Positions 1 to 64,000 of a DNA stretch of 64,000 bases are shown one piece after another. The stretch is from NCBI GenBank assembly GCA_020436835.1, contig JAGQWZ010000184.1, positions 1 to 64,000 on the forward strand. Direction: 5' to 3'. The translations under genes were made by a program, and so were the position numbers. Within the stretch, counting starts at the first letter, position 1, and every line of letters begins with the position of its first letter. The notes under the pieces are model-generated. The model did no database searches, had not been told where the DNA came from, and worked only from the letters and a program-made list of their open reading frames with translations. The stretch comes from Saprospiraceae bacterium (GTDB lineage: Bacteria > Bacteroidota > Bacteroidia > Chitinophagales > Saprospiraceae).

Positions 1-365
1 ACTATGTAATCTATGTCCCTATGTGGTGTTAATAAACTACCCGGTTCCGACAAATCCATTTATCTAACCACATAGGCACAATAGTAGACATAGTCTTTTT
101 CCACAGGTATAGATATCATCAGATTCATAGCTAAATTCTTTGCCAAACTACTAGGTGACTTATGTCCCTATGTGGTGTTAAAAAACTGACCGATTCCGAT
201 AAATTCACTTATTTAACCACATAGGCACAATAGTAGACATAGTCCTTTTCCACAGATATAGATTCCTAGGACCATAGCTAAATTCTTTACCAAACTACTA
301 GGTGACCTATGTCCCTATATGGTGTCATAAAACTACCCGGTTCCGATAAATTCCATTTATTCAAC
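1..365. repeat. Tandem array of ~148-bp repeats with nested inverted repeats
   Basis: Two full units (about 11-159 and 160-306) and a truncated third (about 307-365) are visible. Bases 1-10 resemble the end of a preceding unit, so the array probably continues left of the window. The spacing is 149 then 147 bp and the units look close to 90 percent identical by eye. Each full unit holds a 10-bp perfect inverted repeat CCTATGTGGT/ACCACATAGG (18-27 with 67-76; 167-176 with 216-225). In unit 1 this is enclosed by an outer arm pair CTATGTC/GACATAG (11-17 with 87-93). Each also holds TTTTCCACA (97-105 and 246-254), which fits the loose DnaA-box consensus TTWTNCACA. No open reading frame is supported here. 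The function is unknown. Confidence 0.85.
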
Positions 366-403
366 AGTTATCCGGTAGCCAGGAAAAGTCGTTGTGAAAT
401 GTC

Positions 404-1312
404 CTAATTCAAAGTGCGGTATTCTTGTGGAGTATATCCAGTTTTAGCCTTAAAGAGCCGGCTAAAATAATGAGGATAATTGAAGCCCAGATTAAAAGCA
501 ATTTCACTGACACTATGATCACTATTAAGTAAGACACTTTTTGCCTTCTCTACGATAAAATCGTTGATATGATCCTTGGCACTCCGGCCGGTTTCTTTCT
601 TCAGCAAATCACTAAGGTAATTTTGGGATAAATGTACCTGATCGGCAAAATATTGAATGGTGGGTGCACCCTGGTCTAACAGCAAATCAGAATTAAAATA
701 TGCTTTTAAATTGTTCTCAAACTGAGTGACCACATCTTTATGATGATTTGTCCTGGTATTAAACTGGCGCTCATAGAATCGCAGACAATAGTTTAGCATG
801 AGCTCCAGGGTGGAGACGATCACATTCTGGCTATGATTGTCAATGCGTTGCTTATATTCATTTCGGATCATAGAAGCACAATCCGTGAGAATCTGCTCTT
901 CCGAATCTGACAAATGCAGTGCTTCATATACCTCGTAATTAAAAAATGAATATCGATCAATATTTTCACCCAGCGAGGATGACCGCACCAGATCAGGGTG
1001 AAAAAAAAGCATCCAGCCACTACCTGAATTTTCTTCAATCTCTTCCGTGGGAGCAACGACCTGGCCCGGGGCAGTGAATACCAGCACTCCACCGTCAAAA
1101 TCGTATTGATTTCTTCCATATTGCATTCCGCAATTCGAGCCTTTAAGTGCAATATAATATAGGTCCGTCATTAGCCGGACACCAACCATTTCCTTTGGAA
1201 TACGTAACTGGGATTCATCCAAGATCGTAATCAGAGGATGTTTCGGACTCTCCAATCCGAGCAACTGGTGTCCTTCACTGACCGATCTGATATGCATTAT
1301 TGAATCACTCAT
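404..1312 (-). CDS. AraC-family transcriptional regulator
   Basis: This 302-residue protein has the usual AraC layout. Residues 30-170 form an N-terminal sensing region, likely cupin-like. The C-terminal DNA-binding region carries two helix-turn-helix motifs, near residues 218-241 and 266-290. The second is followed by the family signature ending in GYTPQEYR at the extreme C-terminus. The start is ATG; a second ATG five codons in is also possible. The ligand and target genes cannot be read from the sequence. The gene stands alone: the next gene on the same strand ends about 220 bp upstream, and the repeat array begins 40 bp past its stop codon. Confidence 0.9.
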   Translation of the reverse strand: MSDSIMHIRSVSEGHQLLGLESPKHPLITILDESQLRIPKEMVGVRLMTDLYYIALKGSNCGMQYGRNQYDFDGGVLVFTAPGQVVAPTEEIEENSGSGWMLFFHPDLVRSSSLGENIDRYSFFNYEVYEALHLSDSEEQILTDCASMIRNEYKQRIDNHSQNVIVSTLELMLNYCLRFYERQFNTRTNHHKDVVTQFENNLKAYFNSDLLLDQGAPTIQYFADQVHLSQNYLSDLLKKETGRSAKDHINDFIVEKAKSVLLNSDHSVSEIAFNLGFNYPHYFSRLFKAKTGYTPQEYRTLN

Positions 1313-1530
1313 CGATTATTTATTGAAATAACAAAGGTGCGCATTCAGCGGTTCTTGCAAAAACACATAATCCTGAATGGAGAACACAAAAGAAGGATCA
1401 TCAGCGATCAACTACTACCTTCCATTCGAATCTTACAAGACTTCACCGATAGCCAAAATATTGGCTTCGAGATCAACCAATTATGCGTTATAGCTTTGCT
1501 TTTTTTGAAAAATTGGTATGCACTTAACAT

Positions 1531-2685
1531 CTAATAGCGGTATAGCGCATTCATCTTGGCGTAGGGAGCCGGCAGATTTTCCTCTTCCGTCAGGTAGACG
1601 TTCCCGCCTTTCAAAAAAGTCTCTACCACCGCTAAATTCATAAGGGAGACTGCGGGTGCATCAGAATTATCCCGGATTTCGACCTTATTATTTGCCTGAT
1701 CATAGATTCCGAATATGTCAGAACGATTCTCCACAAATAGTGTTTTAATTTTTCCATCCAAAGCGGCTGAAATAATATCTTCTGTCTCCGTGGAGGTGAG
1801 TGGGCTATCCCTCTTCTGTTGAAAGAATTCGATATCCTCTTTCCGGTCCTGATTGAACCACGGTTTTACGATTTCCCATGACTTTTCATGCAAAAGCAAC
1901 CGATCCATTTGAGCAGGATCGGTGGATAAATGTTTCTCCAATAAGAAGTTGTAGGAATTCACCTTCTGATAGATGGAAAATAATTGATCCTGGGCAACTA
2001 CCACCATCGGAGGGTCCTCATCATGCAGCATCTTCATCAAACCTCGATCGACAGCCCGAAAAAATTCGAGTATTTCTTTTTTTTCTTTTTGTTTACCTGC
2101 ACCCTGGCCATGAAATATCGTACCATCCTGCACAGATTGCTGGGTTCTGAATTGTAAATTCTTCTGCTCGTAATCATAGCCGACCCGCTCCTCCATTTCA
2201 GCTGGTACCAGATCTTCGATGATCACATCGGAAATTGAATACCTCGTTGCCTCGAAAAATTCAACCTGATCCTGGGTCAGTGCCAAAATAAAAAACCTTC
2301 CATCACCCGTAAACATCGGCATTAGAGGTTTTAGGTAAAAATGATTCGCCACATAGTTGAAAGCTTCAAATTTAATGGGCAGGGTGAATTTCAACATTTC
2401 ATCTTTATGAATAAATAATGCCAGGCCATCCGATTGATGACTCCAAAATGTAGAATCTTCAACTAATTCTTTGACCGGTTTAAGATAACGATCAATTTCC
2501 AGCTCTGTAAATCCTTCTTTTTCCAGCTTTTTCCCAACCGCTTTCATCTCGTTTTTCAATACGAGCGCATCTGATTTTTCCGAAACTTCTTTTCCTGAGC
2601 GGTGAGTGGGTAGGTAAATTGACGTACAAGCTGTATCATGTATTTCCGCAAGATACTCCAGTGCTTTTCGAGTTATTAATGGCAT
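1531..2685 (-). CDS. Bacterial eRF1-like protein (baeRF family)
   Basis: This 384-residue protein looks like a bacterial archaeo-eukaryotic release-factor (baeRF) protein, a family related to eRF1/Pelota and proposed to act on ribosomes. The key feature is the loop HGQGAGK at residues 192-198, followed by a charged helix. It occupies the place of the GGQ peptide-release loop of eRF1 and keeps the Gly-Gln pair. The C-terminal part, with its VENRSDIFGIYD stretch and NLAVVETFLKGG, fits the L7Ae-like third domain of these proteins. The start is ATG after a T-rich stretch. Its neighbours are superoxide dismutase upstream and an AraC regulator downstream, which hints at a stress role, but that is inference. 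Confidence 0.72.
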   Translation of the reverse strand: MPLITRKALEYLAEIHDTACTSIYLPTHRSGKEVSEKSDALVLKNEMKAVGKKLEKEGFTELEIDRYLKPVKELVEDSTFWSHQSDGLALFIHKDEMLKFTLPIKFEAFNYVANHFYLKPLMPMFTGDGRFFILALTQDQVEFFEATRYSISDVIIEDLVPAEMEERVGYDYEQKNLQFRTQQSVQDGTIFHGQGAGKQKEKKEILEFFRAVDRGLMKMLHDEDPPMVVVAQDQLFSIYQKVNSYNFLLEKHLSTDPAQMDRLLLHEKSWEIVKPWFNQDRKEDIEFFQQKRDSPLTSTETEDIISAALDGKIKTLFVENRSDIFGIYDQANNKVEIRDNSDAPAVSLMNLAVVETFLKGGNVYLTEEENLPAPYAKMNALYRY

Positions 2686-2797
2686 TACTTTTTTTTTTAA
2701 AATCGTTGTGTTTTCAATATTGGCTCATAGCGCGCTTACGTGTTGTCATTTTCTTATCCAAGGATCTTATTTCTATTTCAGTAACTTAATCTCAGAA

Positions 2798-2840
2798 CGA
2801 AAATCCAAGGGAGCCTGCACACACAGTGCAGGCATCTTGG
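2798..2840 (-). terminator. Intrinsic terminator of sodA
   Basis: On the minus strand, just past the superoxide dismutase stop codon, there is a hairpin. Its inner stem is GCCTGCAC/GTGCAGGC (2813-2820 with 2826-2833, 5-nt loop). An outer stem CCAAG/CTTGG (2805-2809 with 2836-2840) encloses it. It is followed by a short T-rich tract (ATTTTCG on the minus strand). Confidence 0.75.
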
Positions 2841-2856
2841 GTTGTAATTCTCCTAA

Positions 2857-3492
2857 TTATACCAGGACAGCGTTCTCGCTTGCTTTTTTATGATATTCAT
2901 TTACCGCAGGCCAGTTAATTATCTTAAAAAATGCATCGACATAATCTGCCCGTCTGTTTTGATAATGCAGATAGTAGGCATGCTCCCATACATCGAGACC
3001 GAGAATCGGAATTCCATTTTTGTCCACCACGTCCATCAGGGGATTGTCCTGATTAGGTGTGGAAGTAATAAAGAGACTTCCTTCCGGTTCATCCATACAC
3101 AACCATGCCCATCCTGATCCAAATCTCGATAGGGCAGTCTTGGTGAATTGCTCTTTAAATGAATCAAGACTACCAAATTTTGCAATGATGGGATCTTTCA
3201 TTCCTGATCCTTCTATGGATTGATCCCCGCCATTAGGCGATAGAATTTTCCAGAAAATCGAATGATTATAAAATCCTCCGGCATTATTTCTCACCGCTGC
3301 CGGATGATGCGAAACTTTTGAAAGGATTTCTTCAATAGAGCTATTTTCAAGGTCAGTTCCTTCAATAGCTTTGTTAAGTTTATCCGTATAACCCTGATGG
3401 TGTTTGGTCAGGTGAATCTTCATCGTTTCAGCATCTATATGCGGTTCAAGTGCATCGAATTGATAGCTCAATTCCGGCAATAAAAATTTCAT
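2857..3492 (-). CDS. sodA: Superoxide dismutase, Mn-type
   Basis: This 211-residue protein is an Fe/Mn superoxide dismutase, which converts superoxide to hydrogen peroxide and oxygen. All four metal ligands are visible: His27, His77, and Asp167 and His171 in the DVWEHAYY signature. The residues that usually separate Mn from Fe enzymes point to manganese: Gly-Gly at 72-73 before FYNH, and the NQD motif with Gln148. Cambialistic use of iron cannot be excluded. There is no signal peptide, so it should be cytoplasmic. It has its own terminator downstream and about 270 bp of non-coding sequence upstream, so it is probably a single-gene unit. Confidence 0.96.
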   Translation of the reverse strand: MKFLLPELSYQFDALEPHIDAETMKIHLTKHHQGYTDKLNKAIEGTDLENSSIEEILSKVSHHPAAVRNNAGGFYNHSIFWKILSPNGGDQSIEGSGMKDPIIAKFGSLDSFKEQFTKTALSRFGSGWAWLCMDEPEGSLFITSTPNQDNPLMDVVDKNGIPILGLDVWEHAYYLHYQNRRADYVDAFFKIINWPAVNEYHKKASENAVLV

Positions 3493-3759
3493 AATAATAT
3501 ATTTTAAGTTAAAAAATCACTTAGATCAAACGCATCCACTCAGATAGGTCATGGATTTAGTAGCACAGCAGTATTACTTTGAATGAGATGCATTGCCTAA
3601 GATTTAAGCAATTGATCTATAAGTAAGACGAGTAAGAATAGGCTATGTTCAGTTCCAAAAAAAAAGAATGATAAAGAATTTACTTTACCCGAGGGAAAGC
3701 TTCGCCGATAACTGTCATCTTAGCACTATCCAAGGACCCATTTTACGAACTTGAATTAC

Positions 3760-3767
3760 TAATTTTG
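3760..3767 (+). promoter_or_regulatory. TAnnTTTG promoter box before the serine hydrolase
   Basis: The sequence TAATTTTG matches the Bacteroidota -7 consensus TAnnTTTG and lies 18 bp before the likely ATG at 3786. No clear -33 TTTG was found at the expected distance. Confidence 0.55.
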
Positions 3768-3785
3768 CAATCAGACAATTTTCTC

Positions 3786-5072
3786 ATGAGGTTCACCTGG
3801 CTGATTATAACCATTGTCAGTGCAATATTATTGATAGGAAATTATTTCCTTTCCACTGCAGATCGAATGGAGGGATGGGATCAGAACATCCAGCTCTCCG
3901 GAAGCGATTCCGACTCCATCTCATTCGAAATAATCGACAGCATACTGCAAACTTCTATCAGAGATGCCGTCATTCCGGGGGCTGTAGTACTTGTGAACAG
4001 AGATGGAAAAACCATTTACGAGCGTGCATTCGGATATGCCCAACTTTACGCATTTGGAAAAAAACCACTCACAGCTCCCGAATTGATGACCAGTCAGCAC
4101 CGCTTTGACCTTGCCTCGCTCACCAAGGTTTTTGCCACCACCTTCGGCATCATGCTGCTGTATGAGCAGCACAAAATTGATCTGGAACTGCCGGCTTACC
4201 GTTACCTTCCGGAATTTCGGAGTCAGTCGAAAGACAGCATCACGATCCGGCATTTACTAACCCATACCGCCGGTTTACATCCATGGAGACCAATCTACTA
4301 TCATGCGAAAACACCGGCGGAATCCCGTCGCTACATCACCCATTTGCCACTGAAATATCCGGTGGGAGCAGGGAGACACTACAGTGATCTGGGTTTTATG
4401 TTACTCGGCTATATTATCGAAGAGTTGTCCGGAGTATCGATTGACTCCTTTCTATCGGAAAACTTATACCAGCCCTTAAGCCTCGAGTACACTTCCTTCA
4501 ATCCGGATCCTAATGGACCTCCTTTTGCCGCCACTTCACATGGAAATCCTTTCGAAAAGAAGATGGTTTTCGAAGATGATTTCGGATATGACTGCGATGA
4601 GGATCCAACAAGCTTTACCGGATGGAGAAATTATGTGCTGAAGGGGGAGGTGAATGATGGCAATGCTTATTACGCCCATCAGGGTGAGGCCGGACATGCC
4701 GGTCTGTTCTCCACTGCACAAGAATTGAAGATCCTACTTGATCTGTTGTTAAATCAGGGTCAATATCGGGGGAAGCGAATTCTAAGTGACAAGACTATAA
4801 AAGCCTTTATCAAGAAAGACCGTTTCGGTCACGGTTTGGGCTGGGCCATGTCACCTGATGCCATACCCGTCAAAAATCTGCCTGCCGGTTCCTTTGGACA
4901 CACCGGCTTTACCGGCACTTTTGTAGTAGGAATCCCCAAATACCATTTAAGTGTGATTATACTTACGAACCGGCAAAATCTGGATGTAAATTCCGATGGC
5001 ACCTACAATTCACTGACAGGACTTCGAATGGCTGTCACTGAAACGATCCTAGACCTTGTCGCGAGACAATAG
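3786..5072 (+). CDS. Beta-lactamase-family serine hydrolase, membrane-anchored or secreted
   Basis: From the ATG at 3786 the protein has 428 residues; an in-frame TTG at 3765 would add seven, but it overlaps the promoter box. The N-terminus has a hydrophobic segment (residues 1-23) that acts as a signal peptide or anchor. The class C beta-lactamase/DD-peptidase fold is shown by the SLTK motif (Ser111 and Lys114), the YSD triad starting at Tyr199, and a GHTGFTG box near the C-terminus that replaces KTG. Likely roles are periplasmic peptide or ester hydrolysis, such as a penicillin-binding-protein-like carboxypeptidase or esterase. The substrate cannot be told. No partner gene is evident. Confidence 0.88.
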   Translation: MRFTWLIITIVSAILLIGNYFLSTADRMEGWDQNIQLSGSDSDSISFEIIDSILQTSIRDAVIPGAVVLVNRDGKTIYERAFGYAQLYAFGKKPLTAPELMTSQHRFDLASLTKVFATTFGIMLLYEQHKIDLELPAYRYLPEFRSQSKDSITIRHLLTHTAGLHPWRPIYYHAKTPAESRRYITHLPLKYPVGAGRHYSDLGFMLLGYIIEELSGVSIDSFLSENLYQPLSLEYTSFNPDPNGPPFAATSHGNPFEKKMVFEDDFGYDCDEDPTSFTGWRNYVLKGEVNDGNAYYAHQGEAGHAGLFSTAQELKILLDLLLNQGQYRGKRILSDKTIKAFIKKDRFGHGLGWAMSPDAIPVKNLPAGSFGHTGFTGTFVVGIPKYHLSVIILTNRQNLDVNSDGTYNSLTGLRMAVTETILDLVARQ

Positions 5073-5097
5073 ATCCTGTGCCCTGATTAGAATGCTA

Positions 5098-5637
5098 CTA
5101 CATTCGCCTGCAATCTTTTACCAAATTTCCTGACCATAAACGGGCAAACGGGTACAAAAATCCGAGAACGAACTTTTGCACCAGGAACGGTACGCCACTA
5201 ACTCGGATTTCATCCGAAAACCGGTGCAGCAGGAGTACACTTTCGAAGAATCCCGGAACACCCCGGGATGTGGTTTGCTCGTTGTTAGCCAGCATGGCCA
5301 GTGTTTCAAAAAATTGTACGGTTTTCAAAGCAGGAGTTACCCGCCACAACACCCGGGCCTTCTGTACACCACCATTCCACATGGAATGATCTGTATTGGG
5401 TGGTATGATAAATTCCTGATTTCTCCTTACCACTTTCAGATCTCCACCCATACGGACGATTAATTCACCCTGAAGTATTTTGAAGTACTCGGTTTGATAC
5501 GGGTGATAATGTCGGGACGGTTCAGGTGAAAAAGCCGGATAAATCACCTCCATGACCAAATTATTTTCAACGCCATCATCGCCTGATTCCAATATCCTAT
5601 ACTCATATCCCGACGCAGTATTTCGAATCGTTTTCAT
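5098..5637 (-). CDS. Cupin-domain protein
   Basis: This is a small cupin protein of 179 residues from the ATG at 5637. A TTG start at 5661 would overlap the upstream cytochrome gene. The cupin barrel covers roughly residues 10-105, with the PSRHYHPYQTEYF motif supplying the metal-binding histidines and glutamate of cupin motif 1, and an IIPPNTDHSMWN stretch for motif 2. The C-terminal third is hydrophobic (around FVLGFLYPFARLW) and may be membrane-associated. The gene lies 13 bp after the diheme cytochrome gene on the same strand, so the two are probably co-transcribed. The substrate is unknown. Confidence 0.78.
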   Translation of the reverse strand: MKTIRNTASGYEYRILESGDDGVENNLVMEVIYPAFSPEPSRHYHPYQTEYFKILQGELIVRMGGDLKVVRRNQEFIIPPNTDHSMWNGGVQKARVLWRVTPALKTVQFFETLAMLANNEQTTSRGVPGFFESVLLLHRFSDEIRVSGVPFLVQKFVLGFLYPFARLWSGNLVKDCRRM

Positions 5638-5650
5638 GCAAATCTTATTC

Positions 5651-6607
5651 TCAGTTGTCAATTCGTTCGATAGGATTATGAATAGCCGGGACTGTCTTTA
5701 AGTATGCCCAAATTGCTTTGGCCTCCTCATCGGTCAATTGAGTGAAAGGGGTCATCGGAAAACGTAGTGCCGGACCGGCAGGTCGGATACCAGTTCGGAG
5801 GGCTAAGATGAATTGATCTTCTGTCCAGTTGCCCAATCCGGTTTCGCGGTCCGGAGTGAGGTTGCGGCTCACAATCGGGTGTCCTTCCACATCCTGCATT
5901 TTATTGCCACCACTTAGATATCCCGGGGTCTTTTCAGGTTCGTCTTTGTTTAAAGTCATAAAGTCCGGGCTATGGCAACTGTAACAATCCAACTTTCCAT
6001 CAACGAGATATTTACCGAGGGCAACCTCATCTCCTGGTGTTGGATCTGGAATCGGTGTAAGAGGATAAGGGGCCGGTTTGAGTATAGTGTTGCAGAGAAG
6101 TTTGCCAAGAAAGGAAGCTTGTACCCTGGGCTGAGCCTTTCCATTGCCAGCCAATTCCGGTGCATCTGATTTCAGGTAGGCAATCACATTCTGCAGGTCG
6201 GAATCAGTGAGGTGGTTAAATAATGGCATGAAGGGAATAAAGTCACCATCTCTCTGAATGCCGGTGCGCAAAAGATAGGCTAATTCAGCTTCTGAATATT
6301 GACCGGCACCATTGACCGGATCGTTGGTGATGTTTGCTGACCAGACCTTTCCAAACATGGACGGAATCTCCGGTAAATATTTTCCTTCCAATTTACCATT
6401 CGGTGCCATATGACAATTATTACAGACCAGTGCGAAAGTTCTCTTTCCTTCGGCGACCATATGACTGTCGGCAACAAATTCCGGATAATCCGGAACTTCT
6501 ACTTTATATTTTGGTAAATCATTAAATTCAATATAAGCCCCTCCAATAATCAGGAGCAGAAGAATGAAACCCAACATTATTCCAAATACTTTGAGCGCTT
6601 TTTTCAT
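5651..6607 (-). CDS. Membrane-anchored diheme cytochrome c
   Basis: This 318-residue protein has an N-terminal transmembrane anchor (residues 5-25) and two cytochrome c domains. The haem-binding motifs are CNNCH (Cys62, Cys65, His66) and CYSCH (Cys208, Cys211, His212). Met-containing stretches FMPLF and FPMTPF in the second half of each domain are likely axial-ligand loops. It should sit in the periplasm attached to the inner membrane and carry electrons, for example from a dehydrogenase to a terminal oxidase. No dehydrogenase lies beside it. It probably forms a two-gene unit with the cupin gene. Confidence 0.9.
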   Translation of the reverse strand: MKKALKVFGIMLGFILLLLIIGGAYIEFNDLPKYKVEVPDYPEFVADSHMVAEGKRTFALVCNNCHMAPNGKLEGKYLPEIPSMFGKVWSANITNDPVNGAGQYSEAELAYLLRTGIQRDGDFIPFMPLFNHLTDSDLQNVIAYLKSDAPELAGNGKAQPRVQASFLGKLLCNTILKPAPYPLTPIPDPTPGDEVALGKYLVDGKLDCYSCHSPDFMTLNKDEPEKTPGYLSGGNKMQDVEGHPIVSRNLTPDRETGLGNWTEDQFILALRTGIRPAGPALRFPMTPFTQLTDEEAKAIWAYLKTVPAIHNPIERIDN

Positions 6608-6967
6608 ATTTAATTATAATTTTCTGCGTCAAAACTGCATTAAGAATTGATCTTGCACCAGGCACTCATGCATGAGCTGTGCGATCAGAGACATGAAACG
6701 GGGAAAAACGAATCCGAAGTGGAAAAGGAACTAGGGGACTGTAATATTTTGATGAATAATATAAATTGGAAGTATTTGTATCAGATCAAATCCCGATCCG
6801 GACCATCTGCATCATTAAAAGCAATTCCAGATAAACCATTGAATGATCAGGAGGGAACAAAAGCAGCCATTCAGACATCCCGATTTTGAATATCGCAGAC
6901 CACCAGACTTAGTCAGGGAAATAAAATAGCTGGAAAGTTAATTCGGGCCGTTAGAATCCTGAAAAGA
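6608..6967. other. 360-bp intergenic region, little recognisable
   Basis: This stretch separates the cytochrome gene start from the end of the dehydrogenase gene, both on the minus strand. It contains a perfect 12-bp palindrome CTCATGCATGAG at 6665-6676, about 60 bp upstream of the cytochrome start, which could be an operator. An 80-codon open frame on the plus strand has a TTG start and an unconvincing composition, and was not accepted as a gene. No RNA gene or terminator was seen. Confidence 0.5.
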
Positions 6968-7960
6968 TCATTCTGGGATTTTGATGACGATCTTACCCTT
7001 TACTTTGCCCTGCATAAAGTAATTCATTGCTTCAGGAACTTCAGGCAATGGATAGGTACGGTCGATCATGGCTTTAATGATCCCATTATTGAGAATTCCA
7101 CTCATCTCCTGAAGAATTTCCGGATCGGGACGATGAAAAAGCAGTTGCATTTTCTTTCCACTTTGCTGGCCGGATATCCTCTCATACAAGGTATAGAGTG
7201 GGGCTATAAAAAATAACCTTAAGATTGCCGGCGTACTGCCCCCGATCACGACATACCGGCCATTGGCTTTCAAAGCATTCCGATACTCACTTAGTGGACG
7301 ATAGGAGACCACATCCAAAATCAAATCGTACCTAAGATCTCTTCTGGAAAAGTCCTCTTCAGTATAGTCAATCACTTTATCCGCACCCAAGGCTCGCATA
7401 AAGTCCAATTTCTCCGGTCGATCGATCGCGGTGACCGTTGCTCCAAAATGTTTTGCAATCTGAATCCCAAAAGTACCGACACCTCCTCCGGCACCAATCA
7501 GCAAAATACTCAGGCCATTGGGGATGGCACCGGAAATATGCAAACCGGACCAGGCTAATACTGCGGCCTGCGGGATGGCTGCAGCCTCCTCAAAAGAGAT
7601 ATTGTGTGGTTTTGGAGCTAAAGCATTTGCTTTTACTTTGACGTATTCTGCAAATCCACCCCAACCAGATTCTGAAATATCTCCATAAACAGCATCGCCA
7701 ACTTTCCAGTCGGTGACTTCCCTCCCAACGGCTTCCACCGTTCCGGCAATGTCTGCACCCAGCACCTGATAACGAGGTTTGAATATGCCACCCAGTCGGG
7801 CCAGAAATGGCTTTCCGCGCAGAAGGTCCAAATCCCAGGAATTGATTGATGCCGCTCTCACTTTAACCAATATCTCTTTTTCGTCCGGAACAGGACACGG
7901 TATTTCAGCATAATGAAGATCTGCAGGAGATCCATATTTGTGGTAGACTATTGCTTTCAT
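6968..7960 (-). CDS. Zinc-independent medium-chain dehydrogenase/reductase (quinone oxidoreductase-like)
   Basis: This 330-residue protein belongs to the medium-chain dehydrogenase/reductase superfamily. Residues 1-120 form the GroES-like catalytic domain. The Rossmann domain follows, with the cofactor motif GAGGGVGTFG near residue 155 and an IDRPEKLDF stretch after the second strand. The catalytic zinc cysteines and the structural zinc loop are absent, which fits the NAD(P)H:quinone oxidoreductase branch rather than classical alcohol dehydrogenases. It is cytoplasmic. It is a single gene, with an HMA-like small protein gene about 100 bp upstream. The substrate is not known. Confidence 0.88.
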   Translation of the reverse strand: MKAIVYHKYGSPADLHYAEIPCPVPDEKEILVKVRAASINSWDLDLLRGKPFLARLGGIFKPRYQVLGADIAGTVEAVGREVTDWKVGDAVYGDISESGWGGFAEYVKVKANALAPKPHNISFEEAAAIPQAAVLAWSGLHISGAIPNGLSILLIGAGGGVGTFGIQIAKHFGATVTAIDRPEKLDFMRALGADKVIDYTEEDFSRRDLRYDLILDVVSYRPLSEYRNALKANGRYVVIGGSTPAILRLFFIAPLYTLYERISGQQSGKKMQLLFHRPDPEILQEMSGILNNGIIKAMIDRTYPLPEVPEAMNYFMQGKVKGKIVIKIPE

Positions 7961-8060
7961 TGAAGTTCATTGTTTACCCACTTTCGGACCGGTTTCATCA
8001 CATCTTAACATTTCTAAATGTATCCATTTCGATCCAGAGCATGACGTAAACCGGAACTTC

Positions 8061-8318
8061 TTAGGCAAATGCCCCTTTTGGCATGATGTGGAAACCCAAT
8101 TCCATCACTCTTTTCTGTATTTCATCTACACTTAAGACCACGCTGGAGTAGATGGTGAGTTCGGCAGGAAATGTCTTATAGTTGATAACGACATCCTTGA
8201 CACCCTCCATAGACAGTAGATGATTCTTAATTTTTTTTAAATCATTGTCGGTCTTTGCATTGGTGCCAAAAATTTTTCCTTGACTTCCGGGGACAATATT
8301 TTCTGACAGTAAACTCAT
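8061..8318 (-). CDS. Small ferredoxin-fold (HMA-like) protein lacking the metal-binding cysteines
   Basis: This 85-residue protein resembles a heavy-metal-associated (HMA/CopZ-like) domain: a helix with DLKKIKNHLLSMEGV, the GVKDVVIN strand, and a second helix with EIQKRVMELGF. The metal-binding loop, normally MxCxxC, has no cysteine at all. It is therefore unlikely to carry copper, and may be a structural or regulatory relative. The start is ATG. It lies between an amino-acid permease and a dehydrogenase gene on the same strand, with gaps of 210 and 100 bp. Confidence 0.7.
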   Translation of the reverse strand: MSLLSENIVPGSQGKIFGTNAKTDNDLKKIKNHLLSMEGVKDVVINYKTFPAELTIYSSVVLSVDEIQKRVMELGFHIMPKGAFA

Positions 8319-8528
8319 AGCTTTCTTTTTAAAAATAAGTCGATCTGAAAGTGGACTCTTGACGGATAGAATGCTGACTTAAATCTTAAGTGAATACTTT
8401 GGGCATTATAATCAGTCATTGTTTATCCACCTGAAGTTTCGACGAAATCTCTATAATTTTAACACAGGCACCAAAGAAGTCGTTCCTCATTTTCCCGGGT
8501 TCATAGAGTCTTCCTCGCTGAGCCGTCA

Positions 8529-9818
8529 TTAACCTGAATTTTTAGTTTCCCAGATATCTTTATAAATCCATTCCAGGAAAAAACAGATTGCTATCACTGA
8601 CCACGCGATAATAATACCCACCGGATTCGAGCCAAATTGTTGTATAGTTAAAACGATCGTGGCAGAAGCCGAAAGAATAGTACCGGTCAGGGATGAGACC
8701 GGATTCGTATTCGTCTCTTTGGCCAGCTTAAAAGCTACATAATTGACCATGCTGAAAATCAGGAGAAATCCGACGCTTCCTGCAGTAGAAATACTTTCCA
8801 ACTTAAGCATGTTAACCAGCATTAGAGTCAGGACCGCAGAAATAATCAAGCCGATAGGTTGATTCCAAAGTTTGCCTGATAACTCATGTGGTAATTCATC
8901 ACTTTCAGCAATGACGTAACTAACCCGGCTTCCTCCATAGAGGGTCGCGTTTATAGCGGAGAAAGTCGAAATCAATGCAGCTATGGTAATTATGCTAAAT
9001 CCCCATTGACCAAGCTGAGGTTTTGCTGCTTCTGCCAAAACATAATCCTGAGCAGAAGAAATTTTTGAAAACGTCAGAGCACTTACAGTGACGCCCGCAA
9101 TCAAAATGTAGAGGATCATCACAAAAATGACAGAATAAAAATAGGCGCGGCTTATATTTCTTTTGGGATTTTCCAGATCAGGAATAGCATTGGCTATCAA
9201 TTCAAAACCTTCATAGGCGACAAAAATCACCATACCGCCGGTTAGCAAATTAATTGGATCTTTCCAGTTTTTAAATTCCAACTGATCCAAATGATTCTCA
9301 CCAAAGAGCCCGTAAATTCCAATGACGACAAACCCTGTAAGAATTAATAATTTTACAATAACTGCATAGGATTCTATCTTACTGACTACGTCCAAACTAT
9401 AATAATTAATCGCGGTGGCCAATAAGACGATTCCGGAGGCATACAGGTGAAAGTCTTTTGATTTATCGCCCGTGATCGAGTACAGATTAGGTGCATAGGA
9501 TCCGAATGCGGAGGCATACAAAGCCAGCATAATAATATAGCTGATCCACAGCAAATTATTTATACCCCCGCTAAAAACTGTTTTTCCAAATCCCTGATTA
9601 ATAAATCTGACAGTGCCTCCTCTGTCCGGATACATTGCAGATAATCTGGCATAACTACCGGCGGTAAAAATTGCTATAATGCCGGCTAAAAAAAAGGCAA
9701 CAGGGGTGCCTCCTTTCGCTAGCGATACCGCCAGTCCCAGAACTGCAAAAATGCCGCCACCGACCATGCCGCCAATGCCAATAGAAATGGCATTCCTCAA
9801 TCCGATTTTTTCCTTCAT
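8529..9818 (-). CDS. APC-superfamily amino acid permease
   Basis: This 429-residue integral membrane protein has about twelve hydrophobic segments. The first begins with the APC-family motif GIGGMVGGGIFAVLG (residues 13-27). An FVAYEGFELIANAIPDLENP stretch between residues about 200 and 220 matches the region after the sixth helix in this family. It should import or exchange an amino acid or polyamine across the inner membrane by proton coupling; the substrate cannot be assigned. The start is ATG. The upstream gene on the same strand is an aldo/keto reductase 66 bp away, which may share transcription. Confidence 0.9.
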   Translation of the reverse strand: MKEKIGLRNAISIGIGGMVGGGIFAVLGLAVSLAKGGTPVAFFLAGIIAIFTAGSYARLSAMYPDRGGTVRFINQGFGKTVFSGGINNLLWISYIIMLALYASAFGSYAPNLYSITGDKSKDFHLYASGIVLLATAINYYSLDVVSKIESYAVIVKLLILTGFVVIGIYGLFGENHLDQLEFKNWKDPINLLTGGMVIFVAYEGFELIANAIPDLENPKRNISRAYFYSVIFVMILYILIAGVTVSALTFSKISSAQDYVLAEAAKPQLGQWGFSIITIAALISTFSAINATLYGGSRVSYVIAESDELPHELSGKLWNQPIGLIISAVLTLMLVNMLKLESISTAGSVGFLLIFSMVNYVAFKLAKETNTNPVSSLTGTILSASATIVLTIQQFGSNPVGIIIAWSVIAICFFLEWIYKDIWETKNSG

Positions 9819-9884
9819 TATTTCGAGGGATTAAAGTGAGGGATTAAGCGGCACAAAATCCGGGTTTGATCTAATTTGAACAGT

Positions 9885-10883
9885 CTAAACTTTGTAAAAT
9901 TCAACCAGCTTACCATCGTAACCTGCCTGATCCACTCTTTCGATCAAGGCCAGACGGTCATCCTCACTCATATGTTTAAAAGACTTTGCCAGCGCTATTT
10001 TTTCCCGCATCATATCGGCATGATCAGGACCTGTGATGAGTACACTGACCGGCAGCGACCAGACGAAATGGATTGCTTGTTCCAGGCTGACGATATCCGG
10101 CACCATTTTAGGATTGTCGCCTCCATGGAAGTGCCTGGTACCTCCAAAAAACCCGCCATTGGAAAGTGTTTTCATGGCCAGGATGCCCATGTCCCGTTCT
10201 ACAAGAATTGGTAATACATTATTTATAAAACTTTTATAGGTAGGGTCGAAGCAATTAATTGGCATTTGACAGGTTTCGAGAACCGTGGTTCGCTCCAGCA
10301 TATGCTGATGTGCCCGGAAGTTGGCATGACCGGTAAAACCTATGAAACGGGCTTTGCCACTTTCTTTGGCTTTAATAGCTACGTCGAGTACGCCTTCGGC
10401 AATACGGCTGTCAACATCTTCCGGGCTGGTCAATGAGTGAATTTGCCAGAGATCGACGTATTCGGTTCTCATTCTGCGTAACGAATCTTCCAGATGTTGC
10501 TGAGCCAGAGCGCCTGTTTTACCGGTAGATTTTGTCATGATAAAAGCTACATCCCGATACTCCGGAACCAGGAAACGGCCGTATTTTTCTTCCGCACCAC
10601 CGGAATTATAGGATTCCGCATTGTCAAAGAAACGTACCCCTCCTTCCAATGCAGCTTCCAAAATATCCTGGGCAGTTTTATCATCTGATTTGCCAATATG
10701 TGCCCCTCCCACTCCCAGCATGGTGACTTCCTCTCCGGTCTTTCCCAGTTTGCGCAGGGGCAACAACTCACCTAAGCGGTCACGCTTGTTACCGGGCATG
10801 CTTTGCAATTCAGCATTACTAACCATGATCCCAGTGGTCACGGCCGCGAGTTTTTTGAGGAAAGATCTTCTATCGCTATGCAT
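9885..10883 (-). CDS. Tat-exported aldo/keto reductase
   Basis: This 332-residue protein starts with a twin-arginine signal (RRSFLKK at residues 5-11, then a hydrophobic stretch), so it should be folded with its cofactor and exported. The mature part is an aldo/keto reductase TIM barrel. It has Asp and Tyr in FFDNAESYNSG, Lys in MTKSTGK and His in QIHSL, which form the usual catalytic tetrad. These enzymes reduce carbonyls with NAD(P)H. A divergently oriented operon starting with larE begins 180 bp away and ends with another Tat aldo/keto reductase, so the two may have related roles. Confidence 0.9.
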   Translation of the reverse strand: MHSDRRSFLKKLAAVTTGIMVSNAELQSMPGNKRDRLGELLPLRKLGKTGEEVTMLGVGGAHIGKSDDKTAQDILEAALEGGVRFFDNAESYNSGGAEEKYGRFLVPEYRDVAFIMTKSTGKTGALAQQHLEDSLRRMRTEYVDLWQIHSLTSPEDVDSRIAEGVLDVAIKAKESGKARFIGFTGHANFRAHQHMLERTTVLETCQMPINCFDPTYKSFINNVLPILVERDMGILAMKTLSNGGFFGGTRHFHGGDNPKMVPDIVSLEQAIHFVWSLPVSVLITGPDHADMMREKIALAKSFKHMSEDDRLALIERVDQAGYDGKLVEFYKV

Positions 10884-11064
10884 AGACTAAGTTTAAGTTT
10901 AATAATGGATTTCCAACTAATGCGATCTGGTCGATGCACTCTAAAATACGGTAATTTCCCGCCTTCGTCGTCTTTCAATCCTTGAAAGTTTATCAAAGTC
11001 CAACCGCTTTTGATAACTATCTGCCCGCCATGAATGTTGGAAATGAGGATATTGAATTGAAAAA

Positions 11065-11910
11065 ATGATAAATTCACACGATCATCAAGCCTATGAGGAG
11101 AAAGCTGAAATGGAAGAGAAAATAGAGAAACTAAAACTTTGGTTCGAGCAATGTGAAGGGACGATCACTGCATTTTCAGGAGGCATCGATTCTGCACTGG
11201 TGCTATACACATCCCATCTTTTTCTGGGTCACCGAGCCATCGGTTGTATTTCTATCTCACCCAGCCTCAAAAGAAAAGATTACTCCGAAGCGATCGATTT
11301 TTGTGACCGTTACGGGATCCATTTAGAGATCATTCAGACCAAAGAAATCGAAGACGAAAACTACCTGTCGAATCCGGCAAACCGCTGTTATTTCTGTAAA
11401 ACGCACCTCTATACGGATTTACGAGTGGTCCAAAAGAAGTATCCCGGGTATCTTGTTCTGAACGGCACCAATAAGGATGACTTTCAGGATTATCGCCCAG
11501 GCTTGCAGGCGGCCAGGGAACATGAAATTCGTTCTCCCCTGGCCGATTCTGGTCTGAACAAGGAAGATGTACGGGCTCTCGGTAAATATTTCGGACTACC
11601 GAACTGGAATAAGCCCGCCAGCCCATGTTTAAGTTCCCGGGTACCTTATGGTGATTTCATTACTCCGGAAAAGTTAAAGCAGGTGGAAGATGCGGAGTCA
11701 ATTTTAAACAAATTAGGATTTAAAGATGTGAGGGTCCGTCACTATGGCAAGGAGGCCAAGATCGAAGTACCTGCGGATGAATTACAGCGTCTTTCGAATT
11801 ACAAGGAGCATATTCGAAAATCATTCGCTAACCTTGGTTTTGAAAGATGCAGGATCGATGAAGAAGGCCTGGTATCAGGCAAGCTAAATCGTGCCCTAAA
11901 AAACATGTAG
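11065..11910 (+). CDS. larE: LarE: ATP-dependent sulfur transferase for nickel-pincer cofactor
   Basis: LarE adds sulfur to pyridinium-3,5-biscarboxylic acid mononucleotide during synthesis of the nickel-pincer nucleotide cofactor. The 281-residue protein has the PP-loop ATP pyrophosphatase motif SGGIDS at residues 38-43. It holds three cysteines at the sites expected of the iron-sulfur type: Cys108 and Cys111 in NRCYFCK, and Cys188 in ASPCLSSR. The single-cysteine LarE of Lactobacillus plantarum gives up its own sulfur, whereas three-cysteine enzymes hold a [4Fe-4S] cluster. An internal ATG at 11110, preceded by GAGGAGAAAG, is an alternative start. It is the first gene of a tight operon with larB and larC. 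Confidence 0.92.
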   Translation: MINSHDHQAYEEKAEMEEKIEKLKLWFEQCEGTITAFSGGIDSALVLYTSHLFLGHRAIGCISISPSLKRKDYSEAIDFCDRYGIHLEIIQTKEIEDENYLSNPANRCYFCKTHLYTDLRVVQKKYPGYLVLNGTNKDDFQDYRPGLQAAREHEIRSPLADSGLNKEDVRALGKYFGLPNWNKPASPCLSSRVPYGDFITPEKLKQVEDAESILNKLGFKDVRVRHYGKEAKIEVPADELQRLSNYKEHIRKSFANLGFERCRIDEEGLVSGKLNRALKNM

Positions 11911-11918
11911 TAAAGTCA

Positions 11919-12587
11919 ATGAGTAATTTCAATGTTGATGCTGATCGTCTGGGTCGGTTGGGATTTCCGGAAATCATTTATGGTGCCTCCAAAAGCATTG
12001 AAGTACTCCTCCATATCATAGAGCACCACAAAAAGATCGGACAACCGGCTTTTGTTACGAAATTACAGACACACAAAATTGAGATCTTGCAAGAACGGTA
12101 TCCGGATGCTTTTGCTGATTTGCTATCGGGCGTCTTCTCAATCAACCGGCAGACAGATAATCTCAGGCAGGGAGAAATTGCGATCGTTTCGGCCGGCTCC
12201 TCTGATCAATTTGTAGTCAATGAAGCTCTTTATACTCTGGAATATCTTGGTCATAAGGCTACCTGCATCCAGGACATCGGTGTTGCCGGACTTCACCGTC
12301 TGCTAAACCAATTGGAAAATCTTAAGCAGTTTAAGGTCATCATAGTCGTAGCAGGATTCGAAGGTGCTCTGCCCACGGTCATGGGTGGCCTGCTGCCCCA
12401 GCCTATTATTGCCGTACCGGCCAGCGTCGGATATGGGGTAGCCAGCGGTGGCGAGACGGCTCTACGCACGATGCTTTCCAGCTGCGCCAACGGCATTACC
12501 GTAGTGAATATCGACAATGGTTATGGAGCGGCTCTGGCTTCCGTAAGAATCCTCAATACGATAAACAATAGCAACGGAAAAAAATGA
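11919..12587 (+). CDS. larB: LarB: nickel-pincer cofactor biosynthesis carboxylase/hydrolase
   Basis: LarB acts first in cofactor synthesis: it carboxylates the pyridinium ring of nicotinic acid adenine dinucleotide and hydrolyses the phosphoanhydride. The 222-residue protein has the short N-terminal LarB motif RLGFPEIIYG and a C-terminal AIR-carboxylase-like domain. The latter has AIVSAGSSDQ, the glycine-rich VAGFEGALPTVMGG and AVPASVGYGVASGGETAL. Cys189 in SSCANG fits the catalytic cysteine of the family. It begins 8 bp after larE, and its stop overlaps the larC start by 4 bp (ATGA), which suggests translational coupling. Confidence 0.93.
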   Translation: MSNFNVDADRLGRLGFPEIIYGASKSIEVLLHIIEHHKKIGQPAFVTKLQTHKIEILQERYPDAFADLLSGVFSINRQTDNLRQGEIAIVSAGSSDQFVVNEALYTLEYLGHKATCIQDIGVAGLHRLLNQLENLKQFKVIIVVAGFEGALPTVMGGLLPQPIIAVPASVGYGVASGGETALRTMLSSCANGITVVNIDNGYGAALASVRILNTINNSNGKK

Positions 12588-13444
12588 ATACGATTTATAT
12601 AGAAGCTTTCTCCGGATTATCCGGAGACATGTTACTCAGCGCTCTCACCAGTCTTGCCGATTATTACGATGAGATCGTTAAGTTGCCCGGACGATTGCAT
12701 CTTCAGGATGGAAAAGTAGAGATTGATACCTTGAATAAAAATGGTATCGTTTGCCGGCATGTTAGGATTGTTGACCTCAACACAGCTGCCTCGTCTTCAA
12801 CCAGCGAGGGAATGGCTAAGGACCATCATTCACACGACCAGCACCATCATGATCATCATCACCATCATCATGGGGCATCACATGATCACGGACACCATCA
12901 CGGAGGTGGACACCGTCATCTGAAGGACATTTTAAAAATCATCGACCAGGGGCACATTAGCGCGAATGCCAAAGAAATTGCCAAAGCGATTTTTATGATC
13001 ATTGGCCAATCTGAATCAAAAATCCACAATATGGATCTGGAAAAGATTCATTTCCATGAAGTTAGTGGTGTGGATTCAATTTTGGATATTGTCGGGTGTG
13101 CGGTATTGATCGATCATTTGAAAATCGATAAGACTTATTGTACCCCGGTTTGTACCGGCTATGGTTCTGTCAATACCCAACATGGACTATTACCGGTGCC
13201 CGCCCCCGCTACGGCCGACATACTTATGGGCATACCAACCTATCCTGGAGATGAGAAAGGAGAAAGAGTAACCCCAACCGGAGCAGCTATTCTCAAGTAT
13301 CTCCAACCTGAATTTACTCTTCCGGAGATTGTAACGGAAAAGATTGCCTACGGTCCGGGAAAGAAGGATTTTGTTGGCGCCAATGTGGTACGCATTTCCA
13401 TAATAAAGGAAAGAAAAAAAAAAGCTCAGCCACTGACACTTTAG
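12584..13444 (+). CDS. larC: LarC N-terminal part (LarC1): nickel insertase
   Basis: LarC inserts nickel into the sulfur-loaded pincer nucleotide in a CTP-dependent reaction. This 286-residue frame holds the N-terminal part: FSGLSGDMLLSAL at residues 9-21, then a histidine-rich stretch (residues 80-112) that likely binds nickel, then the conserved HFHEVSGVDSILDIVG and PVPAPATADIL regions. The frame ends at TAG 13442-13444, just after a run of ten A (13414-13423). That run contains the in-frame slippery heptamer A AAA AAA at 13417-13423. The remainder of LarC lies in the -1 frame (next entry), so the product is either LarC1 alone or, after frameshifting, full LarC. Confidence 0.9.
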   Translation: MNTIYIEAFSGLSGDMLLSALTSLADYYDEIVKLPGRLHLQDGKVEIDTLNKNGIVCRHVRIVDLNTAASSSTSEGMAKDHHSHDQHHHDHHHHHHGASHDHGHHHGGGHRHLKDILKIIDQGHISANAKEIAKAIFMIIGQSESKIHNMDLEKIHFHEVSGVDSILDIVGCAVLIDHLKIDKTYCTPVCTGYGSVNTQHGLLPVPAPATADILMGIPTYPGDEKGERVTPTGAAILKYLQPEFTLPEIVTEKIAYGPGKKDFVGANVVRISIIKERKKKAQPLTL

Positions 13445-13446
13445 TG
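13412..13446 (+). promoter_or_regulatory. Probable -1 ribosomal frameshift site in larC
   Basis: The ten-A run gives A AAA AAA in the larC1 reading frame at 13417-13423. A -1 slip reads on without a stop through SSATDTL into the VIVETNLDD of LarC2. An AAGGA sequence at 13406-13410, seven bases before the heptamer, could act as a stimulating internal ribosome-binding sequence. No strong downstream hairpin was seen. The zero-frame stop TAG also overlaps a GTG (TAGTG), so re-initiation is a second route. Confidence 0.7.
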
Positions 13447-13890
13447 ATCGTCGAAACAAATCTGGATGACACAAGTTCCGAATTGATCGGTACTGACTTT
13501 CAGGAAGGGCTACTCCAGGCAGGGGCAATTGACTTTTATTTTAGTGCCATTCAGATGAAAAAAGGACGGCCGGGATTAAAATTATCCGTTCTGATTGCCA
13601 GAGAGGGACTTGATACCCTGGGGCGGTATATCCTGGAGAACAGCTCGACGATTGGCCTACGTTACTATCCGGTGGATAGGGTGATCCTGGAAAGGAAAAG
13701 CTTTAAGGTACATACCCCTTATGGCCCGGTCAAGGTCAAACAGGTAACCACTCCGGAGGGAAATCTGCGGCGTAAGATAGAGTATGAATCATTGCAAAAT
13801 TTGAAAGAGAAACATAACATTAGTATCTTAAGACTGCAGGAAGAACTATATCCGATAATATCAAAACATCAGAATGATGAAGAAGAATGA
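13444..13890 (+). CDS. larC: LarC C-terminal part (LarC2)
   Basis: This 148-codon frame encodes the C-terminal domain of LarC. It starts with the family sequence VETNLDDTSSELIG and continues with QAGAIDFYFSAIQMKKGRPG. The ORF begins at a GTG that overlaps the LarC1 stop by one base. If made by -1 frameshifting from larC1, the joined protein would be about 425 residues, the normal LarC size. In L. plantarum LarC the larC1 and larC2 frames are known to be joined by a frameshift. A homopolymer sequencing error or re-initiation at GTG remain alternatives. It overlaps the following aldo/keto reductase gene by 17 bp. Confidence 0.9.
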   Translation: MIVETNLDDTSSELIGTDFQEGLLQAGAIDFYFSAIQMKKGRPGLKLSVLIAREGLDTLGRYILENSSTIGLRYYPVDRVILERKSFKVHTPYGPVKVKQVTTPEGNLRRKIEYESLQNLKEKHNISILRLQEELYPIISKHQNDEEE

Positions 13891-15073
13891 AAAACCTCTC
13901 GGCCGACGCAGTTTTATTTCACTAGCCTCCGCGGCATCGGTTGGTATCAGTGGATTACCACTCAATGAATTAACGGCAAGATCAGAATCGCGGCCAATTA
14001 AACCTCCTCCTGCCGTAGCGCTTGAATGGAGAAATAAGGTTGATACGATGTCCTATCGACAATTGGGAAGGACCGGAATGATGATCTCAGAAGTGGTGAA
14101 TGGCGGGGATCCTGTACGCAGCGAGACTTACCGGCAAGTGGAAATTGCGATCGAGCGCGGAGTGAATTACCTTGACATGGCGCCTGCATATGGAAACGGT
14201 GATTGTGAAACGGCCTACAGTAAGATTATCGACTCTTCTTCCAAACGGATGAAAGTATTCATGACTACCAAAGTGAGTGGATACCAGGGGGTGCGGGATG
14301 GAATGTATCAGGATATTTTTAAGGGACTGCCTTCTGAGAAACAAAAAAAGATCATGCAACGTGCCGAAGAAATTCGCCGGGAGCGTTATGTGGATAAACC
14401 GGGATATTTTCTGGTGTATTGGCCTAATCAGGAAACCTCCATGGACAAATGCTTTATTTCCAATGCAATGGTTGAAGACTACGGACATCTGGTGGATGGA
14501 AGTAAGGAGCACAAGGAAAAAATAAAATCCAGCATCGAGGGCAGTTTGAAGAGAGCAAAAACGGATCACTTCGACATTTTAATGTGCCCGCATGGAGGAA
14601 ATAGCCGCGAAGAAGTGATGATCCCGGAGACCTACGAAACATTTCAGGAGTTAAAGAAGGAAGGAAAGGTCCGTTTTCTTGGAGTGTCTACTCACAATGA
14701 CCCGGCGGGTGTCCTGAACGCGGCAGTGGAAAGCGGTCATTACGATGCTGTAATGTGTGCCTACAATGTAATCAACGGTGGATATATGGAAGCTGCCATA
14801 AAAAACGCTTATGAGAATGGAGTGGGAGTAATAGGGATGAAAGTCGCCATGGCGGTGGCAACACATCACAAACCATTACAGCCCATCCCGCAATGGAGGG
14901 TTGACAAAGTAAAGCATATCGTACCAGGTGACCTGAAACCACCACTCAAAGCGTACTTGTGGGCGCTTCAAAACCCTTACCTGACCGCAGTGATTTCTAA
15001 CCTTTGGGACGAGCAATATATTAACGAGAACCTTTCCGTAGTAGGTAGGAAAGTTAAGTTGAATTACGGGTAG
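13874..15073 (+). CDS. Tat-exported aldo/keto reductase at the end of the lar operon
   Basis: This 399-residue protein has a twin-arginine signal (GRRSFIS near residues 10-16) and an aldo/keto reductase barrel. The tetrad is visible as Asp and Tyr in YLDMAPAYGNG, Lys in TTKVSG and His in MCPHGG. Compared with the smaller reductase at 9885-10883 it has an insertion of roughly 60 residues after the lysine motif, rich in charged residues. Its start lies inside the end of larC2 (17-bp overlap), so it is part of the same transcript. It may therefore work with whatever nickel-pincer enzyme the operon serves. That link is inference from position alone. Confidence 0.9.
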   Translation: MMKKNEKPLGRRSFISLASAASVGISGLPLNELTARSESRPIKPPPAVALEWRNKVDTMSYRQLGRTGMMISEVVNGGDPVRSETYRQVEIAIERGVNYLDMAPAYGNGDCETAYSKIIDSSSKRMKVFMTTKVSGYQGVRDGMYQDIFKGLPSEKQKKIMQRAEEIRRERYVDKPGYFLVYWPNQETSMDKCFISNAMVEDYGHLVDGSKEHKEKIKSSIEGSLKRAKTDHFDILMCPHGGNSREEVMIPETYETFQELKKEGKVRFLGVSTHNDPAGVLNAAVESGHYDAVMCAYNVINGGYMEAAIKNAYENGVGVIGMKVAMAVATHHKPLQPIPQWRVDKVKHIVPGDLKPPLKAYLWALQNPYLTAVISNLWDEQYINENLSVVGRKVKLNYG

Positions 15074-15150
15074 AAATTATCTAGCCAATTGATTACCTAC
15101 CACCTAAGAATGAAATTAAGTTGCTGAGGCTGATAAGGTCGTCTTCATTG

Positions 15151-17112
15151 TCAGGCTGCTAACTGAAAGTTGTGAATGACAAAATCCGCCACAGAACCGT
15201 TCTTACCATCCAATTGGTATTCTGCTTTCAGGCGCTCTGAGAGGGCGCGTATCAGACGATGTCCAAAACTGGTGGGATTGATATCTTCTTTACGATAGCC
15301 CACTCCATCATCCACGACCTGCAGATGAAGCGTTTTTTCCGGCGTACGATGAAGGGAAACGGCAATTTCGCCCGCCCGGCCATCCGGAAAAGCATATTTG
15401 AGAGAATTACTGACTAGTTCATTGACAATTAGTCCTATCGGCACGATCGAGTCCACGTCCAAAATCAGGTCATCCACATCTAATTTCAACCTTACTTTTT
15501 CCTGATTGACTTTATAAGAAGACATTAGTTCAGATGTAAGTTGATCAAGATATCCGAGTACTTTGATACTACTTAGATTGTTTTCATCCTGGTAAAGATT
15601 CTGATGAATCAGAGCCATGGACCGTACCCGGTGCCTGCCCTCATTTAATGCTTGCTGAGCCATCGTATCGGTCAAACTCCTTGATTGCAATTTTAACAAA
15701 CTGGAGATCACCTGCAGGTTATTTTTGACCCGGTGGTGAATCTCCCTTAATAAAAACTCTTTTTCACGTAAAGAGTCAGAGATGATCCCCTGTTGTACTT
15801 CCAATTGAGAATACAATTTTTTGATTCGATTCTTACTCCGGTAAATCCAGATTACCAGAAGGACCAATGCTGTGATACCGAGGAGAGCTACAATTAATAT
15901 TGTACGCGATCGCTGTAGATGCAGTTCCTGTATTTCATTCTGAGCCGCCAGCAGGCTGATCTTTTGCTCCCGCTGGGTTGTCTCATAGTCAGTCAATGCA
16001 TCAATTCTCAAAGCCTGTTCACTAATGGTCGAGTTCAACAGACTATCTTTCAATTCAGCTTGTTTAACATGATATTCATAGGCCTGCCGGTAATCTCCTT
16101 TTTCTCCATAAATTTTAGAAAGGGCAACATATCCTTGTTGCAACTGTTCTACCATATCATTTTCCCGGGCGATCTGGAGTCCCTCCCGGATATTCTTTTC
16201 GGAAGCATTCAGCATCCCCTGCTTTCGCTGCGTTGAGCCTAGCTGAAAGAGCGTATTCGCCAGACCTAACTTCTGCCCTAAACTTCTCCTTATTTCGACG
16301 CTCTGCTGCAAGGATGCGATTGCGGCATCCAATTGACCCATGCGGTCCAGTAGCCTTCCCCGGTTTTCATAACAGAATCCGAGTCCACTGATATCATTCC
16401 GGGCTAAATCGAGCTTTTCCTGTTTATTGTAATATTCGAGTGCCCGGTTGAAAGAATCAATTTCACTGTACACGTTACCCAGGTTATTGTAAATATGGGA
16501 AAGGCCGTTAGAATCCATGTCCTCCAGGTAGATCTCATAGGCAATGTTGTAGGTATCAATAGCCTTATCGTAAAGCTTCAACTGACGATAAAGACCGGCT
16601 TTCGCGTTCATACACATGGCAACATCCCGGATATTTCCCAGGTAATTATAGTGGGCGATTGTAATATTGAACCACTCAATTGCCTCCTCCAGTCGACCCA
16701 TGTCCTTAAGGATTACTGATTTCTGATAACTGGAATACGCCATAAGGGCAGTATCTCTGACAAGCTCCGAATTTGTATAAACCGTGTCAATGAAAGGAAG
16801 GGCCAGATTGAGATCGCCCCTATTTTTGTAGGTGACACCATAATAATATTGAGCCCGCCTGATCCAACGTTCATTCTTCGCTTTCTTCGCTATCTGCATC
16901 ATTTCACCGGTGAGTTCCAGGGCCTGTGCGGGATCACTTCTGGTAAAAGGCCATATGACCTGGCCATAAGCCCATATGCGGGTACTATCGGGCACATCCG
17001 CATATAGCAACCCCTTAATGCTATCCACTGTACTTACCTGGGGATAAAGAGCACCGGGAAACAGGCTTGCCAGCAATAGAAAGATTCCAAAAAAAAGAAA
17101 AGGACTTCTCAT
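15151..17112 (-). CDS. TPR-containing sensor histidine kinase (HisKA_2 family)
   Basis: From the ATG at 17112 the protein has 653 residues; a TTG eight codons earlier is less likely. It starts with a signal peptide (MRSPFLFFGIF). A periplasmic tetratricopeptide-repeat region of about 300 residues follows, then a transmembrane helix (about residues 403-423). The cytoplasmic kinase part has the HisKA_2 box REIHHRVKNNLQVISSLLKL, with the phospho-acceptor His near residue 460. The HATPase motifs are NELVSNSLKYAFPDG and VVDDGVGY. No response regulator gene lies next to it, so it is an orphan kinase and its partner is unknown. Confidence 0.92.
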   Translation of the reverse strand: MRSPFLFFGIFLLLASLFPGALYPQVSTVDSIKGLLYADVPDSTRIWAYGQVIWPFTRSDPAQALELTGEMMQIAKKAKNERWIRRAQYYYGVTYKNRGDLNLALPFIDTVYTNSELVRDTALMAYSSYQKSVILKDMGRLEEAIEWFNITIAHYNYLGNIRDVAMCMNAKAGLYRQLKLYDKAIDTYNIAYEIYLEDMDSNGLSHIYNNLGNVYSEIDSFNRALEYYNKQEKLDLARNDISGLGFCYENRGRLLDRMGQLDAAIASLQQSVEIRRSLGQKLGLANTLFQLGSTQRKQGMLNASEKNIREGLQIARENDMVEQLQQGYVALSKIYGEKGDYRQAYEYHVKQAELKDSLLNSTISEQALRIDALTDYETTQREQKISLLAAQNEIQELHLQRSRTILIVALLGITALVLLVIWIYRSKNRIKKLYSQLEVQQGIISDSLREKEFLLREIHHRVKNNLQVISSLLKLQSRSLTDTMAQQALNEGRHRVRSMALIHQNLYQDENNLSSIKVLGYLDQLTSELMSSYKVNQEKVRLKLDVDDLILDVDSIVPIGLIVNELVSNSLKYAFPDGRAGEIAVSLHRTPEKTLHLQVVDDGVGYRKEDINPTSFGHRLIRALSERLKAEYQLDGKNGSVADFVIHNFQLAA

Positions 17113-17208
17113 CCGAAAGCGGTAGTTAAGGATCAAACAAAATACATAATTGCGGCTTGAAGAACAAGGTCGAGGTGCAGATCATCGCAGTGCCCTGCTT
17201 TCCTACTT

Positions 17209-17751
17209 TTATAACCGGACGTTACCAAACGACCGGAGAAATCGCTCCGAATCATGGTCATTTCGAAAAATAGAGACCGTTTTACGCGCTGCAATTTGAT
17301 CCAGAAGATCTAACATTTCTCTTCTTTGACGGAGATTATAGGTCAGTACATAGTGATAAAAATCTCGGTCAAAACGTTCCTTACATCCTTCCGGCATATC
17401 CGGTCTCACTTTTCCATAGTATTTAAGGATCCGCTTTGTAATCCTCCATACACAAACCCAGGTGGGAAAATCAAAATAGACGACCGCATCTGCTCTTGCA
17501 AGACGAAGCTGAAGAGTACTGCGATAATTCCCATCGATGATCCAACTATCTCCGGAGGCTAGCTTTGCTACAATATCCATCCAGTCGCCGGTTTCTATTT
17601 CTCTCCAATCGGGTTGCCAATAATATTGATCCAGGTGAATCACTTCATTGCCGGTGATCTGGTGTAATTTTTTGGAAAAGGTGGATTTTCCGGCACCGCA
17701 ACATCCCAATACCAGGATTCTCTTTAAGGAACTTGGTGCTTCATCGATCAT
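17209..17751 (-). CDS. P-loop NTPase of the FlaR/topology-modulation type
   Basis: This 180-residue cytoplasmic protein has a Walker A motif GCCGAGKST near the N-terminus and an adenylate-kinase-like layout. The motifs HLDQYYWQPDW and WIIDGNYRSTL are typical of small kinases annotated as DNA topology modulation protein FlaR. The activity of this group is not well established. It may phosphorylate a small molecule. It is a single gene with an ATG start; the region upstream (17752-17993) shows no clear promoter. Confidence 0.8.
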   Translation of the reverse strand: MIDEAPSSLKRILVLGCCGAGKSTFSKKLHQITGNEVIHLDQYYWQPDWREIETGDWMDIVAKLASGDSWIIDGNYRSTLQLRLARADAVVYFDFPTWVCVWRITKRILKYYGKVRPDMPEGCKERFDRDFYHYVLTYNLRQRREMLDLLDQIAARKTVSIFRNDHDSERFLRSFGNVRL

Positions 17752-17993
17752 TTTGATGATGGTTTCAAGATTTAATAATAAAGGTAGGTATAATCGACCA
17801 TCGGATAGCTATCCGGTTGACCAGTCATTATTTCAGGAAAGAAAAGATGGAGGCAGACTGCCCCGGAAATTATTAAGGGCATGACTGGCGCCATACCCTT
17901 AATAGAAACCCTGAACCTAATGATTCTACTAAAAAACTCTACTGCTATACTTTATCTTTAATTGCTGATTTCTTTTTTAGTGCTGACTTAAGA

Positions 17994-19502
17994 TTATAAC
18001 CCGAAAGCGTAATAATAAGTTTTGTCGCTACCGGGATATTTTCCTTCGATCATTACTCCGCCCTCTTCATTCTCTAATATCTTTTGAAGCTGCTCGGCAG
18101 TCTTGACATTTTGACGATTCACTTTGGTGATAACAAATCCCTCCTTCATATCGGTTTCACGAGCCAAAGTCCCTCTACCGAGATTTGCCACTTTCACTCC
18201 TCCATCGATATCCAGATTTCGAGCTTCATCGATGGATAAGGTTTCAAACTCCGCACCTAATACGCTGGCTACATTCCTGACCGCTTTTCGAGTCACCGGT
18301 TTCGTGGTTCCTTCACGATTCTTCAGGGTAACCACCACATCTTTCTCCTTATCTCCTCTCATCACTCGAATTGGCACTTCATCGCCGGGTCGGTGGCGAC
18401 CAATACGTTCCAATAATTCCGGTGATGAATTCACTTTTTGATTGTCTACTGCTACAATGATATCACCAGCCTCAATTCCCGCTTCGGCAGCGGCGCTATT
18501 GGCGGTCAAACTATCCACGTAAATTCCCATCGTTGAGGATAGTCCCTCTTCTTCAGCCAGATCATTATTTACATCCCGAATTAATGCTCCGATAAATCCG
18601 CGCTGTACCACTCCGAATTCTTTCAGATCGGCGACCACTTTGTTGACCATATTACTGGGTACGGCGAAAGCGTATCCGGAGTAAGCTCCCGTGGGAGAGG
18701 CAATTGCCGTATTTATACCAATCAGATTTCCCTGAAGATTCACCAATGCGCCTCCACTATTTCCCGGATTCACCGCCGCGTCTGTCTGAATAAAAGACTC
18801 GATCGGTGTACGATCCTGCATAATATTGATATTTCGGGAAGTCGCGCTAATGATCCCTGCGGTAACGGTTGAAGACAGACTGAAGGGGTTTCCAACCGCA
18901 ACTGCCCATTGGCCCACTCTTACCTCATCGGAATTGGCGAATTTAATCACCGGTAGCTGCTTCTCGTCTATTTTTATTAATGCAACATCTGTGGATGGAT
19001 CCACACCGATCACCGATGCAGTATAGGAACGTCGATCATTTAGTGTCACCAACACTTCATCCGCGTGATCTACGACGTGGTTATTTGTCACGATGTATCC
19101 ATCTGAGGAGATGATCACTCCTGACCCGGTACCCTGACGTTTTGGAGCTTCCCGCTCCGGCCTGTTTCCCTGATTGTCCTCATCCGGAAATCCGAAGAAA
19201 TCCCGGAAAGAATCCGGCATACGCCGTAAATCAAATGGTTGGTGCGCATACTCATCACCTCCCATACTCATCGTACTTCTGATATGGACCACAGCCGGGA
19301 TCGTTTTATCGGCAGCCACGGTAAAATCGACCGGGGCATAATTGACTGGGTCTTCCTTGGCATAATTAGTGAAATGTACAGGAGTATCCTCGGAGGCAGA
19401 TATGACTTTCTGATTGATCCCAAAGTCAAAATATTTTATACTGCCGAACATCATGAGACCTCCTAATGCCACTGCAAATGCAAATAACAAAATCTTTCTC
19501 AT
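17994..19502 (-). CDS. HtrA/DegP-family periplasmic serine protease
   Basis: This 502-residue protein has an N-terminal signal or anchor (MRKILLFAFAVALGGLMMFG). It has a trypsin-like protease domain with the triad His142 (TNNHVVDH), Asp172 (STDVALIKID) and Ser249 (NPGNSGGAL). Two PDZ domains follow (about residues 300-390 and 410-495); the first begins after GFIGALIRDVN. It should degrade or refold damaged proteins in the periplasm. The start is ATG. It is divergently oriented from recQ across a 297-bp region in which I saw no clear TAnnTTTG box on either strand. Confidence 0.95.
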   Translation of the reverse strand: MRKILLFAFAVALGGLMMFGSIKYFDFGINQKVISASEDTPVHFTNYAKEDPVNYAPVDFTVAADKTIPAVVHIRSTMSMGGDEYAHQPFDLRRMPDSFRDFFGFPDEDNQGNRPEREAPKRQGTGSGVIISSDGYIVTNNHVVDHADEVLVTLNDRRSYTASVIGVDPSTDVALIKIDEKQLPVIKFANSDEVRVGQWAVAVGNPFSLSSTVTAGIISATSRNINIMQDRTPIESFIQTDAAVNPGNSGGALVNLQGNLIGINTAIASPTGAYSGYAFAVPSNMVNKVVADLKEFGVVQRGFIGALIRDVNNDLAEEEGLSSTMGIYVDSLTANSAAAEAGIEAGDIIVAVDNQKVNSSPELLERIGRHRPGDEVPIRVMRGDKEKDVVVTLKNREGTTKPVTRKAVRNVASVLGAEFETLSIDEARNLDIDGGVKVANLGRGTLARETDMKEGFVITKVNRQNVKTAEQLQKILENEEGGVMIEGKYPGSDKTYYYAFGL

Positions 19503-19799
19503 AGCTTAATTTTTTGGTTTTATAATTCTTTTGGTTGTGAGTTGATTTCCTTGGTGCGATATCACTCATAATAAGTGCTAAAAAGACGCAATTGTTCGAT
19601 AAAAGGTGTTTGTTAGTTCTGATTTAAAATAATTTTAACAAAGTTGTTTTCAATCGCATAAAATACCTCAACAATCCAGTCTTCCAGCGTCCATCGACTA
19701 ACTACCAACAATTGACTTCCAAATAGCTCGATTGTCGGATCAGCGTCGTTCATGATATAAGACAAAGAACTTGTATATTGTCACTTAGGCATAAAAGAA

Positions 19800-21968
19800 A
19801 TGATCAACCCTAAAACAAGATCGCTCCCTTCTGAACTTACCGATAGATTGCGGCAGACCTTGCAGAAGGTATTCGGGTACGACCAATTTAGGGAATACCA
19901 GTTAGAGATCATGCAACACGTGCTGTCCGGAAAGGATGCACTCGTGATCATGCCCACCGGCGGGGGAAAATCAATGTGCTATCAGCTTCCAGCTTTGGTG
20001 AGTAAAGGTTTAACCCTGGTCATCTCTCCTTTGATTGCTTTGATGTCGGACCAGGTGGCGAATTTACGCGCGAATAATGTTCCGGCATCTTTTATCAACA
20101 GCACCCTGACGAATCAGGAAAAGAAAAAAGTCTTTCTAGATCTGGAGAAAGGGATCACGAAACTGCTTTACATATCCCCGGAAAAAGCAGTGATACAACG
20201 CTTCATCCAATACATTCGAAATAAGAAGATCGATTTAATCGCCATCGATGAAGCTCACTGTGTATCCATTTGGGGCAATGACTTCCGTCCGGTCTATGCG
20301 CAATTAACCGAGCTGACCAGCACATTGTCAAAGACACCGATGATGGCCTTAACGGCTACCGCTGACCGGGCCACTCAGCTGGATATTTGTGAAAAACTAC
20401 GACTTCGCAATCCAAGAATCTTCTTATCCTCCTTTGAGCGCAAGAATATACAAATCCAGGTGAGGCCTGCTCAAGGCAGAATGCAGCAAATACAATCCTT
20501 CCTGCGGGAACATAAGGGGCAAGCGGGCATCATCTATTGTCTCAGCAGGAAGAGTACCGAAGAAGTGGCGGAAAAATTACGGGGATTCGGCTACCGGGCG
20601 GCGCACTATCATGCAGAGATCAGTTCCGAAGATCGCAAAAGAATTCAGGAAGCCTTCCAAAAAGATGAATTACAAATAGTATGTGCCACGATAGCATTCG
20701 GGATGGGTATTGACAAATCCAATGTCCGGTGGATCATCCACTACAATTTGCCAAAAAATATTGAAAGCTATTATCAGGAAATTGGGCGAGCCGGAAGAGA
20801 CGGTGCAATGGCACAGGCTATTTTATTTTATAATTTCCACGATATCAATGTATTCCGGAGATTTATCGACGACAGTGAAGCCAGCATTGAATTTAGAAAT
20901 GTACAGCACCAGAAATTAGACCGAATATGGGAATTTACCCAGGCTTCCAGTTGCCGGACCAACTTAATTCTGAATTATTTTGGAGAATACCGGAATACAG
21001 ATTGCATGCACTGTGACAACTGTATCCGTCCTCCAAAGGGATTTGACGGCACTTTTTATACTCAGCAGGCATTGGCCGTTTGCCAGCAAGGCGACCAAAA
21101 ATTAAACCTGGGACTAATTGCTGATATTTTACGGGCTTCCGGCAGAAAGGAAATTTATGACCGTGGACTGCAGCGGTTGAATAATTATGGTGCAGGCAGG
21201 GATATTTCAAGGTTAGATTGGTTACACTACCTGACTCAGATGGTCAATCAGGGCGTTATGATGATTGATTACACTGATCATTCGCATCTTAAATTCACCA
21301 GTCTTTCGCTGGATATATTGGAAGGACGGAAAAAAGTCAAATTAACGCGACCCGTAAATTTTAAAGCGCCAATTGTACAGGATAAAAGCCCGGGTAAAAA
21401 CGAATCTTTTAATGAGAACCTATTTAAATTACTCAAGGATTGGCGCAGAGATCAGGCAGCAAAAGAAAAAATGCCGGCTTACATTATTCTAAATGATCGT
21501 GTTTTAAAGGAAATTGCCAAAGAACGGCCGGCAACATTATTAGACCTGATCAATATTTCTGGTATTGGCGAATACAAATTAGAGAAATACGGTCGGGAAA
21601 TAATTAAAATTATTCAGGAATATATTCAGAAACAGGATATCCTCAAAAATGTAAAAGGTCAGAGTAAATTACAAACCTTAAAACTATTTCAGGAAGGTTA
21701 TGATCCGGATAAAATTGCCAGTGAGCGACAACTTAAAACAGCAACGGTCTATGATCATTTAATTGAGCTTTACAGCAAGGGTGAAAATATTGATCTGCAC
21801 CCTCTGATCAGCAAGCGAATTTTACATGAGGTGACCGAAGGCTGGAGACTGGCAAAAAATATTAATAATGCCGCCACAGTTGCCGAATTTATTTTAACAC
21901 CGATTCCTCTTAATAAGATTAAGGTAGCACTGGCTATTATCAATAAAGAAAATAGAGGGAAAGGATAA
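19800..21968 (+). CDS. recQ: ATP-dependent DNA helicase RecQ
   Basis: RecQ unwinds DNA in the 3'-5' direction during recombination and fork repair. The 722-residue protein has Walker A MPTGGGKSMCYQLP, the DEAH box IDEAHCVSIWG, the arginine-finger motif QEIGRAGRDG, and a zinc-binding domain with Cys in SSCRTN and DCMHCDNC. An HRDC domain (about residues 545-620) and a C-terminal helical region of about 100 residues follow, as is usual in Bacteroidota RecQ. The start ATG at 19800 follows an A-rich stretch. The gene converges with the ABC transporter genes, with only 9 bp between the ends. Confidence 0.96.
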   Translation: MINPKTRSLPSELTDRLRQTLQKVFGYDQFREYQLEIMQHVLSGKDALVIMPTGGGKSMCYQLPALVSKGLTLVISPLIALMSDQVANLRANNVPASFINSTLTNQEKKKVFLDLEKGITKLLYISPEKAVIQRFIQYIRNKKIDLIAIDEAHCVSIWGNDFRPVYAQLTELTSTLSKTPMMALTATADRATQLDICEKLRLRNPRIFLSSFERKNIQIQVRPAQGRMQQIQSFLREHKGQAGIIYCLSRKSTEEVAEKLRGFGYRAAHYHAEISSEDRKRIQEAFQKDELQIVCATIAFGMGIDKSNVRWIIHYNLPKNIESYYQEIGRAGRDGAMAQAILFYNFHDINVFRRFIDDSEASIEFRNVQHQKLDRIWEFTQASSCRTNLILNYFGEYRNTDCMHCDNCIRPPKGFDGTFYTQQALAVCQQGDQKLNLGLIADILRASGRKEIYDRGLQRLNNYGAGRDISRLDWLHYLTQMVNQGVMMIDYTDHSHLKFTSLSLDILEGRKKVKLTRPVNFKAPIVQDKSPGKNESFNENLFKLLKDWRRDQAAKEKMPAYIILNDRVLKEIAKERPATLLDLINISGIGEYKLEKYGREIIKIIQEYIQKQDILKNVKGQSKLQTLKLFQEGYDPDKIASERQLKTATVYDHLIELYSKGENIDLHPLISKRILHEVTEGWRLAKNINNAATVAEFILTPIPLNKIKVALAIINKENRGKG

Positions 21969-21977
21969 TATCGCCCA

Positions 21978-23198
21978 TTAATTCGCGATGATCTTCCAGG
22001 CATCATCGGCCAGGACCGGCACGGATACCGGAGGCAAATCACCTGTGGAATAAAATGGCCCTCTCACCACTTCAATCGAAAAGACGTTCTGCAGCAAATC
22101 GGCCAATTCAGAATGATGATAAATTTCCACATCCACAAAATAGATCCCCTGATTTAAGGGAAACTTGCTCAACCGGCATTCAGCCACTGCTTTGGGAGCT
22201 ATCGTTTCTGAGGCTGGAATGTGCATTCTTGACAGAAGGGTAAGCATCACCTGACCGTCTATTGTTTTCAGCATAATTCGAAATTCCACCTGATCAAGAC
22301 CAGATAATTCACTGGTATATTCCATCTGGAAAAAGTATTCGGATCCGGATAAAAGCACGTCACACTTTTTATACGAATTATCAAGTAGGGCAATGTCCAC
22401 GATCCGGATGTCTCCATTGCCCCTCCTTTGCTCCGGGTGCCTGACTATATCCTGATTTACGATCTGATGGTCAGACAGGTACCTTTCGATCGTCCTTTCA
22501 GGATCTCCAATCTCCTCTATTTTGCCCCGGTGTAACAGCATGACCCTTTTTGATAATTTCCTTATCTGATCCATATTATGGCTAACAAACAGGACCGTGC
22601 GACCCTGCAATACTTCTTCTTCCATTTTACGAATGCACTTCTTCTGAAAAGCAGCATCGCCAACCGACAAGACTTCATCTACGATTAAAATATCGGGATT
22701 GAGGTGGGCGGCAACTGAAAAAGCCAGTCGCACAAACATACCGCTGGAATAATGCTTGACCGGTGTATCCAGGAAAGTCTCCACTTCGGAGAAATCAACG
22801 ATTTCATCAAATCTTGTCCTGATATCGGACCTGCTTAATCCAAGAATTGAACCATTTAAGAAAATATTCTCCCGTCCTGTGAGCTCGGGATGAAAGCCCG
22901 TACCGACTTCGAGCAGGGTATTTACTTTTCCAAAAAGTTCGATCCTTCCGGTGGTCGGTACCATTATTCGGGAAAGTATCTTCAATAATGTACTCTTACC
23001 CGATCCATTCATTCCAATGATTCCGAACACCTCCCCTTCATCCACTTCAAAACTGATATCGTCTAATGCCAGGAAAGGCACTTTTTTGGGAAACATCAAC
23101 CTTAAGGCACGCTGTAAATTTTGCCGGAGAGAATCCACACGGACGGGGGTAATTTTAAATGTCTTGCTAACATTCCGGACTTTGATTGCTTTTGCCAT
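21978..23198 (-). CDS. Polysaccharide ABC transporter, ATP-binding subunit (Wzt-like)
   Basis: This 406-residue protein pairs with the permease just upstream to export a surface polysaccharide. Residues 1-240 are the ABC ATPase: Walker A GMNGSGKSTLLKIL, the signature YSSGM and Walker B ILIVDEVLSVGD. Residues about 255-400 form an extra beta-rich domain. In Wzt-type transporters this domain binds the end of the O-antigen chain. The gene follows the permease by 9 bp, so the two form an operon. No glycosyltransferase genes lie nearby, so the exported glycan is not identified. Confidence 0.92.
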   Translation of the reverse strand: MAKAIKVRNVSKTFKITPVRVDSLRQNLQRALRLMFPKKVPFLALDDISFEVDEGEVFGIIGMNGSGKSTLLKILSRIMVPTTGRIELFGKVNTLLEVGTGFHPELTGRENIFLNGSILGLSRSDIRTRFDEIVDFSEVETFLDTPVKHYSSGMFVRLAFSVAAHLNPDILIVDEVLSVGDAAFQKKCIRKMEEEVLQGRTVLFVSHNMDQIRKLSKRVMLLHRGKIEEIGDPERTIERYLSDHQIVNQDIVRHPEQRRGNGDIRIVDIALLDNSYKKCDVLLSGSEYFFQMEYTSELSGLDQVEFRIMLKTIDGQVMLTLLSRMHIPASETIAPKAVAECRLSKFPLNQGIYFVDVEIYHHSELADLLQNVFSIEVVRGPFYSTGDLPPVSVPVLADDAWKIIAN

Positions 23199-23207
23199 TT
23201 CTTATCC

Positions 23208-24026
23208 TCAGATGATATCCGCAATATTTTTTTCCACACGAGTGAAATATAAAATTCCACCAACTAGAAACACGATTAATATAGATGCAAACACAATCAT
23301 TTCCAGACCGGGAAAAATGCCCCCAAAAAAGCACCATCGAATCCCTTCGAGTAATCCCGTAAGGGGATTGATCAGGTATATCCATCGATATTCACTATCT
23401 ACCGCCAGAATGGAATAAGCTACGGGACTAGCATACAATCCGATTCTCAGTAAAAAGGGGACGACATGTAAAAAATCACGATATCTGACACAAAGAGCAG
23501 CTACCCAGATGCCGGTTGCTCCCCCTGACAAAAGAATTGCCACTATAAACAGGGGTAGATAAATCAGGTTGAAAGAGGGCATCATCGAATTTTTCCAAAA
23601 AAGAAAAACGATCAATAGAAGCACTACGGTAAAATCAATGAGGCCCACGAGTGCGGTGCTAAGCGGTATGACGATCCTGGGAAAATAAATCTTGGTGACC
23701 ATATTGCGGGCATTTACGATTGCCGTCCCGGACCATGCTGCAACGCTTGAGATATAGGTCCATCCGGCCAGTCCCACCGACGTAAAAAGGAAAGGATCGA
23801 TGCCATTCATATCCATCTTGGCGACTTTACCGAACACAAATCCCAAAATCAGTAAGCTGATTAGTGGATTTAGTAATGCCCACAGCACGCCTGCACCAGT
23901 TTGGGCATACTTGGCTCGAAGATTACGATAGCTAAAGGCCCATAGTAATGACTTGAATCGAAAAAGATCACGCAAATAAGACACTAAGGAAAGACCAGTG
24001 GGAGTTATGACCGTCTTTTCCTTCAT
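23208..24026 (-). CDS. Polysaccharide ABC transporter, permease subunit (Wzm-like)
   Basis: This 272-residue protein is an ABC-2-type permease with about six transmembrane helices. It has the N-terminal amphipathic region SLLWAFSYRNLRAKYAQT that precedes the first helix in Wzm proteins, and a GIRWCFFGG region near the C-terminus. It forms the membrane channel for polysaccharide export with the ATPase encoded 9 bp downstream. The start is ATG. The upstream neighbour is a START-like gene about 60 bp away on the same strand, with no evident functional link. Confidence 0.92.
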   Translation of the reverse strand: MKEKTVITPTGLSLVSYLRDLFRFKSLLWAFSYRNLRAKYAQTGAGVLWALLNPLISLLILGFVFGKVAKMDMNGIDPFLFTSVGLAGWTYISSVAAWSGTAIVNARNMVTKIYFPRIVIPLSTALVGLIDFTVVLLLIVFLFWKNSMMPSFNLIYLPLFIVAILLSGGATGIWVAALCVRYRDFLHVVPFLLRIGLYASPVAYSILAVDSEYRWIYLINPLTGLLEGIRWCFFGGIFPGLEMIVFASILIVFLVGGILYFTRVEKNIADII

Positions 24027-24087
24027 CAGGGTACTTTATTTAGTCGCACAAATCAGGGTGAATTCGGTTGAAGGGGGTACCGACCGT

Positions 24088-24465
24088 TTAACCACCGGTT
24101 TCCCGACGCAAATTTTCCAGTTGATTGGACCACAATTTCTTCTGATCATCCACTTCATCTTCATCACAAAAATCCGTAATGCTTAGAATGGTTTCATTGG
24201 TGACCGGAGAAATATCCAACCGGAATTCCAGATACTCATTATCGGCAGCATCTTCCCATTGAAAACGAAGTCGCTCCTCTTCGATATCATCGATTACAAG
24301 TGCAACTTCTTCATAGCCGGACCACTCGAAAACATACTCATCTTCTTTCACGTCTACAGCATCACAGAACCACCGTACCAGGCAAGCCGGAGTGGTGAGA
24401 AACTTATATAAGATAGTGGGTGAAGCTCTAAAAAGAAACTCCATCTGAATTGATACTCTCTTCAT
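24088..24465 (-). CDS. START-like (SRPBCC fold) domain protein
   Basis: This 125-residue acidic protein has the start of an SRPBCC/AHSA1-like fold: FLFRASPTILYKFLTTPACLVRWFCD, then a strand-rich middle and a C-terminal helix with KKLWSNQLENLRRETGG. It matches the short START-like proteins found in most Bacteroidota. Its ligand and role are not known. The start is ATG. It lies divergently to rpoD with 326 bp between them. Confidence 0.8.
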   Translation of the reverse strand: MKRVSIQMEFLFRASPTILYKFLTTPACLVRWFCDAVDVKEDEYVFEWSGYEEVALVIDDIEEERLRFQWEDAADNEYLEFRLDISPVTNETILSITDFCDEDEVDDQKKLWSNQLENLRRETGG

Positions 24466-24791
24466 TACAACCTGTCTAGAGAACTTATTTTAGCAAGCAG
24501 TCAATACCAAACTAGAAATGGACTGCCAGTGCGCGCAATAAAGAACAAAATCTTCATTTATGCAAAAAATTCGATTTATTTTTAGCTTGCGGAACTTATT
24601 GACAATCGGGAGGCTTAAAGTAGAGTAACTTCAGAGCCCCCGAGAGGGTCAATTAACACCAAAGGATACGCTGTTGCAACTCTGCACACCAAAAAAATGT
24701 TGTTCTACTAGTAATAATGCGCTATTTTTGCGGTCGCTTTGAAAAAAGGGTGGCAATTATATTAGACTAAAAAACAATAAATTCAGTCCGT
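24466..24791. other. 326-bp region upstream of rpoD with promoter and a hairpin
   Basis: The region separates the START-like gene (minus) from rpoD (plus). It holds the rpoD promoter described separately and an upstream hairpin at 24608-24641. The hairpin stem is GGG-a-GGCT (24608-24615) with AGCCCCC (24635-24641), with an inner AAGT/ACTT pair. No T tract follows it, so it is not an obvious terminator. No gene was seen. Confidence 0.5.
24700..24730 (+). promoter_or_regulatory. Bacteroidota-type promoter of rpoD
   Basis: The -7 box TATTTTTG lies at 24723-24730 and matches TAnnTTTG. A TTG at 24700-24702 stands 20 bp upstream, within the usual spacing of the -33 element. The start codon of rpoD is 61 bp downstream, giving an untranslated leader of about 55 nt. 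Confidence 0.75.
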
Positions 24792-25661
24792 ATGAGGCAG
24801 CTAAAGATCACTAAATCGATCACAAACCGGGAGAGTCAATCATTAGAAAAGTATCTTCAGGAGATCGGCAAAGTAGATCTACTCACTCCCGAAGAGGAGG
24901 TGGATTTAGCCAAAAAGATTAAAAGCGGGGACCAGGAAGCCCTGGAACGATTGACAAAAGCTAATCTTCGTTTTGTCGTTTCCGTAGCCAAGCAATACCA
25001 GAATCAGGGATTATCTCTAAGTGACTTGATCAATGAGGGAAATCTTGGTTTGATCAAGGCGGCGCAACGATTTGATGAAACACGTGGTTTCAAGTTTATT
25101 TCTTACGCAGTTTGGTGGATTCGTCAGTCAATCCTCCAGGCTTTAGCTGAACAGTCGAGGATTGTCAGACTACCTCTTAATAAAGTGGGATCCTTAAACA
25201 AGATCAACCGGGCATTCTCCGAATTGGAACAAGAGTATGAAAGAGAGCCATCTCCGGAAGAATTGGCAGATGTCCTGGAGATCCCGACCGATGAGGTCGA
25301 AACAACACTCGGAGTCGCTGCCAGACACGTCTCCATGGATGCCCCGTTTGTCGATGGAGAGGATAACTCCCTTCTGGATGTATTAGAAAATATCAATACA
25401 CCCAAGACAGATTCGAAACTTGAGTATAACGAATCACTCCGGCAGGAGATTGAAAGATCTCTGGGTACGCTAACCGAACGCCAGTGTGATGTAATAAAAC
25501 TATACTTCGGGATCGGAGTGGAGCATCCTATGTCTTTGGAAGACATTGGAGAGAAATTCGGCCTCACTCGCGAAAGGGTACGGCAGATTAAAGACAAAGC
25601 AATCAACAAACTCCGGTCTGCTTCAAGAAGTAAATTGCTGAAGCACTATCTGGGATCTTAA
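24792..25661 (+). CDS. rpoD: Primary RNA polymerase sigma factor
   Basis: This 289-residue protein is the short primary sigma factor typical of Bacteroidota, which lacks the long region 1.1. Residues 19-31 ([13 protein letters not shown]) form region 1.2. Region 2 includes [20 protein letters not shown] and the -10 recognition helix [15 protein letters not shown]. Region 3 holds [11 protein letters not shown], and region 4 ends with the helix-turn-helix [15 protein letters not shown]. It directs RNA polymerase to TAnnTTTG promoters such as those marked here. It has a promoter of its own and converges with an Lrp-family gene, with 18 bp between the ends. Confidence 0.97.
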
Positions 25662-25679
25662 TTGCCTCCATTCAATTCT

Positions 25680-26165
25680 CTAATCTATTTCCTCCCCATC
25701 TTCCAGAATATTGATGGGGCGATTGATGCTTTCTTCCAGGCTGATGAATGTTTCCGTGCGTTGGATCCCGGAAATCGATTGCACTTTGACACTAAGCACC
25801 TCACGCAAGTGTTGAGTATCTTTGCAGACCAGCCGGGCGAAGATGGCATAATTGCCGGTCGTGTAATGTGCAGCCACTACTTCTGGAATTTTCTTGAGAC
25901 TGGCTATTACCTCATTATACATCGAACTCTTATCGAGATAGATCCCGATGAAGGCCGAAATATCATATCCTAATAAACTATAATCGACCTTGAGATTCGC
26001 TTCTTGCACAACCCCCATTTGTTCCAGCTTTCGCATCCGCACATGGACTGTACCTCCTGATACAAAAAGCTTTTTGGCAATGTCTGTGTACGGCATTTTC
26101 GCATCCTGCATCAATATGGATAGAATTTGCCGGTCCAACTTATCAATGTCATTGGGTTTGCGCAT
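25680..26165 (-). CDS. Lrp/AsnC-family transcriptional regulator
   Basis: This 161-residue protein has an N-terminal winged helix-turn-helix (KLDRQILSILMQDAKMPYTD, then KKLFVSGGTVHVRMRKLEQ) and a C-terminal RAM ligand-binding domain (about residues 75-150). The family responds to amino acids and often regulates amino-acid metabolism; the ligand here is unknown. The start is ATG. It is divergently transcribed from the S41 protease gene across 211 bp. That stretch contains an inverted repeat TCGAC/GTCGA (26295-26308) that could be an operator. Confidence 0.92.
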   Translation of the reverse strand: MRKPNDIDKLDRQILSILMQDAKMPYTDIAKKLFVSGGTVHVRMRKLEQMGVVQEANLKVDYSLLGYDISAFIGIYLDKSSMYNEVIASLKKIPEVVAAHYTTGNYAIFARLVCKDTQHLREVLSVKVQSISGIQRTETFISLEESINRPINILEDGEEID

Positions 26166-26360
26166 AGAGCCTTTCTATTTTGTTGACTTGATCAATGAAA
26201 TTTCAGCAAATAAATAAATTTTATTTTAAGAGATTAATAAAGACAGTAGATTATTTATAAGGTTTTTTGAATTTTTAATAGAAGTGCCCTTTTGTCGACC
26301 GTGGTCGAAGAATACGGTCCGATCGTAGAAGGTACTACCCTATTTCAGCAATGAAAGTGC

Positions 26361-26368
26361 TAATTTTG
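26361..26368 (+). promoter_or_regulatory. TAnnTTTG box 8 bp before the S41 protease start
   Basis: TAATTTTG matches the Bacteroidota -7 consensus. Only eight bases separate it from the ATG at 26377, so transcripts would have an untranslated leader of just a few bases. Confidence 0.55.
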
Positions 26369-26376
26369 ATCCTCTG

Positions 26377-27975
26377 ATGACGGAATCTTCCAAAAAACGA
26401 AAATATGAGATCTGGCAGCCTCTCTTATTGGCGCTGGTGCTAGCCGGTGGAATGCTGCTTGGTACCCGCCTGGACGATGAACTTCCCAATCTCAGCAAGC
26501 CTACCTATACTGCAAAACAGGAAGATCCATGGGATGAACTTAAGAAAGTGATCGGGTTTATCGAGTCGCGTTATGGTGACACTCTTCCCATTGATAGCAT
26601 TTCACAAGAGGCGATTCATTTACTCGTTAAAAACCTGGATCCGCACTCCTATTACCTGTCTGGTCTGGAGTACCGGGGATTTAAAGAACGGATGATGGGA
26701 AGTTATGTGGGGATCGGCATAGACTATAGTATCATAGATGATACCATGTATCTACTAAAAGTTATTCCTGGCAGTCCGGCGGAAAAATCGGGTCTGATCA
26801 AGGGTGATCAGATCATGGAGGTCAACCACGATACCGTTTCCGGAAAAGGTCTAACTTCTAAAGAAGCCTATGAAATCTGGAAGAAATCGGATCAGATCAT
26901 TCAACTGGCTGTACTTAAAAACAAAAAGATAGAAGAATTTGAGATCGAAAAGGGCCCGATCAATCTACATAGCGTTCCCGTAGGAACCCTGGTAGATAGC
27001 CTCACGGGATACATAAAGATAGACCGGTTTGCATCTGATACCTATCGCGAGTTTATGGACCATCTGGAAAAACTGGCTGAAAAGGGAATGCAAAATTTAA
27101 TTATCGATGTCCGCGAAAATCCGGGAGGTTCCCTGGATCAAGTGATTAAGATCATAAATCAGCTCGTGGATGAAAGGGATCAATTGCTACTGTACACCGA
27201 AGGTCTGCATAGCAAACGGGTAGAATACAAGAGTACAGGTAAAACCTTTTTCCCGCTGAAGGAGATCGTCGTGATCATCAATGAAAATTCGGTCTCTGCC
27301 AGTGAGGTATTGGCCGGTGTACTGCAAGACCTGGGGCGTGCCACCATCGTGGGAAGAAGATCGTACGGAAAGGGTCTTGTACAGGAAATGTACGATTTGA
27401 CCCCGGAATCGGCAATCAATCTCACTGTGGCAAAATACTACCTGCCTTCAGGAAGATCCATTCAAAAGTCGTACAAGGATCGTGATCAGTATGAACATGA
27501 ATTGGATGACCGTTTCGGAAATGGCGAGCTTTTTAGCGAAGACAGCATGGTCATCAATGAGAAAGATGCCATGAATGATAACCAGGGAAAAATGCGCCCA
27601 TCAGGCGAAGGGATTGTGCCCGACGTGTTTGTTGCAGCCGATTCGTTTTTTTTCTCCCCGGGCTGGAAAGCCCAGGAGTATAAAATCTACTCGGATGCAT
27701 TTATCTTTTATCTCCGGCACCGGCAGGCAATTACAGACAGTCTTCACAAGGGAATCTCGCTAGAGGTGTTCAATGACAGCATCCTGAACAGGCCAATGTT
27801 TTCGGAGGAAAATGGCATGGATAGTATGACAAAGCAGAAAGTATTAGAAGGCTATTTCCACCTGATCCAATGGCATCACTATGGCCCTGACCAGTATTTC
27901 GAAAAGATGGTTGATGAGGACGAAGAAATTCAAACAGCCCTTGAAGTAATTAAGGATCCTCCTAGGTACGAATAA
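26377..27975 (+). CDS. S41-family C-terminal processing peptidase
   Basis: This 532-residue protein has a signal or anchor (residues 13-30), a PDZ domain (about 100-190) and an S41 protease domain. The catalytic dyad is a Ser in the SVSASE motif (residues 305-310) and Lys332 in SYGKGLVQ. It trims proteins from their C-termini in the periplasm, like Tsp/CtpA. It is slightly longer than many Ctp proteases because of a C-terminal helical extension after residue about 420. The 3' end overlaps the convergent YrdC-domain gene by 14 bp. Confidence 0.94.
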   Translation: MTESSKKRKYEIWQPLLLALVLAGGMLLGTRLDDELPNLSKPTYTAKQEDPWDELKKVIGFIESRYGDTLPIDSISQEAIHLLVKNLDPHSYYLSGLEYRGFKERMMGSYVGIGIDYSIIDDTMYLLKVIPGSPAEKSGLIKGDQIMEVNHDTVSGKGLTSKEAYEIWKKSDQIIQLAVLKNKKIEEFEIEKGPINLHSVPVGTLVDSLTGYIKIDRFASDTYREFMDHLEKLAEKGMQNLIIDVRENPGGSLDQVIKIINQLVDERDQLLLYTEGLHSKRVEYKSTGKTFFPLKEIVVIINENSVSASEVLAGVLQDLGRATIVGRRSYGKGLVQEMYDLTPESAINLTVAKYYLPSGRSIQKSYKDRDQYEHELDDRFGNGELFSEDSMVINEKDAMNDNQGKMRPSGEGIVPDVFVAADSFFFSPGWKAQEYKIYSDAFIFYLRHRQAITDSLHKGISLEVFNDSILNRPMFSEENGMDSMTKQKVLEGYFHLIQWHHYGPDQYFEKMVDEDEEIQTALEVIKDPPRYE

Positions 27976-28522
27976 AATCCAACTCGGCTTTGTCGGTCAA
28001 TTTGACGATGACCGATGGATACTCCTCACTGACAGCATCCTGCTTGTAGTGCACTACGTAGTCCACTTTTTGAATTACTTCCTGATCCACCTCGGCAAAG
28101 CTGCTTGGAAAGGCCATTTTGGTTATACCAGCATTCGTGGCAACCAGGGGCCTGCCCAAAGTCGAAATTACTTCGCGACAAAAGGGATCCAACGTAACCC
28201 GTATGGCAGCTGCTCCTCTTTTGTCCAGTAAATTAGGAGAAAGATTCCTGCATTGTTCGTAGATGACGGTCAACGGACGTTGATGATAGAAAATCAGCGT
28301 CTCTATCCGTGGATGAACTTCTGAAACGTACCGGTGCAGCATCTCAATACTATCTACCAGGATCACCATAGGTTGTTCCAGCTGATTGCCCTTCATATTG
28401 ATGATTCGTTCCACCGCATCGAAGTTGGTAGCATCACAACCGATACCCCAAATTGTATCTGTGGGATAAAGAATATTTCCGCCGCCTTTTAATATCGTGA
28501 CAATGTGGTCTAATTCAGACAT
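27962..28522 (-). CDS. YrdC-domain protein (TsaC/Sua5/YciO family) with altered motif
   Basis: This 186-residue protein (from the ATG at 28522; a GTG two codons earlier is possible) has the YrdC fold, beginning LKGGGNILYPTDTIWGIGCDATN. Active TsaC enzymes make threonylcarbamoyl-AMP for tRNA t6A and carry a KxR...SxN tetrad. Here the first motif reads KGN instead of KxR (in INMKGNQLEQP), and the SxSAN stretch reads ATNAG. Only the lysine appears kept. It may be a YciO-like paralogue rather than the t6A enzyme. It overlaps the end of the S41 protease gene on the other strand. Confidence 0.8.
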   Translation of the reverse strand: MSELDHIVTILKGGGNILYPTDTIWGIGCDATNFDAVERIINMKGNQLEQPMVILVDSIEMLHRYVSEVHPRIETLIFYHQRPLTVIYEQCRNLSPNLLDKRGAAAIRVTLDPFCREVISTLGRPLVATNAGITKMAFPSSFAEVDQEVIQKVDYVVHYKQDAVSEEYPSVIVKLTDKAELDFIRT

Positions 28523-28686
28523 AGGCACTCATCGGATTGGGTTTCATAATATGATTTTCGTTGATTATTATTAACGTGAGTTCTTATTTTTTCGTTATAC
28601 CGTAGGTGAAAAAGATCAAAAATTAACATTTGGGCGTTGGTATGGCGATTGCTAGACGTACTATATCCATTTAATCTACGAACTGC

Positions 28687-30951
28687 ATGCACGGGCATTT
28701 GATACGATTTCTGTTTCTTACTCTATTGCTTTTCCTGAGTTCACCGCTGTGGAGCAAACACATCATTGGAGGAGATTTGCAATATGAATGTCTGGGTGAT
28801 GGTCTGTACCGGATCACCATGAAAATATACCGGGATTGCCGGGTACAGGAGACTCCCGCACCATTTGATGGCGATGGAGATCAGTCAGCTGGTGCCTATA
28901 TAGCGGTATACCGGGGCATAAACAGTTTCACCCTGATCAATACGCTGACCGTACCTCTGCGCAGGCAGGGCAGTATTGATCCACCGGACTATCCCTGCCT
29001 GATACCTCCGGACAACCTATGCGTAGAAGAAGGGGTATATGAATTTGAATTTCAAATTGAAGACTGGCCCTCAAGCCAAAGCTACCACTTTGTGTATCAA
29101 CGTTGTTGTAGAAACAATACGATCAACAATATTGTAAACCCCGGTGAAGTGGGAGCCACCTATGCGATTGAGATTACCCCCGAGGCCCAGGCTACCTGCA
29201 ATAATTCACCGGTGTTCAACAGTTTTCCACCTACGGTAGTTTGTGTTGCCAATGACATCAATTTTGATCACTCGGCCTTCGATACTGAAGGGGACAGTCT
29301 GGTGTATAGCTTTTGTTTTCCACTGAAAGGAGGTGGTTTAAGAGGGCTTCAGTCGGATCCGGCAGGGGCAAGCGCGTGCGACGGTATCCGACCCAATCCT
29401 CCTTGCCGTCCACCTTTTGCCCAGGTAGCTTTCAGTGCAGGATATACCTCCACATCTCCTATGGCCGGAGATCCGGTCGTATCGATCAATCGTCGGAGTG
29501 GTTTAATATCCGGATCGCCTCAGGTGATCGGTCAATTTGTCATGGGCGTTTGTGTGGAAGAGTACCGTCAGGGGCAGAAGATTGGCGAGATCAGACGTGA
29601 TTTTCAATTTAACGTAGCCGATTGTGATCCGACGGTTTTTGCCCAATTGAAAAGCGATGCCCAATTAGGTGACCAGGAATTTGTCATTAATTCTTGTGGA
29701 AATAACACGATCCTGTTTGAGAATGAAAGTATCCTCGAGCAATACATCGACACTTATCGTTGGGAATTTGACATCGATGGAACGAGCACGGTTGTAGACA
29801 CCCGGGATGCAGAAATCACCTTCCCGGGTATTGGCACCTATCGTGGTGTCATGATGGTCAATCCGGGATTGGACTGTGGTGATACGGCAGAGATCTATGT
29901 CAATCTATATCCATCCATCACTGCCGACTTCGAATTTGAGTATGACACCTGCACCGCCGGGCCAACTTCATTCATAGATAAATCCTTTACCGGAGCGGAG
30001 CGGATCGAGTCCTGGCGGTGGGAATTTGGTGAAGGAGGTGCCTCCGTTGAGCAGAATCCAAGTTATACTTATCCCATTCCCGGTGTGCATGAAGTCTCAC
30101 TCACCGTCACGGATGATAATTTATGTGAAGACACGAAGATTATTCCGTTGAGATATTATCCGGTGCCGGCGCTCATTGTAGTCGAACCCAGTAATTTTGT
30201 GGGTTGCAGCCCGGGAAATATCCTGTTCAATAATCTCTCCACCCCCATTGATTCTACGTACATCACTGAGTGGGATTTTGGAGATGGCACCGGGAGTTTC
30301 GATATTTCACCCCGGCATTCATTTATTGATCCCGGTATCTTTTCCATCAATCTGGAGATCACTTCGCCCATTGGTTGCTATACTTCTGCCTCTTTTCCTC
30401 AATGGATAGAAATCAAGGAATCTCCTTCGGCAAGCTTTATATACTCACCTGAAATACCCAGCAACTTCAATCCGACGGTTGACTTTACCAACCAATCGAC
30501 CAATTTTGTAAAGCAACAATGGATCTTTGGAGATGCCGGTCGCTCTCTGGAACAAAATCCGTCATTCACTTTCCCGGATACGGGAAAATATGTGGTCGAT
30601 CTTATCGCAATACATCAAAATGGATGTAAGGACACGGCCCGAACGATTATCGATGTCCTCCCAAGAGTCACCTATCACATGCCGAATGCCTTCACGCCAA
30701 ATGGAGACGGGAAAAACGACCTTTTCCAGGGAAAGGGGTATACGGATGGCATGCAGGACTTCGAACTCACCATCTGGAGCCGCTGGGGTGAATTATTGTA
30801 CCAGACAGAGAATCCGGAAGATGGATGGAATGGTACGAAACAGAATAGTGGGGAAGATCTTCCTGTGGGGGTGTATGTTTATCAGATCAAGTACATTGAT
30901 CCAAGGGGCGAACCCCATGCCCTCAAAGGATTTGCCACCCTAGTTCGGTGA
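28687..30951 (+). CDS. Secreted PKD-repeat protein with T9SS type B sorting domain
   Basis: This 754-residue protein has a signal peptide (MHGHLIRFLFLTLLLFLSS) and a cysteine-containing N-terminal region beginning HIIGGDLQYECLGDGLYRI. Three or four PKD-like immunoglobulin-fold repeats follow (about residues 330-660), marked by WEFGEGG, WDFGDGTG and WIFGDAG. The last 90 residues begin MPNAFTPNGDGKNDLF and form the gliding-motility-associated C-terminal (CHU_C) domain. This directs export by the type IX system and attachment to the cell surface. Likely roles are adhesion or surface structure. The start is ATG. It stands alone, divergent from the YrdC gene. Confidence 0.92.
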   Translation: MHGHLIRFLFLTLLLFLSSPLWSKHIIGGDLQYECLGDGLYRITMKIYRDCRVQETPAPFDGDGDQSAGAYIAVYRGINSFTLINTLTVPLRRQGSIDPPDYPCLIPPDNLCVEEGVYEFEFQIEDWPSSQSYHFVYQRCCRNNTINNIVNPGEVGATYAIEITPEAQATCNNSPVFNSFPPTVVCVANDINFDHSAFDTEGDSLVYSFCFPLKGGGLRGLQSDPAGASACDGIRPNPPCRPPFAQVAFSAGYTSTSPMAGDPVVSINRRSGLISGSPQVIGQFVMGVCVEEYRQGQKIGEIRRDFQFNVADCDPTVFAQLKSDAQLGDQEFVINSCGNNTILFENESILEQYIDTYRWEFDIDGTSTVVDTRDAEITFPGIGTYRGVMMVNPGLDCGDTAEIYVNLYPSITADFEFEYDTCTAGPTSFIDKSFTGAERIESWRWEFGEGGASVEQNPSYTYPIPGVHEVSLTVTDDNLCEDTKIIPLRYYPVPALIVVEPSNFVGCSPGNILFNNLSTPIDSTYITEWDFGDGTGSFDISPRHSFIDPGIFSINLEITSPIGCYTSASFPQWIEIKESPSASFIYSPEIPSNFNPTVDFTNQSTNFVKQQWIFGDAGRSLEQNPSFTFPDTGKYVVDLIAIHQNGCKDTARTIIDVLPRVTYHMPNAFTPNGDGKNDLFQGKGYTDGMQDFELTIWSRWGELLYQTENPEDGWNGTKQNSGEDLPVGVYVYQIKYIDPRGEPHALKGFATLVR

Positions 30952-31004
30952 TAAATTTCAAGCATAGAAAAACAAAAGCCATGTTTCTTTTATTAAAAAA
31001 TTAT

Positions 31005-31012
31005 TATCTTTG
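31005..31012 (+). promoter_or_regulatory. TAnnTTTG promoter box of rplS
   Basis: TATCTTTG matches the Bacteroidota -7 consensus and lies 46 bp before the rplS start codon. The upstream region is A/T-rich, as in strong ribosomal-protein promoters. No clear TTG -33 element was found. Confidence 0.65.
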
Positions 31013-31058
31013 CTCGCCTTTTGATAAAGCACAGTAGAACTATAAAATCTTAAGTGAC

Positions 31059-31412
31059 ATGGACGCCATAAAGTTTGTACAAGAAGAAATGTTGAAAAAA
31101 CCGGAATTTCCCAAATTCAGCCCGGGTGACAACATCATTGTGACTTATAAGATTATTGAAGGTGAGAAGGAGCGAAGTCAGTCTTTCAAAGGGGATGTAA
31201 TCAAGATTAGTGGTGAAGGGAGGAACAAGACATTCACCGTCAGAAAAGTATCAAACGGCGTTGGTGTAGAACGGATCTGGCCTTTTTCCGCCCCTAATAT
31301 TACAGAGATCCAAATTGTGAAGCGCGGAAAAGTACGCCGGGCCAAGCTATATTACCTGCGAGGACTCGTTGGTAAAAAATCAAGAATCAAGGAAAAGAGA
31401 AATCTCCAATAA
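31059..31412 (+). CDS. rplS: 50S ribosomal protein L19
   Basis: This 117-residue protein is ribosomal protein L19, which sits at the interface of the two ribosomal subunits. It shows the family features: FSPGDNIIVTYKIIEGEKER near residues 20-40, GVGVERIWPFSAPNI in the middle and RAKLYYLRGLVGKKSRIKEK near the end. The length is normal. It has its own promoter box upstream and a strong intrinsic terminator 21 bp downstream, so it is transcribed alone rather than with trmD and rimM. Confidence 0.98.
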   Translation: MDAIKFVQEEMLKKPEFPKFSPGDNIIVTYKIIEGEKERSQSFKGDVIKISGEGRNKTFTVRKVSNGVGVERIWPFSAPNITEIQIVKRGKVRRAKLYYLRGLVGKKSRIKEKRNLQ

Positions 31413-31433
31413 GATCTTTCCCAAACCGATAGG

Positions 31434-31462
31434 AAACCCTGAAGCCAGTCTTTGGGGTTTTT
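31434..31462 (+). terminator. Intrinsic terminator of rplS
   Basis: An 11-bp stem pairs AAACCCTGAAG (31434-31444) with CTTTGGGGTTT (31450-31460), counting two G-T pairs, around the loop CCAGT. A short T tract follows. Confidence 0.85.
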
Positions 31463-31583
31463 CATTTCCGGGAATGTACACCTTATCTCAACCAAAAAAG
31501 TGCAGGGGAATACCAAACCAATTCACAACAATTCGGGTTATCACTGCATTCTAATATTCAGTGATTTCTCAAAATTTTAGATT

Positions 31584-32804
31584 ATGCGACTGATCGTCCT
31601 ACTGGCATTTCTACTCGCTATTGATTACTACGCATTCCAGGCAGTGCGGGTATCTGGATTGTCCTGGCCCAGAAATATGCGGCTCGTTTTCAATGCATTG
31701 TACCTGCTTTCATCTGTATTTGGCTATCTGTATATCATCGCATCCGCTGCTGATCTTCTCAATTGGAAAAACAATCATCTCCTACAGTATTTCACTGCAA
31801 TCGTATTTATAATCTTCGTATCAAAGTTTGTCATAGCACTGTTTGTCGGTATCGACGACCTGCGAAGGGCTTTAACCTGGACGGCATCACAATTTGCATC
31901 CTCCCAGGAATTCAGTCCATCCCGGTCCCGTTTTCTGTCACAATTGGGTGTACTGGCAGGTGCCGTACCCCTCGTGAGCCTGACCTATGGAATGTGGCGC
32001 AACCCCTACCGATATCAGGTACATTCACATAAGATACCGGTCGATCAGTTGCCGGAAGAACTACGGGGGCTGCGGATTGTTCAGATATCTGATATTCACT
32101 CCGGCACTTTTATTTTTAAGGAACCAATTGAGAATGCAATAAGTATGATCAATGATCTCAAGGCGGATATCGTTTTCTTCACCGGAGATCTGGTCAATAA
32201 TGCCGCGGTAGAAATGCAACCCTACATTGAAATATTCAAGAAAATTAAGGCAAAGCATGGTGTCTATTCCGTATTGGGCAATCATGACTATGGCGATTAT
32301 CGCCAATGGCCCAGTCGGGAAGTGAAAGCCGCTAATTTCAGCCATTTGCTGGAGACACATCGCCAACTTGGTTGGGACCTGCTGAGAAACGAAAACCGGG
32401 TGTTGGACATCAACGGTAGAAAGCTGGCCGTGATTGGTGTAGAGAACAGCAGTGCATCCCATCGTTTTCAGAATTATGGTGATTTAGCAAAAGCTCAAGA
32501 AGGCACGGATTCAGCCGATCTTAAGCTCCTCCTCTCTCATGATCCATCCCATTGGAATGCAGAAGTGACTAAAGCCTTTCAAGACATTGCCATCACTTTC
32601 TCAGGACATACCCATGGATTCCAATTTGGAATAGAAATCCCCGGGTGGGTGAAATGGAGTCCCAGTAAATACGTTTATAAGCAATGGGCCGGACTCTATC
32701 AGCAGGGTACTCAACACCTTTACGTAAATAGAGGCTTTGGTATGTTGGGATACCCGGGAAGAGTTGGTATTTTACCTGAAATTACTTGTATAGACCTTGC
32801 TTAG
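31584..32804 (+). CDS. Membrane-anchored metallophosphoesterase
   Basis: This 406-residue protein has three or four N-terminal transmembrane segments (residues 1-135) and a C-terminal calcineurin-like phosphoesterase domain. The metal-binding motifs are all present: VQISDIHSG, TGDLVNN, LGNHDYGD, LLSHDP and FSGHTHG. It resembles YkuE-type membrane phosphoesterases, which act outside the cytoplasm on lipid or nucleotide phosphoesters; the substrate is unknown. The start is ATG. A small lipoprotein gene follows 28 bp downstream and may be co-transcribed. Confidence 0.92.
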   Translation: MRLIVLLAFLLAIDYYAFQAVRVSGLSWPRNMRLVFNALYLLSSVFGYLYIIASAADLLNWKNNHLLQYFTAIVFIIFVSKFVIALFVGIDDLRRALTWTASQFASSQEFSPSRSRFLSQLGVLAGAVPLVSLTYGMWRNPYRYQVHSHKIPVDQLPEELRGLRIVQISDIHSGTFIFKEPIENAISMINDLKADIVFFTGDLVNNAAVEMQPYIEIFKKIKAKHGVYSVLGNHDYGDYRQWPSREVKAANFSHLLETHRQLGWDLLRNENRVLDINGRKLAVIGVENSSASHRFQNYGDLAKAQEGTDSADLKLLLSHDPSHWNAEVTKAFQDIAITFSGHTHGFQFGIEIPGWVKWSPSKYVYKQWAGLYQQGTQHLYVNRGFGMLGYPGRVGILPEITCIDLA

Positions 32805-32832
32805 ACCTTTACGATAAAGCTTCAAATACACT

Positions 32833-33228
32833 ATGTTCAATTCAAAATTTGGATTACTCATCATTACGTTGACCGGTATTTCGCTGCTGACATGTAAAAA
32901 AACGGAACCTGCAGTCGAGATGGATCAGCTTGAAGGGAGATGGGAGCTCAACTGGGCTCAGGTGAATGGCGCCGAGACCGATCGATTACGCAACCTTTAT
33001 TTCGTATTCCTGCCGGATACCAGTATGCAGACCAACATCCTAGGTAGTGAGCGAAACTACAAATATGAGTTTGACGGCGAAGTAATTTCACAGATCAGCG
33101 ATCCCTCATTACAATATCTGCTTAGAGAAGTCAATGATTCGACCTTAACCTTCGAAACAGAAATCCGGGGTTCTATTTTTACCATATACCTCGACAAATC
33201 CAAACCGAAGATCAACCGTGAAATGTAG
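32833..33228 (+). CDS. Small lipoprotein, lipocalin-like
   Basis: This 131-residue protein has a signal peptide ending in a lipobox-like LLTC (Cys21), so it should be lipid-anchored. The mature part begins with LEGRWELNWAQVNGAE and is strand-rich, like the small lipocalin-like lipoproteins of Bacteroidota. No function can be given. It lies 28 bp after the metallophosphoesterase gene and converges with the next gene, with 2 bp between stop codons. Confidence 0.75.
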   Translation: MFNSKFGLLIITLTGISLLTCKKTEPAVEMDQLEGRWELNWAQVNGAETDRLRNLYFVFLPDTSMQTNILGSERNYKYEFDGEVISQISDPSLQYLLREVNDSTLTFETEIRGSIFTIYLDKSKPKINREM

Positions 33229-33230
33229 GG

Positions 33231-33488
33231 TCAGATTAATTTCAGCAGACTGAAGAAAACGAGGGTGATCAGCGGAGTCAGCAGTAATACCCACATTAAT
33301 TGAAAGTAACTGGAAGGAACTTTAGAAGGTTCAATCCATTCTACTATAATAGAGATCAGAAACACGGCAAGGACCACAACAGACAGAATCGCACAGAGCA
33401 GGTAACCAATATGCTCATTCCATAAGAAGATGAGCGTATAGGTAATCAATAAAACAAGAAAGATTTCCGACAATCGGCGCCGCGTCAT
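33231..33488 (-). CDS. Small membrane protein, unknown function
   Basis: From the ATG at 33488 this is an 85-residue protein with three hydrophobic segments: EIFLVLLITYTLIFLW, then GYLLCAILSVVVLAVFLISI, then LMWVLLLTPLITLVFFSLL. A positively charged N-terminus (MTRRR) should stay in the cytoplasm. An upstream TTG at 33518 would add ten residues. The minus-strand box TAGCTTTG (33529-33536) fits a Bacteroidota promoter for it. I do not recognise the family. Confidence 0.6.
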   Translation of the reverse strand: MTRRRLSEIFLVLLITYTLIFLWNEHIGYLLCAILSVVVLAVFLISIIVEWIEPSKVPSSYFQLMWVLLLTPLITLVFFSLLKLI

Positions 33489-33640
33489 CTTTGAGGTAAT
33501 GTTTAATTTTGAATTCAATTGGGAGTTGCAAAGCTAATTATATAAAAACCTTAAAGTCCACATTAGAGGCACTACATTTATACACGGCACTGTTTATGCT
33601 TATTGAAATAGTTAATGATTAGACAAAACGCTTCAACAGG

Positions 33641-34150
33641 ATGTTAAAATACCTCTTTATAATTTCTGCCTTTCTGATTGGACCATCGGCAATGAAGGGA
33701 CAGGATACAACCTATCAGCAGCGGCATGAATTAGAGTATCAAAAGAGAATAAAGCTAGCGAAGATCAATGGCCGGTACATCCCCAAAGATCTAAGTGATG
33801 CATTATCCCAATTGGACCAATTGGTTGATGCGGAAGGAAAAGCACGCTTCAAAGCCCAGCCGGAGTCGATCGCAGTGAACAGGATTCATTTTAGCTTTGG
33901 TAAATGGATGATTGTAAACTGGGGCTTTTATGAAGGGAGTCGATTATCCCATTTTCTCAAATCGAAAGGGGTAAGTTATCCGGATGATATGGCAACCTTG
34001 TTGATGACTTGTTTCCATCGACATTTGTTGGATCAGCCATTGGAATTTGAAAAGCTGGCGAATGAATTTGCCGAAAAAAGAAGGAAGGAAGTCGAAGAAC
34101 GTCTTCGTCAGGGCAAAGTCATCGAATCAAAGTACATTCCCAAGAATTGA
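33641..34150 (+). CDS. Exported DUF6794-like protein
   Basis: This 169-residue protein has a signal peptide (MLKYLFIISAFLIGPSAMKG) and a helical mature part. The sequence YIPKDLSDALSQLDQLVD, then HFSFGKWMIVNWGFYEGSRLSHFL, then PDDMATLLMTCFHRHL resembles the Bacteroidota proteins grouped as DUF6794. The function is unknown. It ends with a charged helix rich in Lys and Glu. There is no operon partner. Confidence 0.7.
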   Translation: MLKYLFIISAFLIGPSAMKGQDTTYQQRHELEYQKRIKLAKINGRYIPKDLSDALSQLDQLVDAEGKARFKAQPESIAVNRIHFSFGKWMIVNWGFYEGSRLSHFLKSKGVSYPDDMATLLMTCFHRHLLDQPLEFEKLANEFAEKRRKEVEERLRQGKVIESKYIPKN

Positions 34151-34602
34151 CTAATCTGCTAAAATGCAGGGTCAGATCCCAATGGATTTGTTTTTAGAGG
34201 CAACAGGGTCTGAAGTAGGTAGAATCCGGGGTATAATCGAACCTCAGCGTAGCTCTCTGATGATGCAAATTATTCAAACTCGAACACAGTAATTGTACTG
34301 ATGTCAACTAGTTTGGCTATAATTGAGCTACTTTTAAACTAATCGATTCGAGGCAAAGAAATTAGGACTTTTTGATTTCTATAGTATTTTTGTGCGCGAA
34401 AAGATGGGACACCCCTATTGTTTCTGACCATCAAAACTGAATCTAAATGCCGATCAACGAAAAAAGATGTGTCTCATGCTAGGACCATCTTCACTTGTAT
34501 CGAAAGAAGGTAAAAACTTAACAACTGGCAACTAAAAGCTAAACCGAAGTTTCACTGAAGGAGTCCCTTTGTAAAACGACCGGCCTTAAAATTTCACCGT
34601 GA
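34151..34602. other. 452-bp region upstream of topA
   Basis: There is no convincing open frame. A Bacteroidota -7 box TATTTTTG lies at 34385-34392, about 210 bp before the topA start codon, and could drive a long leader. A GGGTCAGATCCC imperfect palindrome lies at 34169-34180, just past the preceding gene, without a clear T tract. No RNA gene was recognised. Confidence 0.5.
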
Positions 34603-37143
34603 ATGTCTAAAAACCTGTTAATCGTAGAGTCACCGGCAAAAGCCAAAACAATTGAAAAGATATTGGGCAAGGATTTTACCGTTAAGTCCAGCTATGGTCA
34701 TGTCCGTGATCTCGAAAGAAATAATGCAGCAGTTGATATTGAAAATAAATTCAATCCGAAATATGTCATCACCCCCGAGAAACATAAAGTAGTGAAGGAA
34801 CTTAAGGATTGGGTTAAGAAAGTTGATGAGGTATGGCTGGCCACGGACGAAGATCGCGAAGGAGAAGCCATTAGCTGGCATCTATGTGAAGTGTTAAAGC
34901 TGGACCCCGAAAAAACAAAAAGGATCGTCTTCCGGGAGATTACCGCACCAGCGATTAAGAATGCCATTTCCAATCCCAGAACGGTAGACGTAAACCTGGT
35001 CAATGCGCAACAGGCGAGAAGAATACTGGACCGCTTGGTAGGATACGAACTGTCGGAAATATTGTGGAGGAAAGTAAAAGGTAAGCTCTCTGCCGGCAGG
35101 GTGCAGTCCGTTGCAGTGAAGCTAATCGTGGATAGGGAAAGGGAGATCATGGCCTTTGAAGCGGAGCCTTATTTCAAGGTGCAGGGATTATTTCCGGTGA
35201 AAAATGAGTACAACCGGATTGCTGAGCTCAAGGCAGATCTTGAAAATCGCCTGACGGATGAGCAGGCGGCTAGAGCATTTCTCAGTAAGGCGAATGGTGC
35301 AACGTTCTCGATTGACAATATTGAGGTTAAACCGGGCAAACGGACTCCGGCCGCTCCGTTTACCACTTCTACCCTGCAACAAGAGGCAAGTCGCAAACTT
35401 GGATTTGGGGTTAATCGTACGATGAGTGTGGCGCAAAGGCTCTATGAAGCGGGGCATATCACCTATATGAGAACCGATTCTACTAATCTCAGTGAGATCG
35501 CTATTGCAAAAATATCCGATACCATTAAACAGGAATTTGGCGATCAATACCTTCAACCCCGGAAATTTAGTAAGAAGAAGGAACTGGCTCAGGAGGCACA
35601 CGAGGCTATTCGACCCACCTACATAGAAAATACATCTATATCTGCCGACCGGGATCAGGAGAGACTATATGACCTGATTTGGAAAAGAACGGTAGCCTCA
35701 CAAATGGCAGATGCGAAACTGGAAAAAACCATTGTAAAAATTGGGATTTCCACCATCCCCGGGGAAAACCTGGTCGCTACCGGTGAGGTACTAAAATTTG
35801 ATGGTTTCCTCAAATTATATCTGGAGACAAAAGACGATGATGACGATGAAGAAACCACAGGCATGCTTCCTCCACTTAAGGAAGGTCAGATCCTGGAACT
35901 GGATAATTTGATGGCCGTTCAGAAATTTACCAAACCACCTGCCCGGTACACGGAAGCCGGACTGGTAAAAAAACTGGAGGAATTGGGTATCGGCCGGCCT
36001 TCAACGTATGCCCCAACGATCAGTAAGATCATGGAAGCCGACCGGGGTTATATCAGCAAAGAGAGTCGTCCCGGAGTGGAAAGAAAATATATCATCCTGA
36101 CCCTCAAAAATGCGAAGATTGAAGAGAAAGAAGAGACTGAGATTACCGGAGCTACCTCAAGCAGGCTTTATCCCAGTGATGTGGGAATGATCGTTACCGA
36201 TTTTCTGACGGAGCATTTCGAGACGATCATGGATTATGGATTTACTGCCGAAATCGAAGAAAAATTCGATCATATTGCCGCCGGTAAGTTTGACTGGACA
36301 ACAATGCTCGCCGATTTCTATTTTCCGTTCCATGACGTGGTTGAAACCACCATTCAGAATGCGAAAAGATCACGAGGAGAAAGAACCCTGGGAACAGATC
36401 CTAAAACCGGACTAAGTGTTCTGGCCAAGATTTCCAAGTATGGCCGGCCTATGATCCAGATCGGTGCCATGGAAGAGCTGGAGGAAGGACAAAAACCTCA
36501 TTTTGCCAACCTCAAATTCGATCAGTCAATCGAAACCATTACCCTGGAAGAGGCCCTTGAACTATTTAAACTTCCTATGGTCCTGGGGGAAATGGATGGA
36601 AAAGAAGTATCGGTAAATACCGGTCGATATGGACCCTATGTTAAATATGGAGAGGACTTCATATCATTGGGAAGAAGGGTAGATCCCTTCGAAGTCGAAT
36701 TCGAGCAGGCGGCCGAATTGATTCGTGCAAAGAAAGAAGCCGATAAACCCCTTGGTACCTATAAAGGGCATCCTATCACCAAAGGCAAAGGACGTTTCGG
36801 ACCTTATCTGAAGTGGAACGAGCTTTATGTGAACATCCCCCGCAAAATAAATCCAGAGGAAATCACTCTGGAGCAATGCTTTGAATTGATCGCTGCAAAA
36901 GTTGAAAAAGAAGCGAATCGATATCTTAAGAAGTGGGATGAAGATAAATTATCCATCGAAAATGGAAGATGGGGCCCTTTTATCAGATATGGGAAAAAGA
37001 ACTTCAAGCTCCTGAAGAAAGAAGACGGATCCAAATATGAAGATGAAGAGCTGCGGGACATAGGCAAAGAAGATGTTCTTAAAATGATTGAAGAACAAGC
37101 TCCCGGTACAGTTAAGAAAAAAGCTTCAAAAAAATCTTCCTAA
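34603..37143 (+). CDS. topA: DNA topoisomerase I
   Basis: This 846-residue type IA topoisomerase relaxes negative supercoils. The Toprim domain starts KNLLIVESPAKAKTIEKIL and has the acidic TDEDREGEAI motif. The catalytic tyrosine is Tyr288 in ITYMRTDSTN. Instead of zinc ribbons, the C-terminus carries at least three repeats, GRYGPYVKYG, GRFGPYLKWN and GRWGPFIRYG, of the topoisomerase C-terminal repeat type. A basic tail ends in KKKASKKSS. Cysteine-free C-termini of this kind are normal in Bacteroidota. It converges with lpxB, and the two stop codons overlap by 4 bp. Confidence 0.97.
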   Translation: MSKNLLIVESPAKAKTIEKILGKDFTVKSSYGHVRDLERNNAAVDIENKFNPKYVITPEKHKVVKELKDWVKKVDEVWLATDEDREGEAISWHLCEVLKLDPEKTKRIVFREITAPAIKNAISNPRTVDVNLVNAQQARRILDRLVGYELSEILWRKVKGKLSAGRVQSVAVKLIVDREREIMAFEAEPYFKVQGLFPVKNEYNRIAELKADLENRLTDEQAARAFLSKANGATFSIDNIEVKPGKRTPAAPFTTSTLQQEASRKLGFGVNRTMSVAQRLYEAGHITYMRTDSTNLSEIAIAKISDTIKQEFGDQYLQPRKFSKKKELAQEAHEAIRPTYIENTSISADRDQERLYDLIWKRTVASQMADAKLEKTIVKIGISTIPGENLVATGEVLKFDGFLKLYLETKDDDDDEETTGMLPPLKEGQILELDNLMAVQKFTKPPARYTEAGLVKKLEELGIGRPSTYAPTISKIMEADRGYISKESRPGVERKYIILTLKNAKIEEKEETEITGATSSRLYPSDVGMIVTDFLTEHFETIMDYGFTAEIEEKFDHIAAGKFDWTTMLADFYFPFHDVVETTIQNAKRSRGERTLGTDPKTGLSVLAKISKYGRPMIQIGAMEELEEGQKPHFANLKFDQSIETITLEEALELFKLPMVLGEMDGKEVSVNTGRYGPYVKYGEDFISLGRRVDPFEVEFEQAAELIRAKKEADKPLGTYKGHPITKGKGRFGPYLKWNELYVNIPRKINPEEITLEQCFELIAAKVEKEANRYLKKWDEDKLSIENGRWGPFIRYGKKNFKLLKKEDGSKYEDEELRDIGKEDVLKMIEEQAPGTVKKKASKKSS

Positions 37144-38261
37144 TTAGTGGACCGTTCAAGGAGTACCTGTTGAATTTCGTGGGCAGCACGTTTTGAAGCA
37201 CCCTGGTTTCCTAAAAGTTCCTTTAACTCTGCATATCCTTTCTCCAGGTTTTTCAAGCCTTCCGGACTGAGTATATAGTTGAGTTCGTTCACCAGGGATT
37301 GGTGATTGAATTCCTCCTGGATCAGCTCTTTTACCAGAGGTTTGTCGAGGATCAGGTTTACCAGACTGATATAATTCACTTTGATTAGCCTTTTCGCCAA
37401 TACATAGTTAAGCCACGCTCCCTTGTAGCAAACCACCTGTGGCACTCCCATGAGAGCCGTCTCGAGTGTAGCCGTACCGGAGGCAACTAAGGCCGCTTGT
37501 GAGTGGGCCAGAACAAGACTTGTATCATTGTAAATTGTCTTTACCCCCTTCTGTTCTGCTTCCTGATAGGTATCCGCCGTGAGTGAAGAAACCGCGGCAA
37601 CGACAAATTGGTATTCCTGAAAGTCAGGCATAATAGACAACATGACGGAAAGATGTTTAATCACCTCCTGTTTTCTGCTGCCAGGAAGCAGAGCAATCAC
37701 CGGTTTATTTTCAAGCTTGTACTTTGTTAATAGATTCTCTTCATTTTCCAAAGTGGGCAAATGGTCCAGCAACGGATGGCCGACGTAAGTCACCTCAAAA
37801 TCATACCGCTCATAAAATGCAGGCTCAAAAGGAAGAATGACCAACATCAAATCGACTACTTTCTTCAGTACATTTGCTCGTCCAGCTTTCCAGGCCCAAA
37901 TCTGGGGTGAGATGTAATAAATGATTTTTGCCCTGATTGCCTTTTTCTTAGCCCATTCCGCTATCCGGATGTTAAAGCCAGGATAATCAATTAGAATCAG
38001 TGCATCGGCATCGAAAGCAAGGAGATCTTCCTTACAATATTTTAAGAATCCCAATATCTTGCGGAGATTTCCAATCACTTCTGCAAATCCCATGAAGGCG
38101 GTGTCACGGTAGTGTTGCACCTGATGCCCGCCCACAGATACCATTCGATCTCCTCCCCAAAAACGAAACTCAGCCGCTGGGTCAAGGGAGCGGATTGCAA
38201 GCATCAGATTCGCACCATGGATGTCACCCGAAGCTTCACCGGCAATGAGATAATATTTCAT
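37140..38261 (-). CDS. lpxB: Lipid-A-disaccharide synthase
   Basis: LpxB joins UDP-2,3-diacylglucosamine and lipid X to make the lipid A disaccharide. The 373-residue protein begins with the family motif YYLIAGEASGDIHGANLM and contains YISPQIWAWKAGRANVLKK, ALLPGSRKQEV and ASGTATLETALMGVPQVVCYK. All are typical of LpxB, and the length is normal. Its presence shows a lipid-A-bearing outer membrane. It is the last gene of the operon surE, small membrane protein, lpxB; the preceding gene ends 3 bp before its start codon. Confidence 0.97.
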   Translation of the reverse strand: MKYYLIAGEASGDIHGANLMLAIRSLDPAAEFRFWGGDRMVSVGGHQVQHYRDTAFMGFAEVIGNLRKILGFLKYCKEDLLAFDADALILIDYPGFNIRIAEWAKKKAIRAKIIYYISPQIWAWKAGRANVLKKVVDLMLVILPFEPAFYERYDFEVTYVGHPLLDHLPTLENEENLLTKYKLENKPVIALLPGSRKQEVIKHLSVMLSIMPDFQEYQFVVAAVSSLTADTYQEAEQKGVKTIYNDTSLVLAHSQAALVASGTATLETALMGVPQVVCYKGAWLNYVLAKRLIKVNYISLVNLILDKPLVKELIQEEFNHQSLVNELNYILSPEGLKNLEKGYAELKELLGNQGASKRAAHEIQQVLLERSTN

Positions 38262-38264
38262 AGG

Positions 38265-38579
38265 CTAGAGAACAGATGCGCCGAAAAAATAGAGCCATAC
38301 TCCTACCAGGGCGACGGTAGGAAAGACCATCCCCCGCATGGCATTACCCATATTTTGAGTTTTAAATACCTGCAAAGGGAGGATATTGAGACATAATCCG
38401 ACCAGAGCGGAAGTCCTCTGCCGAAAATCCATGGCGACCCGCCCAGGTTCAAGCCATCCGATCGTCTCCATATTGTCGAACAGATTTATTAACAGGAAAT
38501 ACCAGAAAAAGGGGAGGATCAAACCTGCCAGAATGCCAACCCACACCTTATCGTATTTTTGAAAACGGGAGGATCTCAT
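38265..38579 (-). CDS. Small membrane protein between surE and lpxB
   Basis: This 104-residue protein has three hydrophobic segments (VWVGILAGLILPFFWYFLLI, then LVGLCLNILPLQ, then VFPTVALVGVWLYFF). Its start overlaps the surE stop by 4 bp (ATGA), and lpxB begins 3 bp after its own stop, so it is translated as part of the surE-lpxB unit. I do not recognise a named domain. The position suggests an envelope role, which is inference. Confidence 0.75.
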   Translation of the reverse strand: MRSSRFQKYDKVWVGILAGLILPFFWYFLLINLFDNMETIGWLEPGRVAMDFRQRTSALVGLCLNILPLQVFKTQNMGNAMRGMVFPTVALVGVWLYFFGASVL

Positions 38580-39352
38580 ATGCCGATATTTTCAAAATCT
38601 TTTAGTTCCTGCAGTGCGCTGTAATGAGTCAGGTCATGCATGGACGGGACCATCGAAATATACCCTTCTTCCAGGGCCTTCAAATCAGTATCTTCCTCCG
38701 CGCTACCATCTTCAAAGCGGCCGGTGAGCCAATAATAATGCTTCCCTCGAGGATCAGTGCCCTGCTGGAATTCTTCGACCCATCGGGCTTCAGCCTGGCG
38801 ACACACTTTGATTCCCCTTATTGTACCCACGGGTATGTTTACATTCAGCAGTTTTGATTGGCCTAGGTCTGAATCCAGGACTCGCTGACAAATTTGGCGG
38901 ATAAACGGTTGAGATGGCCGGAAATCGGCATCGAATGCATAATCCAGGAGCGAGAACCCGATAGATTTAACTCCTTCCAGTGAGGCTTCCATCGCTGCAG
39001 ACAAGGTACCGGAATAGATAATATTTATGGAAGCATTTGACCCATGGTTTATTCCGGATACACACAGATCAAACGGACGGTCTTTCTTTATTACATTCAT
39101 TGCCAACTTAACACAGTCCACTGGAGTACCGGAACATTCATAAGCTTTTATCGCTCCAAAAGCTTCCACTTCGTTTATCCTCAGTGGTTGGTCAATCGTA
39201 ATGGCGTGTCCTTTGCCCGACTGTGGACTATCGGGAGCAACCACTATTACCTCTCCCAGCGACTTCACTACATCGACCAATGCGGCTAATCCGGGTGCGA
39301 GAATCCCATCATCGTTCGTCGCCAAAATTAACGGTCTCTCCATTGAATTCAT
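38576..39352 (-). CDS. surE: 5'/3'-nucleotidase SurE
   Basis: SurE is a metal-dependent nucleoside monophosphatase. The 258-residue protein has the signature ILATNDDGILAPGL near the N-terminus with the metal-binding NDDG, then VVAPDSPQSGKGHAIT and CVSGINHGSNASINIIYSGT. The length fits the family. ATG codons at 39352 and 39343 could both start translation. A minus-strand promoter box lies just upstream. It is the first gene of the unit with a small membrane protein and lpxB. Confidence 0.95.
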   Translation of the reverse strand: MNSMERPLILATNDDGILAPGLAALVDVVKSLGEVIVVAPDSPQSGKGHAITIDQPLRINEVEAFGAIKAYECSGTPVDCVKLAMNVIKKDRPFDLCVSGINHGSNASINIIYSGTLSAAMEASLEGVKSIGFSLLDYAFDADFRPSQPFIRQICQRVLDSDLGQSKLLNVNIPVGTIRGIKVCRQAEARWVEEFQQGTDPRGKHYYWLTGRFEDGSAEEDTDLKALEEGYISMVPSMHDLTHYSALQELKDFENIGI

Positions 39353-39363
39353 ATTAAGGAAAA

Positions 39364-39371
39364 CAAATATA
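39364..39371 (-). promoter_or_regulatory. TAnnTTTG promoter box of the surE-lpxB operon
   Basis: On the minus strand the sequence reads TATATTTG, matching the Bacteroidota -7 consensus. It lies 11 bp before the first ATG of surE and 20 bp before the second, which favours the second as start codon. Confidence 0.6.
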
Positions 39372-39424
39372 CATTAAACTGACAAGAGGTATAAGGATTG
39401 ACGAACTCGGATTTGCGGCAAATT

Positions 39425-41953
39425 CTAAAGCTTAATGAATGAGCCCACCCAAAGCATTGATTGATTTTGCAGGACGATTTGATAAGTACCGGGCAAGAGC
39501 TCCCGAATGTCAACCGTGTTGTCTATCAGACCTTTTTGCATGACAATCTCTCCCTTGATATTGATCACCCTGATCGATGATCTCCTAGCGCTGGATATAT
39601 CGAATACCAGATGCAGGTATTCCCTGGCTGGATTGGGATATAGCGTCAGACTTCCGGCAATCTGCTCATGGATTCCAACTCCCAATTGGCCATCAATACC
39701 CTCCTGGTCCAGGTCGAAAGTCATGATCGACTTGGCGTGCGTACCGGCAATCAGCAGATTATTATCCGGATTATATTCCAGATCAAATACCGGTACCAGA
39801 GGCATATTGTTTCCCAAACGAATCCAATGACTACCGGCATCCCGACTAAGATAAACACCTACGTCTGTCCCGACAAATAACACCTGGTCATTATTATTTG
39901 GCAGCACAAGGATATCATTAACCGGCAGTGGGGGTAGATCACCAGTGATGTCATGCCAATGCTCACCCTGATCATCCGAACGGTGTACATGAGCCAGCTT
40001 TTCACCCGATTTATATCCGGAATGGGTTACATACAGAACCGAATCGAAACCCATGGAATGAGTGATCGCGGTAATATATCGATCCGGCAGGCCCACATCC
40101 ACTTTTTCCCAATGTATACCCAAATCGAGGGTACGATAGAGATTGCCATCACCGGTTCCAACATAGATGGATGAGGGATCAAAGGGTGACTCCTCGATCA
40201 CGCTGATATTACTGGTTGCATCGAGTAATACTTCCGGATCTGTTAGCACCGGACTGATCGGAACAAAGTTTTCATCGGGACCGGTCATATTCCGGTACAA
40301 ACGGTCAGTTCCGTAGTAAAGGACATCAGGATCAAACCGGCTCATAATCACCGGAGCATCCCAATTTATATTGTCACTACCATCGATACCTTTAGTTGCT
40401 CTCTCATAGGATTGGCCACCATTCAGTGTCACCGAAAGTCCTCCAAGCTGTGTCTCCACATAGTATATGTTGGGATCATTTGGATGAAAAATGGTGCGAA
40501 ATCCATCGCCGGAGAAATATTGAACCCAGTCGGACAAAATAGACTTGTTACCAAAGGAACTGCCATTATCCTGGGCACCACCATAGTACATATCCGGCTT
40601 ATGCGGATTATAGGCTACGCGGTAGATTTGAGTGGTCGGTATATTTTCGATATCCAACCATGAACTAGCATCATCTACCGATTTGTAAAGTCCCCCGTCA
40701 GTAGCAACGAGAAGTGTATCGGCGTTTACAAACCAAAGGTCGTGTTTGTCAGCATGTACTTCATCGGCAGTGAACTGATCCGCTCTTTGCCACCTTCTCA
40801 CCCGGTCATTGTAACGCCATAGTCGCACTCCCAGCAGAAAGAGGTCATCTTCATCCAACGGATTGATCCTGATTTTACCAAAATACCAGCCAAAACCCAG
40901 AAACGGTTGAGTTCCCATGCCACTATTAGGATTTGTTGGAATGGCGGACCATGTTTCTCCCCCATTGGCCGTTTTGTAGATCTGTTCAAGTTCAAAGTCG
41001 AGATCGACATAAACGGCATAGAGTTTTTCCGGATTGGAAGGGGACAACTCGATTCCTATCCTGGAATGTTGTCGGTTTGGCAAGCCTCCGGAAAGTTGCG
41101 TCCATTGAATGCCTCCATCCGTTGATTTGTAGATCCGCGCTCCTTCTCCCTCCGTGATTGATTCCTCGTAATTACGTATCCGGTCCCAGCCTGCGGCATA
41201 GATAATATTACCATCCGATGGATGGAGGGCGATATCTATCACTCCGGTTCCGTCACCCAGAAACAATACTTTCGTCCAGGTAACACCGGCATCGGACGAC
41301 TTGTATAATCCCCGATTGTCATCGCGGTAAAACGGAACGCCCATACTGGCGGCAAAGAGAATACCCGGGTTGTCCGGATCTATTGATATTTCAGAAATGA
41401 TGCCGACTTCCTTCAGACCCAGATATTCCCAGGTTTTTCCGGTATCGGTAGATTTATAAATGCCATTACCACTGAAAGGGATTCCGGAAATATTGGGGTC
41501 ACCGGTGCCGGCATAAACGATATCCGGGGCTTTGTCATCAAATACAATATCACCGATAGCCATGACCGGAAAATTATCAAAGACCGGTTGCCAGCTCTGA
41601 CCACCATTTTCGGTCCGGTAAATGCCCCCGGCCGAATATCCGATCAGGATAATGTTATGATCGGCGGGATGTACCGCAATCGTGTTTATTCTGGCTCCTA
41701 AGTTAGCCGGACCCTGTGTTTCCCAAATCCCGGCATTTCTGGATTTACTATTTTTCAGATGTGCCCTAACCATCGAAAATTCTTCCTGCCAGCCCCTGAT
41801 ATCCAGATGTTTATCCGGATAGGCTCTTTGCCAGTAGAGATGATCTGTAGGGAGCAATTTGTCGGATTCTTCATATTGCTCACCATGGCATGCTAAAAGT
41901 GAGATGATCAGCGCTGGTGCGAAAAATCGTATCATTGTGGTTTTAAACAACAT
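39425..41953 (-). CDS. Sortilin/BNR-repeat protein with lipobox and T9SS type A C-terminus
   Basis: From the ATG at 41953 this protein has 842 residues. ATG 41935 is also possible, and a GTG at 42034 would add 27. The signal sequence MIRFFAPALIISLLAC ends in a lipobox-like LLAC. The body carries many VPS10/sortilin-type BNR repeats with the pattern of SxDxGxTW (for example STDTGKTW, SSDAGVTW, STDGGIQW), predicting one or two beta-propellers. The last 75 residues (LYPNPAREYLHLVF onward) are a T9SS type A sorting domain. It should be a surface or secreted protein binding glycan or protein; no hydrolase activity is shown. It is divergent from priA. Confidence 0.88.
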   Translation of the reverse strand: MLFKTTMIRFFAPALIISLLACHGEQYEESDKLLPTDHLYWQRAYPDKHLDIRGWQEEFSMVRAHLKNSKSRNAGIWETQGPANLGARINTIAVHPADHNIILIGYSAGGIYRTENGGQSWQPVFDNFPVMAIGDIVFDDKAPDIVYAGTGDPNISGIPFSGNGIYKSTDTGKTWEYLGLKEVGIISEISIDPDNPGILFAASMGVPFYRDDNRGLYKSSDAGVTWTKVLFLGDGTGVIDIALHPSDGNIIYAAGWDRIRNYEESITEGEGARIYKSTDGGIQWTQLSGGLPNRQHSRIGIELSPSNPEKLYAVYVDLDFELEQIYKTANGGETWSAIPTNPNSGMGTQPFLGFGWYFGKIRINPLDEDDLFLLGVRLWRYNDRVRRWQRADQFTADEVHADKHDLWFVNADTLLVATDGGLYKSVDDASSWLDIENIPTTQIYRVAYNPHKPDMYYGGAQDNGSSFGNKSILSDWVQYFSGDGFRTIFHPNDPNIYYVETQLGGLSVTLNGGQSYERATKGIDGSDNINWDAPVIMSRFDPDVLYYGTDRLYRNMTGPDENFVPISPVLTDPEVLLDATSNISVIEESPFDPSSIYVGTGDGNLYRTLDLGIHWEKVDVGLPDRYITAITHSMGFDSVLYVTHSGYKSGEKLAHVHRSDDQGEHWHDITGDLPPLPVNDILVLPNNNDQVLFVGTDVGVYLSRDAGSHWIRLGNNMPLVPVFDLEYNPDNNLLIAGTHAKSIMTFDLDQEGIDGQLGVGIHEQIAGSLTLYPNPAREYLHLVFDISSARRSSIRVINIKGEIVMQKGLIDNTVDIRELLPGTYQIVLQNQSMLWVGSFIKL

Positions 41954-42044
41954 ATTAAATATAAGGTTGTTATTTTGCATTTCGGCTGATTCAGCCGTCC
42001 TTAACACATAATTTGGACCGCCCTTTATCCGCACCGTTTAATCA

Positions 42045-44474
42045 ATGCCGGCACGCTACGCAGATGTAATCATACCACTTGCAGTCAAGAATACCTATAC
42101 CTACCGGGTACCCGCGAACCTGGAAAACCAGGTCAAATTTGGAATCCGGGTAGAAGTTCCGTTCGGAAAGAAAAAGTTGTATGCAGCCCTGGTCCTGGAA
42201 ATACATGAGAATAAACCTGCATATGACACCCGCAAAATCTTAAATGTAATAGATGAAGAGCCCGTCGTAACCTCGATTCAACTCAATCTATGGAGATGGA
42301 TGGCGGATTATTATCTATGTGATTTAGGCGAGATCATGTTTGCAGCCATGCCGGCGCGGTTAAAGCTGCAGAGTGAAACAAGAATAAAACCGGGTAAAAA
42401 TCTGGATGAGCAGATTTTTGACCTCAGTGACCAGGAGTACCTAATTGCCGAGGCAGTCTCGATCCAAAAGGAGATTACTATTGATCAGATCAGATCAATA
42501 TTGGACATCAAGACCGTATATCCCCTCATCAGGAAATTACTGGAAATGGAGGTGATCGAAATCTATGAAGAATTACTGGAAGACTTCCGCCCTAAAAAAG
42601 TGACTGCGGTAAGGCTAGCCTCCGAATACAGGACAGCCGACAAACAAAAGTTAATTTTTGAAAAGACTGGTCAGTCGGATCACCAGACCCGGGTCATGCT
42701 TGCTTTGTTGCAGCAGGAAAAACAAAAGAAATTTATCACTCAGGCAGACCTGGTTCGAATGACAGAGGCTAATCATAGTGTGCTGGCGGCGCTGGAGAAA
42801 AAGGGTCTGATAGAACGCTACGATGAGACCATCAGTCGCCTGCCCGATTTTGCGCAGGATTTGGATGATGCTTCCCCCCTCAGTCAGGAGCAAGAATCGA
42901 TCATAAATCAAATAGATGAATTTGGGGATAGTATCAAGCCTATTTTATTGCATGGGGTGACCGGAAGTGGTAAAACGCGAATCTATATCGAACTCATTCT
43001 TAAGACACTTTCCGCAGGCAAGCAGGTTCTATACCTCCTACCTGAGATTGCCCTGACCACTCAGATTGTTCAGCGGCTGGAGACGATATTAGGTGACCAG
43101 CTCCTGGTATATCATAGCCGGATCAATGAAAATGCCCGGGTTGAAGTGTGGAAAAGTGTGCTGGGTTTACCAAAAGTTGTGCTGGCTGCCCGCTCCGGGA
43201 TTTTTCTTCCCTTCGCAGATCTTGGGTTAATTGTAGTGGATGAGGAGCATGATCCCAGCTTCAAACAGGAGGATCCGAACCCGCGCTATCAAGCCCGTGA
43301 TGCTGCCATCGTGCTCGCCAAAATACATGGTGCGAAAATTATCCTTGGCAGCGCCACTCCCTCGATCGAATCATACTACAACTGCAAACTGGAAAAGTAT
43401 CACTACCTCGCTCTCACGGAAAGATTCGGAAATATGGAAATGCCTGAGATTAGCCTGATTAATCTAAAGAAGGTCTCGAAATCAGGTCATCTCACCACTG
43501 AATTAATCGATGAGATCAAAGCCATGAAAGCCGAGGGATTTCAATCTATTTTATTTCAGAACCGACGTGGCTTTGCACCTGTCCTAATGTGCACTACCTG
43601 CGGATGGACTACGCTCTGTAAAAACTGTGATACGACCCTGACCTATCATCAGTATTCTAATCAAATGCGTTGTCATCTCTGTGGCTACAGTGAGAAACCA
43701 GCTATTGAGTGTCCAGCCTGCGGCAATCATGAACTGACTCTCAAGGGATTTGGAACGGAGATGATTGAGGACGAAGTAAAAATCATGTTACCCGATCTAA
43801 AAACAGCGCGGCTTGATCTGGATACCGCCCGCGGAAAGAAAAAGCTGGAAAAAATCATCTATCAGTTTGAAAGCGGTGAACTCGATATACTGATCGGCAC
43901 CCAGATGATAAGCAAAGGGCTGGATTTTGACCGGGTCGGACTGGTCGGTGTCGTTAGTGCAGATCATCTACTTCACTTCCCCGATTTTCGGGCGGCTGAA
44001 AGGGCGTTTCAACTAATGACGCAGGTAGCGGGAAGGTCTGGACGCAGACATCGTCGCGGCAAAGTGCTCATTCAGGCCTATCATATCAGTCATCCGGTCA
44101 TCCACGATGTCATTGCCGGCAATTATGACCAATTCTTCAAGAGGGAAATTCAGGAGCGAAAGCAATTTGGGTTTCCTCCTTTTAGTCGAATGATCGTTTT
44201 AACTGCCAGACATGTCGATGCGAATAAAGCTATACTCGCTGCTCAGACGATCAGTCAGTACCTTAAGCAAAGATTGGGAGACCGGGTGAGTGATGCGATT
44301 ACACCATCAATTGCAAGAATTCGCAACCGTTATCTCGGTTTGATAGTTATTAAGCTAGAAAAAAAGTCATCACTGATTCAGCAATGCAAGGATTGGATCA
44401 ATGAGGCCATTATTCTGATTAAAAAACAGAAAGGCTTTTCGACGCTCCGGGTCAGTATCAATGTCGATCCGTAA
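42045..44474 (+). CDS. priA: Primosomal protein N' (PriA helicase)
   Basis: PriA restarts stalled replication forks. The 809-residue protein has the N-terminal DNA-binding domain (YADVIIPLAVKNTYTYRVP), the helicase Walker A motif HGVTGSGKTRIYIEL, and the DEEHD box. Zinc-binding cysteines lie in CTTCGWTTLCKNCDTTL and in CHLCG...CPACG. The helicase motif IGTQMISKGLDFDRVGLVGV and the motif QVAGRSGR follow. The length is normal for Bacteroidota PriA. The start is ATG. The BNR-protein gene is divergent, with its likely start 91 bp away. Confidence 0.97.
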   Translation: MPARYADVIIPLAVKNTYTYRVPANLENQVKFGIRVEVPFGKKKLYAALVLEIHENKPAYDTRKILNVIDEEPVVTSIQLNLWRWMADYYLCDLGEIMFAAMPARLKLQSETRIKPGKNLDEQIFDLSDQEYLIAEAVSIQKEITIDQIRSILDIKTVYPLIRKLLEMEVIEIYEELLEDFRPKKVTAVRLASEYRTADKQKLIFEKTGQSDHQTRVMLALLQQEKQKKFITQADLVRMTEANHSVLAALEKKGLIERYDETISRLPDFAQDLDDASPLSQEQESIINQIDEFGDSIKPILLHGVTGSGKTRIYIELILKTLSAGKQVLYLLPEIALTTQIVQRLETILGDQLLVYHSRINENARVEVWKSVLGLPKVVLAARSGIFLPFADLGLIVVDEEHDPSFKQEDPNPRYQARDAAIVLAKIHGAKIILGSATPSIESYYNCKLEKYHYLALTERFGNMEMPEISLINLKKVSKSGHLTTELIDEIKAMKAEGFQSILFQNRRGFAPVLMCTTCGWTTLCKNCDTTLTYHQYSNQMRCHLCGYSEKPAIECPACGNHELTLKGFGTEMIEDEVKIMLPDLKTARLDLDTARGKKKLEKIIYQFESGELDILIGTQMISKGLDFDRVGLVGVVSADHLLHFPDFRAAERAFQLMTQVAGRSGRRHRRGKVLIQAYHISHPVIHDVIAGNYDQFFKREIQERKQFGFPPFSRMIVLTARHVDANKAILAAQTISQYLKQRLGDRVSDAITPSIARIRNRYLGLIVIKLEKKSSLIQQCKDWINEAIILIKKQKGFSTLRVSINVDP

Positions 44475-44511
44475 AAGCGTGAGGTAGGCGATCTTCTCAT
44501 CGATTAAAATA

Positions 44512-44519
44512 TATCTTTG
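44512..44519 (+). promoter_or_regulatory. TAnnTTTG box directly before the ABC exporter start
   Basis: TATCTTTG matches the Bacteroidota -7 consensus. The ATG at 44526 begins six bases after it, where transcription is expected to start, so the mRNA may be leaderless. Confidence 0.6.
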
Positions 44520-44525
44520 TTGCTG

Positions 44526-46325
44526 ATGAAAGAACTCCAACATTTAAATAAGTATTTCTTTCGCTATAAATGGCATCTCATTGCAGGTTTCGTCTTTGTG
44601 GCTCTATCAAACTACTTCCGGGTTTTACAACCTCAGGCCATCCGACAGGCCCTGGACCTGGTTTTTGAAAACATCAAGATCTACCGGCTTTATGACGGAT
44701 TTGCCGCTCAGGAACATATGTTTAATGAGATTGGCAGATCGCTCTTGTTTTTTGCGATTTTGGTATTGATCCTTGCATTGATCATGGGGATCTTCATGTA
44801 TTATATGAGGCAGACCATCATTGTCATGTCCCGTCTGATCGAGTATGATTTACGCAAGGAAGTATTCATTCACTACGAAGAATTACATCTGGGATTTTTC
44901 CGGAAGAATATGACCGGTGATCTGATGGCAAGGATCACCGAAGATGTAAACAAAGTGAGGATGTATCTTGGCCCGGCAATTCTCTACGGGATTAATCTCT
45001 TTACCTTGTTTTTCATGGTGATCTACTCCATGTTTGCGGTAAATGCCGAGCTATCCTGGTATTGTCTGATGCCTTTGCCCCTGCTCTCTTTGTCAATTTA
45101 TTTTGTCAGTTCGGTGATTCACAAGAAGAGCACAATTATTCAGCAACAGCTTGCCAAATTAAATAGTATCGCACAAGAGGTCTTCAATGGAATCCGGGTG
45201 ATTAAATCGTATACCCAGGAGAAAGCCATGGATGCGTACTTTGCTGAGGAGTGTGAAGAGTACAAGGACAAATCACTGACATTAGCCCGGATCAACGCAT
45301 TGTTTTTCCCCTTGATGTTACTGATCATTGGTGCAAGCACGATAATCACTATTTATTTTGGAGGGGTACAGGTATACAAGGGAAATATCACACCGGGCAA
45401 CATTGCCGAATTTGTGATCTATGTGAATATGCTCACCTGGCCGGTGACTTCGATTGGCTGGATTGCTTCAATCATCCAGCAAGCAGAGGCATCCCAGAAA
45501 AGGATCAATGAGTTTTTGCAGGAAAAGCCGGATATTCTTTCCACGACGGACGAGAAAGTACCAATCAAAGGTGAAATCGAATTTCGCAATGTCAGTTTTA
45601 CCTATCCCGACAGCGGCATTGAGGCCTTGAAGAATTGTTCTTTTAAACTCACTGTGGGAGACAAGATGGCTATAATCGGTAAGACCGGAGCAGGAAAAAC
45701 AACGATTGCCGACTTACTGCTGCGTATGTATGACCCAACGGATGGAGTTATACTGCTGGATGGCAAAGATCTTAGAGCCTATAATCTGCAGCATTTACGT
45801 CAAAGAATAGGATATATCCCACAAGATGTATTTCTCTTTTCCGATACCATTCAAAACAACATTACGTTTGGCCTGGACCAGCCCAATTCTTCCGACCGGG
45901 ATGCTCAGTATTATGCCAGGAAGGCTGCTGTCTACGAAGATATAATGGATCTTCCGGAAGGATTTAATACGCGGGTCGGCGAGAGGGGAGTCACCTTATC
46001 TGGCGGACAGAAGCAAAGAGTATCAATGGCCAGAGCCTTCATGAAAGATCCCGACATATTTATTCTGGATGATTGTCTAAGTGCGGTTGATACAAGTACG
46101 GAAAAGCAGATACTCGAATACTTTAATGAAATGCTTACTAATCACACTACCCTGGTGATTACCCACCGTATTTATTCATTTCTACAATTTGATAAAATTA
46201 TCGTACTGGACCAGGGTTCTATTGTAGAGGAGGGATTGCATAGTGATTTGATTGCACAGAAAGGATTTTATGCCAAAATGTACGAACGTCAACAGCTGCG
46301 AGAGCAGGAGAGTGAAAAATTTTAA
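44526..46325 (+). CDS. ABC exporter, fused permease and ATPase
   Basis: From the ATG at 44526 the protein has 599 residues; a TTG at 44517 falls within the promoter box and is unlikely. The N-terminal half is a six-helix exporter domain (residues 15-320). The C-terminal half is an ABC ATPase with Walker A GKTGAGKTTI, the signature LSGGQKQR and Walker B IFILDDCLSAVD. Such half-transporters work as dimers, exporting lipids, peptides or drugs (MsbA/MdlB-like). The substrate is unknown. It lies 51 bp after priA but probably has its own promoter. Confidence 0.93.
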   Translation: MKELQHLNKYFFRYKWHLIAGFVFVALSNYFRVLQPQAIRQALDLVFENIKIYRLYDGFAAQEHMFNEIGRSLLFFAILVLILALIMGIFMYYMRQTIIVMSRLIEYDLRKEVFIHYEELHLGFFRKNMTGDLMARITEDVNKVRMYLGPAILYGINLFTLFFMVIYSMFAVNAELSWYCLMPLPLLSLSIYFVSSVIHKKSTIIQQQLAKLNSIAQEVFNGIRVIKSYTQEKAMDAYFAEECEEYKDKSLTLARINALFFPLMLLIIGASTIITIYFGGVQVYKGNITPGNIAEFVIYVNMLTWPVTSIGWIASIIQQAEASQKRINEFLQEKPDILSTTDEKVPIKGEIEFRNVSFTYPDSGIEALKNCSFKLTVGDKMAIIGKTGAGKTTIADLLLRMYDPTDGVILLDGKDLRAYNLQHLRQRIGYIPQDVFLFSDTIQNNITFGLDQPNSSDRDAQYYARKAAVYEDIMDLPEGFNTRVGERGVTLSGGQKQRVSMARAFMKDPDIFILDDCLSAVDTSTEKQILEYFNEMLTNHTTLVITHRIYSFLQFDKIIVLDQGSIVEEGLHSDLIAQKGFYAKMYERQQLREQESEKF

Positions 46326-46396
46326 AATTTGTATATTTTAGCTAATCTTTATAGTTAAAATGGTTAGTATCATTAATCAACCTAATCTATTGTACG

Positions 46397-46801
46397 GTGG
46401 ACAACGATAAAAATTCGAGAAAGTTTGAGAGTGTGTTTTCACACAAGGTAAGAGCAGGAAGAAGACGAACTTATTTTTTTGATGTAAGACGGACCAAGGG
46501 AGATGACTTCTATATTACCTTAACAGAAAGCACAAAGCGATTTAATGGGGACGGTTATGAAAGGCATAAGATTTTCCTGTACAAGGAAGATTTCAACCGC
46601 TTCATTGAAGGTCTGGAAGAGACGGTAAACCACGTGAAGAACGAACTCCTCCCCGATTATGACTACGATGAGTACACGAGACGTAATCAGGAATGGGAAG
46701 AAAGAAGATCGGAAGAAGATGATGACGAAGATCAGGTAAGTGCCGGTGAGAGTTCATCTGGTAAGGATGAAAGTTCTGATGAGGACGAAATGTCCTGGTA
46801 A
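46397..46801 (+). CDS. DUF3276 (PUR-alpha-like) nucleic-acid-binding protein
   Basis: This 134-residue protein starts at a GTG. It has the Bacteroidota DUF3276 sequence ESVFSHKVRAGRRRTYFFDV, then DFYITLTESTKRF and HKIFLYKEDFNRFIEGLEE, which form a single PUR repeat. Such domains bind single-stranded nucleic acid, like BpuR of Borrelia. The C-terminal 45 residues are very acidic, with many Asp and Glu. It is cytoplasmic and may influence transcription or RNA; no target is known. It lies 71 bp after the ABC exporter gene on the same strand. Confidence 0.88.
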   Translation: MDNDKNSRKFESVFSHKVRAGRRRTYFFDVRRTKGDDFYITLTESTKRFNGDGYERHKIFLYKEDFNRFIEGLEETVNHVKNELLPDYDYDEYTRRNQEWEERRSEEDDDEDQVSAGESSSGKDESSDEDEMSW

Positions 46802-46883
46802 GAAATTCATAAAGCAATTTTATAAGCCCTGCTCCTATCATCTACATTGTGTGTATAGGCACACACGGTAACCACTGTGTCAA

Positions 46884-47510
46884 ATGGCTTATTTTTTAGC
46901 GCAATTTCCCTTACAATTGGTTGTTTTCCCTGGAGAGAACATTCCTCTGCATATCTTCGAACCAAGATATCGCGAGTTGATAAATGACTGCGAACAGGAA
47001 GGTATTCCCTTCGGAATCACTCCCACTATTGATGGCAAGCTGGAGAAGGTAGGAACCTCCATGAAGCTCGTTAAGATTAAGAAAAGATATCCGGATGGAC
47101 GGATGGATATCGTCGTATCCGCTAGCCATTGCTATACAATTGAGCGATTCCATGTGACCATGGAGTCGAAAACCTATGGATCGGCAGAAGTCACCGATGT
47201 CAAGTTTACCGGCATTTCAGATCCGACTTACGAGTTACATCTGTATTCCCTGATGCAGGAATTGTACAGCATTATGCGAATACCAACGAAGAAGATTCCA
47301 AAGAGGTTCGAATTACATCAGATTGTGCATAAGATCGGACTGACGCTTGAGGAAGAATACCGGCTACTCTGTATGTCAAACCAGATAGACCAACAAATCT
47401 TTGTAATTGAACGGCTGGAAAAGATCTTGCCGCAAGTCCGGGAGATGGAAGAGATTAGAAAAAGGATCGAAATGAATGGCCATACCCGCTACATCATTCC
47501 TCCCAAATAG
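46884..47510 (+). CDS. Lon-protease N-domain (substrate-binding) protein
   Basis: This 208-residue protein is a free-standing Lon N-terminal substrate-binding domain without the AAA or protease parts. The motif FPLQLVVFPGENIPLHIFEPRYRELINDC at the N-terminus is the hallmark of the family (YcaM/LONP-N-like, PF02190). It may bind partly unfolded proteins or act in ubiquitin-like adaptor roles, but no function is proven. The start is ATG. It lies 15 bp before the M29 aminopeptidase gene, suggesting co-transcription. Confidence 0.88.
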   Translation: MAYFLAQFPLQLVVFPGENIPLHIFEPRYRELINDCEQEGIPFGITPTIDGKLEKVGTSMKLVKIKKRYPDGRMDIVVSASHCYTIERFHVTMESKTYGSAEVTDVKFTGISDPTYELHLYSLMQELYSIMRIPTKKIPKRFELHQIVHKIGLTLEEEYRLLCMSNQIDQQIFVIERLEKILPQVREMEEIRKRIEMNGHTRYIIPPK

Positions 47511-47525
47511 AGCAATCAAGAATAT

Positions 47526-48614
47526 ATGATAAAAGAATATGCCCGGCTACTGGTCGATTATTGCCTTGAAATCCAGGCCGGAGACCAACTTTTTGTTCAA
47601 TCAACCACTCTGGCTGAACCATTGGTGAGAGAAGTGTATCGATTGGCCATGCAGGCAGGTGCCCATGTGATCACCGAGCTTGAATGGAGAGAACAGTCCC
47701 GTATCTATTTCATGGAAGCCGCTCCTCATCAATTGGAATGGCTCTCTCCCAATTCACAAAAGATATTCTCTGAATTTGATGCCTACCTGCATATACGGGC
47801 TCCCTTCAATCTACGGGAAGACCAAAATACAGACCCCGAAAAAAGGAAAGCAAGGAACAAGGCAACAAAAGCGATAAGTCAAATATATAGCAATCGTACA
47901 GCCGATCGCTCTCTGAAGAGGTGCTTATGTCAGTACCCCACGCAAGCTGCCGCTCAGGAAGCAGGAATGTCGCTGGAAGAATATCAGCACTTTGTATACA
48001 GTGCCTGCAAACTATTTGATGAGGATGCGAGAAATAGTTGGCTTCAGGTAAGGAATCAGCAACAAGATATCGTAGACTATTTGAATAAAGTAGATACGAT
48101 GAGATTCCGGAAAGAGGGTACTGATCTTACTTTCTCGGTCAGAGATCGAATTTGGATGAATTCGGATGGAAGGACAAATATGCCCTCCGGAGAAGTCTAT
48201 ACTGCTCCCATAGAAGATCAGGTGAACGGAGAGATTTACTTTGACTATCCCTCCATATTCAGGGGACATCCTGTGCAGGGAATCCGCTTAAAAGTTGAAA
48301 ATGGATTCATTATCAACTGGGAAGCCCGCACCGGTCAGAAACTGCTTGATGAAGTTTTTGCCACGGAGGGTGCAAGACAATTTGGAGAAGTTGCTATTGG
48401 AACAAACTATAGCATACAGATGCCAACCGGTAACATTCTGTTTGATGAGAAGATCGGTGGGAGTATTCATATGGCGGTCGGACAAGCTTATTATCAGACA
48501 GGCGGAAAAAATACTTCATCAATCCACTGGGATATGATTTCTGACATGAAAGCAGATGGTGAGATTTGGGCCGATAGCAAATTAATCTATGAAAAAGGCA
48601 AATTTCTTATTTAG
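47526..48614 (+). CDS. M29-family metallo-aminopeptidase
   Basis: This 362-residue protein is a thermophilic-type M29 aminopeptidase (AmpS/aminopeptidase T). The C-terminal metal-binding part shows FDEKIGGSIHMAVGQAYYQTGG and SIHWDMISDM, matching the family ligands Glu, His and His-x-Asp. The N-terminal domain starts YARLLVDYCLEIQAGDQLFV. It removes N-terminal residues from peptides in the cytoplasm. It is downstream of the Lon-N-domain gene by 15 bp; the pair might act together in protein turnover. Confidence 0.94.
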   Translation: MIKEYARLLVDYCLEIQAGDQLFVQSTTLAEPLVREVYRLAMQAGAHVITELEWREQSRIYFMEAAPHQLEWLSPNSQKIFSEFDAYLHIRAPFNLREDQNTDPEKRKARNKATKAISQIYSNRTADRSLKRCLCQYPTQAAAQEAGMSLEEYQHFVYSACKLFDEDARNSWLQVRNQQQDIVDYLNKVDTMRFRKEGTDLTFSVRDRIWMNSDGRTNMPSGEVYTAPIEDQVNGEIYFDYPSIFRGHPVQGIRLKVENGFIINWEARTGQKLLDEVFATEGARQFGEVAIGTNYSIQMPTGNILFDEKIGGSIHMAVGQAYYQTGGKNTSSIHWDMISDMKADGEIWADSKLIYEKGKFLI

Positions 48615-48639
48615 AGATCATTTCCCAAATGGATTCTCG

Positions 48640-49341
48640 CTATTTGATGTAGTAATCGATGCTACTGACCACCCTGGCGATTTTGTTCAAATAAAATTCT
48701 TCTGATTCATTTACCCGATTAGAAGGGATCATGGAAATAATTCCCTGGTTGGCTCTGCGGATTCCGCCAACTTCTGCACCTGAATTCGTGGCAAATTCTT
48801 CCGCTGATTTCAAAGCGGCCTGAGTTGATTCTGCCAGAAGTTCAGGTTTTATATCATTGATCTTCGTAAAAAAATACCGGGGTCTGGTTAACCAACGATC
48901 TCCGGTAAGTGAGACACCTTCATCAAGAAGCTGGTTAACCTGCCCTGAAACCTGATCGAGGATATCTACTTTATCGGTCGATACGGATATTTGCAAATTT
49001 GCAGAGTAGCGTGCCTGAGCTTCTCCATAAATATTTTCCCTGATGCTTAACTCTTCTACTTTAATCTCACTCTCAGCAAAGCCTTTTTCCTGCAACCAGT
49101 CCCTCGAATTCTTTAATTGGAGATTAATGTCACGCTTGAGATACTCAATATCATTGCCAGCACTGGACACCGCCAGAATCCAAGATCCCTGGTCTGCCTG
49201 CACTTCTTTTTCAGCTAAACCTTTTACTGATACGTATTGCGCTGATTTACGTGTCTCTAATATATAACGACCAAAAATATACATTCCTAGCACAAAAAAT
49301 ATCCCCAGGATGACCGAAGCTGGCATGTAATTTGTCTTCAT
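48640..49341 (-). CDS. SIMPL-domain (DUF541) envelope protein
   Basis: This 233-residue protein has an N-terminal anchor (ASVILGIFFVLGMYIFG) and a SIMPL/DUF541 domain (about residues 35-230), starting VSVKGLAEKEVQADQGSWILAV. It should sit in the periplasm on the inner membrane. The family (YggE, BP26) has been tied to oxidative stress tolerance and oligomeric channel-like rings, with no enzymatic role known. The start is ATG. A minus-strand TACTTTTG box at 49370-49377, 28 bp upstream, is a plausible promoter. Confidence 0.85.
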   Translation of the reverse strand: MKTNYMPASVILGIFFVLGMYIFGRYILETRKSAQYVSVKGLAEKEVQADQGSWILAVSSAGNDIEYLKRDINLQLKNSRDWLQEKGFAESEIKVEELSIRENIYGEAQARYSANLQISVSTDKVDILDQVSGQVNQLLDEGVSLTGDRWLTRPRYFFTKINDIKPELLAESTQAALKSAEEFATNSGAEVGGIRRANQGIISMIPSNRVNESEEFYLNKIARVVSSIDYYIK

Positions 49342-49578
49342 GGTAAGTGTCTCAGATGATGTAATCTCTCAAAAGTAGCAAATTTTCAACCCGTCTTTTG
49401 CTCTGATTTTGAGACAACTCAAAGACAAATGATGAAACACGTTTAACTGGTGAGCTACAGAGTTCATCAGACGAATAATGCACTGTCTGTCACAATCAAA
49501 GATAGTGAGCTTTGACATTCTAAACTGACTCTGAAATGCGATGGTCTGGTATTTTTTTTTTTGACACATCGATAAAGA

Positions 49579-49639
49579 TATTTTTGATCGGGATAACTAT
49601 GGTTTTCTAAGGCTGCTTAAAGAAGCGGCCTTATTTTTT
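49579..49639 (+). ncRNA. Candidate tiny RNA unit 1 (promoter box plus terminator)
   Basis: A promoter-like TATTTTTG (49579-49586) is followed about 22 bp later by a hairpin. AAGGCTGCTT (49609-49618) pairs with AAGCGGCCTT (49623-49632) around the loop AAAG, with one G-T pair. A T6 tract follows at 49634-49639. A transcript starting about six bases after the box would be near 50 nt. Expression is not shown. Confidence 0.35.
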
Positions 49640-49690
49640 CCTCTCCCGTTTCAATCCATTTAAAAGTTAAGTGCTACGGCACTCCAAAGA

Positions 49691-49751
49691 TATTTTTGAT
49701 CGGGATAACTATGGTTTTCTAAGGCTGCTTGAAGAAGCGGCCTTATTTTTT
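49691..49751 (+). ncRNA. Candidate tiny RNA unit 2
   Basis: The box TATTTTTG is at 49691-49698. The hairpin has AAGGCTGCTT (49721-49730) and AAGCGGCCTT (49735-49744) around GAAG, with a T tract at 49746-49751. A GTTA at 49666-49669, 21 bp upstream of the box, is a weak -33 candidate. Confidence 0.35.
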
Positions 49752-49801
49752 CCTCTCCCGCTTCAATCCATTTAAAAGTTAAGTGCTACGGCACTCCAAG
49801 A

Positions 49802-49864
49802 TATTTTTGATCGGGATAACTAATGGTTTTCTAAGGCTGCTTGAAAAAGCGGCCTTATTTTTTT
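49802..49864 (+). ncRNA. Candidate tiny RNA unit 3
   Basis: The box TATTTTTG is at 49802-49809. The hairpin has AAGGCTGCTT (49833-49842) and AAGCGGCCTT (49847-49856) around GAAA, followed by A and a T7 tract. The hairpin loop differs in all three units while the stem is unchanged. Confidence 0.35.
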
Positions 49865-49904
49865 CCCTACTACCTGAGTTCCAAAACCAGACACGACCCA
49901 GCAA

Positions 49905-50804
49905 TTATAACAAATTAAATTCGGACACTTTTTTCATTTCCGTTTCCAGGCCTTTAAGGGTCTCCCGGGTAATTGGTGTCAGAGGCAGGCGGACTTCACT
50001 TTCGCACAGTCCCATTAAATGCATACATCCCTTTATTCCCACCGGATTTCCCTCCAGGTAAAGCCAATGATGGAGGTTGATCAAAGCCTGGTTAATCCTA
50101 CGCGCTTTTTCAAAGTCACCCTCCAGCGCCAGCCGGCACATAGTGGAGAAGTTGTCAGGATATGCATTGGCGATTACCGAGATAACTCCCTTTCCTCCAC
50201 AGGCCAAAAATGGCAAGGTCGAAGGATCATCTCCAGATAAAGCCAGAAAACCGGATGCAGTAAAACGCATGATCCGGGTGGCCTGCACCATATCCGCTGA
50301 AGCGTCCTTAACCCCGGCAATATTAGCATGACTATTCGCCAACCGCACTACCGTTTCCGCCGAAATATTAGAGGCCGTTCTGCCAGGCACATTGTACATG
50401 ATAATCGGAAGAGGACTCCTCTGGGCCAAAGCCAGGTAATGCTGAAAGATACCTTCCTGAGTGGGTTTGTTGTAATACGGACTGACGGAGAGCAAGGCAG
50501 CAATTCCTTCAAAATCAAAACGATCGAATTTATCCAGCAGTGCCTGCGTATTATTACCTCCGAAATTACCTAAGACTACTGGTTTTCGACCCTTATTTAC
50601 TTCCAGGGTTTTATTTATAATTTCTTTTTGTTCTGCTTCCGTAAGCGTAGCTGTTTCAGCGGTAGTGCCCAGGCAAACCAGATAATCAACACCTCCTTCA
50701 ATCTGAAACTCTAATACCCTGGACAATGCATCCAAATCAACTGCACCATTCTTAAAAGGAGTTATTGTTGCTACTCCACACCCTTTAAGTTGATCAACTA
50801 TCAT
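49905..50804 (-). CDS. dapA: 4-hydroxy-tetrahydrodipicolinate synthase
   Basis: DapA condenses pyruvate and aspartate semialdehyde in the lysine and diaminopimelate pathway. The 299-residue TIM-barrel protein has the Schiff-base lysine Lys166 (IAGVKDAS), the catalytic Tyr137 (IIMYNVPGR) and Thr47-Thr48 in CLGTTAET, all at the expected spacing. The length is normal. Its start overlaps the stop of the DUF6913 gene by 4 bp (ATGA), and that gene overlaps accA, so the three form one operon driven from upstream of accA. Confidence 0.96.
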   Translation of the reverse strand: MIVDQLKGCGVATITPFKNGAVDLDALSRVLEFQIEGGVDYLVCLGTTAETATLTEAEQKEIINKTLEVNKGRKPVVLGNFGGNNTQALLDKFDRFDFEGIAALLSVSPYYNKPTQEGIFQHYLALAQRSPLPIIMYNVPGRTASNISAETVVRLANSHANIAGVKDASADMVQATRIMRFTASGFLALSGDDPSTLPFLACGGKGVISVIANAYPDNFSTMCRLALEGDFEKARRINQALINLHHWLYLEGNPVGIKGCMHLMGLCESEVRLPLTPITRETLKGLETEMKKVSEFNLL

Positions 50805-51325
50805 ATTGCCAAGGTTTTTTCAAATATATCCAATGTTTTTTCAATGATAAAAGCCAATTCGTCCTGCTCATCGCGTTTGACGATAATATTGTATAAAGCC
50901 GGGTAGTCCGGGCTGATCCCCATCTTGTTTTGGGCTATGGTCTTCGCCATTATATAGTGGATGATTTTATGATTGTCAACATCGAGGTTAATACAAACAC
51001 GATATCGGCGCTGCATAAACAGCGCTAATTTATGTCTGCTGAAGTCTGGCCTGATACCCACATCTGAGAGGCTAAAATGGGGAAAAGCAAAAGTCACCTG
51101 ATTTTCCAATTTCTTTGGTACATACCCAAAGAGATGGATGTTTTCCTGATACCTTCTTTGCAGTGTTTCGTAAAACTGGGTAACGGATTGTTGGTGCAGC
51201 AGCGATTCGGCAGAGAACAAGATTCCAATGCCTTTTACCTCTTCACTTTTTACTTCGGTGTCAAATTTTTGTTTTTTGAGGAATAGATCCAGATTTAATT
51301 CACCAATGATTTTCTTAAGACTCAT
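50801..51325 (-). CDS. DUF6913-like protein between accA and dapA
   Basis: This 174-residue cytoplasmic protein matches the Bacteroidota family DUF6913, which is often found next to dapA. Visible features are the start [20 protein letters not shown], a central [10 protein letters not shown] and a late [23 protein letters not shown]. No enzyme motif is seen and no function is known. It overlaps accA by 11 bp upstream and dapA by 4 bp downstream, so expression is coupled to fatty-acid and lysine genes. Confidence 0.78.
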
Positions 51326-52316
51326 CGGGTTCAGCTACTTCGATTTCAAGAAATTCACCCATGCCCCGGTATTTTGCAATCCGGGCATCGATCAGTTCAT
51401 CGATTGGGATCTTTTTATATTTGCTTAATTGCTGCTTGATGTGTTTTTTAAGGACAACCGCCATGGTTTCAGGATCCGAATGAGCACCGCCTAATGGTTC
51501 CTTGATGACCCCATCTACCAGGCCATTTGAAAACATATGGTCAGAGGTGAGTCTTAAAGATTCCGCGGCCTGTTCCTTGTAATCCCAGCTGCGCCACAGG
51601 ATGGAAGAACAGGATTCCGGAGATATTACTGAATACCAGGTATTTTCGAACATATAAACTGCGTCTCCCAATCCGATCCCTATGGCACCACCACTGGCCC
51701 CCTCTCCGATCACATAGCAAATAATTGGTGTTCTCAACTGAGCCATTTCAAACAAATTTCTGGCGATCGCTTCAGCCTGCCCTCTTTCTTCAGCCTCCAC
51801 ACCAGGATATGCTCCCGGAGTGTCGATGAATGAGATGACCGGCAGTTCAAATTTTTCCGCAAGTTTCATAAGTCGCAGAGCCTTGCGATAACCTTCTGGA
51901 TTGGCCATCCCGAAATTCCGGTACTGCCGCATTTTTGTATTTACCCCCTTTTGGTGACCGATAATCACCACACTTTGGCGGTCGATCTTTGCCAGGCCGC
52001 CAACGATGGCTTTGTCATCCTTGTAATGACGATCTCCGTGGAGTTCCTCAAATTTATCGCAAATGGTCCGTATGTAGTAGAGTGTGTACGGTCGTTCCGG
52101 ATGACGTGAGAGCTGCACTTTTTGCCAGCCGGATAGATTGCCATAGATCTCCTTTTTCTTCTTTTTGATCTTGGCCTCAAGTTCACTGATCATCGGCTCC
52201 ACATCAAGATCACCTTCCTGTCCCACCTGCTTTATCTTATCTAATTGTTCGTACAAGCTCTCGAGTGGTTTTTCGAATTCTAGGAAAACCATGGTTACTT
52301 CGTTTTGGTTGTTCAT
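51315..52316 (-). CDS. accA: Acetyl-CoA carboxylase carboxyltransferase, alpha subunit
   Basis: AccA and AccD transfer the carboxyl group from biotin to acetyl-CoA, giving malonyl-CoA. The 333-residue protein begins with the N-terminal helix [20 protein letters not shown] and has the family signatures [19 protein letters not shown] and [14 protein letters not shown]. An internal ATG at 52292 (MVFLEFEKP) is as good a start as the one chosen. It is the first gene of the accA-DUF6913-dapA unit; a promoter box lies about 50 bp upstream. Confidence 0.97.
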
Positions 52317-52368
52317 CTACTCTTATCCAGGCGGGTCGTCTGCCGGTATAAGAGCTCAATCGGCTGTT

Positions 52369-52376
52369 CAAAGTTA
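52369..52376 (-). promoter_or_regulatory. TAnnTTTG promoter box of the accA operon
   Basis: The minus strand reads TAACTTTG, matching the -7 consensus, 52 bp before the accA start codon at 52316. No matching -33 TTTG was found at the usual spacing. Confidence 0.5.
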
Positions 52377-52455
52377 AACAAACATTCCGAATCCGTGATC
52401 TTCCTCACCGATTCATGACCGTTAATTCGGGTCGTCGTAACTGCAAGTTGGAAAA

Positions 52456-53667
52456 CTAGAAACTCTTCACCTGGTAGGGGTAACGCACTTCGTAGAGGCC
52501 CCTGATCTTCTCGGTAAGGATCTGCCTGAGCTGCTCAACATTTTCTCGTGTTTTGGCAGAAATAAAGAGACAAGGAACCTGGTAGCGCTTTGACAATGAC
52601 TCCATCAGTTGGTCTTCCAGATCCTGCCGGGTACCTCTATCCAGAAGTTGATCGAAGTACTGCTCACGGTATTGATCAATTTTGTTAAAAATCATGATTA
52701 CCGGTTTATCACCGCAATCCAACTCCCGCAGCGTACTCTCCACGGTTTGAATATGATCTTCGTACTGTGGATGAGACAAATCAATAACGTGAAGGATTAA
52801 GTCACTTTCCCGGGTTTCGTCAAGGGTAGATTTGAAGCTCTCGACTAAATGGTGGGGTAATTTTCGGATAAATCCGACGGTATCGGAAAGGAGAAAAGGC
52901 ATTCTTTCAAATACCACCTTGCGCACAGTTGTATCCAGTGTCGCGAAGAGCTTATCTTCAGCGAATACATCCGACTTTGAAAGGAGATTCATCAATGTTG
53001 ACTTGCCGGCATTGGTATATCCCACTAAAGCCACTCGAATCAGATCTCCCCGGTTTTTACGTTGGGTCACATTTTGCTTGTCGATCTTTTCCAACTTCGT
53101 TTTAAGCATGGCGATCTTATCCCGAACAATCCGGCGATCCGTTTCAATTTCCTTCTCACCAGGTCCGCGCATTCCGATCCCCCCTCTTTGACGCTCCAGG
53201 TGAGTCCATAGGCCCCTCAATCTGGGTAAGAGATATTGCATCTGAGCGAGCTCAACTTGTGTTTTCGCTTGTGCCGTTTGAGCCCTGTTTGCAAATATGT
53301 CAAGAATGAGCGTACTTCGATCGACAATCTTAATCTTCAGTTCTTTCTCCAGATTATTCTGCTGCTTGCCTGAAAGGTCCTCATCAAAGATCACCAACTC
53401 AATATCGTGTGAATCAACATATTCGGAAATTTCCTGCAGTTTACCTTTCCCTACAAAGGTCCGGATATCCGGATGATCCAAACGCTGTACAAATCGCTTG
53501 ACTGTCACTGCACCGGCAGTATGCGCCAAAAACTCCAACTCATCCAGATGTTCATTAATCTCCTCCTCACTAAACTCACGATGGATCAAACCAACCAGAA
53601 TGGCGTTTTCCAACTTTCTTTTGAGGCCGTTCCCTTTCTGTTTCCCAATGTTCCAATCTGTTGCCAT
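52456..53667 (-). CDS. hflX: GTPase HflX
   Basis: HflX is a ribosome-associated GTPase that splits stalled or idle 70S ribosomes. The 403-residue protein has the N-terminal HflX domain (with ELVIFDEDLSGKQQNNLEKEL), the glycine-rich linker ERQRGGIGMRGPGEKEIETD, and the GTPase motifs GYTNAGKSTLMNLL (G1), SDTVGFI (G3) and NKID (G4). The length is normal. The gene follows the EnvC-like gene, with only 15 bp between them, on the same strand. Confidence 0.96.
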   Translation of the reverse strand: MATDWNIGKQKGNGLKRKLENAILVGLIHREFSEEEINEHLDELEFLAHTAGAVTVKRFVQRLDHPDIRTFVGKGKLQEISEYVDSHDIELVIFDEDLSGKQQNNLEKELKIKIVDRSTLILDIFANRAQTAQAKTQVELAQMQYLLPRLRGLWTHLERQRGGIGMRGPGEKEIETDRRIVRDKIAMLKTKLEKIDKQNVTQRKNRGDLIRVALVGYTNAGKSTLMNLLSKSDVFAEDKLFATLDTTVRKVVFERMPFLLSDTVGFIRKLPHHLVESFKSTLDETRESDLILHVIDLSHPQYEDHIQTVESTLRELDCGDKPVIMIFNKIDQYREQYFDQLLDRGTRQDLEDQLMESLSKRYQVPCLFISAKTRENVEQLRQILTEKIRGLYEVRYPYQVKSF

Positions 53668-53682
53668 AAAAAATTAAATCGC

Positions 53683-54867
53683 TTAATGATCCTTCAACCA
53701 ACTCTGGGGATCTAATAGTTCCTTACCATGCCAGATTTCCAGGTGAATCTGGCCAGTGCCATCAAGATTTCTGGATAAACCAATGGTCTCACCGGTTTTG
53801 ATCTTTTCACCCTTGCCCACCGTGATCGTCGATAAGTAGGAATATACCGAATAATAAGCACCATGAGAAATGATTACCATATGATCATAGCCGGGGATGT
53901 ACTGTTGTCCGACAACCGTGCCATCAAACACTGCCTTGACCACCGCTCCCGGATCAGTACTAATATCAACACCGTTGTTGACAATGGTCACATTTCGAAG
54001 AGTCGGATGTACCTGCCGTCCGAAAGCTTTTACAATCAGACCCCGGCTCACCGGCCAGGGAAGACTTCCCTTATTTGAAGCAAATGAAGACGAGAGCCTG
54101 GTCATGGCTGGAGTCAAAGGCATATTTTTCCGTTCTTCACTTGTACTGGCAATAGCGTTTAAAATAGCAGACTTCAACTTAGCCTGAGCTTGCCGGTGTT
54201 CTTTCAAATTGGTATTTAAACGTGAGGCCTCTTTGCTCAGGCCTTTTAAAGCTCCCTTATGCCTTTCCACGTCCTGATTCAGAATTTTTCGCTCATGCTC
54301 TTCGCTGGCAAGAGCCTTATCTCTATCTGCTTCCAAGTGTTTTAGCTTTTGCAGCTCCAGGTCAATTCCCTTAACAGTCTCCGTTATCTGATGCAATTGA
54401 TTACCCACCCCATCATTCAGTTGTCTTAAATACCTCCAACGCCGGTACAGTTGCGGCAGACTTTGTGCGGTAAACAAAAACACCCAACGATTTTTCAGCA
54501 GTTTAGATCGATAGGAAGTCCGAAGCACCTTTCCGTAAGCATCGGTCAGATTATTCTTCTGTTCCTTCAGTTTTGCAATCTCCGATTCGCTTATCTTCTC
54601 TTTCTTCCTGATTTCATGGAGTTCGGCTGAAATACTTTGAATTAATAACTGGCGGGATTCGATCTTCTTTGCCAGCAGCGCTATTTGCCATTCTGTATCC
54701 TTCCGGCGATCTTTGTTTTCCGAAAGGAGCTTATTGGCATATGCAATCTTTTCTTCCAGTTTTGCCTGTTCTTTTTTTAACTTATCTACACTCGACTGGG
54801 CGAAAGACAAACCGGCAATCAGGAAACAAAAAATCAATACTCCGGACCATTTAATCAGTCCGTTCAT
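53683..54867 (-). CDS. EnvC-like coiled-coil protein with degenerate M23/LytM domain
   Basis: From the ATG at 54867 this is a 394-residue protein; an upstream ATG at 54912 would hide the signal peptide. It has a signal peptide (KWSGVLIFCFLIAGLSFAQ), a long coiled coil (about residues 25-255) and a C-terminal LytM fold. Peptidase-active M23 domains carry HxxxD and HxH. Here the first reads NNGVDI, and the YAHL position reads YSYL, although a late HLEIW is kept. It is therefore probably an activator of amidases, like E. coli EnvC, in septal peptidoglycan splitting. It overlaps the DUF4292 gene by 17 bp. Confidence 0.88.
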   Translation of the reverse strand: MNGLIKWSGVLIFCFLIAGLSFAQSSVDKLKKEQAKLEEKIAYANKLLSENKDRRKDTEWQIALLAKKIESRQLLIQSISAELHEIRKKEKISESEIAKLKEQKNNLTDAYGKVLRTSYRSKLLKNRWVFLFTAQSLPQLYRRWRYLRQLNDGVGNQLHQITETVKGIDLELQKLKHLEADRDKALASEEHERKILNQDVERHKGALKGLSKEASRLNTNLKEHRQAQAKLKSAILNAIASTSEERKNMPLTPAMTRLSSSFASNKGSLPWPVSRGLIVKAFGRQVHPTLRNVTIVNNGVDISTDPGAVVKAVFDGTVVGQQYIPGYDHMVIISHGAYYSVYSYLSTITVGKGEKIKTGETIGLSRNLDGTGQIHLEIWHGKELLDPQSWLKDH

Positions 54868-55627
54868 AGTGCTTGGGAATTTCAAATGGAGCCTTTTTCT
54901 TTTCGGTGTCAATATCGGAGAAATTTAACTGAATACTAGCAAGATGTGTATCATCTTTTTTTATAATATATTGACGAAAATAGGAAAAATCCCGGGATTG
55001 TATGCCACTGCGAAAATCATCATAGCTGGCACTTACCTGGTAACGACTTTGTTGGTCGGTGACTTCGACCAGATCCGTTCGCAAGCGTTCGGGATTAATT
55101 TGTTCTGATAGTATGATCGGACTGAGATCCTGTGAAATCAGGTAGTGATCTTTCGAGAACTGAAATTCAAAAGGTCTCTTGTCATCGATAATACTATTAC
55201 CAAGTAGAAGTTGTTCTAATTGATGATAACTGGCGGGAATCTCATATGATTGATTAAAGTTGTCATAGCTCTCAGCCACATACGATTTTTCCCATCGATT
55301 GATCGCAAATATGGAATCCGGCCTGATCAATATCCTTGCCACTTCATAGCTCAGAAAGGATGCGGAGATCCAGATATAATTGCTTTCCTTCATGCGAAGT
55401 TGGGCAACAAAACTGACCCGCTGATCTCCATCATCATACTTGATCCTGGCCCGGGCATTGAAGTCAGCCGCTTCAACCTTCTGCTCTCTGAGATGCCTCA
55501 GTACATAATCAGCACTTCTGAGCTTTGGAACTTCTGCGACGGCACCTTTTTTTGCGGTACCACAACTGAATGTACCAATGACGAGCAATAAGAACAATAG
55601 AAGAGTAACCGGATGCCTGAAGATCAT
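54851..55627 (-). CDS. DUF4292 lipoprotein
   Basis: This 258-residue protein has a signal sequence with a lipobox-like ending (LLVIGTFSC, Cys22), so it should be an envelope lipoprotein. The mature part, with FNARARIKYDDGDQRVSFVAQLRM and YIWISASFLSYEVARILI, matches DUF4292, a LolA-like beta-rich Bacteroidota family; the role is unproven. It begins within the end of the TPR gene (4-bp overlap) and overlaps the EnvC-like gene, so the three genes form one operon. Confidence 0.85.
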   Translation of the reverse strand: MIFRHPVTLLLFLLLVIGTFSCGTAKKGAVAEVPKLRSADYVLRHLREQKVEAADFNARARIKYDDGDQRVSFVAQLRMKESNYIWISASFLSYEVARILIRPDSIFAINRWEKSYVAESYDNFNQSYEIPASYHQLEQLLLGNSIIDDKRPFEFQFSKDHYLISQDLSPIILSEQINPERLRTDLVEVTDQQSRYQVSASYDDFRSGIQSRDFSYFRQYIIKKDDTHLASIQLNFSDIDTEKKKAPFEIPKHYERTD

Positions 55628-57339
55628 TGCTGTTCAATAAGTTTTTCCTCTTCAATTTTTCGATCTAGCCATTTGGAACCCATCCCGGTTTCCCTGGCGT
55701 CTCTCCAAAACTTAACTGCCTTTTCCTTCTGGTCAGATTTATAGAGGATATCTCCGTATTTCTCCAGAATGTAACCATACTGGTCTCCCCCTTGTTTTAC
55801 TGATTTTTCCATCCACTCTCGTGCCGCGTCCAGATTCTGTGCACGGTATGCAATCCACGCTTTCGTTGCCATATATCGGGGGTTCTTATCATCCTTTGAC
55901 AATGCCTTGTCTATCATTTTATCCGCTTCGCTGAGCCGCTCCCCCCTTTCTGCCAGGCAAGAACTATAATCATTAAGGATTCTGGTGTCTGCCGGACTTA
56001 TCAACAGGGCATTGTCATAGGATTCGGTTGATGCTTCATAATCGCGAACCTCATGATAAGCTTTGCCGAGGAGAGCCAGAATATTTAACTTCAGATCATT
56101 CCTTTTTCCCACCATCAGTAGAGCCTGTTCCAAACCATCCAAAGCATCTTCGTATTCCTGAAGATTCATGTGACCTAAACCATTCAAATAGTAGATCAGA
56201 GACTGGTTGGGAAAAATCTCCATTGCTTCTTCAGAGGTCTTCACCAGATCTTGCATTTGACCGGTTTCCACCTGAAGTCCAAGCAATTGCTCCCACACGA
56301 TGTAATTCGATTCATCAAACTCCAGCGTCTTTTTGTAATAGTCTATCGCCTTTGCATCTTCTCCCGCGATAGATAGCATGTCTGCATGCAGGGCATAAGC
56401 TTTTGCCTCATCCGGATGTGCCTTTTCAAGCAATTGCACCAGGTCCATCATTGCAGACATGACCACCGGATCTTTTTCTTTCTGCAATTGTCTAACATAG
56501 GGCATCAGTTCGGCAATCTTTACATCTATTCCAGCATCGGGATTTTCAATGATGGGCTTTATAGAAGAAAGATAGCCTCCATCGTTCCCTTCCTTCTTAA
56601 AGCTACTGGCCAGGGCAACATTTGCTCTGGCATCCTGGGGATTGATCACCAGGATCTGTTTGTATACATCTTCTGCCTGTGATTCTTTTCCAATCTGTTT
56701 TAAATAGGATGCCAGCACGTGACGATATTCGGTGCTTTGCGGGTAATGGTTAGCAAGCATTTCGAGTACTTCAACCGCTTTTGATTTCTTGCCCATCTGT
56801 TTATAAAGGTCATGCTTGGCATAAGCGGTCTTTTCCGTCATACCCACTTTTCCTTCAAGTTCATCGAGTATTTCGACAGCTCTTCCCAACTGATTGGCTT
56901 TGGCATATAACCACGCCTTCCGCTCCAGATCGTAGTAATTATCCGGATCCAATCTGGTAATCGTCTCATATAGTTCAGCGGCCAGATCAAATTTTTTATC
57001 GTCAGTGAAGATTTTTGCTTTCAGGTCCAGGTACCATCGATTGGAGGGGTCAATACCCAGGGCAAGATTAATATAGTGCAGTGCATCCTGGTAGTTCTTT
57101 TCACGGACTAAGATTTCCGCCAGCTCATAGGCTGCAACGTCATGATTCCGGTATTTCTTCAGCAGCTGTTCAAAAAGGCTCTTCGCGGCATCCAGATCGC
57201 CCAGAAGTTTATATTTCTTGGCGTTGATAAATTGCTTTTCGACGGATACTTGTTCTTCAGAATATCTCTTGTCAGTCGTTTGTGCTGACAAACTGTCCAG
57301 AAAAATGATGCTTAGCAAGCCGATAATTATGAAGCGCAC
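55624..57339 (-). CDS. Exported TPR-repeat protein
   Basis: This 571-residue protein has a signal peptide (MRFIIIGLLSIIFLDSLSAQ) with a GTG start. About twelve to fourteen tetratricopeptide repeats run from residue 30 to the end, with typical helix pairs such as GDLDAAKSLFEQLLKKYRNH. It is likely a periplasmic scaffold. In Bacteroidota, TPR proteins followed by DUF4292 and an M23 domain gene are a common neighbourhood, so a link with cell-wall remodelling or outer-membrane assembly is possible but inferred. It is the first gene of this three-gene unit. Confidence 0.88.
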   Translation of the reverse strand: MRFIIIGLLSIIFLDSLSAQTTDKRYSEEQVSVEKQFINAKKYKLLGDLDAAKSLFEQLLKKYRNHDVAAYELAEILVREKNYQDALHYINLALGIDPSNRWYLDLKAKIFTDDKKFDLAAELYETITRLDPDNYYDLERKAWLYAKANQLGRAVEILDELEGKVGMTEKTAYAKHDLYKQMGKKSKAVEVLEMLANHYPQSTEYRHVLASYLKQIGKESQAEDVYKQILVINPQDARANVALASSFKKEGNDGGYLSSIKPIIENPDAGIDVKIAELMPYVRQLQKEKDPVVMSAMMDLVQLLEKAHPDEAKAYALHADMLSIAGEDAKAIDYYKKTLEFDESNYIVWEQLLGLQVETGQMQDLVKTSEEAMEIFPNQSLIYYLNGLGHMNLQEYEDALDGLEQALLMVGKRNDLKLNILALLGKAYHEVRDYEASTESYDNALLISPADTRILNDYSSCLAERGERLSEADKMIDKALSKDDKNPRYMATKAWIAYRAQNLDAAREWMEKSVKQGGDQYGYILEKYGDILYKSDQKEKAVKFWRDARETGMGSKWLDRKIEEEKLIEQQ

Positions 57340-57465
57340 AAGATCTCTATTTATGTTTGAAAGATAACGTTAACCAAAGATGTACCATTGTCCCTAAGGA
57401 ACAAATGCTAGAATCCCGGAGGTAAATTTAAGGGTAAAATCACGAAAACATGCCAGGCGACTTTC

Positions 57466-58899
57466 TCAATCGACTAACGTGATTTTGAGGAAATTGGTTC
57501 TGAAACGCCGATGTAAAGGCATCGAACCGGTATTTACCAGATAATCTCCCTGCTTTACTGCCTTTGACTCCTTCAGGATCATTGTCACATCTGCGATGGT
57601 TTCGTCAGTCGAAGTAAACTTATCATAGAAAAATGGAATAACACCCCAAACGAGACTGAGAGCGCAAAGAGTGGGATAGGCGTTGGAAAAGATAAATATT
57701 TTACAAGCCGGCCGGTAGCTGGAGATCTTAAATGCAGTATACCCCGAAATTGTGATGCCTGCTATACCTTTGGCCCGTATATCATCCGCAGTTTTACCCG
57801 CATTGATACAAATGACATCCGAATAATAGGTGGGTGATTTTCTAGACGCTTTTGCTCTTTTTGAAGTCAGATCATAGTTCTTTTCAGCCTCGATTATAAT
57901 TTTAGTCATTGCCTCAATGACTTTCACCGGATGTTTCCCCATGGCCGTTTCTCCACTGAGCATCACCGCATCCGTTCCATCCAAAACGGCATTTGCCACA
58001 TCTAAGATCTCAGCCCGGGTGGGAAAAGGATTGGTGATCATACTATCCATCAATTGAGTGGCAACGATGACCGGAGTACCTCGCTGCAGACACTTTCCGA
58101 TAATTATTTTTTGCATGGAGGGAAGTCGCTCCATCGGTACTTCTACGCCCAGGTCCCCCCGGGCTATCATAATTCCATCAGACTGCTTGATTATGGCATC
58201 TATATCTTCAATTGCCTGTGGTTTTTCAATTTTTGAAATCACCTTGGCTTTATGACCTACTTCCCGGATCTTCTCCTGAAGTTTACGCACTTCTTTTGCG
58301 GTCCTGACAAATGATAATGCTATCCAATTGATGGGTTGGGTGAGTATGTAATCAAGGTCTTCCAGGTCTTTTTCGGTCAGGGAAGGAATCGAGATGGAAG
58401 TCTCGGGCAGATTCACTCCCTTGCGGGATGAAATATGAAATCCATGGACAACAGAGAGTTTTACCTTATCCTTCTTATTGGTCTCCAGCACCTGTAGGAC
58501 TACTTTTCCATCATCCAGGATGATCCGTTCTCCCGGTTGCACATCGGTGGCAAAGTTCTCGTAGCTTATATAGATTTTCTCCCGTGTACCAAGGCAGGGC
58601 TCGGTCACGAAGGTCAGCAAATCCCCACTCTGAATTGGAAAGCCATCTCCTTCCAGATCGCCAATTCTGATCTTTGGCCCCTGGAGATCGGCAAGGATAC
58701 CAGTAAAGAGATTGTACCGGTCATTGATTTTAATGATTGAATCAATGACTTCCTGGTGCTGCTCATGACTACCATGAGAAAAGTTTAGTCTGAAGACATT
58801 CACCCCGGCTTGAACCAATGCGAGCAAGGCATCATAAGAACTGGAAGCAGGACCCACTGTGGCGACAATCTTGGTATTTCGTTGTTTTGTGCCGTTCAT
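57466..58899 (-). CDS. pyk: Pyruvate kinase
   Basis: Pyruvate kinase makes ATP and pyruvate from phosphoenolpyruvate. The 477-residue protein begins RNTKIVATVGPASSSYDAL, has ADLQGPKIRIGDL, the catalytic-lysine motif VISKIEKPQAIE and metal-binding MIARGDLGVEVP, and the domain signature MLSGETAMGKHP. The length is normal, and the C-terminal effector domain is present. The start is ATG, and a well-formed minus-strand promoter lies 24 bp upstream. Confidence 0.97.
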   Translation of the reverse strand: MNGTKQRNTKIVATVGPASSSYDALLALVQAGVNVFRLNFSHGSHEQHQEVIDSIIKINDRYNLFTGILADLQGPKIRIGDLEGDGFPIQSGDLLTFVTEPCLGTREKIYISYENFATDVQPGERIILDDGKVVLQVLETNKKDKVKLSVVHGFHISSRKGVNLPETSISIPSLTEKDLEDLDYILTQPINWIALSFVRTAKEVRKLQEKIREVGHKAKVISKIEKPQAIEDIDAIIKQSDGIMIARGDLGVEVPMERLPSMQKIIIGKCLQRGTPVIVATQLMDSMITNPFPTRAEILDVANAVLDGTDAVMLSGETAMGKHPVKVIEAMTKIIIEAEKNYDLTSKRAKASRKSPTYYSDVICINAGKTADDIRAKGIAGITISGYTAFKISSYRPACKIFIFSNAYPTLCALSLVWGVIPFFYDKFTSTDETIADVTMILKESKAVKQGDYLVNTGSMPLHRRFRTNFLKITLVD

Positions 58900-58922
58900 C
58901 TGTTTGGCTTAGGTTAAGTCGG

Positions 58923-58953
58923 CAAAGGTAATATCCATAAAAATCTAATCAAA
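58923..58953 (-). promoter_or_regulatory. Bacteroidota-type promoter of pyk
   Basis: On the minus strand TTTG (58950-58953) and TACCTTTG (58923-58930) are 19 bp apart, matching the -33/-7 pattern TTTG-N17-23-TAnnTTTG. The pyk start codon is 23 bp downstream. Confidence 0.8.
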
Positions 58954-59042
58954 GGTGAATCTTTCTTTATTCTTTTATGTTGGAGCTATCGTGGTAGAAA
59001 TGGGGATATAAGCGGGGACATTTGCAAAAAAAAGAAAAAAAA

Positions 59043-59074
59043 TTGCCTCTGGACAGGTGAATACTTTATTTTTG
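59043..59074 (+). promoter_or_regulatory. Promoter of acpP
   Basis: TATTTTTG at 59067-59074 matches the -7 consensus, and TTG at 59043-59045 stands 21 bp upstream. The acpP start codon is 34 bp downstream. Confidence 0.75.
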
Positions 59075-59108
59075 CCTCACATTTTTATTAACCTAATAAT
59101 AAGTAGTT

Positions 59109-59348
59109 ATGTCGAGTATTGCTGACAGAGTTACCAAAATCATTGTGGATAAGCTCGGAGTGGATGAATCTGAAGTTACTCCAGAAGCCAGTTTCACCAA
59201 TGATCTTGGAGCGGATTCTCTTGACACTGTAGAGTTGATCATGGAGTTCGAAAAGGAATTCGATCTCTCTATTCCGGATGAGCAAGCCGAAAACATCCAG
59301 ACGGTAGGTCAAGCTATTGAATACATCGAAAAGTCTTCAAAAGAATAG
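59109..59348 (+). CDS. acpP: Acyl carrier protein
   Basis: This 79-residue acidic protein carries growing acyl chains on a phosphopantetheine arm. The attachment site is Ser37 in [10 protein letters not shown]. The helix after it ([14 protein letters not shown]) matches other acyl carrier proteins. It has its own promoter and is followed by an intrinsic terminator before fabF, which should allow more ACP than FabF to be made. Confidence 0.98.
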
Positions 59349-59432
59349 ACATGCAGGTTGTCTGGCGCCGCAGGGTTTGCCGACCCTGATGATGACCAAA
59401 TCAAGACAGCAACCGTTGTGAAAATGGTATAG

Positions 59433-59475
59433 ATCCACGAATGAGCTACAAATCATTTGTGGATTTTTTATTTTT
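59433..59475 (+). terminator. Intrinsic terminator between acpP and fabF
   Basis: A 12-bp stem pairs ATCCACGAATGA (59433-59444) with TCATTTGTGGAT (59453-59464), counting one G-T pair, around an 8-nt loop. TTTTTATTTTT follows. It ends 25 bp before fabF. Confidence 0.88.
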
Positions 59476-59499
59476 ACACCCTCTACTAAAAATTCTCCT

Positions 59500-60738
59500 A
59501 TGCGAAGAGTCGTGGTCACTGGTCTGGGTGCCCTTACCCCTATCGGAAACAATGTACAGGAATATACCCAAGGTCTTAAACAGGGATTAAGTGGAGCTGC
59601 TCACATCACCCACTTCGATGCCAGTGCTTTCAAGACTCATTTCGCTTGTGAGGTCAAAGACATTGACATGCAGGAGTTTATCGATGCCCGGGAGGTCCGG
59701 CGACTCGATAAATTCACCCAATATGCATTGGTGGTTGCAGCAGAAGCTCTGCAAGATTCAGGATTAGAACTTGACCGGATCGATATGGACCGGGCGGGGG
59801 TGATCTGGGGAAGCGGCATAGGCGGTCTTAGGTCGCTTGAACAGGAGATTGAAGAAAATACAAATGCTGAAATACCTCGGTTCAATCCCTTTATGATTCC
59901 CAAGATGATAGCAGATATCGCGCCGGGTCATATTTCGATCAAATATGGCCTGCAAGGTGTCAACTTTGGAACAGTTTCCGCTTGTGCTTCGGCTACCCAT
60001 GCTTTTATCTGTGCACTGGACAATATCAGACTGGGAAGAGCGGATATTGTATTTACCGGTGGATCCGAAGCTGCGGTCACCCGGGCAGGAATCGGTGGAT
60101 TTGGATCAATGAAAGCTCTGTCTCAACGCAATGAAGACCCTGCTACCGCGTCCAGGCCATTTGATAAGGATCGGGATGGCTTTGTGCTGGGTGAAGGGGC
60201 AGGATGCCTGATTCTGGAGGAGTACGAGCATGCAAAGAAAAGAGGAGCCAAGATATATGCCGAGTTGGCAGGTGGTGGTATGACGGCTGATGCGTATCAT
60301 ATTACCGCCCCTCATCCTGAAGGCCGAGGTGCTTCGAAAGTAATGGAGCTCACCTTGCAGGACGCCAATCTGAATATAGACGAGGTAGATTACATTAATG
60401 TACATGGAACCTCAACCCCTTTAGGTGATGTGGCAGAACTTAAAGCGATCCGTTCTGTATTTGGTGATCACAGCTTTGATCTCAGCATCAGCTCCACAAA
60501 ATCGATGACCGGGCATCTGCTGGGTGCATCCGGTGCCGTCGAAGCAGTGGCGGCCCTGGTTGGCATGCAACAACAATTCATACCGCCTACCATCAATCAT
60601 TTTACTGATGATCCTGAGATTGATTCCCGGTTTAATCTTACCTTTAACGAAGCTCAGGAAAAGACCTTAAATGTGGTGCTCAGTAATACCTTTGGGTTCG
60701 GTGGGCACAATGCTTGTGTTATATTTAAAAAATTGTAG
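59500..60738 (+). CDS. fabF: 3-oxoacyl-ACP synthase II
   Basis: FabF elongates acyl-ACP with malonyl-ACP. The 412-residue protein has the thiolase-fold active site: Cys162 (VSACASATHA), His302 (NVHGTSTPLGD), Lys334 and His339 (STKSMTGHLLG). All are at the spacing of known FabF enzymes. The length is normal and the start is ATG. It lies between acpP and rnc, a frequent gene order in Bacteroidota. Read-through of the upstream terminator or an unseen promoter must supply its transcript. Confidence 0.97.
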   Translation: MRRVVVTGLGALTPIGNNVQEYTQGLKQGLSGAAHITHFDASAFKTHFACEVKDIDMQEFIDAREVRRLDKFTQYALVVAAEALQDSGLELDRIDMDRAGVIWGSGIGGLRSLEQEIEENTNAEIPRFNPFMIPKMIADIAPGHISIKYGLQGVNFGTVSACASATHAFICALDNIRLGRADIVFTGGSEAAVTRAGIGGFGSMKALSQRNEDPATASRPFDKDRDGFVLGEGAGCLILEEYEHAKKRGAKIYAELAGGGMTADAYHITAPHPEGRGASKVMELTLQDANLNIDEVDYINVHGTSTPLGDVAELKAIRSVFGDHSFDLSISSTKSMTGHLLGASGAVEAVAALVGMQQQFIPPTINHFTDDPEIDSRFNLTFNEAQEKTLNVVLSNTFGFGGHNACVIFKKL

Positions 60739-60746
60739 TCGAGGTT

Positions 60747-61487
60747 TTGACTTTGATAAAGAGATACTATAATTTTTTCCTATCACCAAATCGTGATCTA
60801 GCCAAACGACTGCGGCCGCTATTGGGTTTTACTCCCTCCAACATGACTCTTTTCCAGCAGGCTTTCTTCCACAAATCTAATAACCACACCGTCACCACCA
60901 AAGGGCACCGCTACAATAACGAACGCCTTGAATACCTCGGAGATGCGCTATTAAGTACGATTGTGGCGGAATACCTTTTTAAAAAATACCCAAATAGTGA
61001 TGAAGGCTTTCTGACCAAAATGAGGGCTAAGATTGTCAAGAGGAAAACATTGAACTATATCGGTGACGAAATGGGGCTTGACATGCTTTTACTCGAATAC
61101 AATAACACCAAATTGAGTAAATCCATGATGGGGAATGCCCTCGAGGCCTTGGTTGGTGCCGTTTATCTGGAAAGAGGCTACAATGCCACCAAACAGTTTG
61201 TCATCAATAAAATTCTCCGGTCTTACCTCGATATCCATGAGATGGAGCATAATGATGATAATTTTAAAAGCCAGTTGCTGGAATGGTGTCAAAAGAATGG
61301 CAAAGACGTGACCTACGAGGTATTGGACCGTTTCAAAGTCGATAAGCGTGACCGTTTTAAGGTGGCAGTCCTGGTCGATGGAGATCAGATGGCTGAAGCT
61401 GAAGACTATAATAAGAAAAGTGCGGAACAATCAGCTTCGGAGCTGGCTCTTCAAAGGATAGCCGACCAGAACGGTGAAACCACCTGA
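60747..61487 (+). CDS. rnc: Ribonuclease III
   Basis: RNase III cuts double-stranded RNA, including rRNA precursors. The 246-residue protein has the catalytic signature NERLEYLGDALL (residues 53-64), a downstream GNALEALVGAVYLERGY and a C-terminal double-stranded-RNA-binding domain ending AEQSASELALQRIADQ. No ATG lies near the 5' end, so a TTG at 60747 or 60753 must start it; GAGG at 60741-60744 favours 60753. It follows fabF by 8 bp and overlaps the next gene by 14 bp. Confidence 0.95.
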   Translation: MTLIKRYYNFFLSPNRDLAKRLRPLLGFTPSNMTLFQQAFFHKSNNHTVTTKGHRYNNERLEYLGDALLSTIVAEYLFKKYPNSDEGFLTKMRAKIVKRKTLNYIGDEMGLDMLLLEYNNTKLSKSMMGNALEALVGAVYLERGYNATKQFVINKILRSYLDIHEMEHNDDNFKSQLLEWCQKNGKDVTYEVLDRFKVDKRDRFKVAVLVDGDQMAEAEDYNKKSAEQSASELALQRIADQNGETT

Positions 61488-62424
61488 ATTTGTGACCTCT
61501 CCCTTCTTACCCGGTGAAGACCGGCAAATACTCATGGACAAGGGCATCGAACAACTGGAGATCTGGCTGTACGATGTGATCAAAATAGGACTTCTCCAAT
61601 ATGATTTCGCTGAACAGTCTGTCTTCGAAATATCTTCGCGTATGATCGATGCAAAATTGGGAGGTATCGCCCGGAGATTAAGAAGACTGGGCACGCTCAA
61701 TCGTGCCGATCCCGACTGGGTGGAGCAGGTACTTAGAATATTAGGTGACTTGTACTTGCTGGTATCTGCCTTTAAAAACAAAAAAGAACTCTCCTCCGGA
61801 TTGATTACTTCCCTGTATTCATTGGCAGGACTCAATATCAAAAAGACGGATCTGCTTTCTCTGGCACCGGTAGAAGATCATTGGTTGGTTTGTGGCGTCG
61901 AATTTGAGGAGGAGGAAAATCTGCGATCCCGGTTCACCTGGATCATGGGGGCAAAGAGCAAACGGACCGCTCTTTTGTTGGACTTTGCCTTTGGCCGGGT
62001 TGATTTTCAAACTCGGTACTTATTCAGGCATTCATATCAGGGTTCCCTATACTACTATCCAGGATCTTTTCCTATTAGAGCCCACCTTCAGGATCCCTTG
62101 GTGGTACGGAAGATCAAAACTTTTCCGGCATCTTTTGAGAATATTGAAAAATATCTCGACGTCTACGCACATGCAATCTCCCTTAATCCATGGATCACGG
62201 ATTTTCCAGTCTGCATAAGAAATGTCACCCTGCAGAAATCTGGAGAAAAATTTCTCATGGTGGATTCCGGAGGTCAGGTTCTGCCGGTAAAAAATTCACC
62301 AGATGACCTCTGGCCTGTTTATGCAGCATTGGGTTTGCAGAGTTGCAGTCTATTTGGGATTTGGGATGGCAAGGAAATCCGGATCCTTTCCTGGGATGAT
62401 GGTTTCGTTCACCAATCCCTTTAA
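61474..62424 (+). CDS. Orphan C-terminal domain of SWIM zinc-finger family
   Basis: This 316-residue protein starts at a GTG inside the end of rnc. Its sequence matches the region that follows the zinc finger in SWIM zinc-finger family proteins: IEQLEIWLYDVIKIGLLQYDF, AKLGGIARRLRRLG, then RFTWIMGAKSKRTALLLDFAFG and YYYPGSFPIRAHLQD. The SWIM CxC...CxH metal site itself is not in this frame. In related clusters the full protein stands beside MoxR and VWA genes; none is here. The gene is coupled to rnc and converges with the FGE-like gene by a 4-bp overlap. The function is unknown. Confidence 0.68.
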   Translation: MKPPEFVTSPFLPGEDRQILMDKGIEQLEIWLYDVIKIGLLQYDFAEQSVFEISSRMIDAKLGGIARRLRRLGTLNRADPDWVEQVLRILGDLYLLVSAFKNKKELSSGLITSLYSLAGLNIKKTDLLSLAPVEDHWLVCGVEFEEEENLRSRFTWIMGAKSKRTALLLDFAFGRVDFQTRYLFRHSYQGSLYYYPGSFPIRAHLQDPLVVRKIKTFPASFENIEKYLDVYAHAISLNPWITDFPVCIRNVTLQKSGEKFLMVDSGGQVLPVKNSPDDLWPVYAALGLQSCSLFGIWDGKEIRILSWDDGFVHQSL

Positions 62425-63536
62425 TCTGCATCCATTACACAGCGAAAGCCGGTATGCTCCATACCGGTATCAGGACTTGACTTCATCCGGGATGAGACCC
62501 GGTATCCCGAGCAATATGAATCATTGCAAAGAAACGATCCCCCACGGATCACCTTCTTTGGTACTGTTGGTTCGTCCGGGTCAAAACTTTTCTCCGGACC
62601 CGTTGGATCGACCGCCATCACATCTTTGGCTTCTTGAAAATAGTGCTGAAAATGATACCAATCAGCGGTCCATTCCCAAACATTTCCAGCCATATCATAG
62701 AGCCCCAATGGATTTGGAGAAAAATGGGCTACCGGAGCAGTTCGCAAATAATCATCTTCAATTTGATTAGCTATAGGAAACTCACCCTGCCAATAGTTCG
62801 CTTTTTGCGGATTGATAGAATCATTTCCCCAGGGATACTGTATGCGGTTATTATTGGCGCCCCGGGCGGCAAACTCCCATTCCGCTTCGGTAGGTAATCT
62901 TTTACCTGCCCACTTGCAGTACGCCATCGCATCGTACCAGGCTATATGTACCACGGGATGATTCTCTCTACCCTTTAAATCACTATCGGGACCCTGCGGA
63001 TGCTTCCAGTTGGCTCCTGGCACCATTTGCCACCATTCCGAAGGGTAATATACCGGCCGGCCAGGCTTCTGCGCCTGAAAAACCAGTGAGAAAGGTTTGA
63101 GTAATTCCGGATCAGGAGGAGGTGTCCCCGGTGGCAATTGCTTCATCATTTCTTCCACATCAATTTCTCTCTCTGCAATCGTTTGATATCCGGTTGCTTC
63201 CACAAACGCCGCAAACTGGGCATTGGTCACTTCCGTCTTGTCCATCCAGAAGGAATGTACTTTCACGAGATGTTTCGGCATTTCATCCGCCCTTGCCTGA
63301 TTTTGATCATCCCCCATTTCGAAAGAACCACCTTCAATCCTCACCATGCCCGAAGTATCCGGTCCGGCCTCGGAGGGCTGAATTTCATTAATAGCTTGCA
63401 TATACTCATCCACCAGGAAATTCTGTCCATTCAAGCCAGCTTCCTCTTCATGAGTTTCTGTAATTTTTCCACTATCTTTCGATACACATGCCGAAATAAA
63501 AAAGATAGCGACGGAAAGTGCAATCATTGTTTTCAT
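62421..63536 (-). CDS. Formylglycine-generating-enzyme-like lipoprotein
   Basis: From the ATG at 63536 the protein has 371 residues; an upstream ATG at 63611 would add 25. The signal sequence MKTMIALSVAIFFISAC ends in a lipobox-like ISAC, so it should be an exported lipoprotein. The body is an FGE-sulfatase domain: MVRIEGGSFEMGDD, AWYDAMAYCKWAGKRLPTEA, NVWEWTADWY and the active-site stretch RGGSFLCNDSYC. It keeps both cysteines of true formylglycine-generating enzymes (Cys337 and Cys342 in the shorter numbering). Related exported lipoproteins without these cysteines are GldJ/GldK-like. It diverges from an aldose epimerase gene. Confidence 0.88.
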   Translation of the reverse strand: MKTMIALSVAIFFISACVSKDSGKITETHEEEAGLNGQNFLVDEYMQAINEIQPSEAGPDTSGMVRIEGGSFEMGDDQNQARADEMPKHLVKVHSFWMDKTEVTNAQFAAFVEATGYQTIAEREIDVEEMMKQLPPGTPPPDPELLKPFSLVFQAQKPGRPVYYPSEWWQMVPGANWKHPQGPDSDLKGRENHPVVHIAWYDAMAYCKWAGKRLPTEAEWEFAARGANNNRIQYPWGNDSINPQKANYWQGEFPIANQIEDDYLRTAPVAHFSPNPLGLYDMAGNVWEWTADWYHFQHYFQEAKDVMAVDPTGPEKSFDPDEPTVPKKVIRGGSFLCNDSYCSGYRVSSRMKSSPDTGMEHTGFRCVMDAD

Positions 63537-63641
63537 TTCAATTCCACTTTTGGGCTTTTTCACCATTTTGGTAAATGCCGTATCAAACCACATGATTCTT
63601 TTATTAACCATAACTTACTGTGAATAAAAACAGATAACCAG

Positions 63642-64000
63642 ATGAAAAATAAATTGCCATTCTTCTTACTGATTATTGGGCTCTTAGCGGCAAGCTGCCA
63701 GTCCAAGACATCTGTTTCCAATGAAAAGACACAAGATTCAAGTATGCAAGATAATGAAACCTTAATGCTTACAAAAGCGCCTTTCGGGAGCACTCCGGAT
63801 GGTCCTGCTGATCTTTACACCTTCAAGAACCAAAATGGAATGGTCGTAGAGATAACGAATTTTGGAGGAATTATTACGTCCATTATGGTACCCGACCGGG
63901 ATGGAAATTTTGAAGATGTCAATCTTGGATTTGACAACTTGCAGGAATACGTGGATGGAAATCCCTTCTTTGGAGCCATTGTAGGCCGTTATGGTAACCG
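63642..64000 (+). CDS. Aldose 1-epimerase, lipoprotein (partial, cut by window end)
   Basis: The gene starts at ATG 63642 and runs past the end of the window; 119 codons are visible. The signal sequence MKNKLPFFLLIIGLLAASC ends in a lipobox (LLAASC), so the enzyme should be lipid-anchored in the envelope. The following sequence (GSTPDGPADLYTFKNQNGM and VVEITNFGGIITSIMVPDRD, then FFGAIVGRYGN) is the N-terminal part of the galactose-mutarotase fold. It interconverts alpha and beta sugar anomers. The catalytic histidines lie beyond the window. It diverges from the FGE-like gene. Confidence 0.9.
   Translation, partial: MKNKLPFFLLIIGLLAASCQSKTSVSNEKTQDSSMQDNETLMLTKAPFGSTPDGPADLYTFKNQNGMVVEITNFGGIITSIMVPDRDGNFEDVNLGFDNLQEYVDGNPFFGAIVGRYGN

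Follow-up and report, generated by a model that had tools for sequence, protein, structure and literature searches.

Among base-pairing small RNAs (sRNAs) of the Bacteroidota, those studied by experiment are mostly from gut Bacteroides. Searching the full text of the open literature returned no paper naming both Saprospiraceae and sRNA. The closest described systems are the FopS and GibS sRNAs of Bacteroides thetaiotaomicron (PMC11697453, PMC7366714). The FopS RNAs are short paralogues of 65-70 nt that share a 3' terminator and a single-stranded 5' seed, of which positions 1-21 are used. The FopS seed is reported to pair at the start codon of glycan-related (susC) mRNAs and to block translation; the 14 members (nine intergenic, four antisense and one 3'-UTR-derived) repress SusC-type glycan uptake (PMC11697453). 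The Bacteroidota -7 consensus is given as TAnnTTTG (PMC7366714). Several near-identical copies of a regulatory RNA in one genome, as at the locus described here, are also reported for NgncR_162/163 in Neisseria, LhrC in Listeria and the CsrB copies of Vibrio (PMC9973317, PMC13350326, PMC6262261). Unlike the present family, those RNAs belong to unrelated phyla and have unrelated targets. CsrB works by protein binding, not pairing.

The window, a 64,000-nucleotide stretch of DNA from a Saprospiraceae bacterium analysed as a whole, carries a tandem array (Table 1) that is, with good confidence from sequence comparison, a set of three genes for one trans-acting sRNA of about 50 nt that would block translation of an exopolysaccharide-initiating transferase (PF02397). 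The initial annotation had described three tandem units with plus-strand terminators between minus-strand genes, and all of this stands: Tandem Repeats Finder (TRF) reports a period of 112, 2.6 copies and 97% matches, the direct copies number three, and the adjoining SIMPL and dapA genes are both on the minus strand. Units 1 and 2 are spaced by 112 and units 2 and 3 by 111, one A having been lost upstream of unit 3 (CCAAAG to CCAAG); the core of that unit gained one A, giving AACTAATGG. Each unit runs from TATTTTTG through GATCGGGATAACTATGGTTTTCT to an 11-bp hairpin with a tetraloop (AAAG, GAAG and GAAA in turn) and a T tract. Exactly three intrinsic terminators occur within 49300-50000, all on the plus strand and coincident with the three units (shuffle mean 0.7, sd 0.9); the same search found no minus-strand terminator at the array. 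The units are free-standing and contain no open frame. A short peptide (ATG-GTT-TTC-TAA) was considered and rejected, the frame after the core ATG not being kept (MVF-stop in the window, other readings in G001 and G043).

Table 1. Coordinates of the array, its predicted elements and neighbouring genes in the window
Feature	Position	Strand	Basis or remark
Tandem array of three predicted sRNA genes	49574..49864	+	TRF; homologous arrays at the same locus in 4 other genomes of the genus
Promoter-like -7 box TATTTTTG, unit 1 (putative)	49579..49586	+	Fits TAnnTTTG (PMC7366714)
Predicted sRNA unit 1, ~50-54 nt, 5' end placed at 49586-49590	49586..49639	+	Conserved GATCGGGATAACTATGGTTTT, then terminator
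Predicted seed, unit 1	49586..49606	+	Complementary to sugar transferase start-codon region, G000:C588:112294-112314
Intrinsic terminator, unit 1	49608..49639	+	Stem 49608-49633, then T tract
Inverted repeat AGTGC-TACG-GCACT before unit 2	49670..49683	none	Sequence not conserved
Promoter-like TATTTTTG, unit 2 (putative)	49691..49698	+	
Predicted sRNA unit 2	49698..49751	+	Terminator search, covariance model
Inverted repeat AGTGC-TACG-GCACT before unit 3	49782..49795	none	
Promoter-like TATTTTTG, unit 3 (putative)	49802..49809	+	
Predicted sRNA unit 3	49809..49864	+	Inserted A in seed (AACTAATGG), sole seed variant among 21 copies
SIMPL/DUF541 protein (PF04402)	48640..49341	-	Neighbour, context only
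dapA, 4-hydroxy-tetrahydrodipicolinate synthase (TIGR00674)	49905..50804	-	Neighbour, context only
M29-type peptidase (PF02073)	47526..48614	+	Neighbour, context only; synteny conserved

Each unit can be envisioned as three parts: a box resembling a promoter, a 5' seed (GATCGGGATAACTATGGTTTT) that stays single-stranded, and an intrinsic terminator. Transcription would proceed on the plus strand, beginning just after the TTTG-type box, and termination at the hairpin would leave a stable RNA of about 50 nt. Its 5' half is predicted to cover the transferase start codon by pairing with the mRNA and to keep translation from being initiated, with repression as the presumed result; sites in the leader may bind further copies of the RNA, and tandem gene copies would probably raise dosage. 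In the related genome G002, the complementary sites are found in the leader of a paralogous long-form transferase.

In overall design this family resembles FopS/GibS: a Bacteroidota host, multicopy paralogues, a common 5' seed, a terminator and pairing (here predicted) at a start codon. Unlike FopS, the Saprospiraceae units lie in one tandem array (or two loci) and would give RNAs of only ~50 nt; and whereas FopS is described as acting on SusC-type uptake, the strongest target found here, and the likely one, is a PF02397 transferase that makes polysaccharide. Small proteins with an RRM domain, the class to which RbpB belongs, are encoded in 7 of the 8 genomes compared (G000:C577, G001:C61 and G002:C839, and others) and are candidates for an RNA-binding partner.

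The units were also tentatively described at the outset as a mobile palindromic repeat of the REP type, a reading that tandem units with hairpins, and inverted repeats between them, might invite; REP elements are likewise short, palindrome-bearing and intergenic. Copy number refutes it. A 341-bp query with the array matches one place in its own genome (G000; 7.28 Mb, 691 contigs), where dozens of dispersed copies had been the expectation for a mobile repeat, relatives have at most two loci each, and synteny is conserved. REP elements, moreover, are dispersed and have neither the strand-specific terminator nor the conserved single-stranded seed seen here. An exact search of 2.9 million viral contigs with the core found nothing, which speaks against mobility and also led us to reject a viral origin. 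Altogether, the probability left to a REP-like or other mobile repeat is negligible.

The search of relatives proposed in the initial annotation instead revealed, between SIMPL and dapA as in the window, arrays with 2-4 copies in four genomes of the genus (G001, G002, G004 and G005), where reading frames retain the gene order M29 peptidase, SIMPL, array, dapA. A second genus (G093) has five copies at two loci, three beside dapA and two elsewhere, and a third (G043) has two single copies at two unrelated loci next to unrelated genes, so that copies per genome range from 2 to 5. Screening 398 family genomes with a covariance model yielded strong matches in the genus and these two other genera only, and exact TTTTGATCGGGATAACTATGG among 84,980 species genomes is confined to the same lineages, in metagenome bins titled Saprospiraceae, Lewinellaceae or Bacteroidia. 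Weaker model matches (E 0.0005-0.05) were not accepted as distant homologues, being mostly common terminator stems AAGGCTGC..GCAGCCTT without the seed, as were 2-mismatch seed matches in the order, which occur at chance level and without a terminator. Rfam has no family at gathering score in the window, only unconvincing sub-threshold matches, and a known RNA family was accordingly rejected as the identity of the array. In G093, a decayed unit TTTTTCTTCACCAGGATAATTAATGTTTTCTAAGCTGCG scoring ~20 bits with the model lies between two intact copies (L077:3601-3688, minus strand; G093:C178) and is a probable pseudogene copy.

Comparison of the copies separates the parts that are held from those that drift. 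Of 21 copies from seven genomes, 20 carry TTTTGATCGGGATAACTATGGTT without any change, the exception being unit 3 of the window with its one inserted A. Spacers cannot be aligned between genomes; within a genome they are nearly alike, which indicates that each lineage has homogenised its arrays or duplicated them anew, a turnover of copies specific to the lineage around a fixed seed. Given this contrast between conserved unit and unalignable spacer, selection appears to hold the unit only, and conservation of core and terminator over three genera supports the RNA reading. The array, with its conserved seed and terminator, thus supports, at the level of sequence, assignment to a trans-acting sRNA family.

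Invariance of the stem in the window had been taken as a sign of selection on structure. Three near-identical tandem copies do not carry that argument, but the relatives do, since their hairpin changes preserve structure: U-A to C-G, U-G to U-A and G-C to G-U. Paired cells make up 97% of the stem, and sliding the pairing by 1-3 columns lowers this to at most 62%. The covariation analysis that had been suggested did find compensatory and G-U changes, modest in number, with one pair (in A2) altered on both sides. In G043 a terminator of unrelated sequence stands behind the same seed; this replacement says more for a kept hairpin than the covariation counts do. The U-G and G-U pairs are valid only on the plus strand and become A-C mismatches on the minus, which settles the strand of the RNA as plus; a minus-strand RNA, which would also lack a terminator, was rejected. 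Folded in isolation, the predicted RNA (z -3.2) forms the terminator and leaves the 5' part mostly open, in keeping with a conserved single-stranded seed.

Two further elements noted at the outset fared less evenly. The proposed -7 box TATTTTTG is present at all three units and fits the TAnnTTTG consensus of PMC7366714, but relatives preserve just its T run and G, and not the TA. The AGTGC-TACG-GCACT hairpin between units is present as described; it is not a conserved part of the unit, being absent before unit 1 and equalled by shuffles in 22-34% of trials, and in other genomes the corresponding place holds an inverted repeat of another sequence, or lacks one altogether. Just upstream of many units (L002, L004, L005 and the window) there are indeed inverted repeats, varied in sequence, and in L005 a compensatory change distinguishes two adjacent copies (ATCACAT..ATGTGAT, GTCACAT..ATGTGAC). 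In shuffle tests these upstream repeats are significant in G005, in one G004 copy and in one G001 copy, and not elsewhere.

The predicted target emerged from a search of eight genomes for the seed complement CCATAGTTATCCC, with one mismatch allowed. In G000 the sole exact match to this 13-mer outside the array, at G000:C588:112302, falls within ATGAAAACCCATAGTTATCCCG, which comprises the opening codons of a bacterial sugar transferase of 256 aa (PF02397), and spans the start codon. A PF02397 gene in G003 starts with ATGAAAACCAATAGTTATCCCG. The two transferases are 62% identical across the catalytic domain, and their leaders and N-termini are otherwise unalignable, except that the G003 counterpart retains TTATGAAAACC[C/A]ATAGTTATCCCG as a 24-nt start site (E 9e-7). 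A search of 298 family genomes, among them G003, gave no relative of the N-terminal 82 aa of the G000 protein, so that protein constraint would explain the conserved bases poorly; an exact ATGAAAACCNATAGTTATCCC occurs in G000 and G003 only, among 398 family genomes. A second seed-complementary stretch, TT[T/A]TCCCGATCAA, is common to both leaders and lies ~97 and 145 nt 5' of the start. Complementarity to the translation start is found in two genomes, and in a third the seed has complements in the leader of a paralogue: G002, in which the short-form gene was not found, has GTTATCCTGATC twice in the leader of the long-form transferase, from 63 to ~33 nt before the ATG, the sole tandem pair of such kind in that genome. 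Conservation over three genera, stem changes valid on the plus strand and this start-codon complementarity all favour the near-50-nt RNA that the initial annotation had suggested.

Pairing strength was judged against a ~0.8 Mb sample of the own genome (611 gene leaders), alongside whole-genome pattern searches. With mRNA folding ignored, the best seed duplexes in these leaders average -13.9 kcal/mol (sd 2.3) and reach a minimum of -24.6; on the same basis the values at the start of the target are -26.9 (G000) and -29.4 (G003) kcal/mol, a strength attained in 0 of the 611 sampled leaders. In none of three leaders (G000, G003 and G002) did any of 150 shuffled seeds match the energy of the real one. 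A count of TTATCCCGATCAA against its reversed pattern was discarded, the reversed pattern containing the rare CTAG and so being an unfair control.

It could be argued that the repeats are DNA sites for a regulator that also binds the transferase gene, the array being a decoy or a control region for SIMPL or dapA. In favour of this, the long invariant stretch takes in the promoter-like box, and the motif is seen again at another gene. We nonetheless hold this to be very unlikely: an intrinsic terminator follows every copy on the same strand, kept by compensatory change or complete replacement; the gene match is on the complementary strand, over the start codon and with a one-base bulge; the leader sites match half of the motif only, which pairing allows and a protein site does not; and the G043 copies are single and adjoin unrelated genes.

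A somewhat more serious doubt, still improbable in our judgement, concerns the target alone: the sRNA may be as described and the transferase match coincidental or a side target, with the seed serving another, core target. The seed is indeed invariant in genomes without a transferase site (no comparable site was seen at the transferases of G001, G005, G043 and G093, and G004 was covered in part), and other targets must exist there; G000 and G003 are also related, so that their common site does not count as two independent events. Against coincidence, nothing but the 24-nt start site is strongly conserved between 5' regions that are unrelated in other respects, both leaders have the second complementary site, and the sites of G002 are independent and belong to a paralogue. 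A regulatory RNA acting on the transferase remains the preferred reading. The assemblies enter into this as well: all genomes compared are metagenome bins, and that of G000 is fragmented, with 5.65% estimated contamination, so that a foreign origin of the target contig is conceivable. No array is present in the G003 assembly, whose SIMPL contig stops 173 bp upstream of the gene; array and target are not both seen there because the assembly breaks before the place of the array.

Other candidate sites were examined as targets. Those further 13-mer matches that were examined fall mostly within coding regions or antisense and were rejected, as was a tandem site in G001 that lies inside a gene. The G003 leader has a third partial complement, CTTATCCCGAATATTTAA (L006:320-340), which resembles the site at 434 (TTATCCCGATCAAATATTTAA). 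An intergenic AAATGAAACCATAGTTATCCTTAG in G005 (L164; G005:C480) is followed within ~60 nt by AGTGCC..GGCACTTTTTT, which resembles a terminator, and by a gene for a secreted protein; it is possibly another target or a sponge RNA.

A broader reading, which we offer tentatively and at somewhat less than even chance, is that this is an undescribed Saprospiraceae sRNA family regulating exopolysaccharide initiation as a pathway, its sites having shifted between paralogous transferases while the seed stayed fixed. It would draw on the sites at the start codon and leader of the short form in two genomes and on the tandem leader site of the long form in the third. Because the likely target starts exopolysaccharide assembly, such regulation would bear on floc and biofilm formation, and the case suggests that sequence alone can yield an sRNA family, its seed and a specific target candidate in an environmental lineage.

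Two minor observations from the window may be recorded. Upstream of unit 1, AAATGCGATGGTCTGGT (~49535-49549; also in L003) is common to G000 and G002 and is possibly a regulatory site. Another tandem repeat (period 149, 2.4 copies, 86% matches) occupies positions 11-365.
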